Part shown: positions 1-47,466 of the stretch, piece after piece
Numbering within the stretch: position 1 is the stretch's first letter
How the letters are laid out: each line of letters starts with the position of its first letter
From: Nitrospirota bacterium
GTDB taxonomy: Bacteria > Nitrospirota > Thermodesulfovibrionia > UBA6902
Reading direction: 5' to 3'
Length of the DNA: 47,466 nt
Assembly: GCA_016217725.1 (NCBI GenBank)
Contig: JACRHB010000177.1
Coordinates: forward strand, 1 to 47,466
Made by a program: the position numbers and the translations under genes
Notes under the pieces: generated by a model
Database searches by the model: none
Told to the model about the DNA's origin: nothing
Seen by the model: only the letters and a program-made list of their open reading frames with translations

Positions 1-13
1 AAAAACGGCATTA

Positions 14-148
14 CATCCGCAGATTTCACAGATAAAGACAATGATATAAATGAGATAGGCACATATTGTATATTCACCCAAAAGGTGAAAGGCAAAAGTC
101 AGTTAAGCTTTTAATAAATCTGTGATAATCTGCGCTAATCTGTGGATA
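14..148. repeat. Inverted-repeat element, CACAGATT-word type
   Basis: A left arm at 14-33 (CCGCAGATTTCACAGAT) faces a right arm at 116-148 that repeats AATCTGTG/AATCTGCG words. The same words recur at 3059-3221 and 11811-11865. It fills most of the region before the alanine dehydrogenase gene. No gene was seen in bases 1-236. Confidence 0.7.
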
Positions 149-236
149 AATGCTTTTTTTAGGATTATGAGAAAGAGCCAGAAAAAATATCCCGCTTGAT
201 GAAATTAGATGTCTGTTTTAGGTAATATATTCCCGG

Positions 237-1325
237 ATGATAATCGGAATACCAAGAGAGATCAAGGAGCATGAATACAGGGTTGCGATCACGCCTTTCG
301 GGGTAAGAGAGCTTGCAAAAGAAGGACACCGGGTAATCGTTGAAAAAGCAGCCGGCCTCGGAAGCGGTTTTTCCGATGAAGAGTATCTCCTGGCGGGCGC
401 TGAGCTAACGGACAGGGGAAGCTTATTCGGCAATTCCGAACTGATCGTAAAAGTAAAAGAGCCGGTCCCGGGTGAATACGACCTGTTTCGCGACGGGCAG
501 GCATTGTTTACGTTCCTCCACCTCGCCTCCAATCCCGAGCTTGTAAAAATCTTATTGAGAAAAAACATCTCCGCGTTCGCTTATGAGACGCTTGAGGCAA
601 ACGGCTGCCTGCCGCTCCTCACGCCCATGAGCGAGATCGCCGGAAGGATGGCCCCCGTTGTGGCGGCATATTACCTGCAGAAAATACACGGCGGATTGGG
701 ACTGCTTCTGACCGGCGCGGAAGACGTTCCCCCTGCGCAGGTGGTCATCCTGGGAGCCGGTGTGGTCGGGATGAACGCCTTAAAGGTCGCTTACGGAATG
801 GGCGCAAAGGTGGTTGTTTTAAACAGGGGCGTTGAGAAGCTTAAACGGATAGACGAGCTGTATAAAGGGATGGTAAAAACAGCTCCGGCGGAAAAGGAGC
901 ATATAGAGGCGGAGACGCTGAGGGCGGACGTGCTGATCGGCGCAGTTTATATTACGGGCGCAAAGACTCCGAAGCTGATCTCGAGGGCTCTTGTCTCAAG
1001 GATGAAAAAAGGCTCTGTAATCGTGGACGTTTCAGTCGACCAGGGGGGGTGCATAGAAACCACAAGACCCGCAACGCACTCCAGCCCGGTCTATACGGTT
1101 GACGGGATAATCCATTACACGGTTGCAAACATGCCGGGCGCATACCCGAGGACTTCTACGCTCGCCCTCACGAACAAGACCCTTGAGTATGTTGAAATCC
1201 TTGTAAGCAGCGGCATTGAAAAAGCTGTAAAAGAGAATGAGACGTTAAAAACAGCCCTTAATACTTATAACGGGAAAATCACGCACAAAGCGGTCGCCGA
1301 AGCGATGTCGGCGCTTATAGATTAA
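237..1325 (+). CDS. ald: Alanine dehydrogenase
   Basis: NAD-linked oxidative deamination of L-alanine to pyruvate and ammonia, or the reverse; cytoplasmic. The 362-residue length is normal for the family. The N-terminal GIPREIKEHEYRVA block carries the pyruvate-binding Arg15. Lys74 (VKVKEP) and His95 (FTFLHLA) match the catalytic pair, and Asp269 lies in DQGG. A Rossmann glycine motif GAGVVG is at 173-178, and VANMPGA is near the C-terminus. The residue ending the second Rossmann strand is Asn196, where well-studied alanine dehydrogenases have Asp, so cofactor preference may differ. The ATG has no strong ribosome site. An outer-membrane protein gene follows after 21 bases and may be cotranscribed. 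Confidence 0.93.
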   Translation: MIIGIPREIKEHEYRVAITPFGVRELAKEGHRVIVEKAAGLGSGFSDEEYLLAGAELTDRGSLFGNSELIVKVKEPVPGEYDLFRDGQALFTFLHLASNPELVKILLRKNISAFAYETLEANGCLPLLTPMSEIAGRMAPVVAAYYLQKIHGGLGLLLTGAEDVPPAQVVILGAGVVGMNALKVAYGMGAKVVVLNRGVEKLKRIDELYKGMVKTAPAEKEHIEAETLRADVLIGAVYITGAKTPKLISRALVSRMKKGSVIVDVSVDQGGCIETTRPATHSSPVYTVDGIIHYTVANMPGAYPRTSTLALTNKTLEYVEILVSSGIEKAVKENETLKTALNTYNGKITHKAVAEAMSALID

Positions 1326-1346
1326 AACTGTCAACGGAGGATTGAA

Positions 1347-2159
1347 TTGTTCAAGAAAATCGTTTTCTTTCTCGTCTTGCTTCAGAGTTTTTCAAGCGGT
1401 TCAGCATATGCCGAAGGTTTCGGCCTGGGGACACACGCCGGTTTCGGCGTCATTAAATATGAGGAGAATACATCCGCCTTCGGAGATGAGGTCGAATCGA
1501 AGGCTGTGCTCAATACAGCGCTCTTCGGCGTATCCGGAGAGTATTCCTTGAAAAAGCCGGATAATTTTTTTGCGGGCATTACTACCGACTGGGCCTTCGG
1601 CTTGGAAGACAGGGAGAACTGGAAGGAGAACGGGGTAAAGATCCAGACAGACGACCTGGAGATCTTCGGGCAGTTTTATGATATCAGGTTCGGTTACAAA
1701 AACAGCATAAGCAGCTTTTACTACAGGGCGTATATTTCGGGAGGCTGGGACGGAATACATTTCAGCAGGGATAATTTTGTAGTGAGCGGGAGGCCTGAAA
1801 GCGGCAGCGTAACCGAAAATTTCAGCTTATGGCGAACCGGCGGGGGAATCGGCGCAGGTTACAAATTCGACAAATGGGCGCTGGACGGGAGAGCGGCCTA
1901 TGCTTATTATCCCAGAGGGCAGGTAAGAAACAGCAGCCTGTCGCAGTTTACATTTGACACGACCGGCGCCTGCCTTGACGTGGGAGCAGGGATTGCCCGT
2001 GAGCTTATAAAGAACGTAAATCTTTATCTCGGCGGCAGCTACACTCTCATTGAGCTGAAAGAGAGCGATATAGAGAGGGACGATTCGGTCCAGGCCGTAT
2101 TCCCGGAGAGTGAGACACAGATTATTGTCGGGGTAGCCAACCTGACGTTTGCGTTTTAA
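1347..2159 (+). CDS. Outer-membrane beta-barrel protein, unknown role
   Basis: No specific family was recognised. The TTG start at 1347 is chosen because GGAGG at 1336-1340 lies 6 bases upstream and a signal peptide follows directly (basic MFKK, hydrophobic core, cleavage near SAYA/EG). The 270-residue product has alternating polar and aromatic stretches (for example FYDIRFGYKN, YYRAYISGGW, ALDGRAAYAYY) typical of antiparallel membrane strands. It ends in Phe, the usual C-terminal signal for outer-membrane assembly. It resembles small 8-10-stranded barrels of the OmpW/OmpX size class, but this is inferred from pattern only. Its stop is one base from the stop of convergent mqnA, leaving no room for a separate terminator. 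Confidence 0.75.
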   Translation: MFKKIVFFLVLLQSFSSGSAYAEGFGLGTHAGFGVIKYEENTSAFGDEVESKAVLNTALFGVSGEYSLKKPDNFFAGITTDWAFGLEDRENWKENGVKIQTDDLEIFGQFYDIRFGYKNSISSFYYRAYISGGWDGIHFSRDNFVVSGRPESGSVTENFSLWRTGGGIGAGYKFDKWALDGRAAYAYYPRGQVRNSSLSQFTFDTTGACLDVGAGIARELIKNVNLYLGGSYTLIELKESDIERDDSVQAVFPESETQIIVGVANLTFAF

Positions 2160-2160
2160 A

Positions 2161-3030
2161 TTACAGTTTCTTCTCGTACTTCTCAAACAGCTTCAGGCCT
2201 TCGAGGTGTTTTTCGGTGAAGTCGTAAGATATTATTTTCCAGTAGCCGACCAGCTCCTTCTCGCTCAGCCACTTCTTCTGCGGCGCCTCTCTGGCGATTA
2301 AAGGGTATTTTCTCTTTGCATATTTCCCGGCGCTTACCAAATCGGATGAGAGTTTTCTGACAAGCTCTTTCTTCTCTCCGGCGGTCTCTTTCCTCACGAT
2401 CCACAGCGCAAATACAAAGGGAAGCCCGGTGTATTTATCCCACAATTCCCCGAGATCGTAGATATAAAGTTGAGAGTTAAGAGTTGAAAGTGAAGAATTA
2501 AGTTTTGTTTTTGGTTTTTCACTTTTAACTTTCAACTTACAACTTTTAACTATCTTCTTCGCCTCCCTCATCGCGGTGTCGCCGATGTGGAGGACTGCGT
2601 CAAAAGAAGACAGGATGTTTTTAACGCTTTGCCGGTTCACCGGCGTGAATTTGCATTTCAGCGACAGGAATTCCTTGAGGATTATTTTTAAAAGGACGAC
2701 GGAGGTCTCGGAGTCCGAAGTCAGGGCGATCTTCTTTCCGCCGAGCTCATTTATCGGCAGCCTTGAAAAAAGCAGGATGCTTTTTATAGCGCCGGACGAG
2801 CTTATTGAAAACCACGGGAGAATGCGGTATTTGTCTTTGTTCCTCAAATATTCAATGGAAGAGGATATGCTGACGTCGAGCTCACCGCTGCGCAGCATTT
2901 TATTCAGCTTTGAAGGCACGCCCCTGATAAATTTATACGCCGAGCCGCTGCACTCTTTTTCGAGATAATAAAAAATCGGGAAAAGGTTTGCATACGGGAT
3001 CCTCCCGATTTTGAGCTTTGTTTTTTTCAT
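2161..3030 (-). CDS. mqnA: Chorismate dehydratase (futalosine menaquinone pathway)
   Basis: MqnA dehydrates chorismate to 3-enolpyruvylbenzoate, the first step of the futalosine route to menaquinone. The start KIGRIPYANLFPIFY, the SGELDVSISSSIEYL block and the late GELWDKYTGLPFVFALW motif are characteristic of this periplasmic-binding-protein-like family. At 289 residues it is slightly long. The excess is residues about 161-188, Lys/Ser/Leu-rich and encoded by an inverted repeat at 2467-2551 that belongs to a family otherwise found between genes here. The conserved sequence resumes in frame immediately after it, so the protein is probably functional with an added loop. No other menaquinone genes are nearby. 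Confidence 0.87.
   Translation of the reverse strand: MKKTKLKIGRIPYANLFPIFYYLEKECSGSAYKFIRGVPSKLNKMLRSGELDVSISSSIEYLRNKDKYRILPWFSISSSGAIKSILLFSRLPINELGGKKIALTSDSETSVVLLKIILKEFLSLKCKFTPVNRQSVKNILSSFDAVLHIGDTAMREAKKIVKSCKLKVKSEKPKTKLNSSLSTLNSQLYIYDLGELWDKYTGLPFVFALWIVRKETAGEKKELVRKLSSDLVSAGKYAKRKYPLIAREAPQKKWLSEKELVGYWKIISYDFTEKHLEGLKLFEKYEKKL
2467..2551. repeat. In-gene inverted repeat, AGTTAAGAGTT-word type (in mqnA)
   Basis: The left arm at 2467-2499 iterates AGTTGAGAGTTAAGAGTTG. The right arm at 2520-2551 iterates TTTTAACTTTCAACTTACA, roughly its reverse complement. The element is read in frame within mqnA. Relatives built from the same words lie between genes at 15305-15329 and 23516-23614. 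Confidence 0.85.
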
Positions 3031-3058
3031 GCCGTTAACTTTTCAACCTAAAAACCTT

Positions 3059-3221
3059 TTAGCCACGAAGTTTCACGAATTATCACGAATAAAATCAGGA
3101 CATAGATTTTCGCAGACATACACAGGTAAGTTCGTTTTTTTTAAATCCTGATAATCTGCATTTATCTGCGTCCAAATTCTTTTATATCCCTTCGTGTTTA
3201 TTCGTGTATATTCGTGGCTAA
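3059..3221. repeat. Long nested inverted repeat between mqnA and rtcB
   Basis: Outer arms at 3059-3091 (TTAGCCACGAAGTTTCACGA, continuing) and 3191-3221 (ending ATTCGTGGCTAA) are near-perfect reverse complements made of iterated CACGAAT words. Inner arms pair ATCAGGA (3094-3100) with TCCTGAT (3146-3152), plus AATCTGC/TTATCTGCG words shared with the elements at 14-148 and 11811-11865. It lies upstream of mqnA and downstream of rtcB, both on the minus strand. Confidence 0.8.
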
Positions 3222-3255
3222 CTACCGTATTCAGTTTCAAATCTTAAATTGTAAA

Positions 3256-4701
3256 TTACCCCTTTATCACTCCCAGCGGCCTGAGCTTTGCGACCTTCTT
3301 TGACAGGCCTGCGTTATGGACGACGTCCACGACACGGGAGACGTCCTTATACGCCTCGGGCATCTCTTCTGCAAGCGTTCCCCTTCCCGTGGCCCTTACG
3401 ATTATTCCCAGGTCCGCCATTTCTCTCCAGATGGCGCGTCCTTTAGCCCTTCTCATCGCCTCATGCCTCGACATCAGCCTTCCTGCGCCGTGGCACGTCG
3501 AGCCGAAGGACTCTTTCATCCCCCTGTCCGTTCCTATGAGGACGAAGGAGGCCCTCCCCATATCGCCGGGTATTATAACAGGCTGACCGATATTTTTATA
3601 AGCGTCGGGAAGCTCGGGATGTCCCGGAGGGAACGCCCTTGTTGCGCCCTTGCGGTGTACGACAAGCTTCATTTTTTTACCGTTAACAGTATGCTCTTCC
3701 ACCTTTGCAATGTTATGCGCAACGTCGTATATCAGACTCATCCCGAGCATTTTCGGTCCGGCCTTGAAGACATTTAAGAATGATTCCCTCACCCAGTGCA
3801 TTATGAACTGTCGATTGGCCCATGCAAAATTCGCCGCGGCCCTCATTGCGGCAAGATAATCCCTCGCCTCAGGGCTGTCAAAAGGCGCACAGGCCAGCTC
3901 CCTGTCGGGAAGGTTGATGCCGTATTTCTGAACGGCCTTCTGCATTACTTCGAGAAAATCAGTGCACACCTGATGGCCGAACCCGCGCGAGCCCGTGTGG
4001 ATCATCACGGTAATCTGATTTTTGAATAAGCCGAGCGCATCGGCGATTTCCTCATCATACACTTCGTCCACGCATTGAATTTCCGTGAAGTGATTCCCTG
4101 AGCCGAGCGTGCCGAGCTGGGATTTGCCGCGCTCATATGCCTTGCTGCTGATCAGATCGGGCTCCGCGCCTTCAATGCATCCGTTAGATTCAGTATGTTC
4201 GAGGTCTTCCCTTCCGCCGAAGCCCTGCTCCACGACCCAGCGCGCACCTTGAAGAAGGACCTTTCTGTGTTCTTCGGAATTTAACTTCAGTTTGCCTTTC
4301 GAGCCCACGCCCGTAGGGATATCTCTATAAAAGCCTTCGATAAGCTCTTTGATCTTCGGGGCGACTTCTTCTTTTGCAAGGCCGGTGCGCAGGAGCCTGA
4401 CCCCGCAGTTGATATCATAACCGACCCCTCCCGGAGAGATAACGCCTTCTTTTAAATCGAATGCGGCAACTCCTCCGATGGAGAAGCCGTAACCCGTGTG
4501 GATATCCGGCATCGCAAGGGATGAGCCGACAATGCCCGGCAGCGCGGCGACGTTGGCGACTTGTTCGACGGAGCCTTTTTCGAGATCCCTTTCGAGAGTC
4601 TCATCGACGTAAATAATCCCGTTTGTGCGCATGCCGGCCTTGTATCCCTTAGGGACTTCAAGACGTGTTCCGTCAATCCTGTGCAAGCCTTCGATGGTCA
4701 T
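3256..4701 (-). CDS. rtcB: RNA ligase RtcB (RNA-splicing ligase)
   Basis: GTP- and Mn-dependent ligase joining 2',3'-cyclic phosphate or 3'-phosphate RNA ends to 5'-hydroxyl ends (tRNA splicing or RNA repair). From the chosen start it has 481 residues, the usual length of the long RtcB form. The metal and active-site residues are all present: Cys99 (DINCG), His204 (GSGNHF), His235 (MIHTGSRG), His329 (VAHN), and the guanylated His404 (STCHGAGR). The ATG at 4701 is preceded by AGAGGTG. The frame stays open 40 codons further upstream, but that part is translated from an intergenic repeat at 4731-4800 and is rejected. Archease, its activator, lies directly upstream on the same strand. Confidence 0.96.
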   Translation of the reverse strand: MTIEGLHRIDGTRLEVPKGYKAGMRTNGIIYVDETLERDLEKGSVEQVANVAALPGIVGSSLAMPDIHTGYGFSIGGVAAFDLKEGVISPGGVGYDINCGVRLLRTGLAKEEVAPKIKELIEGFYRDIPTGVGSKGKLKLNSEEHRKVLLQGARWVVEQGFGGREDLEHTESNGCIEGAEPDLISSKAYERGKSQLGTLGSGNHFTEIQCVDEVYDEEIADALGLFKNQITVMIHTGSRGFGHQVCTDFLEVMQKAVQKYGINLPDRELACAPFDSPEARDYLAAMRAAANFAWANRQFIMHWVRESFLNVFKAGPKMLGMSLIYDVAHNIAKVEEHTVNGKKMKLVVHRKGATRAFPPGHPELPDAYKNIGQPVIIPGDMGRASFVLIGTDRGMKESFGSTCHGAGRLMSRHEAMRRAKGRAIWREMADLGIIVRATGRGTLAEEMPEAYKDVSRVVDVVHNAGLSKKVAKLRPLGVIKG

Positions 4702-4730
4702 AATTTCACCTCTTTTAACTTTCTCTTTTT

Positions 4731-4800
4731 TGTCATTCCGGCTGGTCCGGAATCTTTCTTCAAAAGGATTCCCGACGCGCTTCGCTTGCGGGAATGACGA
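4731..4800. repeat. Inverted repeat, GTCATTCC type, between archease and rtcB
   Basis: Starts TGTCATTCCGG and ends GGGAATGACGA, with an inner GCGCTTCGCTTGC hairpin. Relatives lie at 9872-9943 and 28924-28949. It falls in the 123-base gap between the two RNA-ligase genes and artificially extends the rtcB reading frame upstream. Confidence 0.85.
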
Positions 4801-4824
4801 AAAAGCGCTTAAAGCAGACACTAA

Positions 4825-5274
4825 TCATATATCAAATATTACCACAGCCTCCCACCCTGAATTGACCTTTTTGACCGACAGGTTGTGATACGTGGCGGCT
4901 TTGATGAGCAGCCTGCTTTCGTTCACTTCCGGAGCAAAGATGCCACCGGAGATTTTTGATGTGAGTGTAATCCCCTCTTTCCCCCCCTTAGCAGGAGAGG
5001 GCAGGGGGGGTGAAATATTGACAACAAATCTCCTCCCTATGAATCCATACGTATCGAACAAAAAGATAAGCTCATTCAGCCAATTAATAAGCAAATCTTC
5101 ATTCTTTTCGGCGTTCAGCGCAACTTGTTTTTTTTCCGCTTCTTTTATACCGGAAACGTCTGTAATGAGATCACTTAAACCTTCTGCAGCATTCTCAAAA
5201 AGCTCCTCCATGCTGTCGCCCCATATCCTGAGGCCGACGTCTCCCGAGGTGTCTATCTGCTCGTATCTTTTCAT
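4825..5274 (-). CDS. Archease, RtcB activator
   Basis: Archease speeds RtcB guanylylation and turnover; cytoplasmic. The 149-residue product has the archease signature: an N-terminal Y-E-x-I-D-T-S-G-D-V-G-L-R-I block, an acidic metal-binding helix region (SMEELFENAAEGL), LINWLNELIFLFDT in the middle, and KAATYHNLSV near the end. Family members are usually about 140 residues. The extra length is a Pro/Gly/Lys-rich loop at residues about 88-102, encoded by an inverted repeat at 4970-5012, inserted between two predicted strands without breaking the frame. Pairing with rtcB is a widespread conserved arrangement. The start has no clear ribosome-binding site. Confidence 0.92.
   Translation of the reverse strand: MKRYEQIDTSGDVGLRIWGDSMEELFENAAEGLSDLITDVSGIKEAEKKQVALNAEKNEDLLINWLNELIFLFDTYGFIGRRFVVNISPPLPSPAKGGKEGITLTSKISGGIFAPEVNESRLLIKAATYHNLSVKKVNSGWEAVVIFDI
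4970..5012. repeat. In-gene inverted repeat, CCCCTCTTT type (in archease)
   Basis: CCCCTCTTTCCCCCCTTAGC faces GGAGAGGGCAGGGGGGG. Read in frame on the minus strand it gives a Pro/Lys/Gly loop (PPLPSPAKGGKEG) absent from ordinary archeases. Same broad family as the elements at 8572-8609, 20266-20302, 28646-28666, 38347-38390 and 43196-43288. Confidence 0.85.
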
Positions 5275-5305
5275 ATTTATCCGCTTCGGCAGACGATCTG
5301 AAATC

Positions 5306-6421
5306 TCACAGCGTCCTCTTGAACGTCGTTATCGCCAATCCCATCATCAGGGCGGTGAACACGATGAGAAAAATTACATCGCCGCTGACGACCTTGAGTC
5401 CTGCATTTTTGAACAGGATGGACTTCAGCGCGTGCACGGCATACGCCTCCGGATTTATTTTGGAAAAGGCCTTTAACCAGTTGGGGAAGCTTTCAATGGG
5501 GTATACGGCGCCGCTGGGGAAGAAGAATATGACGTTTAAAAATCCGCTGAATATGCCGACCACCCTCGGATGATTAGCCCTTCCCAAAAACACGAACATC
5601 ATGCTGAGAAGCGCCATCGTCGTAAGAATGACTATCAGGAAAATCGATATCCCTTGATCCAGCCCGCGTAAAAAAGGGATGCCCGTTATTAACATGCTTA
5701 TTCCAAAGACGGCAAGCGCCGTTATCGTGGTGATTATCAGGCCGCTGATGATAAGCCCCAGGACAATGACGCCCCGCGATATGGGGGCGAGGAGGTAGCT
5801 TTCATTGGTCCCGAGGAATCTGTCCATAACGAGATTGAAGACCCCTGAGGTCATTGTGCCCATGAAGATCGCCATAATTACTACGCCGGGGACGAGGGAC
5901 TGGTAGTAATCGACCATGCCGTATAAGTCAATGCCCCTCAGGTAAATTTCATCCGGCATCTCTCTTACCGGCGTATATTCCTGCCTGACCGCCCTTATGC
6001 TTCCGTCTATTGCGCTTCTTATCGTCTCTGCCGAGATGTTGTCCGTGTTGTCGATGAATAAACCGAGCTCCGGCTTTTTATTGAGCACGACCCTCTTTGT
6101 AAAATCCGGGGGGATGAGCAAAGCAGCCTTGTATATGCCGTTCCTTACGCCCTGAACGGCCGCGCCCCGGTCTTTCAACTGCACGAGGGAAAAGGTCTTT
6201 GCGCCCGCTTCTATCGCCCTCAGGTTTTCAATCACGCGCGATGCGTATGCGCCCGGATCCTGATTGACGACGACCACCGGGATGCCTTTGAATTTACCCT
6301 GAAAGGAATTGCCGAGGATGACGAGATACAGCAGAGGCATTACGAGGCTCATCATTATAACGACCGGGTTGCGCAGGAATTTTTTTATGTCGCGCTCTAT
6401 GATTGCGAGTAAACGTATCAT
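5306..6421 (-). CDS. ABC-2 type transporter permease
   Basis: Membrane subunit of an ABC-2 exporter, of the type paired with an HlyD-like adaptor (YhhJ/YbhS-like). The 371 residues show a cytoplasmic N-terminus (RDIKKFLRNPVV), a first membrane helix at about 20-40, a large extracytoplasmic domain at about 45-170, and a cluster of five helices from about 180 to the end with the conserved PSGAVYPIESFPNW loop. It is the last gene of the run HlyD, ATPase, permease. A short GC-rich inverted repeat (6451-6475) separates it from the ATPase. The substrate cannot be told from the sequence. Archease begins 32 bases downstream and may be cotranscribed. Confidence 0.88.
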   Translation of the reverse strand: MIRLLAIIERDIKKFLRNPVVIMMSLVMPLLYLVILGNSFQGKFKGIPVVVVNQDPGAYASRVIENLRAIEAGAKTFSLVQLKDRGAAVQGVRNGIYKAALLIPPDFTKRVVLNKKPELGLFIDNTDNISAETIRSAIDGSIRAVRQEYTPVREMPDEIYLRGIDLYGMVDYYQSLVPGVVIMAIFMGTMTSGVFNLVMDRFLGTNESYLLAPISRGVIVLGLIISGLIITTITALAVFGISMLITGIPFLRGLDQGISIFLIVILTTMALLSMMFVFLGRANHPRVVGIFSGFLNVIFFFPSGAVYPIESFPNWLKAFSKINPEAYAVHALKSILFKNAGLKVVSGDVIFLIVFTALMMGLAITTFKRTL

Positions 6422-6450
6422 GCTATTATTATCTTTTTTATAAATTTGTA

Positions 6451-6475
6451 CGGGCGAGGCGCGCCTCGCCCCTAC
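6451..6475. repeat. Hairpin, TGTAGGGGCG type
   Basis: GGGCGAGGCGCGCCTCGCCC followed by CTAC, in the gap between the ABC ATPase tail and the permease. Relatives are at 7503-7528, 10513-10540 and 19620-19651, all with CGCCCCTAC edges around variable hairpins. The restored ATPase stop codon touches its edge. Confidence 0.8.
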
Positions 6476-6653
6476 TCATCTCCCCAGCTTCCGAGGAATG
6501 CCGGCGCCTATGAGGAAGCTCACCTTTTTTGCCTCTTCTTCGCGGATGGACTTGCCGGTATAGTGTATAAAAACGTCCTCAAGCGACTGCTGATGTATGC
6601 TTGCGGAGCTGACTGTCACGCCCGTCTCTTTGACCGCCTCGAGCAGGGACGGG
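6476..6653 (-). pseudogene. Out-of-frame C-terminal tail of the ABC ATPase
   Basis: On the minus strand, shifted by one base from the ATPase frame, this encodes SLLEAVKETGVTVSSAS, then QSLEDVFIHYTGKSIREEE and more, 57 residues to a TGA at 6476-6478. This is the typical C-terminal domain of DrrA-type ABC ATPases (the LEDVFxxxTG motif). One extra C in a CCC run (GGG on the plus strand, 6651-6653) would explain the shift. With it removed, one continuous 337-residue protein results. This may be a sequencing or assembly error or a real lesion. Confidence 0.85.
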
Positions 6654-7490
6654 AAGGTTCTGCGCCCCGTTATCGACGTATACTCTCAGGATATCTTCAT
6701 GCATTTGAACTTTGTGCACGAATGGGATCTTTGCAATTGCCGCCTGCGCCGCGTCCGCTTTCGAAGTGTCGGCGAGGCTGAGGAAAATTATGTCGTTGCC
6801 CGGTATCCGGGCCTTGAGATTATCAGGCGAATCAAGGGCGATTATCTTTCCCGCGTCTATTATGGCTACCCTGTCGCAGAGGCTTTCAGCTTCTTCCATA
6901 TAATGCGTGCTGAGTAAAATGGTGAGTGAATCTTTCTTTCTGAATTTCTCGATGAAGTCCCAGATGACGCGCCTGCTCTGGGGGTCCAGGCCTATCGTAG
7001 GCTCATCCAGAAACAGGATCTCCGGCGTGTGGACGAGGGCGCGGGCGATCTCAAGACGCCTCCTCATTCCACCGGAGTATGTCGCCACAAGATCGTGGGA
7101 CCTGTTTGCAAGCCCCACGATCTCAAGCAGATAGGGTATCTGCTGCTTCCTCTCTTTTTGCGGGATGTTGTAAAACCTGCCGTAGATATCCATGTTCTCA
7201 TAGCCTGTGAGATCAAGATCGCTGGTCAACGCTTGAGGCACAACGCCTATCCTCTGCCTGACATTGTCGGGGGCTTTGGTTACGTCCAATCCCGCGACAA
7301 CCGCCTTTCCGCTTGAAGGCTTCAGAAGTGTGGTAAGGATCCTGATGAGAGTTGTCTTCCCCGCGCCGTTAGGCCCCAAAAATCCGAAGAACTCGCCTGA
7401 CGAAACAGTAAAGCTCACATCATTTACCGCCGTGATCTCACCGAACTTTTTGGTTAGATTTGAAACCTCTATGGCGTTTGTCTTCTGCAT
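6579..7490 (-). CDS. ABC exporter ATP-binding protein (frameshifted C-terminus)
   Basis: Nucleotide-binding subunit of the exporter formed with the neighbouring permease and HlyD protein (DrrA/CcmA-like). Walker A GPNGAGKTT is at about 39-47, the signature YSGGMRRRLEIARAL at about 139-153, and Walker B ILFLDEPTIGLDP at about 158-170, followed by the switch STHYMEEAE. After residue 280 the frame runs into 23 unrelated residues and stops, while the expected C-terminal domain continues one frame over (6476-6653). The catalytic core is intact, so even the truncated form could bind ATP. The gene lies 34 bases after hlyD, with a hairpin repeat in the gap. Confidence 0.9.
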   Translation of the reverse strand: MQKTNAIEVSNLTKKFGEITAVNDVSFTVSSGEFFGFLGPNGAGKTTLIRILTTLLKPSSGKAVVAGLDVTKAPDNVRQRIGVVPQALTSDLDLTGYENMDIYGRFYNIPQKERKQQIPYLLEIVGLANRSHDLVATYSGGMRRRLEIARALVHTPEILFLDEPTIGLDPQSRRVIWDFIEKFRKKDSLTILLSTHYMEEAESLCDRVAIIDAGKIIALDSPDNLKARIPGNDIIFLSLADTSKADAAQAAIAKIPFVHKVQMHEDILRVYVDNGAQNLPVPARGGQRDGRDSQLRKHTSAVA

Positions 7491-7502
7491 GGCTGTTTAT
7501 TT

Positions 7503-7528
7503 AGGGCGAGGCCCCGCCTCGCCCCTAC
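7503..7528. repeat. Hairpin, TGTAGGGGCG type
   Basis: GGGCGAGGCCCCGCCTCGCC followed by CCTACA lies between hlyD and the ABC ATPase. Read on the minus strand, its TGTAG edge supplies the TAG stop codon of hlyD. Confidence 0.8.
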
Positions 7529-8562
7529 ATTTTTGGAATTTCGACGTTCACCGTCATGCCCGGTTTCAATATTTTTTCAGGATCATCGACACGTATCTCC
7601 ACGTGAAAGGTTTTAATGTCCTGCACACCGTGACGGACGTCTTTCTGGGTGGCGAATTCCGCATATTTACCTATTTTTGATACAGCGCCCTTTATCTCTT
7701 TGCCGGGCAATCCGTCAACGGTGATATGTGCTTTGCCGTTAATGCTTATACGGCTTATCAGACTTTCTTCAACGTCGATCCTCACCCACAGATTCTGCAT
7801 ATCGACTATGGTAAGGACGGCAACCCCGGGTGAAATAAACTCACCGGCCTCCAACGCCTTAAAAACGACGGCGCCTGAAATGGGCGATTTTATCACCGTG
7901 TCGTCAAGCCTCGCCTTCTGTAGTAAAAGCGCGGCCTCTACCTCCTTTATATTCTTTTGGGCGGATACCAGTTGGCTCTGTGAATAATTCAATTGAGCTA
8001 GCGACTGGTTGACGCGCGCAAGGGCTGCATGATATCTTGCCTTTGAAGACTCGTATGCGGCCCTTAAAGCCTCAAAGGCCGCAACCGCCCTGTCTCTATC
8101 CGAATCCGATAACAGATTTTCTTTAAAAAGCGATACCGACCTGTCCATCTGCCTTTTGGCCTCTTCCATCTGGACCCTCGATTTCTCGACGTCGGCCTCG
8201 GCGTTTTTTACGTCGGCTTCGGTCGTCTTCACCCCGGCCTTTGAGCTTTCTACGAGAGCGGCGGCGCTCTTTGCATCCGTCCTCGCCTTTTCCAATGCCG
8301 CTGCGGCCTGATCCGCTGAAGCCCTGAGCTCATCGCTTTCAATCCGGATGACCGCGGCATCATTTTGAACCGTATCCCCTTCTTTGCAGCAAATCCAGGA
8401 AATCCTGCCGGATATCTTTGAGGCAAGATTCACCTCTGTGCCTTCAACGACGCCCGTCGTATTAATTGCCTTCGTTTGTTTCTCGTTAAGAAGAGAATAA
8501 ACGATTACTCCCGTGATGATTGACAGCACGATTATCAGAATAACCGTTATACGTTTTTTCAT
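7525..8562 (-). CDS. HlyD-family membrane fusion protein
   Basis: Periplasmic adaptor linking the inner-membrane ABC exporter to an outer-membrane channel. The 345 residues have an N-terminal membrane anchor at about 5-24, a split lipoyl domain (GRISWICCKEGDTVQND early, SPISGAVVFKALEAGEFISPG late), a long Ala/Glu/Lys-rich coiled coil at about 80-220, and a beta-barrel domain ending LKPGMTVNVEIPKM. It resembles YhiI/YbhG adaptors. Its TAG stop is formed by the edge of a repeat element, so the original stop may have been replaced. The metallophosphoesterase gene ends 18 bases upstream and the ATPase follows downstream. No TolC gene is in this unit; the channels at 13865 or 19654 could serve it. 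Confidence 0.9.
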   Translation of the reverse strand: MKKRITVILIIVLSIITGVIVYSLLNEKQTKAINTTGVVEGTEVNLASKISGRISWICCKEGDTVQNDAAVIRIESDELRASADQAAAALEKARTDAKSAAALVESSKAGVKTTEADVKNAEADVEKSRVQMEEAKRQMDRSVSLFKENLLSDSDRDRAVAAFEALRAAYESSKARYHAALARVNQSLAQLNYSQSQLVSAQKNIKEVEAALLLQKARLDDTVIKSPISGAVVFKALEAGEFISPGVAVLTIVDMQNLWVRIDVEESLISRISINGKAHITVDGLPGKEIKGAVSKIGKYAEFATQKDVRHGVQDIKTFHVEIRVDDPEKILKPGMTVNVEIPKM

Positions 8563-8571
8563 CTGCTAATC

Positions 8572-8609
8572 CCCCTCACCCTAACCCTCTCCCGCAAGGG
8601 GAGAGGGAA
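8572..8609. repeat. Inverted repeat, CCCTCTCC type, at 3' end of metallophosphoesterase gene
   Basis: CCCCTCACCCTAACCCTCTC faces GGGGAGAGGGA across a GCAA loop. The plus-strand relative at 38347-38390 carries the same GAGAGGGTTAGGG core. Read on the minus strand it encodes the last residues and stop of the upstream gene (PSPLAGEG, stop). Confidence 0.8.
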
Positions 8610-9765
8610 TTACTGATTGACTGTTTTCGGAAATAATTTCAATTATCGTCAATTCCGGCGGGGAAAGGAAGCGCACGGGCGGCCCGGCGGTGCCCGCTCC
8701 CCGGCTGACGTATAATGCGGAGCCTTTCGGCAGATTTATAAAACCCGTATGATGCTGGAATATAAAAGGAGTAATAAGGTTAATGGGGAAAATCTGCCCC
8801 TTATGCGTATGCCCCGAAAGCTGAAGGTCTAAAAGCCCGAGGCTCTTATTGTTTACATTCGATCTATGCTTCAACAATACGGTAAAAACGTCCGGAGAAA
8901 GCCCGGATAAGATATCTTCTTCCGACTTATGTGTTAAATTCTTCGAACCCCCGTTGCCAAACTCCAGGAGGTCGTCCACGCCTGCGATATTGATAATCCC
9001 TCCCGGGGTGACCGCGCGCCCCCTGAGCAAGTCAAAGCCGGAGTCTTCGATAAATTTCACGGAGCGTTTCAGCCCTCCGTAGAATTCATGGTTGCCGATT
9101 ACGGCAAACTTGCCCAGTCTTGCGTGGAGCTTTTCCAACTTACCCGCGAGGCGGTCGACGTGATGGACCACTCCGTCCACGAGGTCGCCCGTGGAAACTA
9201 TCAAGTCCGGCTTTACATTTTCGATCTCTCTGATGATTTTATCCAGAGTTTTATCTCTTACGATTATGCCGAGATGAAGGTCGGCGATCTGCGCAATCGT
9301 TATTTTGTCCGGGCCTTCAGGAAGTTTTGAAGTCCTGACGGTCAATTTTTCTACACGCAGGCTTCTTGCCTCAAATAATCCATAAGCATTAATTGCCGCG
9401 GCAATGAAAAGAGGCATGAAAAACGTATATGCAGGAGATATCACCGTCGAGGTTAAATCTTTCCCGAGCCATAAGCCGCCGTGCTGCGCGATGAGATTGT
9501 ACGCTTCAACGACGAGGGCCAACGGAAAGAGGATTATGATGACCGAAACCCACATATAACCGATGTAGGCAAAAAGCCTTGCAGATCTTTCCGACCCTCT
9601 CAGGCTGTATAAATGTATCAACACCGGCGATAAAGCCATAAACAACAGCAGGAGTCCCAGGGGAATATCTACGGCGGCGCCGGCGCTTAATATATTCGAC
9701 AGCTTGAAAAACACGTACAGATTGGCCAAGCCGTAGGCCGTTGAAAAAAATAAAAATACGAGCAT
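8581..9765 (-). CDS. Membrane-anchored metallophosphoesterase (YkuE/YaeI-like)
   Basis: Calcineurin-like phosphoesterase at the membrane. The N-terminal 130 residues hold about four membrane helices. The catalytic domain follows with the full metal-binding set: Asp162-x-His164 (ADLHLG), GDLVD at 193-197, GNHEF at 224-228 and GHTHKGQ near 325. YkuE/YaeI relatives act on lipid phosphoesters such as UDP-diacylglucosamine, but the true substrate is unknown. The last 8-10 residues (PSPLAGEG) and the stop codon are encoded by an inverted repeat, so the native C-terminus has been overwritten or extended. It lies just upstream of hlyD on the same strand and could share its transcript. Confidence 0.9.
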   Translation of the reverse strand: MLVFLFFSTAYGLANLYVFFKLSNILSAGAAVDIPLGLLLLFMALSPVLIHLYSLRGSERSARLFAYIGYMWVSVIIILFPLALVVEAYNLIAQHGGLWLGKDLTSTVISPAYTFFMPLFIAAAINAYGLFEARSLRVEKLTVRTSKLPEGPDKITIAQIADLHLGIIVRDKTLDKIIREIENVKPDLIVSTGDLVDGVVHHVDRLAGKLEKLHARLGKFAVIGNHEFYGGLKRSVKFIEDSGFDLLRGRAVTPGGIINIAGVDDLLEFGNGGSKNLTHKSEEDILSGLSPDVFTVLLKHRSNVNNKSLGLLDLQLSGHTHKGQIFPINLITPFIFQHHTGFINLPKGSALYVSRGAGTAGPPVRFLSPPELTIIEIISENSQSVIPSPLAGEG

Positions 9766-9871
9766 TCCTGTTATTATCCTTTTCCCGTGAAACTATTATA
9801 CCCGATGTAATGAGCAATGACGAATGAGCAATAAAAGTAACCCTTCAGTTACGGGTTAAGAGCTATTTGAG

Positions 9872-9943
9872 TTGTCATTCCTCCCGAAGCTTCGGGATCG
9901 GGAATCCTTCTTGCAAATCGATTCCGGACAAGCCGGAATGACA
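9872..9943. repeat. Inverted repeat, GTCATTCC type
   Basis: Begins TTGTCATTCC and ends GGAATGACA, with an internal CCCGAAGCTTCGGG hairpin. It occupies the middle of the 349-base gene-free stretch 9766-10114, which also holds a small AACCC...GGGTT hairpin near 9839-9857. Nothing else coding was seen there. Confidence 0.85.
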
Positions 9944-10114
9944 AAAAAGAATCGCTCAATTTAGGTAGCAATAAAAATGCCAAGAAGGAGTAAAATTAAT
10001 TATTGTTTTTTATCAAAGAGATTGTGTGATAAGAAAGAGAACTTTTGAGTGTGCGCACATAAATCTTGACTGTCACAAAAGCGCCATGTGGTTCGATTTC
10101 ACTGCAGCGCGTTG

Positions 10115-10345
10115 TTATGTCCCGATTATTTCATTTAATCCTTCTTCAGCCATCGCTTTCTCATAAGCTGGATCCAATTTGGCACATTCTTTCGCTAACC
10201 GATTGCGCTCTAATCTTTCTATCTTCTCGTTAACTGCTGTCTGAATTGCTTGGCTACGATTTAAAAAGATGTTTTCATGGACAAGATGGTCCAAACGACT
10301 AATAGAATTTTGTTCAAGCGTTATTGCGATTTTTGCTTTACTCAT
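10115..10345 (-). CDS. Ribbon-helix-helix antitoxin, apparently orphan
   Basis: A 76-residue protein of the CopG/MazE-like type. A short beta strand (KIAITLEQ) is followed by two helices (SRLDHLVHENIFLNRSQAIQTAVNEKI), which fits a DNA-binding ribbon-helix-helix dimer. The C-terminal part (RLAKECAKLDPAYEKAMAEEG) is the toxin-neutralising tail seen in MazEF-type antitoxins. In such operons a PemK/MazF toxin gene follows within a few bases. Here the 350 bases downstream have no toxin gene on either strand and the tail ends abruptly at NEIIGT. It is therefore probably a stranded half of a lost toxin-antitoxin pair. An SD-like GGGAGG lies just before the ATG. Confidence 0.8.
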   Translation of the reverse strand: MSKAKIAITLEQNSISRLDHLVHENIFLNRSQAIQTAVNEKIERLERNRLAKECAKLDPAYEKAMAEEGLNEIIGT

Positions 10346-10484
10346 ATATTCACCTCCCGGTATTACTACTTATCATACCGAATACCGGAAATACGGTCAA
10401 GGTGTTCTCGTTCGTCTGTTACGTAAAAAAAATATGCACGCAGGCGAAAGCAGGAAAGGGCAAAAAGAAGGAGAACACACCCCT

Positions 10485-10565
10485 TAATCCCCTCTTGATA
10501 GAGGGGAAATAACAGGGCGTATTGCGATACGCCCCTACGGTACGGGTGAACGGCCGTTCGCCCGT
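10485..10565. repeat. Three consecutive hairpins between antitoxin and macB permease
   Basis: In order: CCCCTCTTGATAGAGGGG (10491-10508), GGGCGTATTGCGATACGCCC (about 10515-10534) with a CTAC edge, and GTACGGGTGAACGGCCGTTC (about 10541-10560) with a GCCCGTAC end. These are one CCCCTCTT-type, one TGTAGGGGCG-type and a third GTACGGG type, laid end to end downstream of the macB permease. Confidence 0.8.
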
Positions 10566-10569
10566 ACAA

Positions 10570-11799
10570 TCATTCATACCTCAGCGCGTCTATCGGGTCC
10601 AGCAGGGACGCCTTGTAGGCGGGATAGAATCCGAAGAATATCCCGACAAGGCCTGAAAAGCCGAAGGCTAAAAGAATTGAGTACGGCTCGATGATCGTCG
10701 TCCATTCCATAAGGAGCGACAGGAGCTCCGATATGCCCACGCCGAAGGCGATCCCGGCCACGCCGCCGATCAATGACAGCGTCAGCGCCTCGATAATGAA
10801 CTGCGTCCTTATGTCCCGGGTCTTTGCTCCTACCGCCATGCGTATCCCTATCTCTCTGGTCCTTTCGGTAACCGACACGAGCATGATGTTCATGATCCCG
10901 ATGCCGCCGACAAGGAGGGAGACCGACGCTATGGCCCCGAGCAGCACCGCCATGACTTTTGAGGACTCCTCCGCAGCCTGCATCATCTGGGTGAGGTTCC
11001 TGACAGTGAAATCATCATCCTGCTTCGGGCCGATGTGATGCCTCTGTCTCATCAAATTTTTTATCTGCTCCTCCGCCAATGCGAGCTCATCCGTGCTTTT
11101 TGCCTGGACCATGATTATGCTTATCCTGCCCGGTATGGCAGAGCCGAAAAGTTTTTTCTGGGCGGTTGTCACAGGCACATAGATGGTGTCGTCCTGGTCC
11201 TGGCCTGTCAGGGATTGGCCCTTGCTTTCAAGGACGCCGAGGACCGTAAAAGGGATTTTCTTGATCCTGATGATCTGTCCCACCGGATCCAGCCCTCCGA
11301 AGAGATTGTCCACGACCGTCTGTCCTAACAGGCATACCTTTGTAGCGCTTTTTACATCCTGCTCTGTGAAAGCCCTGCCTGCCGACAGCGACCAGCCCCG
11401 TATGGTCAGCATGCCCGGCGTAGTCCCTGTCACGCCGGTGGCCCAGTTCTGATTGCCGTAAACAACCTGTGCGACGCCTCCGAGGATAGGGGCCGCGCTC
11501 GATACCGCGGTGCTTTCCTTTACAATGGCGTATGCATCATCCAGGACCAGGGTAGCCCGGGTCCCTGCGCCCATCCTGACCCCTCCTGCCGTGGTTGCGC
11601 CGGAAAGCACCATCAGGAGGTTGCTTCCTATGCTCGAGATCTGGGCCTCTATCTGCCTGCTCGCGCCTGTGCCGACCGCAAGCATCGCTATAACCGCGCC
11701 TACGCCTATGATGATGCCTAACATGGTGAGGGACGACCGCATCTTGTTCGCCCTAAGCGCCCTGAGGGAGATTTTAAATGTTGAAGGTAAATTGATCAT
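10570..11799 (-). CDS. macB: MacB-type ABC permease
   Basis: Membrane subunit of a MacAB-TolC-like efflux or lipid/lipoprotein transport machine. The 409 residues show the MacB layout: a first membrane helix at about 24-44 (LTMLGIIIGVGAVIAMLAVG), a large periplasmic domain at about 45-280, then the FtsX domain with three helices, including the conserved VGGIGIMNIMLVSVTERTREIG loop and the PxDALRYE C-terminus. In E. coli MacB the ATPase is fused to this protein; here it is a separate gene (11882-12562) immediately upstream. This is the last gene of the tolC-macA-ATPase-permease run. Confidence 0.92.
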   Translation of the reverse strand: MINLPSTFKISLRALRANKMRSSLTMLGIIIGVGAVIAMLAVGTGASRQIEAQISSIGSNLLMVLSGATTAGGVRMGAGTRATLVLDDAYAIVKESTAVSSAAPILGGVAQVVYGNQNWATGVTGTTPGMLTIRGWSLSAGRAFTEQDVKSATKVCLLGQTVVDNLFGGLDPVGQIIRIKKIPFTVLGVLESKGQSLTGQDQDDTIYVPVTTAQKKLFGSAIPGRISIIMVQAKSTDELALAEEQIKNLMRQRHHIGPKQDDDFTVRNLTQMMQAAEESSKVMAVLLGAIASVSLLVGGIGIMNIMLVSVTERTREIGIRMAVGAKTRDIRTQFIIEALTLSLIGGVAGIAFGVGISELLSLLMEWTTIIEPYSILLAFGFSGLVGIFFGFYPAYKASLLDPIDALRYE

Positions 11800-11810
11800 C
11801 TTAGCTTCTA

Positions 11811-11865
11811 TCCACAGATTTCACAGATTCAAAAAAGATTAAAAAAATCTGTGTAATCTGCGGAT
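11811..11865. repeat. Inverted repeat, CACAGATT-word type
   Basis: TCCACAGATTTCACAGATT at 11811-11829 faces AATCTGTGTAATCTGCGGA near 11847-11865. It lies between the MacB ATPase and permease genes inside the operon. Confidence 0.85.
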
Positions 11866-11881
11866 GAGATCATTTATATTT

Positions 11882-12562
11882 TTACTTCTCATCGCTCACG
11901 ATCCTGCCGTCGAGGAATCTTATTATCCTCCTGCTGTATGCGGCGATGTCGGATTCGTGGGTTATGAGTATTATTGTGATATTCGATTCCTTGTTCAGCC
12001 TCACAAAAAGCTCCATTATCTCGGCGCTCGTCTTCGTATCAAGGTTGCCCGTAGGCTCGTCCGCAAGTATGATCGGGGCGTTGTTCACAAGCGCCCTTGC
12101 TATGGCGACCCTTTGCTGCTGGCCGCCTGAAAGCTGGTTCGGGTGATGCAGTTCTCTGCCTTCAAGCCCCACGCTCTTGAGCGCGGCCGCCGCCCGCCGC
12201 CGCCTCTCTTCAATCGGCAGTCCGTCATAGAGCATCGGGAGCTCGACGTTTTCGAGCGCAGACGTCCTGGAAAGGAGATTGAAGCCCTGAAAGACAAAGC
12301 CTATTTTTTTGTTCCTGATACCCGCGCGCTCGTCCCTTTTGAGATTGCCGACGCTGAGTCCTTCAAGAAGATATTCGCCGTCCGTCGGTTTGTCGAGACA
12401 GCCGAGGATATTCATAAAGGTCGATTTCCCTGAGCCTGACGGCCCCATGACGGCGACGAATTCTCCTTTTTCAATAGCGGAGGATACACCGCTCAACGCA
12501 TTCACATCAATGTCGCCGAGCCGGTAGATCTTTGTAATGTCTTTTGTCTCGATAAGCGGCAT
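11882..12562 (-). CDS. MacB/LolD-type ABC ATPase
   Basis: ATP-binding subunit of the MacAB-like system; 226 residues, the standard size for stand-alone LolD/MacB ATPases. Walker A GPSGSGKST is at 40-48, followed by the Q-loop FVFQGFNLLSR. The signature LSGGQQQRVAIARAL is at about 143-157, Walker B IILADEPTGNLD follows, and the H-loop reads ILITHE. It sits between macA and the permease. Both junctions contain repeat elements (12573-12691 and 11811-11865), so expression of the subunits may be uncoupled by RNA structure. Confidence 0.93.
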   Translation of the reverse strand: MPLIETKDITKIYRLGDIDVNALSGVSSAIEKGEFVAVMGPSGSGKSTFMNILGCLDKPTDGEYLLEGLSVGNLKRDERAGIRNKKIGFVFQGFNLLSRTSALENVELPMLYDGLPIEERRRRAAAALKSVGLEGRELHHPNQLSGGQQQRVAIARALVNNAPIILADEPTGNLDTKTSAEIMELFVRLNKESNITIILITHESDIAAYSRRIIRFLDGRIVSDEK

Positions 12563-12572
12563 GGTTTTTCCG

Positions 12573-12691
12573 TAGACCGTGACCGGTTAACGTGTCCGTC
12601 CACCGTGTCCGTTTTTTGTCTTTCACGGTCACGATTCACGGACACGCCTTACGATTTTTCCACGGTCACGTTAACCGGTCACGGTTCACGA
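12573..12691. repeat. Inverted repeat with perfect 19-bp arms, GTTAACGTG type
   Basis: ACCGTGACCGGTTAACGTG at 12576-12594 is the exact reverse complement of CACGTTAACCGGTCACGGT at 12667-12685. Between them lie further GTGTCCG/CGGACAC and CACGGTCACG words. Relatives lie at 32250-32306 and 42883-42942. It sits between macA and the ATPase gene. Confidence 0.9.
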
Positions 12692-12698
12692 TTCTCCC

Positions 12699-13868
12699 TC
12701 AGAACATCCTCGGACCCGGGGGTCTGACGGCTTCTTTCGGTTTAATGAGGGACTCGACTAGCACTTCCTGTCCTTCCTTTATTTCGCCTGCAACAAGCTC
12801 CGTATAATTGCCGTCGCTGACGCCGGTGGAAACCGTTATCCGCTCAGGCTTCCCGTTCTTTATTACCCATACACCCTTGCCTTTTTGGCGCGCATTGCCT
12901 TTATCAAACGGGCTGAATCTCAAGGCCGCATTCGGTATTTTCAGGACGTCTTTTTTAACCGATAGGATAACCGAGACGTTTGCGGTCATGCCGGGTTTCA
13001 GCAGGGGTGAATTGCTGTTCGCCTTTACAGGATTGTCCACCCCGACCACCACGTCATACGTGACAACGTTCTGAACGGTGATAGGGGCATTCCTTACCTG
13101 TGACACCTTGCCCTTAAAAACCACATCCGGATAAGCGTCAACGGTAAATTCAACTTCCTGCCCGGTAATCACCTTGCCGATGTCCGCCTCATCGACGTTC
13201 GTGTCTATCTGCATCTTCGTCAGATCCTGCGCAATGGTAAAAAGCGTCGGCGTCTGGAAGCTTGCGGCAACCGTCTGCCCGACGTCCACGCTCCTTGAGA
13301 CGACGATCCCATCCACCGGGGAAAGTATTTTTGTGTATCTCAGATTAGTCTCCGCGACCTTTAAAGCCGCCTCAGCCTGTGCGACCTGCGCCTTTGACGC
13401 GCTTACCTGGGCGTTTGACGTTTCATAATTTGTAACCGAAGTATCCAGCTCGCTTCTCGCGATAAGATTTCTTGCAAACAGCTCACTGTTCCTCTCCATG
13501 GTCCGTCTTGCATCGACAAGCGCAGCCTCAGACCTCTCCAGGCTCGCCTTTGCCGACATTAAGTTGGCCCGCGCCTGCTCTACCTGCGCCTCGAAGGTCG
13601 CGGGGTCTATCATCGCTATCATCTGCCCTTTTTTAACGGGAGAATTGTAATCGACATAGATGTTCTTTATGGTGCCCGACACCTGCGTGCCCACAAGGAC
13701 CGTAGTCACCGGGTTCACCGTGCCCGAGGCGGTGACCGCTTCGACTAGGTCGCCTCCGGCGATTCTTTCGGTCCTGAATTTCGGATCTTCATTCTTATTT
13801 CTGAACATGAAAAATGCAGCGACGCCGATGCCCGCTGCGATTATGATCACTCCGAGTATCTTTTTCAT
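12699..13868 (-). CDS. macA: MacA-like periplasmic adaptor
   Basis: Membrane fusion protein of the MacAB-TolC-like tripartite pump; 389 residues. It has an N-terminal anchor (MKKILGVIIIAAGIGVAAFFMF), an early lipoyl half (VGTQVSGTIKNIYVDYNSPVKKGQ), a coiled-coil hairpin at about 95-180, a second lipoyl half (ILSPVDGIVVSRSVDVGQTV), then beta-barrel and membrane-proximal domains (LLKPGMTANVSVIL). Its start overlaps the tolC stop as ATGA at 13865-13868, indicating translational coupling. Confidence 0.93.
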   Translation of the reverse strand: MKKILGVIIIAAGIGVAAFFMFRNKNEDPKFRTERIAGGDLVEAVTASGTVNPVTTVLVGTQVSGTIKNIYVDYNSPVKKGQMIAMIDPATFEAQVEQARANLMSAKASLERSEAALVDARRTMERNSELFARNLIARSELDTSVTNYETSNAQVSASKAQVAQAEAALKVAETNLRYTKILSPVDGIVVSRSVDVGQTVAASFQTPTLFTIAQDLTKMQIDTNVDEADIGKVITGQEVEFTVDAYPDVVFKGKVSQVRNAPITVQNVVTYDVVVGVDNPVKANSNSPLLKPGMTANVSVILSVKKDVLKIPNAALRFSPFDKGNARQKGKGVWVIKNGKPERITVSTGVSDGNYTELVAGEIKEGQEVLVESLIKPKEAVRPPGPRMF

Positions 13869-15160
13869 CTTCTTTCTCCCATCGCCTTCTCAAGGCTTGC
13901 GTGTGCGGTTTTATAATCATAGAGCGCCTGTATGTAGGATGATTTTGCACTGCTCAAACTCACCTGCGCGTCAGTAACTTCAATAGGGTTTCCAACGCCT
14001 GCTTTGTATCTGCCGTTTGCAAGCTCAAGATTTTCCTCCGCCTGTTTTACAACGATCCCGGCGGCGGGGATCCTCTCCCCGGCCTCTTTGAGATTAAGAT
14101 ACGCCTGCTGCACTTCAAGAAATATATTCTGCCTCAGCGCTTCTTCATTCGCCCTCTGGACGTTGAGATTCGCCCTCGACTCTCCAACCTGGTGTTTCGT
14201 AAGGAAGCCGCTGAATATGGGAAACGATAACGTCACGCCCGCATTCCATCCCTCATCGAGAGGGAATTCTTCTCCTGAGCGGCTGTAAGACGCGCTGCCG
14301 GTCAGCGCGGGATAGTATCCTTTCTCTGCAAGCGTGACGGAGCTTTCAGCGGATTGTCTTTTGAAAATTATCGATTCGAGGTCGGGTCTGTTTTTATACG
14401 CCTTCATGATCGCCTCGTCAAATGTTATCACGTAGACCTGGAAAGAAAGGTTGTCTTCAATATCGAATTCGGGCGCCTCGGGAACGCCCATCGCATTATT
14501 AAGGGTCACAATTGCGATCCTCAGGGCGTTTTCAGCTCTGATAAGGTTAAGTCTCGAATTGCTCAGATCGACCTCCGCCTTTGTGACGTCGAACTTCGGT
14601 TTCGTGCCGACCTCATAAAATCCCTTTGCCTGTTCAAGATGCTGCTGAGACTGTTTTACCGCTTCCTCCGCAACGTCCCTGTCCCGGGTTGCCTTCAATA
14701 CCCCGTAATATGCCTGCTTGACGTTAAGGACTATCTGCTGGGATGCATTTTCAAGGTCGGCGCGTGATGAATCGAGGTTGAGATCCTGTACCCGCACCTG
14801 CGCCGCTGTTTTGCCGAAGTCATAGAGATTCTGTTTCAACGTGACGCTGCCTGTGTATTCATCAAAGGTATTGTCGATGTCTGTAGACAAGTCAGACGTT
14901 GAACGGCTTGATGAAGATATCCTGCTGTAACCCGACGTCAGGTCGATCTGGGGATAATAATTCGCTGCCGCCTCTCCGACCCTGCTCTGATTCACTTTCA
15001 CGGTATTGGCAAAGGATACGATGTTCGGATGCTTTGTTAATGCTATTTCGATACATCGTTCGAGATTGAGCGCCTCGCCCTTTTTGATAAGCTCCCCGGC
15101 CTCGGCGTTGAAGGTGATGAGGAGCAATAGAATTATTAATATGATCGATTTCATTTGCAT
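13865..15160 (-). CDS. TolC-family outer-membrane efflux channel (Mac operon)
   Basis: Outer-membrane and periplasmic channel for the MacAB-like pump. The 431 residues start with a signal peptide (MQMKSIILIILLLLITFNAEA) and contain the duplicated outer-membrane-efflux repeat: a first half with LNLERCIEIALTKHPNI and a YYPQIDLTSGYSR strand, and a second half with GYYPALTGSASYSRSG and long amphipathic helices. The Val-Gly-Asn-Pro-Ile-Glu-Val turn near the C-terminus is typical. It is the first gene of the unit and overlaps macA by 4 bases. The element-rich stretch 15161-15315 separates it from the RND gene. Confidence 0.92.
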   Translation of the reverse strand: MQMKSIILIILLLLITFNAEAGELIKKGEALNLERCIEIALTKHPNIVSFANTVKVNQSRVGEAAANYYPQIDLTSGYSRISSSSRSTSDLSTDIDNTFDEYTGSVTLKQNLYDFGKTAAQVRVQDLNLDSSRADLENASQQIVLNVKQAYYGVLKATRDRDVAEEAVKQSQQHLEQAKGFYEVGTKPKFDVTKAEVDLSNSRLNLIRAENALRIAIVTLNNAMGVPEAPEFDIEDNLSFQVYVITFDEAIMKAYKNRPDLESIIFKRQSAESSVTLAEKGYYPALTGSASYSRSGEEFPLDEGWNAGVTLSFPIFSGFLTKHQVGESRANLNVQRANEEALRQNIFLEVQQAYLNLKEAGERIPAAGIVVKQAEENLELANGRYKAGVGNPIEVTDAQVSLSSAKSSYIQALYDYKTAHASLEKAMGERR

Positions 15161-15170
15161 TGTTGTTTAA

Positions 15171-15233
15171 TTCCCCTCTTTGGAAAGAGGGGCCGGGCTC
15201 CCGTTGCTGTGAAGCATTGCAACGGGAAGTGGA
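15171..15233. repeat. Composite repeat shared with the interior of rsmE
   Basis: A CCCCTCTTTGGAAAGAGGGG hairpin is followed by a 39-bp unit (15195-15233) with CCCGTTGCTG...CATTGCAACGGG arms. The same composite is at 43265-43327 inside the rsmE coding region; the 39-bp unit is identical there. It lies upstream of tolC. Confidence 0.92.
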
Positions 15234-15255
15234 AATTTTATATTATGATTCAAAA

Positions 15256-15329
15256 ATCCCCCCTCGCCCCCCTTTGCTAAAGGGGGGAAATCACGCCCTA
15301 CATAACTCTTAACTCTTAACTCTTAACTC
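15256..15329. repeat. CCCCCCTTT hairpin followed by iterated CTCTTAA words
   Basis: CCCCCCTTTGCTAAAGGGGGG (about 15269-15288) is followed at 15305-15329 by three copies of the CTCTTAA word. The second part overlaps the end of the RND pump gene and encodes its last residues (VKS) and TAA stop on the minus strand. Confidence 0.85.
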
Positions 15330-18300
15330 CAACACCCTTCTCCATCTTTATAACAAACATCAGCAACGCCGGGATGACAAAGACGGTAAACACCGTTGAT
15401 AGCGCAAGCCCGCCGACTATGACGCTGCCGAGACCTCTGTAAAGCTCGGAGCCCGGTCCGGGGGCGATTACAAGAGGAAGCATGGCGAAGATGCTGGTGA
15501 AGGCAGCCATGTAAATCGGCCTCAGCCTGGACCTTGTCGCGTCAAGCACGGCTTCCCTGTGCTCCATTCCGTATTCACGGATGTTGTGAAGTGTCTGATG
15601 GACTATAAGTATTGCATTGTTGACGACCACCCCGATCAATATTACAAAGCCTAACATCGTGAGTATATCGAGAGGCTGCGGCGCTATGAAAACGTTGACA
15701 AGCTTCAGCCCGATAAAGCCGCCGGCTCCTGCAAGGGGCACGGTCAGCATTATTATGAAAGGGTAGACGAAATTTTCATAGAGCGCGGCCATGAGCAGGT
15801 AGGTAATGACCGCGGCAAGTATCAGGTTCCATTGGAGCGCCTTTCTCGACTCCGTGAGCTTGTCCGCCACGCCGCTCTGTCTTACGTTGACGCCCTGGAG
15901 CAGTCCCTGATCTTTCAGCATCGGGATGAATTTGTTGTCTATAAGCTCCATCGCCTCTTCTATCGGCATTGAAAAGGGCGGTGTGACCTGAAGCGTGATC
16001 GTGCGGTTCCTCTCAAGGTGTCTTATTTCGGTGATGCCGGTAGTCCTTTCAAGCGTTGATACTGAAGACACGGGGATGACCTTTCCGCCGGGGGTTGAGA
16101 TCATCGCATTGTATAATTCCTCAGGGGTCTTTATATCTTCTTCATTTGCCTTCACCACCATGTCTATCTTCTTTTGGCCTTCCTGTTTGAAGTCCCCGAT
16201 CTTTCTGCCGTCCATAAGCACGTCTACGGCAACGCCGAAATCATCCGCGCTCATGCCCGAGGCCCTGAGCCTGTCGCGCTCCGGCAGGAGCCTTACCTCA
16301 GGGAATAGCAGTTCAAGCGAAGGGACGGGTCTTATCTGCACGTCCCGGATCTCGTTTCTGATTATGCCGAACATCGTGCCGGCCACCCTGATGAGCCGGT
16401 TAATATCATTGCCGCTTATATCGACCTCGATAGTCCTGGCCCTGCCGAGTCTCGTCTGAAAAATACCGGCCTGGCTGCTTACGCCGAACATGCCGGGTAT
16501 GGAATTTATCTTCTGCATGAACAGCGGCACAAGCTCTCCCGCCCTCTGCTCATGTGTGCTTATCGCGCCTGACAGCATGATCTGCTCGGAGCCGACATAG
16601 AACATATTTTTTATCCCGGGAAGTCCGTTGCTCTCTTTCTTGAAATTAGGCTCGACGGATTTGAAAAATTGTTTCCCAATATCCATCTTTTCTTCATAGG
16701 ACAGACCGGGCGGCGGTATCAGAAGGTTTATTACGAGGTTCCTGTTTCCCTGAGGGAGGTACTCCATCTTGGGCAGCATGAGTATGGTAATAACAACCGA
16801 CAGGAACGTAAGAGACAAAACGGTGGTGAGCCGCATGAGTGTGTTCTTCATCGACAGGTTCACGATCCTCATCATCCACTCCACAAGCCGGTCTCCGATG
16901 CTGCCGAGAATGACGAATCTCTCTTTTCTCTGTTCTCCCGATATCCTGTAAAATCTCTCCGACAGCATCGGGATGACGGAGATGGATACATAGAGACTGA
17001 TCAGTGTGGCAAAGGTCATGGCAATGGCTATGTCCCTGAATAACTGCCCAGCCTCCTCCTTCACAAAGACAATCGGCAGGAAGACCGCAACGTTCGTCAG
17101 CGTTGAGGCCACTATCGCCCCCCATACCTCTTTTGCGCCGTGATATGAGGCGTCATAAGGCGACTTGCCCATCTTCCTGTGGCGGTCGATGTTCTCAAGC
17201 ACGACAATGGCATTGTCAACGAATATGCCGATTGCAAATGAAAGCCCGGCGAGACTCACGACGTTAAGGTTCCTCCCCATGGCCTGCATGAAAATGAACG
17301 TCCCGATGACGCTTATCGGTATTGCCGACGCAGTGATGATCGTTGATGAAAAATTCCTGAGGAATATCAGAAGCACCACAACCGCCAGCGCCCCGCCGAT
17401 GAGGATGTCTTTCTTTACAAGGTCGATTGCGCTCTGAATGTACGGCCTTTGGTCATACACCCAGTCTAAGTAGATGCCTTCAGGCTTCAATTTGTCTTCA
17501 TTGAGCCGCTTGACGGTCGCTTCGACCCTGTTGGTCAGGTCGAGGATGTTCGTTCCCGCTTCGGGCTTAACGCCTACGGCCATCCCGTCTTTGCCGTTGT
17601 GTATCATTGCGACCGTGCGCTTTTCATACCCGAATTGCACGTCCGCCAGATCGGAAAGCATAATGCGTCTCTGCCCCGTTGAGCGTACTACAATATTTTT
17701 TATCTCCTCCGGTGACCGTAATTCAGCGACGGTCCTTATCCTGTAATCCCTCCTGCCGACGCCCATAACTCCCGCAGAGACATTCACGTTCTCCGCCCTC
17801 AGCACATTGACTACGTCATTTATAGTGAGACCGTGAGCGGCCAACTTTTCAGGAGACACGATTATATGCATCTCCTTCTCGGTGCCGCCCCCTATAAAGA
17901 GGTCTGCCACGCCCTCGACCCTCTCAAGATGCTGGCGGACTTCATTTTCAAAAAACGTCTTATAGGAATAAACGTGATTTGGATTGCCTTCGGAGGTTCT
18001 TAGTATCATCCAAATTACGGGCGAAGTGGCCGCGCCTGTGGCGTTGATGACGGGCTTATCTACATTTTCAGGATATGAGCGGACTTCATTGAGCTTGTTC
18101 GACACCCTGAGGAGCGCATCGTCAACGTCCGTGCCGACCTTGAATCTGAGCGTGACCGTCCCAAGCCCGTTGAATGCGGAGCTTTCCATTTCGATAAGTC
18201 CGGGGATGCCCTTCAGGACTTTTTCCTGCTCCTCGATTACGTCGCGCTCTATTTCATATGGAGTCGCGCCACTCCAGACGGTCCTGACCTCGATCTCCGG

Positions 18301-18426
18301 CTCGGTTACGTCGGGGCTTAACTGATACGGCATCTTGTAAAGCCCGATTATCCCGAAAAGGACAATAAAGATAACCGCGACTATGACGGTTACCGGTTTT
18401 TTGATTGATGTTTGAACGATGTCCAT
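15316..18426 (-). CDS. RND efflux pump, HAE1 (AcrB-like) family
   Basis: Proton-driven inner-membrane exporter, trimeric in characterised relatives. From ATG 18426 it has 1036 residues, normal for AcrB homologues. The N-terminus (SIKKPVTVIVAVIFIVLFGIIGL) is the first membrane helix. Helix 4 carries GIFVDNAIVVLENI, with Asp kept and Asn at the second acidic position of the relay, as in many relatives. The matching second-half motif is GVVVNNAILIV. Two large periplasmic loops are present. The frame extends 14 codons upstream into a CACAAAGG repeat; that extension is rejected. The last residues VKS and the stop come from a CTCTTAA repeat. It follows its adaptor, TolC and TetR genes. Confidence 0.94.
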   Translation of the reverse strand: MDIVQTSIKKPVTVIVAVIFIVLFGIIGLYKMPYQLSPDVTEPEIEVRTVWSGATPYEIERDVIEEQEKVLKGIPGLIEMESSAFNGLGTVTLRFKVGTDVDDALLRVSNKLNEVRSYPENVDKPVINATGAATSPVIWMILRTSEGNPNHVYSYKTFFENEVRQHLERVEGVADLFIGGGTEKEMHIIVSPEKLAAHGLTINDVVNVLRAENVNVSAGVMGVGRRDYRIRTVAELRSPEEIKNIVVRSTGQRRIMLSDLADVQFGYEKRTVAMIHNGKDGMAVGVKPEAGTNILDLTNRVEATVKRLNEDKLKPEGIYLDWVYDQRPYIQSAIDLVKKDILIGGALAVVVLLIFLRNFSSTIITASAIPISVIGTFIFMQAMGRNLNVVSLAGLSFAIGIFVDNAIVVLENIDRHRKMGKSPYDASYHGAKEVWGAIVASTLTNVAVFLPIVFVKEEAGQLFRDIAIAMTFATLISLYVSISVIPMLSERFYRISGEQRKERFVILGSIGDRLVEWMMRIVNLSMKNTLMRLTTVLSLTFLSVVITILMLPKMEYLPQGNRNLVINLLIPPPGLSYEEKMDIGKQFFKSVEPNFKKESNGLPGIKNMFYVGSEQIMLSGAISTHEQRAGELVPLFMQKINSIPGMFGVSSQAGIFQTRLGRARTIEVDISGNDINRLIRVAGTMFGIIRNEIRDVQIRPVPSLELLFPEVRLLPERDRLRASGMSADDFGVAVDVLMDGRKIGDFKQEGQKKIDMVVKANEEDIKTPEELYNAMISTPGGKVIPVSSVSTLERTTGITEIRHLERNRTITLQVTPPFSMPIEEAMELIDNKFIPMLKDQGLLQGVNVRQSGVADKLTESRKALQWNLILAAVITYLLMAALYENFVYPFIIMLTVPLAGAGGFIGLKLVNVFIAPQPLDILTMLGFVILIGVVVNNAILIVHQTLHNIREYGMEHREAVLDATRSRLRPIYMAAFTSIFAMLPLVIAPGPGSELYRGLGSVIVGGLALSTVFTVFVIPALLMFVIKMEKGVGVKS

Positions 18427-18441
18427 TAAAAAAACGTGGGG

Positions 18442-18517
18442 CGCAAAGGCACAAAGGCACAGAGGCACAGAGTATAAATAACTTTGTGCCTTTGTGCCTC
18501 TGCCACTTTGTGCCTTT
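18442..18517. repeat. Inverted repeat, CACAAAGGCACAGAGG type
   Basis: GGCACAAAGGCACAGAGGCA (18448-18467) faces TTTGTGCCTTTGTGCCTCTG (18483-18502) and a further CTTTGTGCC copy. A second copy of this family is at 41491-41646. It lies just upstream of the RND start and may separate it from any ribosome-binding site. Confidence 0.88.
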
Positions 18518-18532
18518 TATTTATTTGTTTTG

Positions 18533-19597
18533 TCATTTCTGCACACTCACTGCCTGCCCATCCCGCAGTCTCTCATTCCCCTTAACAACCACCTTCATGC
18601 CTTCGCTGAGTCCTAGCCCCTGAATGCCGGCATTCATTCCCGTGTAAGCAATCACATTCACCGGGATCATCTTTGCCTGTGAATCATTCACAACAAACAC
18701 GACCGTATTGCCGAACACGGTAATGACCGCGTCCCTCGGGACAATCAATGCCTTTTCCTTTTGACCTGCAGGCAGAAGCACGCGTGCCTCCATGCCCTCA
18801 ACCAGATCCGCTGAGCTTTTTATCCTCACCTTGACCGGGATAGTCCTTGTCGATACGTCGCCTTTGGGGACAATGGCAAAAACCTTTCCCGTCATTTCCA
18901 TGCCGCCGGCTATCACCCTTGCATCCATGCCCTTCTTCACATGCGCAAGGTATTGTTCGGGCAGCTCGGCTACAACGTCCATGAAATCATCTCTGCCTAT
19001 CGAGGCGACAGCGCCGCCCGGAGAAAGCCATTCGCCTAATTCAATATACTTCTTTATCACTATCCCGTTAAAGGGGGATTTAACGACCTTCTTGCCCAGC
19101 TCAACCTCAATGCGCTCCACGTCCGCCTTTAAGGATGCGGCCTTTTTTTCAAGGCCGTTTACTTTAGATTTCTGATCATCATATGCCTGAACGGAAATCA
19201 GATCCTCTTTATAAAGGCTCCCGGTGCGTTCAAGATTTTTCTTCTCATTCTCAAGGTCCGATAGTACCTGCTCGTAAGTCGCCTTTGTCGACTGAATGGT
19301 CTTCTCCAGAAGCTCGCTGTTTATTACGACAAGCGCGTCCCCCGTTTTCACCCTCTGACCTTCTTCAAAACCTGCTTTCTCAGCCAGCCCGCTCACCTCG
19401 GAGGCGACTTCCGAAACCTCATGGTAATAAACCGTGCCGATGAATTCATTCACCGGCGCAACGAGTCCCGAGGTGACCCCGGAGACAACTACCATTGCTG
19501 GAGGCATGGCCTGCTGTTTCGGCTTTTCCTGAGCATGTAGATAACGCGGTATGAGAAGTAGTAAAAAAAGGGAAATTATGTATGATCTTTTAAGCAT
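18533..19597 (-). CDS. RND periplasmic adaptor protein
   Basis: Membrane fusion protein for the adjacent RND pump. The 354 residues start with a signal peptide ending near LHAQ. Lipoyl halves surround a shorter coiled coil (ETIQSTKATYEQVLSDLENEKK region, residues about 85-165), with VKSPFNGIVIKKYIELGEWL closing the lipoyl domain. Beta-barrel and membrane-proximal domains follow (LVEGMEARVLLPAG, GLSEGMKVVVKGNERLRDGQ). The gaps on both sides carry repeats (18442-18517 and 19620-19651). Confidence 0.92.
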   Translation of the reverse strand: MLKRSYIISLFLLLLIPRYLHAQEKPKQQAMPPAMVVVSGVTSGLVAPVNEFIGTVYYHEVSEVASEVSGLAEKAGFEEGQRVKTGDALVVINSELLEKTIQSTKATYEQVLSDLENEKKNLERTGSLYKEDLISVQAYDDQKSKVNGLEKKAASLKADVERIEVELGKKVVKSPFNGIVIKKYIELGEWLSPGGAVASIGRDDFMDVVAELPEQYLAHVKKGMDARVIAGGMEMTGKVFAIVPKGDVSTRTIPVKVRIKSSADLVEGMEARVLLPAGQKEKALIVPRDAVITVFGNTVVFVVNDSQAKMIPVNVIAYTGMNAGIQGLGLSEGMKVVVKGNERLRDGQAVSVQK

Positions 19598-19619
19598 CTA
19601 AATTCTCCTGATATGTTTT

Positions 19620-19651
19620 ATGTAGGGGCGGGTTTCAAACCCGCCCCTACC
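19620..19651. repeat. Hairpin, TGTAGGGGCG type
   Basis: TGTAGGGGCGGGTTTCAAAC followed by CCGCCCCTACC, a near-perfect palindrome between the second tolC and the RND adaptor gene. Confidence 0.88.
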
Positions 19652-19653
19652 GT

Positions 19654-21005
<1,352 letters not shown>

Positions 21006-21009
<4 letters not shown>

Positions 21010-21563
21010 TTCACATCCTTTCTTATTCCGTGAATGATTAATTGAAAAAGAGAATTGCTCATCTTCTTTACGTCGCCGATCCCGAAAATCAATTTTAATA
21101 AAACCGCGCCCCTGATGCTCGCAAAAATCACAGCCGCCGTGTCCTTGACGTCCGTGGATTTGAAAATGCCTTTTTTAATGCCTGTAATAAGTATATCAGC
21201 TATTATCCCGTGCTGCGTCTTGAAAAAGTTTTTCCTGAGCGGCTGCAGGAACGGGAGGGTGTGCTCTTTAAAGAATATGGAGAGCAGTTGTCTCTTCCGG
21301 AACGAGCACTCAAGGTTCAGGGCAATATACTTTTTCAGGGCTTCAAGAGGATCTTCGGCAGGCAGTTTTTCAACCCGCTCGACAAAATCCCCTGTCTGGT
21401 CTTTGATAAGCTCCATAAAAAGCTCTTCCTTGTTCCTGAACCTCAGGTAAAGCGCCCCGACGCTCAAGCCGCCGGCGCGGGCGATCTCGGCCATTTTAGT
21501 CTCCGAATAGCCCTTTGAGGAAAACAGCTCCAGGGCGGATTTCAGCACCTTTGATTTAGGCAT
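21006..21563 (-). CDS. TetR-family repressor of the RND operon
   Basis: Predicted autoregulating repressor of the tetR-tolC-adaptor-RND unit. The N-terminal helix-turn-helix reads KVLKSALELFSSKGYSETKMAEIARAGGLSVGALYLRF, followed by an all-helical ligand domain. The start at 21563 (MPKSK, 185 residues) is preferred. The frame continues to ATG 21587 and GTG 21596, but those codons lie within the operator and at the predicted transcription start, and the added residues NRRSFNK look unlike protein. The ATGA overlap with tolC indicates coupling. A TTGACA/TAAAAT promoter and a palindromic operator lie just upstream (21572-21630). Confidence 0.9.
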
Positions 21564-21571
21564 CTTATTAA

Positions 21572-21603
21572 ATGAACGACGGTTCATATGAATCACCGTT
21601 CAT
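21572..21603. promoter_or_regulatory. Palindromic operator for the TetR repressor
   Basis: ATGAACG at the left end and CGTTCAT at the right end surround a central TTCATATGAA palindrome. It begins at the -10 box of the tetR promoter and covers the predicted transcription start. Position and symmetry fit an autorepression site for the TetR protein. Function is inferred. Confidence 0.75.
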
Positions 21604-21630
21604 TTTAGAACGCTGCGGAAAGATTGTCAA
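21602..21630 (-). promoter_or_regulatory. Sigma-70-type promoter of the tetR-tolC-RND operon
   Basis: On the minus strand, TTGACA (21625-21630), a 17-base spacer, and TAAAAT (21602-21607). Both boxes are close to consensus and the spacing is ideal. The -10 box overlaps the end of the palindromic operator. Confidence 0.82.
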
Positions 21631-21649
21631 GTTGAGCTGAACGGGGTGA

Positions 21650-21679
21650 TTGACTTTTACAATTTATAACAGTTAGAAT
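21650..21679 (+). promoter_or_regulatory. Promoter of the lysR gene
   Basis: TTGACT (21650-21655), an 18-base spacer, and TAGAAT (21674-21679). The predicted transcript would start about 5 bases before the ATG at 21691, so the message would be nearly leaderless. It is divergent from the tetR promoter with about 20 bases between the -35 boxes. Confidence 0.6.
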
Positions 21680-21690
21680 TACTTACCATT

Positions 21691-22605
21691 ATGGACGACC
21701 ACAAATTAAAGGTGTTCTGCATAGTTGCGGAGACTAAAAGCTTCTCAAGGGCTTCAGAGATAATTCGCCTTACCCAGCCTGCCGTCAGCCTTCAAATTCA
21801 AGCGCTCGAAGAGATGTACGGCACCAAGCTTTTTAACCGCTCCGGCTGCGTTATCACCCTCACCCAGGCCGGAGAGATGCTTTATAAGTATGCAAAAGAG
21901 ATTAATTCGCTTTATGAGGCCGCCGAAAAAGAGATAGGCGGGATCACCGGTCTCGTAAAGGGCGTCATAACCGTAGGGGCCAGCTCAACCATAGGCAACT
22001 ACGTCCTGCCTTCCGTCATATCCGATTTCAAGAGAAGGTTCCCCAAGGTCGGCGTCCATCTCCACGTCGGCAATACCAAAGCCGTAATTGATTATTTGAA
22101 CGCCGGCAGCGTTGACATAGGGCTTGTCGAGGGCGACGTCAACAAACAAAAACTGCTCCTGGAAAAACTCATTCCCGATGAAATGGTCTTGATAATGTCG
22201 CCCTATCATCACTTAGCCAAGAAAGCCAGCGTGTCCATTATGGAGCTTTCAAAGGAGCCTATAATCTTCAGGGAAGAAGGCTCGGGCACGAGAGAGGCGA
22301 TAGAAAAGTACCTGACAAAGCACGGCATAACGCAGCAGAATCTGAAAATATCCCTCATAATGGGGAGCACGGAATCCATAAAAAGCGCGGTTGAGGAAGG
22401 GCTCGGCATTGCAATAATGTCAAAGTGGGCCGCCCGGAAGGAATGCCGTTACGGCAGCCTGAAGACCGCGGTCTTCAAGGAAGAGAAATTTGTAAGAGAT
22501 TTTGCGCTTGTCTTCCGTAAATCCAAAGAGCCTTCGCATACGGTCGAGCAATTTATGGGGTTCTTGAGAAGATATCCCTATAATAAGCTCTTAAACACCC
22601 AATAG
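21691..22605 (+). CDS. LysR-family transcriptional regulator
   Basis: A 304-residue regulator. The N-terminal winged helix-turn-helix (LKVFCIVAETKSFSRASEIIRLTQPAVSLQIQALEE region) is followed by a LysR substrate-binding domain starting at about residue 92 (GVITVGASSTIGNYVLP). The effector domain resembles the CysL/CbbR-like branch (IFREEGSGTREAIEKYL). It is divergent from the tetR-RND operon; whether it controls that operon cannot be told. No ribosome-binding site was seen, which fits a nearly leaderless message. It is convergent with mgtC, with a MITE-like element between them. Confidence 0.92.
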   Translation: MDDHKLKVFCIVAETKSFSRASEIIRLTQPAVSLQIQALEEMYGTKLFNRSGCVITLTQAGEMLYKYAKEINSLYEAAEKEIGGITGLVKGVITVGASSTIGNYVLPSVISDFKRRFPKVGVHLHVGNTKAVIDYLNAGSVDIGLVEGDVNKQKLLLEKLIPDEMVLIMSPYHHLAKKASVSIMELSKEPIIFREEGSGTREAIEKYLTKHGITQQNLKISLIMGSTESIKSAVEEGLGIAIMSKWAARKECRYGSLKTAVFKEEKFVRDFALVFRKSKEPSHTVEQFMGFLRRYPYNKLLNTQ

Positions 22606-22628
22606 CCACTCAATAACCTTACCTTAAA

Positions 22629-22797
22629 AAGGAGGCTGAACGCCTCATAAATACAATGACGACTCCTTTAAAAAAAAGAGGCGAGCATTCCCAATCAGGC
22701 CGGCAATATGAACCATAACGATTTATTTTGCAAAACGGGGTTTTGCCCTTTCAATTAATCGTCGATTCATTGTGTTTATGAGGCGTTCAGCCTCCTT
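22629..22797. mobile_element. MITE-like element with about 35-bp terminal inverted repeats
   Basis: The left terminus, 22629-22663, begins AAGGAGGCTGAACGCCTCAT. The right terminus, 22761-22797, is its near-perfect reverse complement, ending GGCGTTCAGCCTCCTT. Each arm contains the small palindrome GAGGCTGAACGCCTC. The 97-base interior has no open frame but includes the hairpin GCAAAACGGGGTTTTGC (22730-22746). No clear target duplication is visible. It spans the gap between convergent lysR and mgtC and touches the mgtC stop, so it may act as a two-way terminator. Unlike the word-repeat elements it has a unique interior. Confidence 0.7.
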
Positions 22798-23492
22798 CAC
22801 CCGCTGATTCTCAGAGTAGCAACAAAATCCAGCGAGCTCAATTTTGTAAATATTTGTTTTATTGCATCCTTATTTCTTGTGGAGACGGTGAATTTATATT
22901 CAATCTCGCCTTTTGACCGCTCCTTCTCATAGTTGATGGAATGAATCTGAAACCCGAGGTCCGACAGCATGGATATGATCATATCTTCTTTATCCTCCGC
23001 GGCGGGAGTTGAAACCGTGATGATGTTATACCTCAAAAACTTAATCTTCCTCTCGACGGCCCGGAGCGCCATTAATGCGATGATGGTGATTACAAAAGTT
23101 ATAAGTCCTTCATAATATAGGCCTCCCCCGATGGCAAGTCCTATTGCGGAGACAATCCATATGGACGCGGCGGTCGTCAGCCCCCGTATCGCAAAACCGC
23201 TCTTTACAATAACGCCGGCTCCCAAAAAGCCTATTCCGATCAGGGCGCCTGCGGAAATCCTTGCAGGGTCGATCCGCAGGGTCGGGTCGAGGCTGCGAAT
23301 GTAGAAATAATAGTTTTCGGATACGACCATTATGAGGACGGCGGCCAAACAGACAATCAACTGCGTCCTGAAGCCCGCCGCTCTTCCATGAGCTTCTCTC
23401 TCAAAGCCGATAATGCCGCCGATAATCGCCCCCAGAAGAAGACGCAGCGTTATTTCATAAACGGATATCATGCAAGTTATTATAATCGACAT
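22797..23492 (-). CDS. MgtC/SapB-family membrane protein
   Basis: An integral membrane protein. The 231 residues have about four or five N-terminal helices with the family motif LLGAIIGGIIGFEREAHGRAAGFRT, then ISAGALIGIGFLGAGVIVK and GLTTAASIW. A cytoplasmic ACT-like C-terminal domain covers about 155-231. MgtC relatives affect magnesium homeostasis and, in Salmonella, F-ATPase activity; the role here is unknown. The start could be ATG 23492 or, more typical of the family, ATG 23471 (MISVYEITLRL). Neither has a good ribosome site. Confidence 0.88.
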   Translation of the reverse strand: MSIIITCMISVYEITLRLLLGAIIGGIIGFEREAHGRAAGFRTQLIVCLAAVLIMVVSENYYFYIRSLDPTLRIDPARISAGALIGIGFLGAGVIVKSGFAIRGLTTAASIWIVSAIGLAIGGGLYYEGLITFVITIIALMALRAVERKIKFLRYNIITVSTPAAEDKEDMIISMLSDLGFQIHSINYEKERSKGEIEYKFTVSTRNKDAIKQIFTKLSSLDFVATLRISG

Positions 23493-23515
23493 TCTTTAAA
23501 GGTGTCAAAGACAAC

Positions 23516-23614
23516 GTCAAGAGTCAAGAGTTAAGAGTCAAGAGTTAAAAGTTTTAAAGACAATGTAATAGGAATTTTTTTCACTTTAAACTTTCAACTC
23601 TCAACTTTCAACTT
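23516..23614. repeat. Inverted repeat of iterated GAGTCAA/GAGTTAA words
   Basis: TCAAGAGTCAAGAGTTAAGA continues to 23550; the right arm, 23583-23614, iterates TTTCAACTCTCAACTTTCAA. It lies between mgtC and the divergent ftsH. Confidence 0.87.
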
Positions 23615-23685
23615 ATTCCGCCGTTGGCAATACAAAAGCAAATATGTTAATCTTATTGGTATAGTCTTTGCAGGAGGGACACAAT

Positions 23686-25527
23686 TTGTATAAAAGTATA
23701 GTCATATGGATTTTGTTCGGTTTGATGATGATCTTGATCTTCAACCTTATCGAAACATCGAAACCCGACGACGAGATGGTATTTTCCGACTTCACGGCTA
23801 AATTGCAGCAGGGCGAAATAACGGAGGTAACCATAAAAAAGCCTGAAAACCTGCTTGTCGGAACCCTGAAAGACGGGGTCAAGTTCAAGACCTATTCGCC
23901 GGATTATCCCGATCTCGTAAAAGAGCTGAGGGATAAAGGCGTAAAGATCTCCGTAAAACCCGAGCACACTCCGTGGTACATGAATATCCTCTTTAATTTC
24001 GGACCAGTGATCCTGCTGGTCCTTCTATGGGTATTTTTCATGAGGCAGATGCAGACAGGCGGCAACAAGGCCCTGTCTTTCGGAAGGAGCCGGGCCAAAC
24101 TCGTATCTGAAAAAGGCATAAAAATAACCTTTGCAGATGTGGCAGGCATTGAGGAAGCTAAAGAAGAAGTGCAGGAAATCATACAATTCTTAAAGGACCC
24201 GCAGAGATTCCAGAAGCTCGGCGGGAAGATACCAAAAGGCGTCATGCTTGTCGGTCCCCCCGGCTCCGGGAAGACCCTGCTCGCAAGGGCCATAGCAGGC
24301 GAGGCCGGCGTACCGTTCTTTTCCATCAGCGGCTCCGACTTTGTAGAGATGTTTGTCGGCGTGGGCGCTTCGAGAGTGAGGGATTTATTTGAGCAGGCAA
24401 AAAAGAGCTCCCCGTGCATTATTTTTATTGATGAAATTGACGCGGTCGGACGTCACAGGGGCGCCGGTCTCGGAGGCGGCCACGACGAGCGCGAGCAGAC
24501 GCTGAACCAGCTGCTTGTCGAGCTTGACGGTTTTGATCCGAACGAAGGGATCATCGTGCTCGCATCCACCAACAGACCGGACGTGCTGGACCCCGCGCTT
24601 TTACGGCCCGGAAGGTTTGACAGACAGGTAGTCGTACCGCACCCCGATGTAAAAGGCAGGCTTGAGATAATAAAGGTCCACATCAAAAAAATACCGCTTA
24701 ATGAAAATGTAAATCTTGAAGTGCTTGCAAGAGGGACGCCCGGATTTTCAGGGGCCGACCTCGCCAACCTTATAAATGAAGCCGCGCTCCATGCAGCGAG
24801 ACAATCAAAGGCAAAAGTCGAGATGTCGGATTTCGAGGACGCAAAAGACAAGGTCATGATGGGCAAAGAAAGAAAGAGCATGATCCTGTCCGAGGAGGAA
24901 AAAAACAACACCGCCCACCACGAGGCGGGGCATGCCCTGGTCGCCAAGCTGACGCCCGGAACCGACCCCCTTCACAAGGTCAGCATCATACCGCGCGGAA
25001 TGGCGCTTGGCATTACCCAGCAGCTTCCGATAGATGACAGGTACACCTATTCCAGAGGATACATATTAAACACGCTGGCAGTCCTTTTGGGCGGCAGGGC
25101 CGCGGAAGAGATCGCGCTCGGACACATGACCACAGGCGCCGGCAACGACCTGCAAAGGGCCACCGATCTGGCGCGCAAGATGGTATGCGAATGGGGCATG
25201 AGCGACAAGCTCGGCCCTCTCACGTTCGGAAGGCGCGAAGAGCAGATATTCCTCGGCAAGGAGATCACAAGACATAAGGACTATTCCGAGAAGACGGCTG
25301 AAGAAATAGACGAAGACGTGAAGGCTATCATTAAGGAAAGATATGAATATGCAAAACATCTTCTCATCGAAAACAAGACTTCCCTGTTAAAACTCGCGCA
25401 GGCGCTGCTTGATAAAGAAACCCTCGACGGCCCTGAAATAGAAGCCATCATCCGGGGCACGGACGGCGATATGCCGAAGACGGAGGCGGAGAAAGACGCA
25501 ACCGTCGCCTCGGAAACGTCGGCGTAG
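23686..25527 (+). CDS. ftsH: ATP-dependent zinc metalloprotease FtsH
   Basis: Membrane AAA+ protease for quality control of membrane and regulatory proteins. From the TTG at 23686 it has 613 residues. This start is chosen because AGGAGGG (23672-23678) lies 7 bases upstream; the TTG at 23668 would put that site inside the gene. Helix 1 is at about 3-22, a periplasmic domain follows, and helix 2 is at about 100-119. Walker A GPPGSGKT is at 190-197, Walker [11 protein letters not shown] at 245-254, the arginine-finger region is RPGRFDRQ, and zinc-binding HEAGH is at 412-416. The variable acidic C-terminal tail is ordinary. In many bacteria folP follows directly; here a Fic gene lies between. Confidence 0.97.
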
Positions 25528-25780
25528 ATTAAGCCCGGGAATTCTGATTTGCAAACGCAAAAATTCGTGATTGATTAGTCACTCGGTAATAACCTTCTTC
25601 CTCTTTTTATCAAATCGTAGAAAAACTCTGACTATCGGGTTTTAACTCTCTTTTTCCGCGTTTAATATATAATATTCCATTCTCTGAAAGGCAGGCTTTT
25701 ATTGGTTAAATGAACAATCTCCCGTTTCGAGAAGGTCAGATTATTGAAAGCCCGTTATTCAATGAGCGGATATAACAAAT

Positions 25781-26842
25781 ATGATGACGTTGAAGCAATT
25801 TTCATCTAAGCCGGAAACTATACCGGCGGTCACATCCTGGTACCTTGCTGATCTTGGTGAAGCCCGTGGCAAGCAGGAATTATTTACCAAACAATCTCCT
25901 CAGAGGCTAAGAGTTTTGCGTGAACATGCCCTGATAGAAAGTGCTGTTTCATCAAACCGTATAGAGGGCGTGAAGGTTGAACAGTCTCGCATACGAACTA
26001 TCATACTCGGCAAATCACATTTACGCGACCGCGATGAGGAAGAAGTAAGAGGGTATCGCAACGCTCTTAAACTGATTCATGAGCAAGGCATCAAACTCCC
26101 GGTTTCAGAGCATACCATACTCAAACTGCACAAACTTTCACGGGGACAGATATGGGATGCCGGGAAATACAAAGAACAGGACAGCGATATAATTGAAAAA
26201 TATCCTGACGGGACATCCCGGATACGTTTTAAGACAGTGACTGCTGACAGGACCTCTGAATATATGACAAAGCTGCTTGAGATGTGGAACCGGTGCCTCC
26301 GCGAAAAATGGGTGCATCCCATGATCGCACTTGCGGCATTCAACCTTGATTTTCTGTGCATTCATCCCTTCCGTGATGGGAACGGCAGGGTTTCAAGGCT
26401 TTTTCTATTGCTTCAAAGTTATCATTTGGGCTTTGAAGTCGGACGCTACATCAGCATTGAGCGGATTATAGAACAGAGCAAGGACCGTTATTATGAAACT
26501 CTGGAGCAAAGCTCTCAAGACTGGCATAAAGGCAAAAATGATCCCTGGCCTTATATCAATTACGTACTCTTTACGCTCAAAACTGCCTATCGTGAGTTTG
26601 AGGATCGGGTAGGACAATTGAGATCGCCGAAAGGCGCAAAGACGGAGATGATCAAATCTGCAATCAATTCGTTTCCCGGCGAGTTTACTCTGTCTGATCT
26701 GGAACACGCTTGTCCGGGTGTCAGCAGGGACATGATACGAAAGGTGCTTAGAGAGATGCAGGATATTAAAGATATTGAGTGCGTCGGTCGAGGCCCAGGC
26801 GCTCCATGGAGGGAAAGAGGTAATACCTCTAAAAGAGGGTAA
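25781..26842 (+). CDS. Fic-domain AMP transferase with N-terminal inhibitory motif
   Basis: Predicted to transfer AMP (or another nucleotide part) to a target protein hydroxyl. The catalytic loop HPFRDGNGR is complete at 195-203. SSNRIEG at 57-63 matches the inhibitory helix motif (S/T)xxxE(G/N) ahead of the Fic core, marking a class II, self-inhibited enzyme. The C-terminal 70 residues look like a winged helix (FTLSDLEHACPGVSRDMIRKVLREM). This architecture, with an N-terminal Fic/DOC_N-like region, is common. It lies between ftsH and folP, a normally adjacent pair, and is probably a later arrival. No clear ribosome site precedes ATG ATG. Confidence 0.92.
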   Translation: MMTLKQFSSKPETIPAVTSWYLADLGEARGKQELFTKQSPQRLRVLREHALIESAVSSNRIEGVKVEQSRIRTIILGKSHLRDRDEEEVRGYRNALKLIHEQGIKLPVSEHTILKLHKLSRGQIWDAGKYKEQDSDIIEKYPDGTSRIRFKTVTADRTSEYMTKLLEMWNRCLREKWVHPMIALAAFNLDFLCIHPFRDGNGRVSRLFLLLQSYHLGFEVGRYISIERIIEQSKDRYYETLEQSSQDWHKGKNDPWPYINYVLFTLKTAYREFEDRVGQLRSPKGAKTEMIKSAINSFPGEFTLSDLEHACPGVSRDMIRKVLREMQDIKDIECVGRGPGAPWRERGNTSKRG

Positions 26843-26872
26843 TAAAGAGGGTAATATGGTTAAGGAGGCTCA

Positions 26873-27709
26873 TTGAAACTCACCTGGAAAAATTACAGCT
26901 TCGACTTTTCGAAACGTGCTTACATAATGGGGATATTGAACGTCACGCCCGACTCGTTTTCCGACGGCGGCAAGTTTTTTGATCAAGATAGAGCCGTCGG
27001 GCAGGCGCTGAAAATGCAGGAAGACGGCGCCGATATTATCGACGTCGGCGGGGAATCGACAAGACCGGGCGCTGAGAAGATTTCGGTTAAAGAAGAAATC
27101 AGACGCGTAGCTCCCGTCATCGAGGCCCTTGCAAACAAGGTTAAGATTCCAATATCGATTGATACCTACAAATCCGCCGTTGCTGAAGCGGCTGTTTCAT
27201 CCGGCGCTTCCGTTATTAACGACATCAGCGGATTGAGATTTGATCCCAAGATGCCGAAAGTCGCGGCAAGGCACGAAGTCCCGGTTGTAATAATGCACAT
27301 TAAAGGTAAGCCCCAAAACATGCAGTTGAATCCGGCCTACAAGGCCCTCATCCCGGAGATTATGGATTATCTTAGAGGCGGGCTAAAGCTTGCAAGAAAT
27401 GCCGGGATCGCCGATGACAAAATTATCATAGACCCCGGCGTCGGCTTCGGGAAGACCGTTGAGCATAACCTCGAGATCATAAGACGGCTTAATGAATTCA
27501 CCGGCTTTGAAAAGCCCATACTCTTAGGCCCCTCAAGGAAATCCTTCATCGGCAAGATACTCGGCGATCTGCCGGTAACTGAAAGACTCGAAGGCACTGC
27601 GGCAGCCGTTGCCGTAGGGATATACAACGGAGCCAATATTGTCAGGGTGCATGACGTGAAAGAAATGGTCAGGGTAGTCAGGATCGCAGACGCAATAAAA
27701 AGAGGTTAA
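26873..27709 (+). CDS. folP: Dihydropteroate synthase
   Basis: Joins p-aminobenzoate to dihydropterin pyrophosphate in folate synthesis. The 278-residue TIM barrel has all family motifs: ILNVTPDSFSDGG at 21-33, DVGGESTRPGA at 57-67, SIDTYK near 95, VINDISG near 114, IIDPGVGFGK near 185, and GPSRKSFIG at 219-227, ending in VRVHDVKE. The TTG start at 26873 follows AAGGAGG (26862-26868) after only 4 bases. The gene is 30 bases behind the Fic stop. Confidence 0.96.
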   Translation: MKLTWKNYSFDFSKRAYIMGILNVTPDSFSDGGKFFDQDRAVGQALKMQEDGADIIDVGGESTRPGAEKISVKEEIRRVAPVIEALANKVKIPISIDTYKSAVAEAAVSSGASVINDISGLRFDPKMPKVAARHEVPVVIMHIKGKPQNMQLNPAYKALIPEIMDYLRGGLKLARNAGIADDKIIIDPGVGFGKTVEHNLEIIRRLNEFTGFEKPILLGPSRKSFIGKILGDLPVTERLEGTAAAVAVGIYNGANIVRVHDVKEMVRVVRIADAIKRG

Positions 27710-27931
27710 ACACCCCTCACTCCTTCACCTCATCACTCCTTCCCTCCTCCCCTAAAGTTCTTTTTATTTATTTCCGATATGTAGTTAACGAACCTATTGG
27801 GAATAACATTTTATTTGAACAGTCTGAATTTCCACAGGGAGGTGGTAAGTTATTGGGATGAATTAAACATTAAACAAAAAATTTCGGAATGTAAATTTAA
27901 CTTATCCGCAAGTTAAGAAAAGGAGGTAAAA

Positions 27932-28624
27932 ATGAAAAAAGATTTAAATCAAAAAGGCTTCACGCTCATCGAGTTGTCGATAGTGCTGGTCATCATCGGC
28001 ATCATCCTGGGCGCAGTGCTCAAGGGCCAGGACCTGCTCGAGAGCGCAAAGGCGAAAAAACTCTCATCCACATTAAATGCATGGAATGCGCTTACCTGGA
28101 CCTATATGGACAGAATGGGACGCTTCCCGGGCGACGTCAGCGGGAATGGAGTTATCGGTGACGTAGCAGCGACGGAGCAAACTACGGCGGGATCGGCTAT
28201 CGGAGAACTGACCGCGCTGAATGCAACGTCAAATGCGCCTCTAAATCCCGTTGCGATCGGCGGGCAGTCATTCTGGGTATACCTTGGCTATGACGCCCCC
28301 GGCGGAATTAACAGGAACGTCATGGTGATATGCGTTACGGCAACCTGCGCCGCCGGCGCCGCCGGCGCTTTCACCGCTGATCAGGTGCGCATAATACAGT
28401 CCGTGGATACAGCCATAGACGGCGCCGCAGACGGAGGACTGGGACAGGTCAGGGCTGCCACTGCGGTCAGCCTTGCGGGCGCCGGAACTACGGCAACCGG
28501 CAGAGCCGCTGCGGCGGTCATAGCCGTGACGGGAGTAAATGAGACCGCGGCAGGCGTTGCTACTGCATGGGCGTCCGGCGGAACGCAAAGGGCCGCCGTA
28601 TGGCTCTTTGACAAGCCGTATTAA
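27932..28624 (+). CDS. Type IV pseudopilin-like prepilin
   Basis: Secreted or inner-membrane-assembled prepilin-like protein. It has a class III leader MKKDLNQKG, then FTLIELSIVLVIIGIILGAV with the key Glu at mature position 5; prepilin peptidase should cut after Gly9. The mature domain is Ala/Gly-rich with two close cysteines (VICVTATC), and the total is 230 residues. A strong ribosome site AAAGGAGGTAA precedes the ATG. The gene is followed by a hairpin with a T-run (28646-28672). Together with the second prepilin it suggests a minor-pilin or type II-secretion-like cluster, though no assembly ATPase or peptidase is in the window. Confidence 0.9.
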   Translation: MKKDLNQKGFTLIELSIVLVIIGIILGAVLKGQDLLESAKAKKLSSTLNAWNALTWTYMDRMGRFPGDVSGNGVIGDVAATEQTTAGSAIGELTALNATSNAPLNPVAIGGQSFWVYLGYDAPGGINRNVMVICVTATCAAGAAGAFTADQVRIIQSVDTAIDGAADGGLGQVRAATAVSLAGAGTTATGRAAAAVIAVTGVNETAAGVATAWASGGTQRAAVWLFDKPY

Positions 28625-28645
28625 GAAATTTTGTGGTAGTCAATG

Positions 28646-28674
28646 CCCCCCTTTTCCAAAGGGGGGATGTTTTT
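28646..28674 (+). terminator. CCCCCC/GGGGGG hairpin with T-run after the prepilin gene
   Basis: CCCCCC (28646-28651), loop TTTTCCAAA, GGGGGG (28661-28666), then ATGTTTTTATT. It is a member of the CCCCCCTTT repeat family, placed where it can act as an intrinsic terminator. Confidence 0.5.
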
Positions 28675-28719
28675 ATTCTCATTTGTGAGCCGAAAGCTTA
28701 TGCCGGTCTGATATAAATA

Positions 28720-28905
28720 ATGTACAAAACGATACTCATAAAGCTGACCGGCATAACCGGTTTGCTGCTTGTGTTAAGCGCTTATTATCTGCTATGGATA
28801 CCGCCGGAGACCGGGTTGAGTGAGGTGATGACAAGGACCAGATATGCCATCGTGCTGAATCTATCCGGCGGACTGATGGTGGTATATTCCATTTATAGAA
28901 GGTGA
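28720..28905 (+). CDS. Small two-helix membrane protein
   Basis: A 61-residue frame between the two prepilin genes, not recognised. It encodes a hydrophobic segment at about 10-27 (GITGLLLVLSAYYLLWI), a short polar loop (PPETGLSEVMTRTRY) and a second segment (AIVLNLSGGLMVVYSIY). The composition is strongly protein-like, but no ribosome site is visible before the ATG. Possible accessory to the prepilins by position only. Confidence 0.5.
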   Translation: MYKTILIKLTGITGLLLVLSAYYLLWIPPETGLSEVMTRTRYAIVLNLSGGLMVVYSIYRR

Positions 28906-28923
28906 AATGGAATTTAAGGAACT

Positions 28924-28949
28924 GGATTCCCGCTTTCGCGGGAATGACG
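28924..28949. repeat. Short GTCATTCC-type hairpin
   Basis: GGATTCCCGCTTTCGCGGGA followed by ATGACG, immediately upstream of the second prepilin start, where a ribosome-binding site would be expected. Confidence 0.8.
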
Positions 28950-28957
28950 ATTAGAAC

Positions 28958-30130
28958 ATGAACGGTAAGATTAAAAAACTTGTCACTCGTCACTCGTCAC
29001 TCGTCACTGTCCCAAACGGCTTCACCCTCATAGAGCTCGCAATCGTCCTCGTAATAGTAGGCATGCTGGTCGGACTGGGCGCAAGCATGATGGGGCCTTT
29101 AACAAAAAGGGCGAAGTTACATGAAACGAGGGAGATCGTCAAGAGCGTATATGAATCATTAATGGGCTATGCGGCAAGGAACAAAAATCTACCCGCTACT
29201 TTAGCGTCTCTTGGAGTAAGAACGACTGATGCATATAACCGACCGTTGGTTTACAATGCGATCACCTTCGCCAACCTCTGTACAAACACCGGCACATACA
29301 TAACCGTCAACGACAACAGCAGCGGAACGATGTCGACACAAACCGATATTGCATTCATAGTATTAGGCGAAGGGGAGAACAGGTGCAATCAGACAGGCGT
29401 TGCTTCTCCATTTGCCATTGCCGTCCAGGACACGGTAACGGCATGCGTGGACGGCTCGGATCCCAATGCCTTCTATGACGACATAGTAATGTACCAGGAC
29501 ATAAACGCCATCAGGGACAAGATCTGCAATGTATTTAAAATAGTGACGGATAGTCTGCCGACGGGAACGGAAGAAACGGCATATCCAGACTCTAATTTAG
29601 AGGCAACAGACGGGACCACGCCATATACCTGGTCCATACTTTCCGGCTCGTTGCCCTCGGGACTATCATTGCAAAATAGAACCTCGGGGACTTGCGGCTC
29701 TGCCGCATGTACGTTATCCAATCCATGTGGATGTATTACAGGAATGCCGACAATGGACGGCAGTTTTAATTTTACAGTTAATGTTGCAGACAACGAAACT
29801 CCTAACAGGACGGCAACAAAGAGTCTTTCCATTACAATAAACCCGAATGATCCGAGGATCACCACGGAGTTTCTGACATATTGCACTGTTAATCAACCAT
29901 ATCCTGGCACTACGCTGAGTGCTTCAGGCGGAAAGCCTTCATATACATGGGCGTTGGCGGGAGGAAGCAGTCTGCCTACGGGTTTAAATTTAAATGCAAC
30001 TACGGGTGAAATTTCCGGAACGCCGACTGTAGCGGGGACATATCCATTTACCATAACGGTTACTGACAGTGGTTCACCATCAAGAAGCACATCCAAGACC
30101 TTATCTATCGCAATTAATCCTTTACCTTAA
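28958..30130 (+). CDS. Pseudopilin with two Ig-like (He_PIG) repeats
   Basis: A prepilin N-terminus (FTLIELAIVLVIVGMLVGLG) is followed by a pilin domain to about residue 190. Two Ig-like repeats of the putative-Ig type found in haemagglutinin-like proteins follow, each with an SGSLPSGLSLQ or SSLPTGLNLNATTGEISG motif ending in TATKSLSITINP or TSKTLSIAINP. Total 390 residues. The leader before the cleavage Gly is 21 residues, and 8-17 (LVTRHSSLVT) come from tandem CACTCGT words at 28980-29010. The Ig repeats suggest surface adhesion or matrix binding (inference). Its stop overlaps the convergent rnr stop by 4 bases. Confidence 0.88.
   Translation: MNGKIKKLVTRHSSLVTVPNGFTLIELAIVLVIVGMLVGLGASMMGPLTKRAKLHETREIVKSVYESLMGYAARNKNLPATLASLGVRTTDAYNRPLVYNAITFANLCTNTGTYITVNDNSSGTMSTQTDIAFIVLGEGENRCNQTGVASPFAIAVQDTVTACVDGSDPNAFYDDIVMYQDINAIRDKICNVFKIVTDSLPTGTEETAYPDSNLEATDGTTPYTWSILSGSLPSGLSLQNRTSGTCGSAACTLSNPCGCITGMPTMDGSFNFTVNVADNETPNRTATKSLSITINPNDPRITTEFLTYCTVNQPYPGTTLSASGGKPSYTWALAGGSSLPTGLNLNATTGEISGTPTVAGTYPFTITVTDSGSPSRSTSKTLSIAINPLP
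28980..29010. repeat. Tandem CACTCGT words inside a prepilin leader
   Basis: Four copies of the 7-base word GTCACTC/CACTCGT, read in frame as part of the signal peptide of the second prepilin. Confidence 0.85.
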
Positions 30131-32226
30131 ACCAGCCCCAACACAATCTCCCGCTCTTCAATATCAACCCGCTCTATCCGCACGTTTACCTCTTTCCCGA
30201 TGGTAAACGTCTTCTTCCTGCGCCGGCCTATGAGCCTGTAGCTTTTCTCGTCAAACACATAATAGTCGTCGGGCATGGACGATACGTGCAGAAAGCCTTC
30301 AACGAAAAAGTCCTTCAACTGTATCTTCAGGCCGTGTGATGAGATGTTTGAGACTAGGCCCGCATATTCATCGCCCACCTTGTCTTTCATGAACCATACC
30401 CTCATGGCGTTGACTATCTCTCTCTCGGCTTCATCGGCAACCCGTTCGGTCTTTGAAGAATTGGCGGCTATATCCGGCAGCAGTTTTTCAAGATGCTCAC
30501 GCTTCTGCTTTGAAAATTTATTCCTGGTCAGCGCGTCTTTTAGTATCCTGTGGACGACGAGGTCGGGATACCTTCTTATCGGGGAGGTGAAATGCGTGTA
30601 GCTTTCCGACGCGAGTCCGAAATGCCCGGTGTTCTCGGTGGAATATTTCGCCTGTTTCAGAGAACGCAGGAGGAGGATGTTCAGCAGGGATTCCTCGACG
30701 GTTCCCTTTATCTTCTTTAAGAGCGCCTGAAAGGTATTCGCTTCCGCCTTTTTAAAGTGCATGCCGAAGGAAGCGAAGAGCGGTCTTAATTCATCAAGCT
30801 TAAAAGGGTCCGGCTTTTCATGTATCCTGTATATCGACGGGAATTCCAGGCTCTCGAGATGTGAAGCGACCGCCTCGTTTGCGGCTATCATAAATTCTTC
30901 GATCATCATGTGGGCGAGATTTCTCTCAGCCTTGATTATCGCCTCCGGCATCCCCTGTATGTTCAGGAGCACCTCCGGCTCGGGCAGGTCGAAATCGAGG
31001 CTGCCCCGCTTTATCCTCTGCCTTCTGAGTATTTCGCAAAGCTCCTCCATCAGCTCGAAGCTTTCAAGGAGGTATTCGTATCTCTTCCTTTCTTCCAGGT
31101 CCTTATCGTCAAGTATCTTTCTGACGGAGGTGTAGGTCATCCTCTCGTTGCTGTGTATGACGCTCGGATAAAAGTCTTTCCTGAGCATCTGCCCCTTGTT
31201 GTCGAAGCGCATCTCGACGGTAAACGTCGGCCGGTCCTGACGCGGCACAAGGCTGCACAGGTCGTTTGAGAGCTTTTCGGGGAGCATGGGGATTACGCTG
31301 CCCGGGAAATACACGCTCGTGCCCCTGCGCCTCGCCTCAAAGTCGACAGCGGAATCCCACGGCACGTAGTGGCTCACGTCCGCAATGTGAACATAAAGAA
31401 TAAAACCGTCCGGCGTCCTGTTTATCGATATAGCATCGTCAAAATCTTTCGCCGTCTCTCCGTCAATTGTAACGGTCAAAAGCTTCCGGCAGTCAACTCT
31501 CTTCCGCAGGGGGATCTCTCCTCCAAGCTCCTTTACCTCCGAAAGCACTGAAGGCGGGAATTTGCGCTGAAGCGAATATTCTTCAACGATCATGTCTATC
31601 TCTACGCCCGGCTCAATAATATCCGGCAGGATTTTTAAGACCCTTGCCTCAGCCGGTTTTACGGAAGTCGGGTAGGAAGAAATCTCGACGACTACGTTAT
31701 CGCCGTTCCTGGCCCCCGCCCTGCTGCCGGGACTGATCAATATGCCGAAGGGTATTTTCCTGCTCTTGGGTTTTACATAGAAGATATTCCCTTCATGGTA
31801 AAACCTCCCCACAACTTTCTTCTGCGCCCGCTCAAGGACTTGTATGATGCGGCCTTCCCTCTTTGAGGGACTTTCTATCCGGACCACAACCCGGTCCCCG
31901 GACATGGCTCCTGACGTTCTCCTGGGCGGGATGAAAAGGTCGCGCGCGCCGCGCTTGTCGGGGATCACAAAACCGAATCCGTCCCTGTGCGCCTCAAAGT
32001 ACCCGGTGGTGAGGTTCATCTTTTCAGCGGGGCCGTAAAGACCGTAACGGGTCTTAACGGCGTCCCCCGATTGGACAAAAGACTTGAGTGCCCTCTTTAT
32101 CGCTCCGGATTCTCTCTTGTGAAACTTCAGGGCCTGCGTTAGCTCCCTGACGCTGACGGGTCTTTCGGTTTTTGTTTTGAGAAAATTCAGAATGGCTTCT
32201 TTTATCTTAATGTCTTCCGGGATCAT
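30127..32226 (-). CDS. rnr: Ribonuclease R
   Basis: 3'-to-5' exoribonuclease that degrades structured RNA. From ATG 32226 (MIPEDIKIK) it has 699 residues in the usual order: N-terminal winged helix (1-70), two cold-shock domains (about 70-215), RNB catalytic domain (about 235-580) and C-terminal S1 domain (about 615-699). The catalytic Asp cluster is at DGETAKDFDDA, about 255-265. The frame runs 5 codons further up to a TTG, but the ATG is preferred. A GTTAACGTG-type repeat separates it from cobA-hemD upstream. Confidence 0.95.
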   Translation of the reverse strand: MIPEDIKIKEAILNFLKTKTERPVSVRELTQALKFHKRESGAIKRALKSFVQSGDAVKTRYGLYGPAEKMNLTTGYFEAHRDGFGFVIPDKRGARDLFIPPRRTSGAMSGDRVVVRIESPSKREGRIIQVLERAQKKVVGRFYHEGNIFYVKPKSRKIPFGILISPGSRAGARNGDNVVVEISSYPTSVKPAEARVLKILPDIIEPGVEIDMIVEEYSLQRKFPPSVLSEVKELGGEIPLRKRVDCRKLLTVTIDGETAKDFDDAISINRTPDGFILYVHIADVSHYVPWDSAVDFEARRRGTSVYFPGSVIPMLPEKLSNDLCSLVPRQDRPTFTVEMRFDNKGQMLRKDFYPSVIHSNERMTYTSVRKILDDKDLEERKRYEYLLESFELMEELCEILRRQRIKRGSLDFDLPEPEVLLNIQGMPEAIIKAERNLAHMMIEEFMIAANEAVASHLESLEFPSIYRIHEKPDPFKLDELRPLFASFGMHFKKAEANTFQALLKKIKGTVEESLLNILLLRSLKQAKYSTENTGHFGLASESYTHFTSPIRRYPDLVVHRILKDALTRNKFSKQKREHLEKLLPDIAANSSKTERVADEAEREIVNAMRVWFMKDKVGDEYAGLVSNISSHGLKIQLKDFFVEGFLHVSSMPDDYYVFDEKSYRLIGRRRKKTFTIGKEVNVRIERVDIEEREIVLGLV

Positions 32227-32249
32227 GGCATCAGCACACAAAACGTTAT

Positions 32250-32306
32250 CCGTGTCCGGTTAACGTGTCCGTAAAATATAACGGACAACGGTCACGGTCA
32301 ACGTCC
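32250..32306. repeat. Inverted repeat, GTTAACGTG type
   Basis: CGTGTCCGGTTAACGTGTCC followed by GTAAAATATAACGGACA and CACGGTCAACG. It closely matches the element at 42883-42942 and shares words with 12573-12691. It lies between cobA-hemD and rnr. Confidence 0.87.
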
Positions 32307-32314
32307 CTACTAAA

Positions 32315-33892
32315 TTATACTTTATCCTTCGTCGCCCAATTTATTATATCGTTCACCATCGCCTCAAGGGTTGCCTCTTTCGGCATGATGCTGACTTTCA
32401 AGCCCGCCTTTTCAACCGCTTTTGCGGTCACGGGACCGATTACGGCGATTGCAACGTCTTTTAGAAACACGAGGGCGTCTTCTCCCATTATCTCCATGTA
32501 ATTGTTGAAAGTCGCCGCGCTGGTAAATGTGGCGATTGTGATCTTCCCTTGCTTTAAAAATCTCTTTAATCGCTTCCCGTGAGTCTCCGGCTTCACGGCC
32601 CTGTACGCCGTGACAACGTCGATCTCCCCGCCGAGCTCCCGTATCTTTTCAGGGAGAATCTCCCGTGCCGCTTCCGCCCTTGCAAGAAGAAACTTTGTCC
32701 CTCTCAGTGCAGAAGCGCCGGAGTGCAGCAGTTCAGAAGTGTTATTATTTTTTCCTTCTGCACTTTTGCACTTTTGCACTATTGCACTTATCAACCCTTC
32801 CGCATTGAACTCCTCCGGCACCAGATCAACTTTAATTCCAAACTTATTTATCGCCGCAGCGGTCTTTGAGCCGACGGCGCAAATCTTTATCCCCTTCAAA
32901 TCCCTGATGTCCCGTTCCCGCTCAAATAACCGCTGAAAGAAATATTTCACACCGTTTCCGCTTGTAAGGATCAGCCAGTTATAGGATTCAATTTTATCTA
33001 TAGCCTTATCCATTTCCGTCCAGTCTTCAGGCGGAACAATTTTGATGGTGTGAAATTCAATTATTTCTGCGCCGAGGTCTTCCAGCATTTCAAGGCTCGT
33101 TGTGTGCTCTCTTGTAATGAGAATACGCTGACCGAAAAGCGGCTTCTTTTCAAACCATTTGAGAGCTTCTCTTAATTTTACAACCTCACCGACTACCATC
33201 ACGGCAGGCGGTTTGATCTCGTTCTCCTTTACCAAATCGGGTATATTCCCCAAATTGCCGACGAGGGTCGTCTGGTCGGCCCTCGTGCCCCAGCGCACTA
33301 CGGCTACGGGGGTTTCAGGGCTTCTGCCGTTTTCGATCAGACGCCGGCATACCTGTGAAATATTTTTGACCGTCATAAGGAAGACAATTGTGCCTACGCC
33401 TGTTGCAAGCTTTGCCCAATCAATGGAGCTTTCTTTTTTCGTGACGTCTTCATAGCCGGGGACAATCGCAAGAGATGATGAATACTGCCTGTGTGTGAGA
33501 GGAATTCCGGCATAAGCAGGCGCCGCGATTGCGGAGCTGACTCCCGGCACCACTTCAAATTCTATCCCCTCTTTTACCAGCGCCTCGGCCTCTTCCCCGC
33601 CCCTGCCGAAGACAAAAGGGTCGCCGCCTTTCAAGCGGCATATGATCTTACCAGTCTTTGCCTTTTCAACAAGCGTCCGGTTTATCTCATCCTGCGTCAT
33701 GTCGTGCTGCCCGCCGCGCTTGCCCGCATAGATGAATTCAGCGTCGTGGTTAATGTAGTTCAGAACCTGTGCATTCAGATGGAAGTCATAAACCACCACT
33801 TCTGCCTTTTTAAGACACTTAAGCCCCTTCACCGTAAGAAGGCCGATATCACCGGGACCGGCTCCGACTATGTAGACTTTGCCTTTTTGCAT
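32315..33892 (-). CDS. cobA-hemD: Fused uroporphyrinogen-III methyltransferase and synthase
   Basis: Bifunctional tetrapyrrole enzyme. The N-terminal half (1-250) is the SAM-dependent methyltransferase making precorrin-2 for sirohaem, cobalamin or d1 haem: VYIVGAGPGDIGLLTVKG, RLKGGDPFVFGRGGEE at 86-101 and PGVSSAIAAPAYAGIPLTHR. The C-terminal half (about 255-525) is uroporphyrinogen-III synthase (GQRILITREHTTSLEMLEDLG, WLILTSGNGVKYF, TFTSAATFNNY). Residues about 367-395 (KCKSAEGKNNNTSELLHSGA region) are encoded by an in-frame inverted repeat of AGTGCA words, placed in the synthase domain just before a conserved strand (FLLARAEAAREILPE). Such fusions are common in Nitrospirota, Clostridia and deltaproteobacteria. 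Confidence 0.95.
   Translation of the reverse strand: MQKGKVYIVGAGPGDIGLLTVKGLKCLKKAEVVVYDFHLNAQVLNYINHDAEFIYAGKRGGQHDMTQDEINRTLVEKAKTGKIICRLKGGDPFVFGRGGEEAEALVKEGIEFEVVPGVSSAIAAPAYAGIPLTHRQYSSSLAIVPGYEDVTKKESSIDWAKLATGVGTIVFLMTVKNISQVCRRLIENGRSPETPVAVVRWGTRADQTTLVGNLGNIPDLVKENEIKPPAVMVVGEVVKLREALKWFEKKPLFGQRILITREHTTSLEMLEDLGAEIIEFHTIKIVPPEDWTEMDKAIDKIESYNWLILTSGNGVKYFFQRLFERERDIRDLKGIKICAVGSKTAAAINKFGIKVDLVPEEFNAEGLISAIVQKCKSAEGKNNNTSELLHSGASALRGTKFLLARAEAAREILPEKIRELGGEIDVVTAYRAVKPETHGKRLKRFLKQGKITIATFTSAATFNNYMEIMGEDALVFLKDVAIAVIGPVTAKAVEKAGLKVSIMPKEATLEAMVNDIINWATKDKV
32706..32793. repeat. In-gene inverted repeat, AGTGCA words (in hemD part)
   Basis: The left part, 32706-32741, iterates AGTGCAG; the right part, 32752-32790, iterates CTGCACTTTTGCACTTTTGC. 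It is read in frame through the synthase domain. Confidence 0.87.
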
Positions 33893-34188
33893 GGTTTAAT
33901 TATATATGAACAAATGGAGGCTTAATTGCATCCAACTAAAACGTTATTGATGATAACATAATCATCCGATGTTCGGGTAGGAATGGGAATATACGGTATC
34001 GGGTATTCACTCCATTGCCTCAAATAGAAATCGGGGAATAGAGATATCTATTTTAAACAATCCCTGCAATGCATGGCTGACAAAGAGTTTGAGCTTAAAG
34101 ATATAACAACTTTATTACTCTCAAAATTTTATGATGTCATAAAATATACCGGCATGGTAAAATTAAGTAATTGAAAGGAGGAGGGCTT

Positions 34189-34410
34189 ATGACAACAGCA
34201 TCTATAAAAGATAATCTCTTTGCACAACTCGACAAGCTTCCTTACGACCTCCAGCTTCGTGTGCTTGATTTTGTTAAAACCTTAATCCCTAAAGGAGTCG
34301 AAGGGAAAAGCCTTCTGCGATTTGAAGGAGCTATTTCCGCTGATGATCTGCAACTAATGTCAAAAATTATAGAAGAAAACTGTGAGAAGGTAGATACCGG
34401 TGAATGGTAG
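34189..34410 (+). CDS. VapB-like antitoxin (DUF2281-like)
   Basis: A 73-residue protein (MTTASIKDNLFAQLDKLP...). The first part LDKLPYDLQLRVLDFVKTL resembles DUF2281-type antitoxins, and the tail (FEGAISADDLQLMSKIIEENCEKVD.GEW) is typical of antitoxins paired with PIN-domain VapC toxins. ATG 34189 is preferred over TTG 34171 because GGAGGAGGG (34177-34185) lies directly before it. Its stop overlaps the start of a truncated vapC, the usual translational coupling. With the toxin cut to 40 codons, it is probably no longer part of a working pair. Confidence 0.8.
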   Translation: MTTASIKDNLFAQLDKLPYDLQLRVLDFVKTLIPKGVEGKSLLRFEGAISADDLQLMSKIIEENCEKVDTGEW

Positions 34411-34522
34411 ATTTCTCCTCGATACAAATATAATTATTGCCCTTTTTGCCGAAGATCCGAAAATTCATGAACGAATAACAAATGCAAATGAAGTGTTTGT
34501 ACCGATATCAATTATCCTCTAA
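34400..34522 (+). pseudogene. Truncated vapC PIN-domain toxin
   Basis: From GTG 34400 the frame encodes 40 residues (NGRFLLDTNIIIALFAEDPK, then HERITNANEVFVPISIIL) and stops at 34520-34522. This is the start of a VapC PIN ribonuclease, with the first metal-binding Asp in LLDTN. The family needs about 130 residues and three or four acidic positions. The sequence then passes directly into the 3' end of ihfB, on the opposite strand with a 4-base overlap. The break looks like a deletion that removed the toxin's remaining two thirds. Confidence 0.85.
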
Positions 34523-34800
34523 ACCTTATTCACCATCTCGCGCAGATCTTTGCCTACCTTGAAATACGGGACCTTCTTCGGCGGGACTTCAACGGCTTCG
34601 CCGGTCTTGGGGTTTCTCGCCTTTCTGGCGTTTCTGCTGCGGAGCCTGAAATTGCCGAAGCCCCTTATCTCGACCTTTCCGCCTTTGGCAAGGGCTTCTT
34701 TGATGCTTTCAAATATCGTCTCTATAATGACCTCCACCTGCTTTTTCGACAACCCTTCCAGCTTCTCCGAGATCCTTTCAATAAGAACAGACTTTGTCAT
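34519..34800 (-). CDS. ihfB: Integration host factor beta-like / HU-family protein
   Basis: DNA-bending nucleoid protein; 93 residues, the normal size. MTKSVLIERISEKLEGLSKKQVE at the N-terminus, the core GGKVEIRGFGNFRLRSRNARKARNPKTGE with the DNA-inserting Pro in NPKTGE, and VPYFKVGKDLRE at the end. It is closer to IhfB than HU by MTKSxLIERI and the cmk-rpsA-ihfB neighbourhood. GGGAGGT lies 6 bases before the ATG. An iterated TTTTTAG/CTAACAA repeat separates it from sppA. Confidence 0.9.
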   Translation of the reverse strand: MTKSVLIERISEKLEGLSKKQVEVIIETIFESIKEALAKGGKVEIRGFGNFRLRSRNARKARNPKTGEAVEVPPKKVPYFKVGKDLREMVNKV

Positions 34801-34815
34801 AGCTACCTCCCGTGA

Positions 34816-34885
34816 TTAGTTTTTAGTTTTTAGTTTTTAGTTTTTAGTTAAGAGACTAACAACTAACAACTAACAACTAACAACT
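34816..34885. repeat. Inverted repeat, TTTTTAG / AACAACT words
   Basis: Four to five tandem copies of the 7-base word TTTTTAG (34816-34850) are followed by four copies of CTAACAA (34855-34885). One arm iterates a word similar to the reverse complement of the other. It lies between sppA and ihfB. Confidence 0.85.
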
Positions 34886-34889
34886 GTTT

Positions 34890-35738
34890 TCACGGCGTCA
34901 TTAAATATTTCAGGCTTATCCCCTGAAACACGTTATCTATAAGCTTTCTGGGCAGCTCGCCTTTCAGCAGCTCGAGGAAACCGAACTTTTCCTTTTTCTG
35001 CACCACCTGCGGCTCTCCTTTGATCCCGGTCATTTCTCCGGCTAATTTAATCGCATCCTGAAGGTTGCCCAGCTCATCGATAAGCCCGAGCTCTTTCGCC
35101 ATCTTTCCGGTGAAAACGCGCCCGTCGGCAAGCTTTCTGATTTCTTCGAATTTCATCTTCCTGCCGTCCGAGACCGCGCGGATAAACTGGTCGTGCACGT
35201 CGTCGAGCACCGTCTGAAGGATCTGTTTTTCTTCCGGCTTCAAAGCTTTAAAGACCGACGCAATGTCTTTATGCTCCCCGCTTTTTATTACCTGCGTTTC
35301 AACCCCTATTTTCTTCATGAGGCCTTCAACGTTCGGGATCTCCATTATCACGCCGATGGAGCCCGTCAGGGTTCCTGCGTTTGCAACTATCTTGTCGGCG
35401 GGGGCGGAGATGTAATAACCGCCGGAGGCGGCTACGGTCCCCATGGAGACGATGACCTTCTTCTTTTCTTTTATCTTCTTGATCTCTTCATATATTTCCT
35501 GAGACGGAGCCACTGCGCCGCCCGGACTGTCAACCCTGAGGATTATGGCCTTTATCGAACCGTCTTTTGCATGCTCCTTTAATTCTTCGATGACGTCGGT
35601 CGAATCAATGATGACGCCGGAAACGCGCACAAGCGCAACCTTATCCCCCAACGGGCCCTTATTGGTGATCGTCATCAAAAGGCTCAGTATTATTACGACC
35701 ACAAAAACAATGATGAAAAAAATCAAAACCTTCTTCAT
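34890..35738 (-). CDS. sppA: Signal peptide peptidase SppA (short form)
   Basis: Membrane-bound serine protease that clears cleaved signal peptides. The 282 residues have an N-terminal helix at 4-24, then a ClpP-like fold with RVDSPGGAVAPSQEIY. The catalytic dyad is Ser105 (TVAASGGYYIS) and Lys157 (SGEHKDI), 52 residues apart as in the Bacillus enzyme. It lies between rpsA and ihfB in a conserved cluster. The 137-base gap to rpsA shows no gene or recognised repeat. Confidence 0.94.
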   Translation of the reverse strand: MKKVLIFFIIVFVVVIILSLLMTITNKGPLGDKVALVRVSGVIIDSTDVIEELKEHAKDGSIKAIILRVDSPGGAVAPSQEIYEEIKKIKEKKKVIVSMGTVAASGGYYISAPADKIVANAGTLTGSIGVIMEIPNVEGLMKKIGVETQVIKSGEHKDIASVFKALKPEEKQILQTVLDDVHDQFIRAVSDGRKMKFEEIRKLADGRVFTGKMAKELGLIDELGNLQDAIKLAGEMTGIKGEPQVVQKKEKFGFLELLKGELPRKLIDNVFQGISLKYLMTP

Positions 35739-35875
35739 AACAACCTTACACTGGAGATAAGCCGTAAACTCCGATTGAAATATTTCTCTGCGTCAGAGTC
35801 ATACAATCAATTGAAAATTTATTAAAGCAGCAAGACTTACCTTCGCCTGAAAAGAACACAGGGCGCGCTCTGAGG

Positions 35876-37453
35876 TCAAGCAATCATCATCTTCAGGCTG
35901 AGATCTATCTTCCTCTCGGCAGGATTGACGTTTATCACCCTCGACGTCAATTCGGTCCCTAGCTTGAAAAGCTCTTCCAGCTTCTCATCCGGTTTCCTGG
36001 TTATCTCCGACTTGTGCATCAAGCCTTCCACTCCGTCCTCAAGCTCTACAAAAATGCCGAAATCCGTAATGCTTACAACCTTCCCGTTTACCGTATCGCC
36101 CAGTTTGTATTTATTGGGGATTTCATCGGCCCACGGATCGGGCTTCAATTCTTTAAGCCCTACGGAAATCCGCTCTTTTTCAGGCTCTATGTTCAAGATC
36201 ACGACTTCGATCTGCTGTCCTTTCTTCAGGACGTCGGAGGGATGTTTGACACGTTTTACCCAGGAAAGATCGGATATGTGAAGCAGCGCGTCGATACCCT
36301 CTTCCAGCGCAATGAAAGCGCCGAAATCCGCAAAGCTTTTTACCTTCCCGGTAATCCTTTGGCCGACGGAGTATCTGCTCCTTGCAACGTCCCACGGATT
36401 AGGCTTCAATTGCTTTATGCTTAAAGAGATCTTCTTATCTTCTTTGTTGACTTTTAATATGGCCGCTTCAACCTTATCGCCTACGGAAAAATATTTGGAA
36501 GGCTTAACGGACTTCTCCACCCAGTCGATCTCGCTGATATGTATAAGCCCTTCGACCCCTTCCTCAAGCTCCACAAAAATGCCGTAATCCGTCGTCGTGA
36601 TGATCTTCCCTAAAATTTTTTGGCCGACAGGATACTTTTCTTCAACGGAGTTCCAGGGATCGGATTTTTTCTGTTTATAGCCGAGGGTTACTTTCGCGGT
36701 CTCGGAATTAAACGACAGGATAACCACCTCAACGGCGTCGCCTACGCTGAATAATTCCCCCGGATGGCTGATCCTCCCCCATGACATATCGGATATATGC
36801 AGCAAACCGTCGATCCCTCCGAGGTCTATAAAGGCGCCGTAATCGGTCAGGTTTTTAACCGTGCCTTTTATAATGGCGCCTTCCTGCAGCTTATTCAGCG
36901 TTTGCTCCCTCAGCTTGCTCCTTTCTTCCTCAAGGAGCACGCGTCTTGATACGATCACGTTTGAGCCTTTGTGATTCAGATTAAGCACCTTGAACGCGCA
37001 GCTCTGTCCTATGAGGTTATCTATATTCTTTGGGGCTTTTAAATCTATTTGAGAACCCGGAAGGAATGCGCTTATGCCGCCGATGCTTACGGTCAGTCCA
37101 CCCTTGACCTTTCCGGTAATCTTTCCGTCTACCGCGATGCCTTTATGAAAGGCGTTCTCGAGCATGTCCCAGGTCCTTATTCCCTCGGCCTTCAGCCTCG
37201 AAAGTTTTACAAACCCGTCGGCGTCATGCATGTTCTCGATAAACACCTCCACGTCGTCTCCGGGCTTCAGACATTTGATCTCGTTTTCAGGCAATTCGCT
37301 GATGGGTATAAATCCTTCGCATTTCGTTCCTACGTCTACGATAACCCCGTCAGGCTTTACCTTTAAGACGTTGCCCTTTACGATCGCCCTTTCTTTCAAT
37401 CCCCTGAAAGTGTTGGCATAAAGTTTTTCCAGATCACTCACTTGTGGTTCCAT
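35876..37453 (-). CDS. rpsA: 30S ribosomal protein S1
   Basis: mRNA-binding ribosomal protein of 525 residues with six S1 domains at about 22-88, 105-172, 190-258, 275-345, 362-432 and 450-519. The last four have the strong pattern G.V....YG.FV.L..G..GL.HISE. The ATG at 37453 is 17 bases from the nearest perfect anti-SD match (AGGAGGTAAT), which overlaps the stop codon of the ispH remnant upstream. An in-frame TAA blocks any earlier start. The layout suggests rpsA was once translationally coupled to ispH and kept the old site. Confidence 0.94.
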   Translation of the reverse strand: MEPQVSDLEKLYANTFRGLKERAIVKGNVLKVKPDGVIVDVGTKCEGFIPISELPENEIKCLKPGDDVEVFIENMHDADGFVKLSRLKAEGIRTWDMLENAFHKGIAVDGKITGKVKGGLTVSIGGISAFLPGSQIDLKAPKNIDNLIGQSCAFKVLNLNHKGSNVIVSRRVLLEEERSKLREQTLNKLQEGAIIKGTVKNLTDYGAFIDLGGIDGLLHISDMSWGRISHPGELFSVGDAVEVVILSFNSETAKVTLGYKQKKSDPWNSVEEKYPVGQKILGKIITTTDYGIFVELEEGVEGLIHISEIDWVEKSVKPSKYFSVGDKVEAAILKVNKEDKKISLSIKQLKPNPWDVARSRYSVGQRITGKVKSFADFGAFIALEEGIDALLHISDLSWVKRVKHPSDVLKKGQQIEVVILNIEPEKERISVGLKELKPDPWADEIPNKYKLGDTVNGKVVSITDFGIFVELEDGVEGLMHKSEITRKPDEKLEELFKLGTELTSRVINVNPAERKIDLSLKMMIA

Positions 37454-37467
37454 TGGTTTATATTATA

Positions 37468-37640
37468 TTACCTCCTGACAAAAATTTCTCTAATTTTCTT
37501 TGCTGCGTCCTCAATTATCGTTTGAGGCGTTAAAGCGCTTCCTGAAATCCCCACCTTGTCCACCCCTTTAAACCACTTTTTAAAACATCCCTCGCGGTTT
37601 CAATATGATATACTTTAGCACAAACCTCTCACTAAAGTTT
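37468..37640 (-). pseudogene. ispH: Decayed 3' remnant of ispH (lytB)
   Basis: On the minus strand, AKVYHIETARDV is followed after a one-base shift (in the GTTTTAAAAAG run, about 37576-37588) by KKWFKGVDKVGISGSALTPQ and TIIEDAAKKIREIFVRR, ending at TAA 37468-37470. These are the last about 55 residues of 4-hydroxy-3-methylbut-2-enyl diphosphate reductase, including HIETA, KGV.KVGI and the S-A-x-TP motif. Just upstream the frame is further broken (KL, two stops, EVCAK). The rest of the gene is absent. It sits between plsC and rpsA, exactly where ispH lies in many Firmicutes-like and Nitrospirota-like clusters. Confidence 0.82.
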
Positions 37641-37695
37641 AATAATTAATGATTTCCATGACGGGGTTGACCCCGAAACAAAAAAATCCGCTTTC

Positions 37696-38334
37696 TCAGC
37701 CGCTATTATCTGCATACTGCCTTTTCAATTCCTTTACGGCATCCATGACCTTCTCGCTTATCGCCTCATGCTGCAGATGCTCGCCTGAACCTTTTCCCTC
37801 TTCAATAGAAGTATAATATATCGGTTTACCGAATACCACTGAAATCTTTGCTCTCTTAAGCCATTTGGCGTCCACGGGCAGCGCCTTGTCGGACCCTATA
37901 ATGAGGGTCGGGACCACAGGGGCTCTGCTTAGAGACATTATCATGCCGACGCCGCGCTTGGCTTTGAGAAATTCGCCGGTCTCGCTCCTCCTTCCCTCGG
38001 GAAAGATCGCAATAAGCTCACCCTTCCTTAGTCTCCTGACCGTTTCTTTTATCGTGGACGGCCGGGTTCTTTCTCTGTCAACAGGGAATGCCGCCTCTTT
38101 TATCATCCAGCCCAATACGGGAATATTAAAAAGCCCTTTTCTCGCCATAAAGGTGGCCCTCCTCGGCGTCACGGATCCCAATATCGGAGGGTCGAGGTAG
38201 CTGATATGGTTGGCGGCGACAATTACTCCGCCTTCCGCCGGAATATTCTCCTTCCCTTTAACAATCAGCCCGCCGTTGATGCGGCATATAAGTCTTATTG
38301 TAAATGCGACAAGCTTGTATATAAGAGCGTACAT
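37696..38334 (-). CDS. plsC: 1-acyl-sn-glycerol-3-phosphate acyltransferase
   Basis: Adds the second acyl chain in phosphatidic acid synthesis at the inner membrane; 212 residues. The acyltransferase box NHISYLD is at about 42-48, the glycerophosphate-binding block FPEGRRS at about 115-121, and the VPTLIIGS strand near 147. An N-terminal hydrophobic segment anchors it. It lies 121 bases after cmk with two CCCCTCTCC-type repeats in the gap, and precedes the ispH remnant. Confidence 0.92.
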   Translation of the reverse strand: MYALIYKLVAFTIRLICRINGGLIVKGKENIPAEGGVIVAANHISYLDPPILGSVTPRRATFMARKGLFNIPVLGWMIKEAAFPVDRERTRPSTIKETVRRLRKGELIAIFPEGRRSETGEFLKAKRGVGMIMSLSRAPVVPTLIIGSDKALPVDAKWLKRAKISVVFGKPIYYTSIEEGKGSGEHLQHEAISEKVMDAVKELKRQYADNSG

Positions 38335-38346
38335 GAATATTTATAT

Positions 38347-38442
38347 GCCCTCTCCCCCCTTGCGGGAGAGGGTTAGGGAGAGGGGGATTTAATAAGCTTT
38401 TCTCACCCTCCCCTTAATCCCCTCCCATCAAGGGAGGGGAAG
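38347..38442. repeat. Two inverted repeats, CCCTCTCC types, between cmk and plsC
   Basis: CCCTCTCCCCCCTTGCGGGA then GAGGGTTAGGGAGAGGGGG at 38347-38385, matching the element at 8572-8609. The second, 38405-38442, is CCTCCCCTTAATCCCCTCCC facing GGGAGGGGAAG. Confidence 0.85.
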
Positions 38443-38455
38443 TATCTCAAGCAGC

Positions 38456-39103
38456 TTATTTCTTCAGGCTTCCTATAATCTTTTCGACGACTTCTTCTAT
38501 GCTGAGCTTGCTCGTGTCTATGTAAATCATATCATCCGTCTTCTTGAGCGGCGAGCTTTCCCTCGTGGAATCCCTCAAATCTCTTTTTTGCAGGTCCTTA
38601 ATTGTCTTTTCAACGCTTATCCCGGGATCCCTGAGCTTAAGCTCTTCATATCTCCTTTTAGCCCTTTCCTCTACGCCTGCGTCAAGGAAAAATTTATTCT
38701 CCGCATCAGGGAAGATCGTTGTGCCGGTATCTCTCCCTTCAACGACGACCTTGCCTTTTAATCCGGCCTCCCTCTGTATGGAAAAGAGAAAAGCCCTCAC
38801 CGCGGGTTTGGCGGAGACCCGGGAGCTTAATTCCCCTAGCTCGGCAGTCCTGATGAGGGACGTCACGTCGGCGCCGTTGACGCTTATGCCGTCGCCGTTG
38901 AGCGTAAGCCTTAAATCAGCCAACGCCTTTCTTAACGCTTCTTCATCGTCCGGGTCGACGTTGTCCTGCTTTACCTTCCATGCAACCGCCCTGTAAAGCG
39001 CTCCCGTGTCGAGGTATTTATAACCGAGTCTCTTTGCGCAGAGTCTTGCTAGCGTGCTTTTGCCCGCTCCCGAAGGGCCGTCTATGGTTATTACTTCTTT
39101 CAT
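38456..39103 (-). CDS. cmk: Cytidylate kinase
   Basis: Phosphorylates CMP and dCMP. The 215 residues have Walker A GPSGAGKST at 9-17, the substrate segment YKYLDTGALYRAVAWK, the VSAKPAVRAFLFSIQRE region and EGRDTGTTIFPDA, followed by the lid and RDSTRESSPLKKTDDMIYIDTS near the end. First gene of the cmk-plsC-(ispH)-rpsA-sppA-ihfB series on the minus strand. Confidence 0.95.
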   Translation of the reverse strand: MKEVITIDGPSGAGKSTLARLCAKRLGYKYLDTGALYRAVAWKVKQDNVDPDDEEALRKALADLRLTLNGDGISVNGADVTSLIRTAELGELSSRVSAKPAVRAFLFSIQREAGLKGKVVVEGRDTGTTIFPDAENKFFLDAGVEERAKRRYEELKLRDPGISVEKTIKDLQKRDLRDSTRESSPLKKTDDMIYIDTSKLSIEEVVEKIIGSLKK

Positions 39104-39166
39104 AGGTGTTTAACGTAGAACTTATAATAACAAAATATGAAATTCTAATTCTATGCGGCTTTGAAA

Positions 39167-39253
39167 ATCCTCCCCTTTACAAGGGGAGGTCGGGAGGGGT
39201 ATTGAAAAAAAATTTACAACCTCCCCTACCCCTCCTTGTAAAGGAGGGGATTT
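39167..39253. repeat. Long inverted repeat, CTCCCCTTTACAAGGGGAGG type
   Basis: CTCCCCTTTACAAGGGGAGG (about 39170-39189) plus TCGGGAGGGG faces CCTCCCCTACCCCTCCTTGT (from 39219) and AAAGGAGGGGATTT. It lies in the divergent region between cmk and the patatin gene. Confidence 0.87.
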
Positions 39254-39369
39254 AAGACAGTGTTGCCTTGAAAATTTTTTATTGATTTGATCTTTAAAAT
39301 CTTATATCATTTGCACAAGCCGATACGTATTTTAAAAAAGCATTCCACGGGTGTAAAAAGGAGGGGTAT

Positions 39370-41469
39370 ATGGATTACGCAAAAAATTTCGAATACGTCC
39401 ATGAAAAAGAGTGCAAAGCGATTGAAGAAAAACTCAGGAGCCTGGATCCCGACAATGCCGATAAAAGACTGTTGAGCCTTACCGGTCTTGCCCTCTCCGG
39501 CGGCGGCATCCGCTCGGCTTCCTTCGGGCTCGGCGTTTTGCATGCCCTCTCAAAAAAGGGCGTGCTCGAAAAAACAGATTACCTCTCAACCGTTTCAGGA
39601 GGAGGTTATATCGGATCATCTTTGACATGGTTCCTTTATAAATACAAATATGATTTAGTCTCAAGCTTTCCATTCGGCGAAAGGAATACCGGGGCGAGAA
39701 CGGGAAAGGACCGGAACGCCGTTCTCGATTACATCAGACAGCGCGGCAATTATCTTGACCCCGGAAAAGGCTTAGGCGTCGCGTCGCTGTTTGCCGTGAT
39801 CCTCCGCAGCATGCTTCTGTCCCTCTTTGTATATTTCCCGCTGCTCTTTGCCGCCGTCTTCGGACTGCATTATTACGGATGGTTCGAGCCGGAATCCTGG
39901 CTGAAAGCGGATATCGAAATGAACAGGCTTTACCGGCTTGCTGCCTGCGGACTCTCTTTCTTTTTCGTCATAAGCATTTTATATTCGCTGGCGACTTCCC
40001 TGCCCAAGTTTTTCAGCGATAAGATCGATATAACAAAACCATATCGCGCCCGGATCGGATTCCAGCAGGGAATGGGTTGGCTTTTAGCATTAACCGTCGC
40101 GCTTCTGATTGCCGGCTCGCTGCCGTTTGCCGGCTCGCTGCTCAAAGAAAAACTCCCTGTGCTTGCAAGCGGCTCCACTATTTTGGGCGCTGTCGGCTCT
40201 TTTTATCGCTTTATAACGGAACAGAATAAAAAGGATTCACGAAAAGAGCTTGCATCCGGGCTGATAGTGTGGGCCGCTTCCATATTAATGATCTACGGCC
40301 TTTTACTGCTTGCATATTTTGGGGCCATAAATGTGGAAAGCTCACGACATTACTTTATTTCAGCATGTTTTGTCATTTCAGCGGCGGTCACCGGCCTGTT
40401 TGTCAATCTTAATTATGTCTCGCTGCACAGGATGTACAGGGACCGTCTTATGGAGACGTTCATGCCTGATAACGAAACCGTAAAAAGCGGGGAGTGGAAG
40501 CCTGCTTTTGAAGCCAATAAGACGCGCCTTCAAGATATGTATAACGGCAGCCAGGCCGGTCCTTATCACATTATCAATACCAACGTGATACTTACGGATT
40601 CAAAGGATTCAAAATTTCGCGGCAGGGGCGGTGATAACTTTATTTTATCGCCGAAGTATTGCGGAAGCTGCGCGACGGGATGGTGTAACACAAGTGATTT
40701 CATGAAAGGCAGAATGACGCTTGCGACCGCTATGGCTATCTCAGGCGCCGCGGTCAACCCGCATACGGGCGTTGCAGGAAAAGGACCGACCCGGAACAGG
40801 CTCCTGTCGTTTCTCATGACACTGTTGAATTTAAGATTAGGGTATTGGGCGCCCAACCCCCGCTATCATAAATTATATAAGCCGAATTATTTTATCCCCG
40901 GCTTGTGGGGCTTGCTGGGTGCGGGTTTCCACGAAAAAAATTGGTTCTTCATCGAATTGTCGGACGGGGGACATTTTGACAACACCGGCCTTTATGAATT
41001 GATCCGCCGCAAAGTAAAGGTCATTATTCTATCCGACGGCGGCGCCGACGAGAAGTGCACGTTCGGTGATCTTGCAAATGCGCTCGAGCGCGTGAGGGTC
41101 GATTTCGGAGTCAACATAAGATTTGAAGATAAAAATACCGATCTCCGGCAAATGATCCCCGGCTCCGCGGATAAAAGCATTTTACAGGAGAAATACAATC
41201 TGTCTAAAAACGGCTTTGCCATCGGAGCCATTGAGTACCCCGGAGAAGAAAACGGCGTGCTTTATTACATAAAGGCGGCTCTCATCGAGGGACTGCCCGC
41301 CGACGTTTACGGTTATAAAAACGCCAACGCTGCTTTCCCGCATCAATCAACGACGGATCAGTTCTTTGACGAAGCGCAGTTTGAGGCTTACCGGGAGCTT
41401 GGATACGGGCTGACGCTCAGCATGATGGAGCATGACTCCGCCTTCGGTCCGCGGAAGCTTTTATGCTGA
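39370..41469 (+). CDS. Large patatin-like phospholipase with internal membrane domain
   Basis: Predicted lipid acyl hydrolase (Ser-Asp dyad) split by a membrane region; 699 residues. The oxyanion loop GLALSGGGIRSASFGLGVL is at about 39-57. The nucleophile elbow reads STVSGGGYIGS with Ser76, so the first Gly of the usual GxSxG is Thr. Residues about 130-350 contain five or six hydrophobic segments. The dyad Asp532 lies in SDGGHFDNTGLYEL, and a C-terminal cytoplasmic region follows. AAGGAGGGG directly before the ATG supports the start. Physiological substrate unknown; no neighbour points to one. Confidence 0.85.
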   Translation: MDYAKNFEYVHEKECKAIEEKLRSLDPDNADKRLLSLTGLALSGGGIRSASFGLGVLHALSKKGVLEKTDYLSTVSGGGYIGSSLTWFLYKYKYDLVSSFPFGERNTGARTGKDRNAVLDYIRQRGNYLDPGKGLGVASLFAVILRSMLLSLFVYFPLLFAAVFGLHYYGWFEPESWLKADIEMNRLYRLAACGLSFFFVISILYSLATSLPKFFSDKIDITKPYRARIGFQQGMGWLLALTVALLIAGSLPFAGSLLKEKLPVLASGSTILGAVGSFYRFITEQNKKDSRKELASGLIVWAASILMIYGLLLLAYFGAINVESSRHYFISACFVISAAVTGLFVNLNYVSLHRMYRDRLMETFMPDNETVKSGEWKPAFEANKTRLQDMYNGSQAGPYHIINTNVILTDSKDSKFRGRGGDNFILSPKYCGSCATGWCNTSDFMKGRMTLATAMAISGAAVNPHTGVAGKGPTRNRLLSFLMTLLNLRLGYWAPNPRYHKLYKPNYFIPGLWGLLGAGFHEKNWFFIELSDGGHFDNTGLYELIRRKVKVIILSDGGADEKCTFGDLANALERVRVDFGVNIRFEDKNTDLRQMIPGSADKSILQEKYNLSKNGFAIGAIEYPGEENGVLYYIKAALIEGLPADVYGYKNANAAFPHQSTTDQFFDEAQFEAYRELGYGLTLSMMEHDSAFGPRKLLC

Positions 41470-41490
41470 CAGGCAGATATTTTTTACTAC

Positions 41491-41646
41491 AGACACAAAG
41501 GCACAGAGGCACAAAGTTAAGAAAAATATTAGAAGTTGGGAATTTGAGAACGTGAGAAAAAAATAATCTTTACTTTTTCTCAGCTTCTTAACTTCGTATC
41601 TTCTCAACTTCTTATTGTTCTCTGTGCCTCTGTGCCTTTGTGCCTG
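41491..41646. repeat. Nested inverted repeat, CACAAAGGCACAGAGG type
   Basis: Outer arms: ACACAAAGGCACAGAGGCAC (41493-41512) and GTGCCTCTGTGCCTTTGTGC near 41623-41642. Inner arms pair GAAGTTGGGAATTTGAGAAC words with TTCTTAACTTCGTATCTTCT words. It occupies the convergent gap between the patatin and M20 genes. The outer family also occurs at 18442-18517. Confidence 0.88.
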
Positions 41647-41651
41647 TTATT

Positions 41652-42830
41652 TTACTTCTTTCTTATTCGTGAAATCGCGTACCTGGCAAGCTCCGACATG
41701 TAGGCTGCGCCGAGCCGCAGGACTTCTTCGTCGAAGTCGAATCTCGGACTGTGGGACGGCGCATTTTCGAGCCCTTTCCTGGCCGCGCCGAACCTGACAA
41801 AGCAGCCTGGAATTTTCTGTAAATAGTATGCAAAGTCTTCACCGCCCAGCGTCGGGAAGGGGATGGCGATCGTGTTTTCACCGCCCAAAAGTTTTTCGGC
41901 GACGTCCCATGCGAATTCCACCGCCCTTTTCTCGTTTATCACCGGCGGGTATCCCGGTTTCAGCTCAACGTGTATCACGGCGTTATGGAGGACTGAAAAA
42001 GAAGAAGCCATCTTTTTAACCTTGCCGACAACCTGTTTCCTTACGGCTTCATCGGTCGTCCTTATAGTCCCTTTTAAAACGGCTTTCTCCGCAATGACAT
42101 TGTGCGCCGTTCCCGCATTTAAATGCCCGACGGTTATTACCGCGGGGTGAAACGGGTCTATCTCCCTCGAAATTATCGTCTGAAGGTTCATGACGAGCTG
42201 GCTTGCAATTACAACGGCGTCGACCGCCTCGTGAGGCTTTGCGGCGTGTCCTCCTTTCCCTGTAATCGTTATTTCAAAGCCGTCCGTGTATGCCGTATGC
42301 AGGCCGGTCTTGATCCCGAGCGTGCCTGAATTATAGTGCGTCTCGATATGGCCGCCGAAGATCATGTCCACGCCGTCGAGCGCGCCCTGTTCTATCATCG
42401 GCTTGGCCCCGCCTTCATTTTCCTCGGCAGGCTGGAATATGAAGACGACGTTTCCCTCGGGCGGGTTCTCTTTTAAAATTGTCGCTGCGCCGAGAGCGAT
42501 TGCCACGTGACCGTCGTGTCCGCAGGCATGCATTATACCGGGCGCCTCGGAAGAAAACGGAAGCCCGGTCTCTTCGGTTATCGGCAGGGCGTCCATATCC
42601 GCCCTGACGGCAATTGTCGGGGCGTTTTTATCGGTCATTAATTCTCCGACTATTCCCGTTCGCGCAATTCCTGTTTTGTGTCTGATCCCAAGCTCTTTCA
42701 ACGTATTGGATATCAGTCCGGCAGTCTCTTTTTCTTCATACCCCAATTCAGGCCGCCGGTGAATGGTCCGCCTGATATTTCTCATCCATTCAAAAAGCTC
42801 ATCGCTTACTATTTTGTTGAATTGCTTCAT
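41652..42830 (-). CDS. M20-family amidohydrolase
   Basis: Metal-dependent amide hydrolase of the IAA-amino-acid hydrolase/hippurate hydrolase/N-acetyldiaminopimelate deacetylase group. From ATG 42830 (preceded by GAGAGG) it has 392 residues. Metal and active-site motifs: ADMDALP, HACGHDGH with Cys103 and His105, PAEENEGGAKPMIEQG with the catalytic Glu at 136-137, GGHIETH, and GGEDFAYYLQKIPG near the end. A dimerisation lid domain lies between (GKGGHAAKPHEAVDAVVIA). Substrate cannot be assigned. Confidence 0.92.
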   Translation of the reverse strand: MKQFNKIVSDELFEWMRNIRRTIHRRPELGYEEKETAGLISNTLKELGIRHKTGIARTGIVGELMTDKNAPTIAVRADMDALPITEETGLPFSSEAPGIMHACGHDGHVAIALGAATILKENPPEGNVVFIFQPAEENEGGAKPMIEQGALDGVDMIFGGHIETHYNSGTLGIKTGLHTAYTDGFEITITGKGGHAAKPHEAVDAVVIASQLVMNLQTIISREIDPFHPAVITVGHLNAGTAHNVIAEKAVLKGTIRTTDEAVRKQVVGKVKKMASSFSVLHNAVIHVELKPGYPPVINEKRAVEFAWDVAEKLLGGENTIAIPFPTLGGEDFAYYLQKIPGCFVRFGAARKGLENAPSHSPRFDFDEEVLRLGAAYMSELARYAISRIRKK

Positions 42831-42882
42831 GGTATGCCTCTCTAACATTTCTATTAATAATATAAAACAGTTTATTCGTTAT

Positions 42883-42942
42883 ACGTGTCCGGTTAACGTG
42901 TCCGTAAAAATAACGGACACGGACCACGGTCACGGTTTACGA
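42883..42942. repeat. Inverted repeat, GTTAACGTG type
   Basis: CGTGTCCGGTTAACGTGTCC followed by GTAAAAATAACGGACACGG and CACGGTCACGG. Nearly the same as 32250-32306. It lies between rsmE and the M20 gene. Confidence 0.88.
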
Positions 42943-42947
42943 CCCGG

Positions 42948-43793
42948 CTACCCCATATCCCCGAGCTTAAATTGAATAATGCTTATCGCCGCTATAGGCG
43001 CCGTCTCGGTGCGAAGGATCCGCGGGCCGAGCGAGGCTTCGATAAAACCTCTTTCAACTGCTGCTGCTACTTCATCTTTTGAAAACCCCCCTTCGGGACC
43101 GATTAGAAGGGTTATTTGTTTAATATCTTTGAGACCGGTCAAGACTTTTTTCAGATTTCTTTCTTTGTGTTCTTCGGAGAAGATGATACTGCAACATCCC
43201 CCTACATCCCCCTTTTTCAAAGGGGGAAAAAGTTCCCCTCTATCAAGAGGGGTCGGGGGTGTGTTCCCCTCTTTGGAAAAGAGGGGCTGGGCTCCCGTTG
43301 CTGTGAAGCATTGCAACGGGAAGTGGAGATTTTTTAAAAATTCCTTTATCTCCACAGCCTCCTCAATCTCCGGCACCCTCTCCCTCCCGCACTGCTGTGA
43401 GGCCGACAGGGCGATCTTCCGCCAGCGTTCAACCTTCTCCGTATGCCGCACTTGCGAACGTTCCGTAATAAGCGGAATGATCCTGCTTACGCCGAGCTCT
43501 GTTGCTTTCTGGATAATGAAGTCCATCTTGTCGCTTTTAGGCAAGCCCTGTGCGAGGGTTATCGAGACGGGCGATTCGGCGGAGTAGGGCTCTTTTTTTA
43601 TCTTCTCAACGACGACTTCTTTTTTGTGAACCTGGAGAATCCTGCAAATGTATCTATATCCGGAGCCGTCGAATATTACAAGTTGCTCGCCGGGATTCAC
43701 GCGGAGCACGAGCGAGAGATACCTTGCATTATCTCCGGTGATGGTGATTTTATCTGAACCGGCCTTTTCAACTGGAAGAAAGAGACGCGTCAT
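42948..43793 (-). CDS. rsmE: 16S rRNA m3U1498 methyltransferase RsmE
   Basis: SAM-dependent SPOUT methyltransferase acting on 16S rRNA U1498. A PUA-like N-terminal domain (about 1-70) precedes the SPOUT domain with LAQGLPKSDKMDFIIQKATELGV, RSQVRHTEKVERWRKIA, the knot motif LLIGPEGGFSKDE at 229-241 and LRTETAPIAA at 260-269. The family is usually about 240-250 residues; this one has 281. Residues about 154-200 are encoded by three repeats end to end (43196-43328), Pro/Gly/Lys-rich, inserted between two SPOUT elements. All conserved motifs on both sides stay in frame. Confidence 0.93.
   Translation of the reverse strand: MTRLFLPVEKAGSDKITITGDNARYLSLVLRVNPGEQLVIFDGSGYRYICRILQVHKKEVVVEKIKKEPYSAESPVSITLAQGLPKSDKMDFIIQKATELGVSRIIPLITERSQVRHTEKVERWRKIALSASQQCGRERVPEIEEAVEIKEFLKNLHFPLQCFTATGAQPLFSKEGNTPPTPLDRGELFPPLKKGDVGGCCSIIFSEEHKERNLKKVLTGLKDIKQITLLIGPEGGFSKDEVAAAVERGFIEASLGPRILRTETAPIAAISIIQFKLGDMG
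43196..43328. repeat. In-gene tandem of three repeat elements (in rsmE)
   Basis: Order on the plus strand: CCCCCTTTTTCAAAGGGGG hairpin (about 43209-43227), CCCCTCTATCAAGAGGGG (about 43235-43252), then the composite CCCCTCTTTGGAAAAGAGGGG with the 39-bp unit CCCGTTGCTG...GCAACGGG (43265-43327). The last composite is also at 15171-15233; the 39-bp unit is identical. Confidence 0.92.
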
Positions 43794-43837
43794 TTGACTA
43801 TTTTATAACATCCAATATTTTCTGTTCCAATATTTTC

Positions 43838-43866
43838 TTGTAATCCTTTGCGCCCCCTGATATATT
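43838..43866 (+). promoter_or_regulatory. Promoter of the MalT-like regulator gene
   Basis: TTGTAA (43838-43843), a 17-base spacer, TATATT (43861-43866). The region is divergent from rsmE. Confidence 0.5.
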
Positions 43867-43890
43867 AAGTGCATTAAAATTCATCAGGGG
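43854..43890. promoter_or_regulatory. Inverted repeat around the predicted promoter of the regulator
   Basis: CCCCTGAT at 43854-43861 and ATCAGGGG at 43883-43890 are exact reverse complements with a 21-base spacer, centred near the predicted transcription start. It could be an operator for this or another regulator, or a hairpin in the leader RNA. Confidence 0.55.
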
Positions 43891-43964
43891 TAAATCTGTA
43901 GGGCTTCAGTCTTGTGAATGAATGCAAACCCTACAGCAGCTCAATAAGCATTTTGCGGGGAGAA

Positions 43965-46900
43965 ATGAAGGGGGAAACAGGATCGCCTGCCAAAATAACA
44001 CGTCCGCACGTTTCAGATATTTTCCCGCGCAAAAGACTCTTTCGCCTTCTTGACGATAACAGAAAGCATTCCGTTGTGTGGTTGTCCGCGCCTGCGGGTT
44101 CGGGCAAGACCACGCTTGTTGCGAGTTATCTTGATGAACACAGGCTTCCCTTTCTCTGGTATCAGGTGGACAGGGGCGATGATGATTTAGCTGCATTTTT
44201 CTACTACATGGGGCATGCGGCAAAGAGAGCCGCTCCCCGCTATCGCAAACCGCTTCCTCTTTTAACCCCTGAATATCTGCCCGGACTGTCCACCTTTACC
44301 CGAAGGTATTTTGAGGAGATATATAAAAGGGTTCGAGGGGTCAAGGGTTCGAGGGTTCAAGTAAAGACTCGTGGCAAGCATCTGCTTGAACCCTTGACCC
44401 CTCGAACCCTCAAACCCTTCTGTATCGTTTTCGACAACTATCAGGAAGTCCCTGCCGGCTCCATGTTACACGAGACAATTAATGCGGGGCTGGACCTCAT
44501 CCCTGATGGAATAAGGGCCATCATTATAAGCAGGGCCCATCCGCCCGACGCCTATGCCCGGATGCGGTCAAACGATAAAATAACAGTAATTGATGATATC
44601 AGATTGACGGAGGAAGAGACCGCAGGGCTGATGAAGATGAAGGTGAAAGGCAAGGTTACGCCCGAGTGCGTACGCAAGGTTCACGAAAAGACGCAGGGAT
44701 GGGCTGCTGGGATAGTACTGATGCTTGAGAAAGCGCGGCAGGGGATGATGGATGCCGGCTCTATGGAAGACTCCGGGACGGATACCATCTTTGATTACTT
44801 TGCCACCGAGATATTTCAGAAGGTTGACGTAAACACACAGGTGTTTCTACTTAAGACCGCCTTCTTCCCTGACATGAATCTGCAGATGGCCGAAAGACTC
44901 ACCAGACTTGAAAATGCAGACCATATACTTTCCGAACTGACCCGCAATAATTTTTTCACGGAAAAGCGTCATCATACAAATCCTGTCTACCGGTATCATC
45001 CGCTTTTCAGGGAATTTCTTTTGTCTCAGGTAAAAGACTATTTCGTAAAAAATGACATCGCAGAGTTACAGAAAAAGACCGCGGCAATCCTTGAGGAATC
45101 GGGAAAGGTTGAGGATGCCTTTGCATTATACCGGAGCGCATGTGACAGCGAGGGCGCAATCAGGCTGATTATGACAAACGCAATGAAGCTGCTTCAGGCG
45201 GGAAGGATCAGGACACTTGAGGGATGGATTGCAGGCCTTCCTGATGAGATCAGGAACAACATGCCATGGCTTTTATACTGGCTCGGCGCCTGCCGGAGGC
45301 CGTTTAATCCACCTGAGAGTCTGGTCCATTTTGAAAAGGCCTTTGAGCTTTTCAGGGCGCAAAAGGATGCGGAAGGGGTATTTCTCTCATGGTCAGGGAT
45401 TGTCGATTCGATATATTTCGGATTTGACGATTTTAAGAGGCTTGACAGGTGGATAAAAATATTGGAGGCGCTTATCTCTGAATTCGGTGGGATCCCTGCC
45501 GGCGTGATAGATGCCCGTGTAAATGTAAACATGATTTGCGCCCTCCTGAGAAGAGACGCCGGGAATCCTGCTTTACGAAGGTTGCTGGAGCGCTCTGAGG
45601 CGCTGATAAACGAAAGTCGTGATAACAACCTGAATATAATTATGCTTTCACACCATCATCTCTACTATTTATATTGCGGCAATTTTGTAAGATCAGGCTT
45701 GATCGTCGAGAGGATGAGAGAGACATGCAAATCATGCGATATTGTATCATTATCGCATGTTATTCTGAAGCTGTCAGAAGCAATCCAGTTTAATTTTGTT
45801 GGAGACCTGGAAAAATGCAGAAGAGCTGTTGACGAGGGGCTGAAGCTCTCTGATGAATCAGGAGTGACCGTCTTGAACTTTATGTTAATGGGGCAGTTGG
45901 TGTGGATATCCATCGGCATGAACGATTTTAAGACTGCCGGAGACTGTCTTAAGAAAATAGAGTCGTCAATGGCAATGTTGCGCCCTTTTGATATTGCTTT
46001 TTATCACCACCTTAAAAGTTGTGAAGCCCTGGGAAAAGGGGACCTGCAACAGGCAAAAGAGCATGCGGAACTGGTGATGGCAATCACCTATAAAATCGGC
46101 GCTCGCTCAAACTATGCTTTAATGAATCTATTATATGCACAAGTTTTATGTGAGCTTGGAGAATGCGGAAAAGCGGTCGAACACATTTCAGCAGCGCGAG
46201 ATGTCTGGGAATATTTTAAAAGCCCGTTTGAAGAGTTTTCGCGTCTACTGATTGAGGCCAAGATTTCCTTTGGTCAGGGAGATGAAAAACAGGGCCTTAA
46301 ACATCTCAGCCAGGCCATGACGTTGGGAAGAGAATGCGGATACGTCATGACGTATATATGGCGCCCCTCTATCATGGCAAACCTCTGCGCAACGGCGCTT
46401 GAAAACGGGATTGAGGTTGACTATGTACAGCATTTGATAAGGAAGCGGGATCTTGTCCCTGAAAATCCGCCCGTGCATCTGGACAACTGGCCCTGGCAGT
46501 TAAAGATATATACACTCGGCAGGTTTGGAATATTGAAGGACGGGAAGCCTGTGGAGTTTTCTGGCAAGGCCCAGAAGAAACCTCTTGAGCTGCTTAAATG
46601 CCTGATTGCCCTCGGAGGCAGGGAGATCAGCGAGCAGACGATAACCGATATACTCTGGCAGGACGCAGACGCGGACATGGCCCGCCATTCCTTCAAGATC
46701 ACGCTTCACCGTCTCAGGAAACTGCTCCAGCATGAAAACGCAATCCGTCTCTCCGGCAGCCATCTTAGTCTGGACCCGTGGTGCTGCCGGGTGGATGTGT
46801 GGGCCTTTGAGCGTTTCCTTGGGGAAGCTGATATTAATTGGAATAAAGGTCTGTCGGATAACGCCGCCCAGTTGACCGAAAAAGCTGTCAGGATGTATCA

Positions 46901-47270
46901 AGGGGCTTTCCTTTCCCGGGAACCTGAGCCATGGATAACATCCACGCGTGAAAAACTCAGGAGCAAGTTCCTGCGGAATGTTATGAAGCTTTGCCATTAT
47001 TACAAGGAGAGGAAACAGTGGCAAAAGGCCCTCGACTGCTGCCACAAGGCCCTTGAAACAGACAGCCTTGCAGAGGAGTGTTATCAGCATCTCATGAAAT
47101 GCTATCACCAGCTCGGCAGGAAGGCGGAAGCCGTTGCGGTATATGAGAAGTGCAGGAATGTTTTATCCTCATCACTCGGAGTAAATCCATCGCCTGAGAC
47201 AGAGAGAATTTACCGGGAAGTGACGGAAGAGAATAAAAAGTATATCGATAGGCGCAGGAATAAATTCTAA
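43965..47270 (+). CDS. MalT-like NTPase regulator with C-terminal wHTH and BTAD domain
   Basis: Large ATP-dependent transcription activator of 1101 residues. The N-terminal STAND/MalT-type NTPase has Walker A APAGSGKTT at 42-50 and LPFLWYQVDRGDDDLAAFFYYM. A winged-helix linker and a long run of helical repeats (about 330-830) follow. The C-terminus has an OmpR-type winged helix starting LKIYTLGRFGILKDGKPVEF (about 846), then a bacterial transcriptional activation domain to about 1095 (LEECY-like AEECYQHLMKCYHQLGRKAEAVAVYEKC). ATG 43965 is chosen over GTG 43914 because GCGGGGAGA precedes it. Residues about 122-151 (RGVKGSRVQVKTRGK region) are encoded by an in-frame repeat lying just before the FCIVFDNYQE Walker-B-like strand. 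Confidence 0.88.
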   Translation: MKGETGSPAKITRPHVSDIFPRKRLFRLLDDNRKHSVVWLSAPAGSGKTTLVASYLDEHRLPFLWYQVDRGDDDLAAFFYYMGHAAKRAAPRYRKPLPLLTPEYLPGLSTFTRRYFEEIYKRVRGVKGSRVQVKTRGKHLLEPLTPRTLKPFCIVFDNYQEVPAGSMLHETINAGLDLIPDGIRAIIISRAHPPDAYARMRSNDKITVIDDIRLTEEETAGLMKMKVKGKVTPECVRKVHEKTQGWAAGIVLMLEKARQGMMDAGSMEDSGTDTIFDYFATEIFQKVDVNTQVFLLKTAFFPDMNLQMAERLTRLENADHILSELTRNNFFTEKRHHTNPVYRYHPLFREFLLSQVKDYFVKNDIAELQKKTAAILEESGKVEDAFALYRSACDSEGAIRLIMTNAMKLLQAGRIRTLEGWIAGLPDEIRNNMPWLLYWLGACRRPFNPPESLVHFEKAFELFRAQKDAEGVFLSWSGIVDSIYFGFDDFKRLDRWIKILEALISEFGGIPAGVIDARVNVNMICALLRRDAGNPALRRLLERSEALINESRDNNLNIIMLSHHHLYYLYCGNFVRSGLIVERMRETCKSCDIVSLSHVILKLSEAIQFNFVGDLEKCRRAVDEGLKLSDESGVTVLNFMLMGQLVWISIGMNDFKTAGDCLKKIESSMAMLRPFDIAFYHHLKSCEALGKGDLQQAKEHAELVMAITYKIGARSNYALMNLLYAQVLCELGECGKAVEHISAARDVWEYFKSPFEEFSRLLIEAKISFGQGDEKQGLKHLSQAMTLGRECGYVMTYIWRPSIMANLCATALENGIEVDYVQHLIRKRDLVPENPPVHLDNWPWQLKIYTLGRFGILKDGKPVEFSGKAQKKPLELLKCLIALGGREISEQTITDILWQDADADMARHSFKITLHRLRKLLQHENAIRLSGSHLSLDPWCCRVDVWAFERFLGEADINWNKGLSDNAAQLTEKAVRMYQGAFLSREPEPWITSTREKLRSKFLRNVMKLCHYYKERKQWQKALDCCHKALETDSLAEECYQHLMKCYHQLGRKAEAVAVYEKCRNVLSSSLGVNPSPETERIYREVTEENKKYIDRRRNKF
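44328..44418. repeat. In-gene inverted repeat, GGGTTCGAGGG words (in regulator)
   Basis: The left arm, 44328-44361, iterates GGGTTCGAGGGGTCAAGGGT. The right arm, 44386-44418, carries AACCCTTGACCCCTCGAACC. A 22-bp stretch is exactly complementary. The element is read in frame between two NTPase motifs. Confidence 0.9.
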
Positions 47271-47273
47271 TTG

Positions 47274-47333
47274 TGATTCCCAATCAGCAATCCGCAATCC
47301 ACAATAATTTCCAATCTGTATCCAATCCGTAAC
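47274..47333. repeat. Iterated CAATCCG words after the regulator gene
   Basis: CAATCAGCAATCCGCAATCC and further CCAATCTGTATCCAATCCGT words, mostly in one orientation with a GTGATTG-like start. A one-armed relative of the word-repeat elements. Confidence 0.65.
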
Positions 47334-47381
47334 CTGCCATGTTTTATGCTACTGTTGCCAACAATTCAACGGGTAAAAATC

Positions 47382-47466
47382 ATGAGCTTAAAAGACTACA
47401 TCGTTCGCATTTACAGGTATCAGAAAGACAAGCCCCGGAAGCTTGTAGGCCTGGTTGAGGAAGTAG
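47382..47466 (+). CDS. Start of an unknown gene, cut by window end
   Basis: Twenty-eight codons are visible from ATG 47382: MSLKDYIVRIYRYQKDKPRK then LVGLVEEV, open to the last base. The charged, amphipathic start looks like a small conserved protein of unknown function of the type seen in Nitrospirota and deltaproteobacteria, but this is from memory of the pattern only. No strong ribosome site precedes the ATG. Confidence 0.55.
   Translation, partial: MSLKDYIVRIYRYQKDKPRKLVGLVEEV

Follow-up and report, generated by a model that had tools for sequence, protein, structure and literature searches.

The gene ispH serves an essential step of isoprenoid synthesis, and the original prediction placed a decayed copy of it, in its ancestral position before rpsA, at 37468-37640 of the window (by which we mean the whole 47,466-nt stretch of DNA analysed). 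The locus therefore raises the question of whether a dead ispH is indeed present and, if so, how its loss is tolerated. The features concerned, all on the minus strand, are as follows:

38456..39103, minus strand: cmk, cytidylate kinase, intact (Pfam PF02224; synteny)
37696..38334, minus strand: plsC-like acyltransferase, intact, upstream neighbour (Pfam PF01553)
37468..37715, minus strand: ispH relic, with a start codon at 37715-37713 and the former stop codon TAA at 37470-37468 (alignment to intact ispH of relatives; shuffle tests)
37655..37715, minus strand: N-terminal remnant of the relic, about 20 codons with a 2-nt insertion (alignment and shuffles)
37468..37650, minus strand: C-terminal remnant of the relic, about 60 codons (alignment, shuffles and frame analysis)
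37454..37488, minus strand: last ispH codons and spacer (GAAATTTTTGTCAGGAGGTAATATAATATAAACCA), with a Shine-Dalgarno-like AGGAGG upstream of rpsA
35876..37453, minus strand: rpsA, ribosomal protein S1, six S1 stretches, intact, downstream neighbour (Pfam PF00575)
34890..35738, minus strand: sppA, peptidase S49, intact (Pfam PF01343; synteny)

Comparison with relatives bore out the ancestral position. Their gene order is cmk-plsC-ispH-rpsA-sppA, and the window keeps the same order on a single strand, with the relic in the ispH slot and the four neighbours intact; in 22 family genomes whose locus was fetched, plsC and rpsA are separated by an intact ispH alone. The 3' end of plsC overlaps the start of the relic. 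On both sides of cmk there are G+C-rich imperfect palindromes (38345-38440, ccctctccccccttgcgggagaggg..., and 39165-39250, cctcccctttacaaggggagg...), which look like REP-type intergenic elements.

The relic (37715-37468) measures 248 nt, compared with 840 nt for the intact ispH of relatives. DNA alignment with the intact genes of G004, G001, G009 and G005 showed that about 590 nt have gone from the middle, while the start and stop codons are both still there. The minus strand at the predicted site does encode the IspH C-terminus: this remnant scores 185 against the ispH of same-genus G004/G007, the maximum among 300 dinucleotide-preserving shuffles being 32. The relic is, however, larger than predicted, with about 60 C-terminal codons in place of about 55 and an N-terminal remnant (37715-37655) that had been overlooked, which scores 46 against the ispH of relatives (shuffle maximum 26). 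The stretch from 37715 reads ATGCAGATAATAGCGGCTGAGAAAGCGG, the start of ispH, where relatives read MQIIVAKKAGFCFGV... in the DNA alignment to G004; where relatives have GFCFGV, around the first cluster-binding Cys, the relic reads DFFVSG, and the Cys is gone. The predicted frameshift and further breaks were all located in the C-terminal remnant, as a 1-nt deletion in an A-run near 37577-37581 and the stop codons TAG (37634-37632) and TGA (37631-37629). Frame analysis of this remnant gives ...KL, two stops and EVCAKVYHIETARDVLK in one frame, and KWFKGVDKVGISGSALTPQTIIEDAAKKIREIFVRR followed by a stop in another. The GGASTP motif has become GSALTP. The final ~35 codons are open in a single frame and end ...KGVDKVGISGSALTPQTIIEDAAKKIREIFVRR before the stop; the intact IspH of the same genus (G004) ends ...KLSNEVCAKVYHIETAEEILKKWFKGVDKVGISGGASTPQWIIDGVVKKIREISVRR before its own. 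In these last 35 codons about half of the changed codons are nonsynonymous relative to G004/G007, as against 5 of 18-19 changed codons in intact ispH pairs with G004 and nearer 40% in other intact pairs; the numbers are small, and the changes would fit a recent loss of constraint. Clear similarity in order and orientation, the plsC-rpsA position and the disabling lesions together mark this stretch as an ispH pseudogene.

With ispH dead, either another copy had been expected or a change in isoprenoid synthesis. Another copy was found, while a mevalonate route finds no support, since the marker HMG-CoA synthase was not found in the genome; replacement of the MEP pathway by mevalonate was rejected on this ground. 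The sole PF02401 match of the genome lies on another contig (G000:C105:11370-12185) and is the IspH half of a 575-aa IspH-UbiA fusion, encoded between ilvE and a GGDEF gene. The contig, C105, is very probably part of the same genome, because it shares its tetranucleotide use with the window (r 0.969; relatives 0.65-0.78). The fusion scores 314 bits with PF02401 and 46 bits with PF01040 (cut-off 34.2), and its IspH half reaches 283.5 bits with TIGR00216 (cut-off 187.85). All the IspH motifs are present (GFCMGV, HN, RAHG, DATCP, GHAEV, QTT, TICDST, GGKNSANT and AGASTP), and 25 fusions compared show no variation in the cluster cysteines C12, C94 and C188 or in the catalytic motif residues. An AlphaFold2 model of a same-genus fusion (L090, about 79% identical; mean pLDDT 86) has an IspH fold with a TM of 0.83-0.84 (by target) to 3DNF/3KE8, and its second half has a UbiA fold, with a TM of 0.69 to 4OD4 and a further match to the UbiA homologue 4TQ3. 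By sequence, the UbiA half had no significant match in the PDB; its matches there came from the fold search.

Within the UbiA half, the second of the two Asp-rich motifs, D..(E/Q).DRIVGRETIP, is nearly invariant across the fusions; the first, N-x7-DxxxDP, is present in most and altered in L111, L122, L126 and the G022/G029 fusions. Compared with all NCBIfam UbiA equivalogs this half stays far below the cut-offs and matches no defined UbiA subfamily. A role as quinone prenyltransferase is not favoured: a separate strong UbiA occurs in nearly all family genomes, and several genomes with only the short ispH have the separate UbiA alone. Two oddities of individual assemblies were seen among the fusions. 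In G023 (single contig, CP070788.1; L109, L124) the fusion runs into an N stretch and the matching UbiA C-terminal piece lies >1 Mb away, which suggests that CP070788.1 is a mis-joined scaffold. G034 has a pair of almost identical IspH-UbiA fusions, each on a short contig of its own (L071 on G034:C4, L072 on G034:C214), which could be read as a strain mixture or a duplication.

The short ispH is the sole form in 14 of the family's 37 genomes and the fusion the sole form in 11, while 12 have both; an open frame was counted as a fusion from about 490 aa upwards, as was a contig-edge copy next to ilvE in G025. Some of the 'only' assignments in draft genomes may reflect missing sequence. The fusion-only genomes include G010, which is 100% complete, and G022, a single contig at 95%. 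The genus of the window comprises seven short-only genomes, two with both forms (G001 and G006) and the present genome with fusion and relic; no convincing fusion relic was seen between ilvE and GGDEF in the short-only genomes of this genus. Outside the family the fusion is the only ispH in all 14 fusion-bearing genomes tested (completeness not stated). The plsC-rpsA junction could be read in eight fusion-only genomes and holds a relic in two. The second relic, in G012 of another genus, keeps both ends of ispH, and its deletion junction differs from that of the window by ~15 nt on the 5' side; the two relics are best read as independent events because the junctions differ. In the other six (G010, G024, G016, G022, G029 and G035) the junction measures 116-304 nt, with no ispH similarity above shuffles. 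G029 has two plsC-rpsA loci (L056 and L057), neither with ispH, and is possibly a mixed bin.

The IspH tree separates short native from fused IspH as two clades (100/100). The family fusions form one clade (100/100), which joins fusions from Desulfobacterota, Planctomycetota and a Nitrospinota bacterium. This grouping would not be apparent from identity alone, the fusion IspH being about 44% identical to native IspH and 44-56% identical to other-phylum fusions. In a four-gene tree the present genome falls with the short-only G004, G007 and G009 (82/67) in a genus supported at 100/100. Across genera the fusion usually follows ilvE and often precedes the same GGDEF gene, and because this context is so common a single ancestral gain followed by losses is favoured. 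Branching among the fusions has weak support; a single clade for the fusions of the genus is not rejected by the topology test (p-AU 0.52), and separate horizontal gains within the genus, or later transfers, may also have occurred.

Taken together, these observations suggest that the relic is what remains of the native ispH linked to rpsA, made dispensable after an ancestor of the family gained a foreign-type IspH-UbiA, and that the present genome kept the fusion; we give this reading a probability of about 0.9. The relic, the synteny, the fusion, its distribution, the two clades and the retention of the ispH tip described below are carried by the sequence evidence itself, and from it we infer a horizontal origin of the fusion; the order of gains and losses is drawn, more loosely, from trees with several open forks. 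The host is an uncultured Nitrospirota (Thermodesulfovibrionia) lineage, and an ancestor of its family would have acquired the foreign-type IspH horizontally, as the N-terminal half of the fusion. The native gene would have become dispensable because of this second IspH: redundancy would lift selection from it, after which it would have lost much of its interior and gathered point lesions. With both copies present, lineages would have dropped one or the other. The IspH half of the fusion would then reduce HMBPP to IPP/DMAPP as the only IspH of the cell, an activity predicted from its sequence, and the UbiA-fold half would hold it at the membrane. Membrane attachment of this kind, in which the UbiA half might also consume IPP/DMAPP directly, is plausible and was proposed by Rao et al. 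(PMC4746011).

Other accounts of the locus have to be weighed against displacement by the fusion. Were the MEP pathway itself lost, in favour of mevalonate or scavenging, the relic would be one sign of it, and ispG was indeed not found in the window's assembly. The genome nevertheless has an intact IspH domain and no HMG-CoA synthase was found in it, while ispG is present in 30 of the 37 family genomes and missing only from scattered drafts; its absence was therefore attributed to assembly gaps and rejected as a sign of pathway loss, which we regard as highly improbable. A stand-alone UbiA gene, which nearly all relatives have, was likewise not found in this assembly. In G004 a single contig holds both genes at a distance of about 40 kb, so one gap could account for both absences. 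Since the genome is a draft (93% complete, 225 contigs), a further ispH, standing alone, may also be hidden in a gap. These same shortcomings lend some colour to an artefact at the relic, with the contig collapsed or mis-joined and an intact ispH at the true locus. Yet the lesions are several and diverse (internal deletion, stops, 1-nt frameshift, 2-nt insertion) between intact flanks, amino-acid changes fall at otherwise conserved sites, and G012 has an independent relic and six other fusion-only genomes have erased sites; an assembly error is very unlikely.

The fusion might instead have been born within the lineage by duplication of the native ispH beside a UbiA gene, with the displacement otherwise unchanged. 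Both forms do occur within the same family and the fusion has conserved neighbours, but an identity of only about 44% to native IspH, the separation into two fully supported clades and the grouping of the family fusions with those of other phyla, to which they are 44-56% identical, leave little room for such an origin. Lastly, the retained C-terminus could still encode a functional small protein or RNA, given that its last ~35 codons are open and that its extreme end shows conservation among the fusion-only genomes. With about half of the changed codons nonsynonymous, all but a ~20-nt tip gone in other fusion-only genomes and no Rfam match in the window, we consider this scarcely credible.

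In the six erased genomes ispH is gone except for its last ~20 nt, and all eight readable fusion-only genomes retain the sequence immediately ahead of rpsA, which closely resembles GAAATTTCTGTCAGGAGGTAATATAAT (more loosely in G016). In intact genomes this stretch comprises the last codons of ispH and its stop. Within it lies AGGAGG, some 17 nt ahead of the rpsA start, a spacing longer than usual; this motif is probably the rpsA ribosome-binding site. The 3' tip of the dead ispH has probably been kept because that site lies inside it, and we infer selection on the tip from its retention. A broader reading would be that the last MEP step has moved from a soluble IspH encoded beside S1 to a membrane-tethered one whose UbiA-like half may use the product, with the ~20-nt tip selected through several losses as the rpsA start region; this combination we put forward tentatively, at somewhat less than even odds.

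Xenologous gene displacement, in which a foreign ortholog takes over and the native gene decays in place, is a well-known process. The present case shares with it the replacement by a foreign ortholog and the residual native pseudogene; it differs in that the replacement is a fusion and in that native only, both, relic and erased states all occur within one family, which makes the case well resolved and unusually complete. Our literature searches retrieved no paper describing an IspH-UbiA fusion that displaces ispH, and none for ispH combined with pseudogene and gene displacement. We know of no IspH-UbiA fusion with measured activity; the repeated loss of native ispH in fusion-keeping genomes provides natural evidence that the fusion alone supplies the essential step. 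Close relatives with and without each form can now be named and offer a testbed for the effect of a membrane-tethered IspH. The case also suggests that part of a dead gene can outlive the rest through a neighbour's need for its sequence.

IspH-UbiA 'Rosetta stone' fusions were described by Rao et al. in 2015 from 47 sequences, all from sulfate-reducing anaerobes, and an attempt in that year to express the full-length protein in active form failed (PMC4746011). Domain order and size are the same here, and the fusion clade takes in fusions from Desulfobacterales, the group of the original description (PMC4746011). In contrast to the published set, the fusions here are found as well in members of a Nitrospirota family, in Planctomycetota and in one Nitrospinota bacterium, and they either exist alongside a native ispH or take its place. 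The native arrangement in turn recalls the IspH-RPS1 fusions of Clostridia (NF000907/PRK00087; PMC4746011): that model gives the native short IspH its highest score (352 bits; full-length cut-off 624), and the gene directly precedes rpsA, although ispH and rpsA are adjacent, separate genes here.

Elsewhere in the window, short tandem repeats with 7-bp units lie mostly between genes (15303-15329, 20310-20343, 23516-23614, 28978-29008 and 34816-34885). The one at 20310-20343 is inside an outer membrane efflux gene, and those at 34816-34849 and 34855-34885 form a roughly inverted pair. The heptamer ACTCGTC stands in 4.4 copies at 28978-29008, some 20 nt past the start codon of a pilin-like gene (28958-30130, N_methyl and He_PIG); gaining or losing copies would alter the reading frame, so this gene could be phase-variable.
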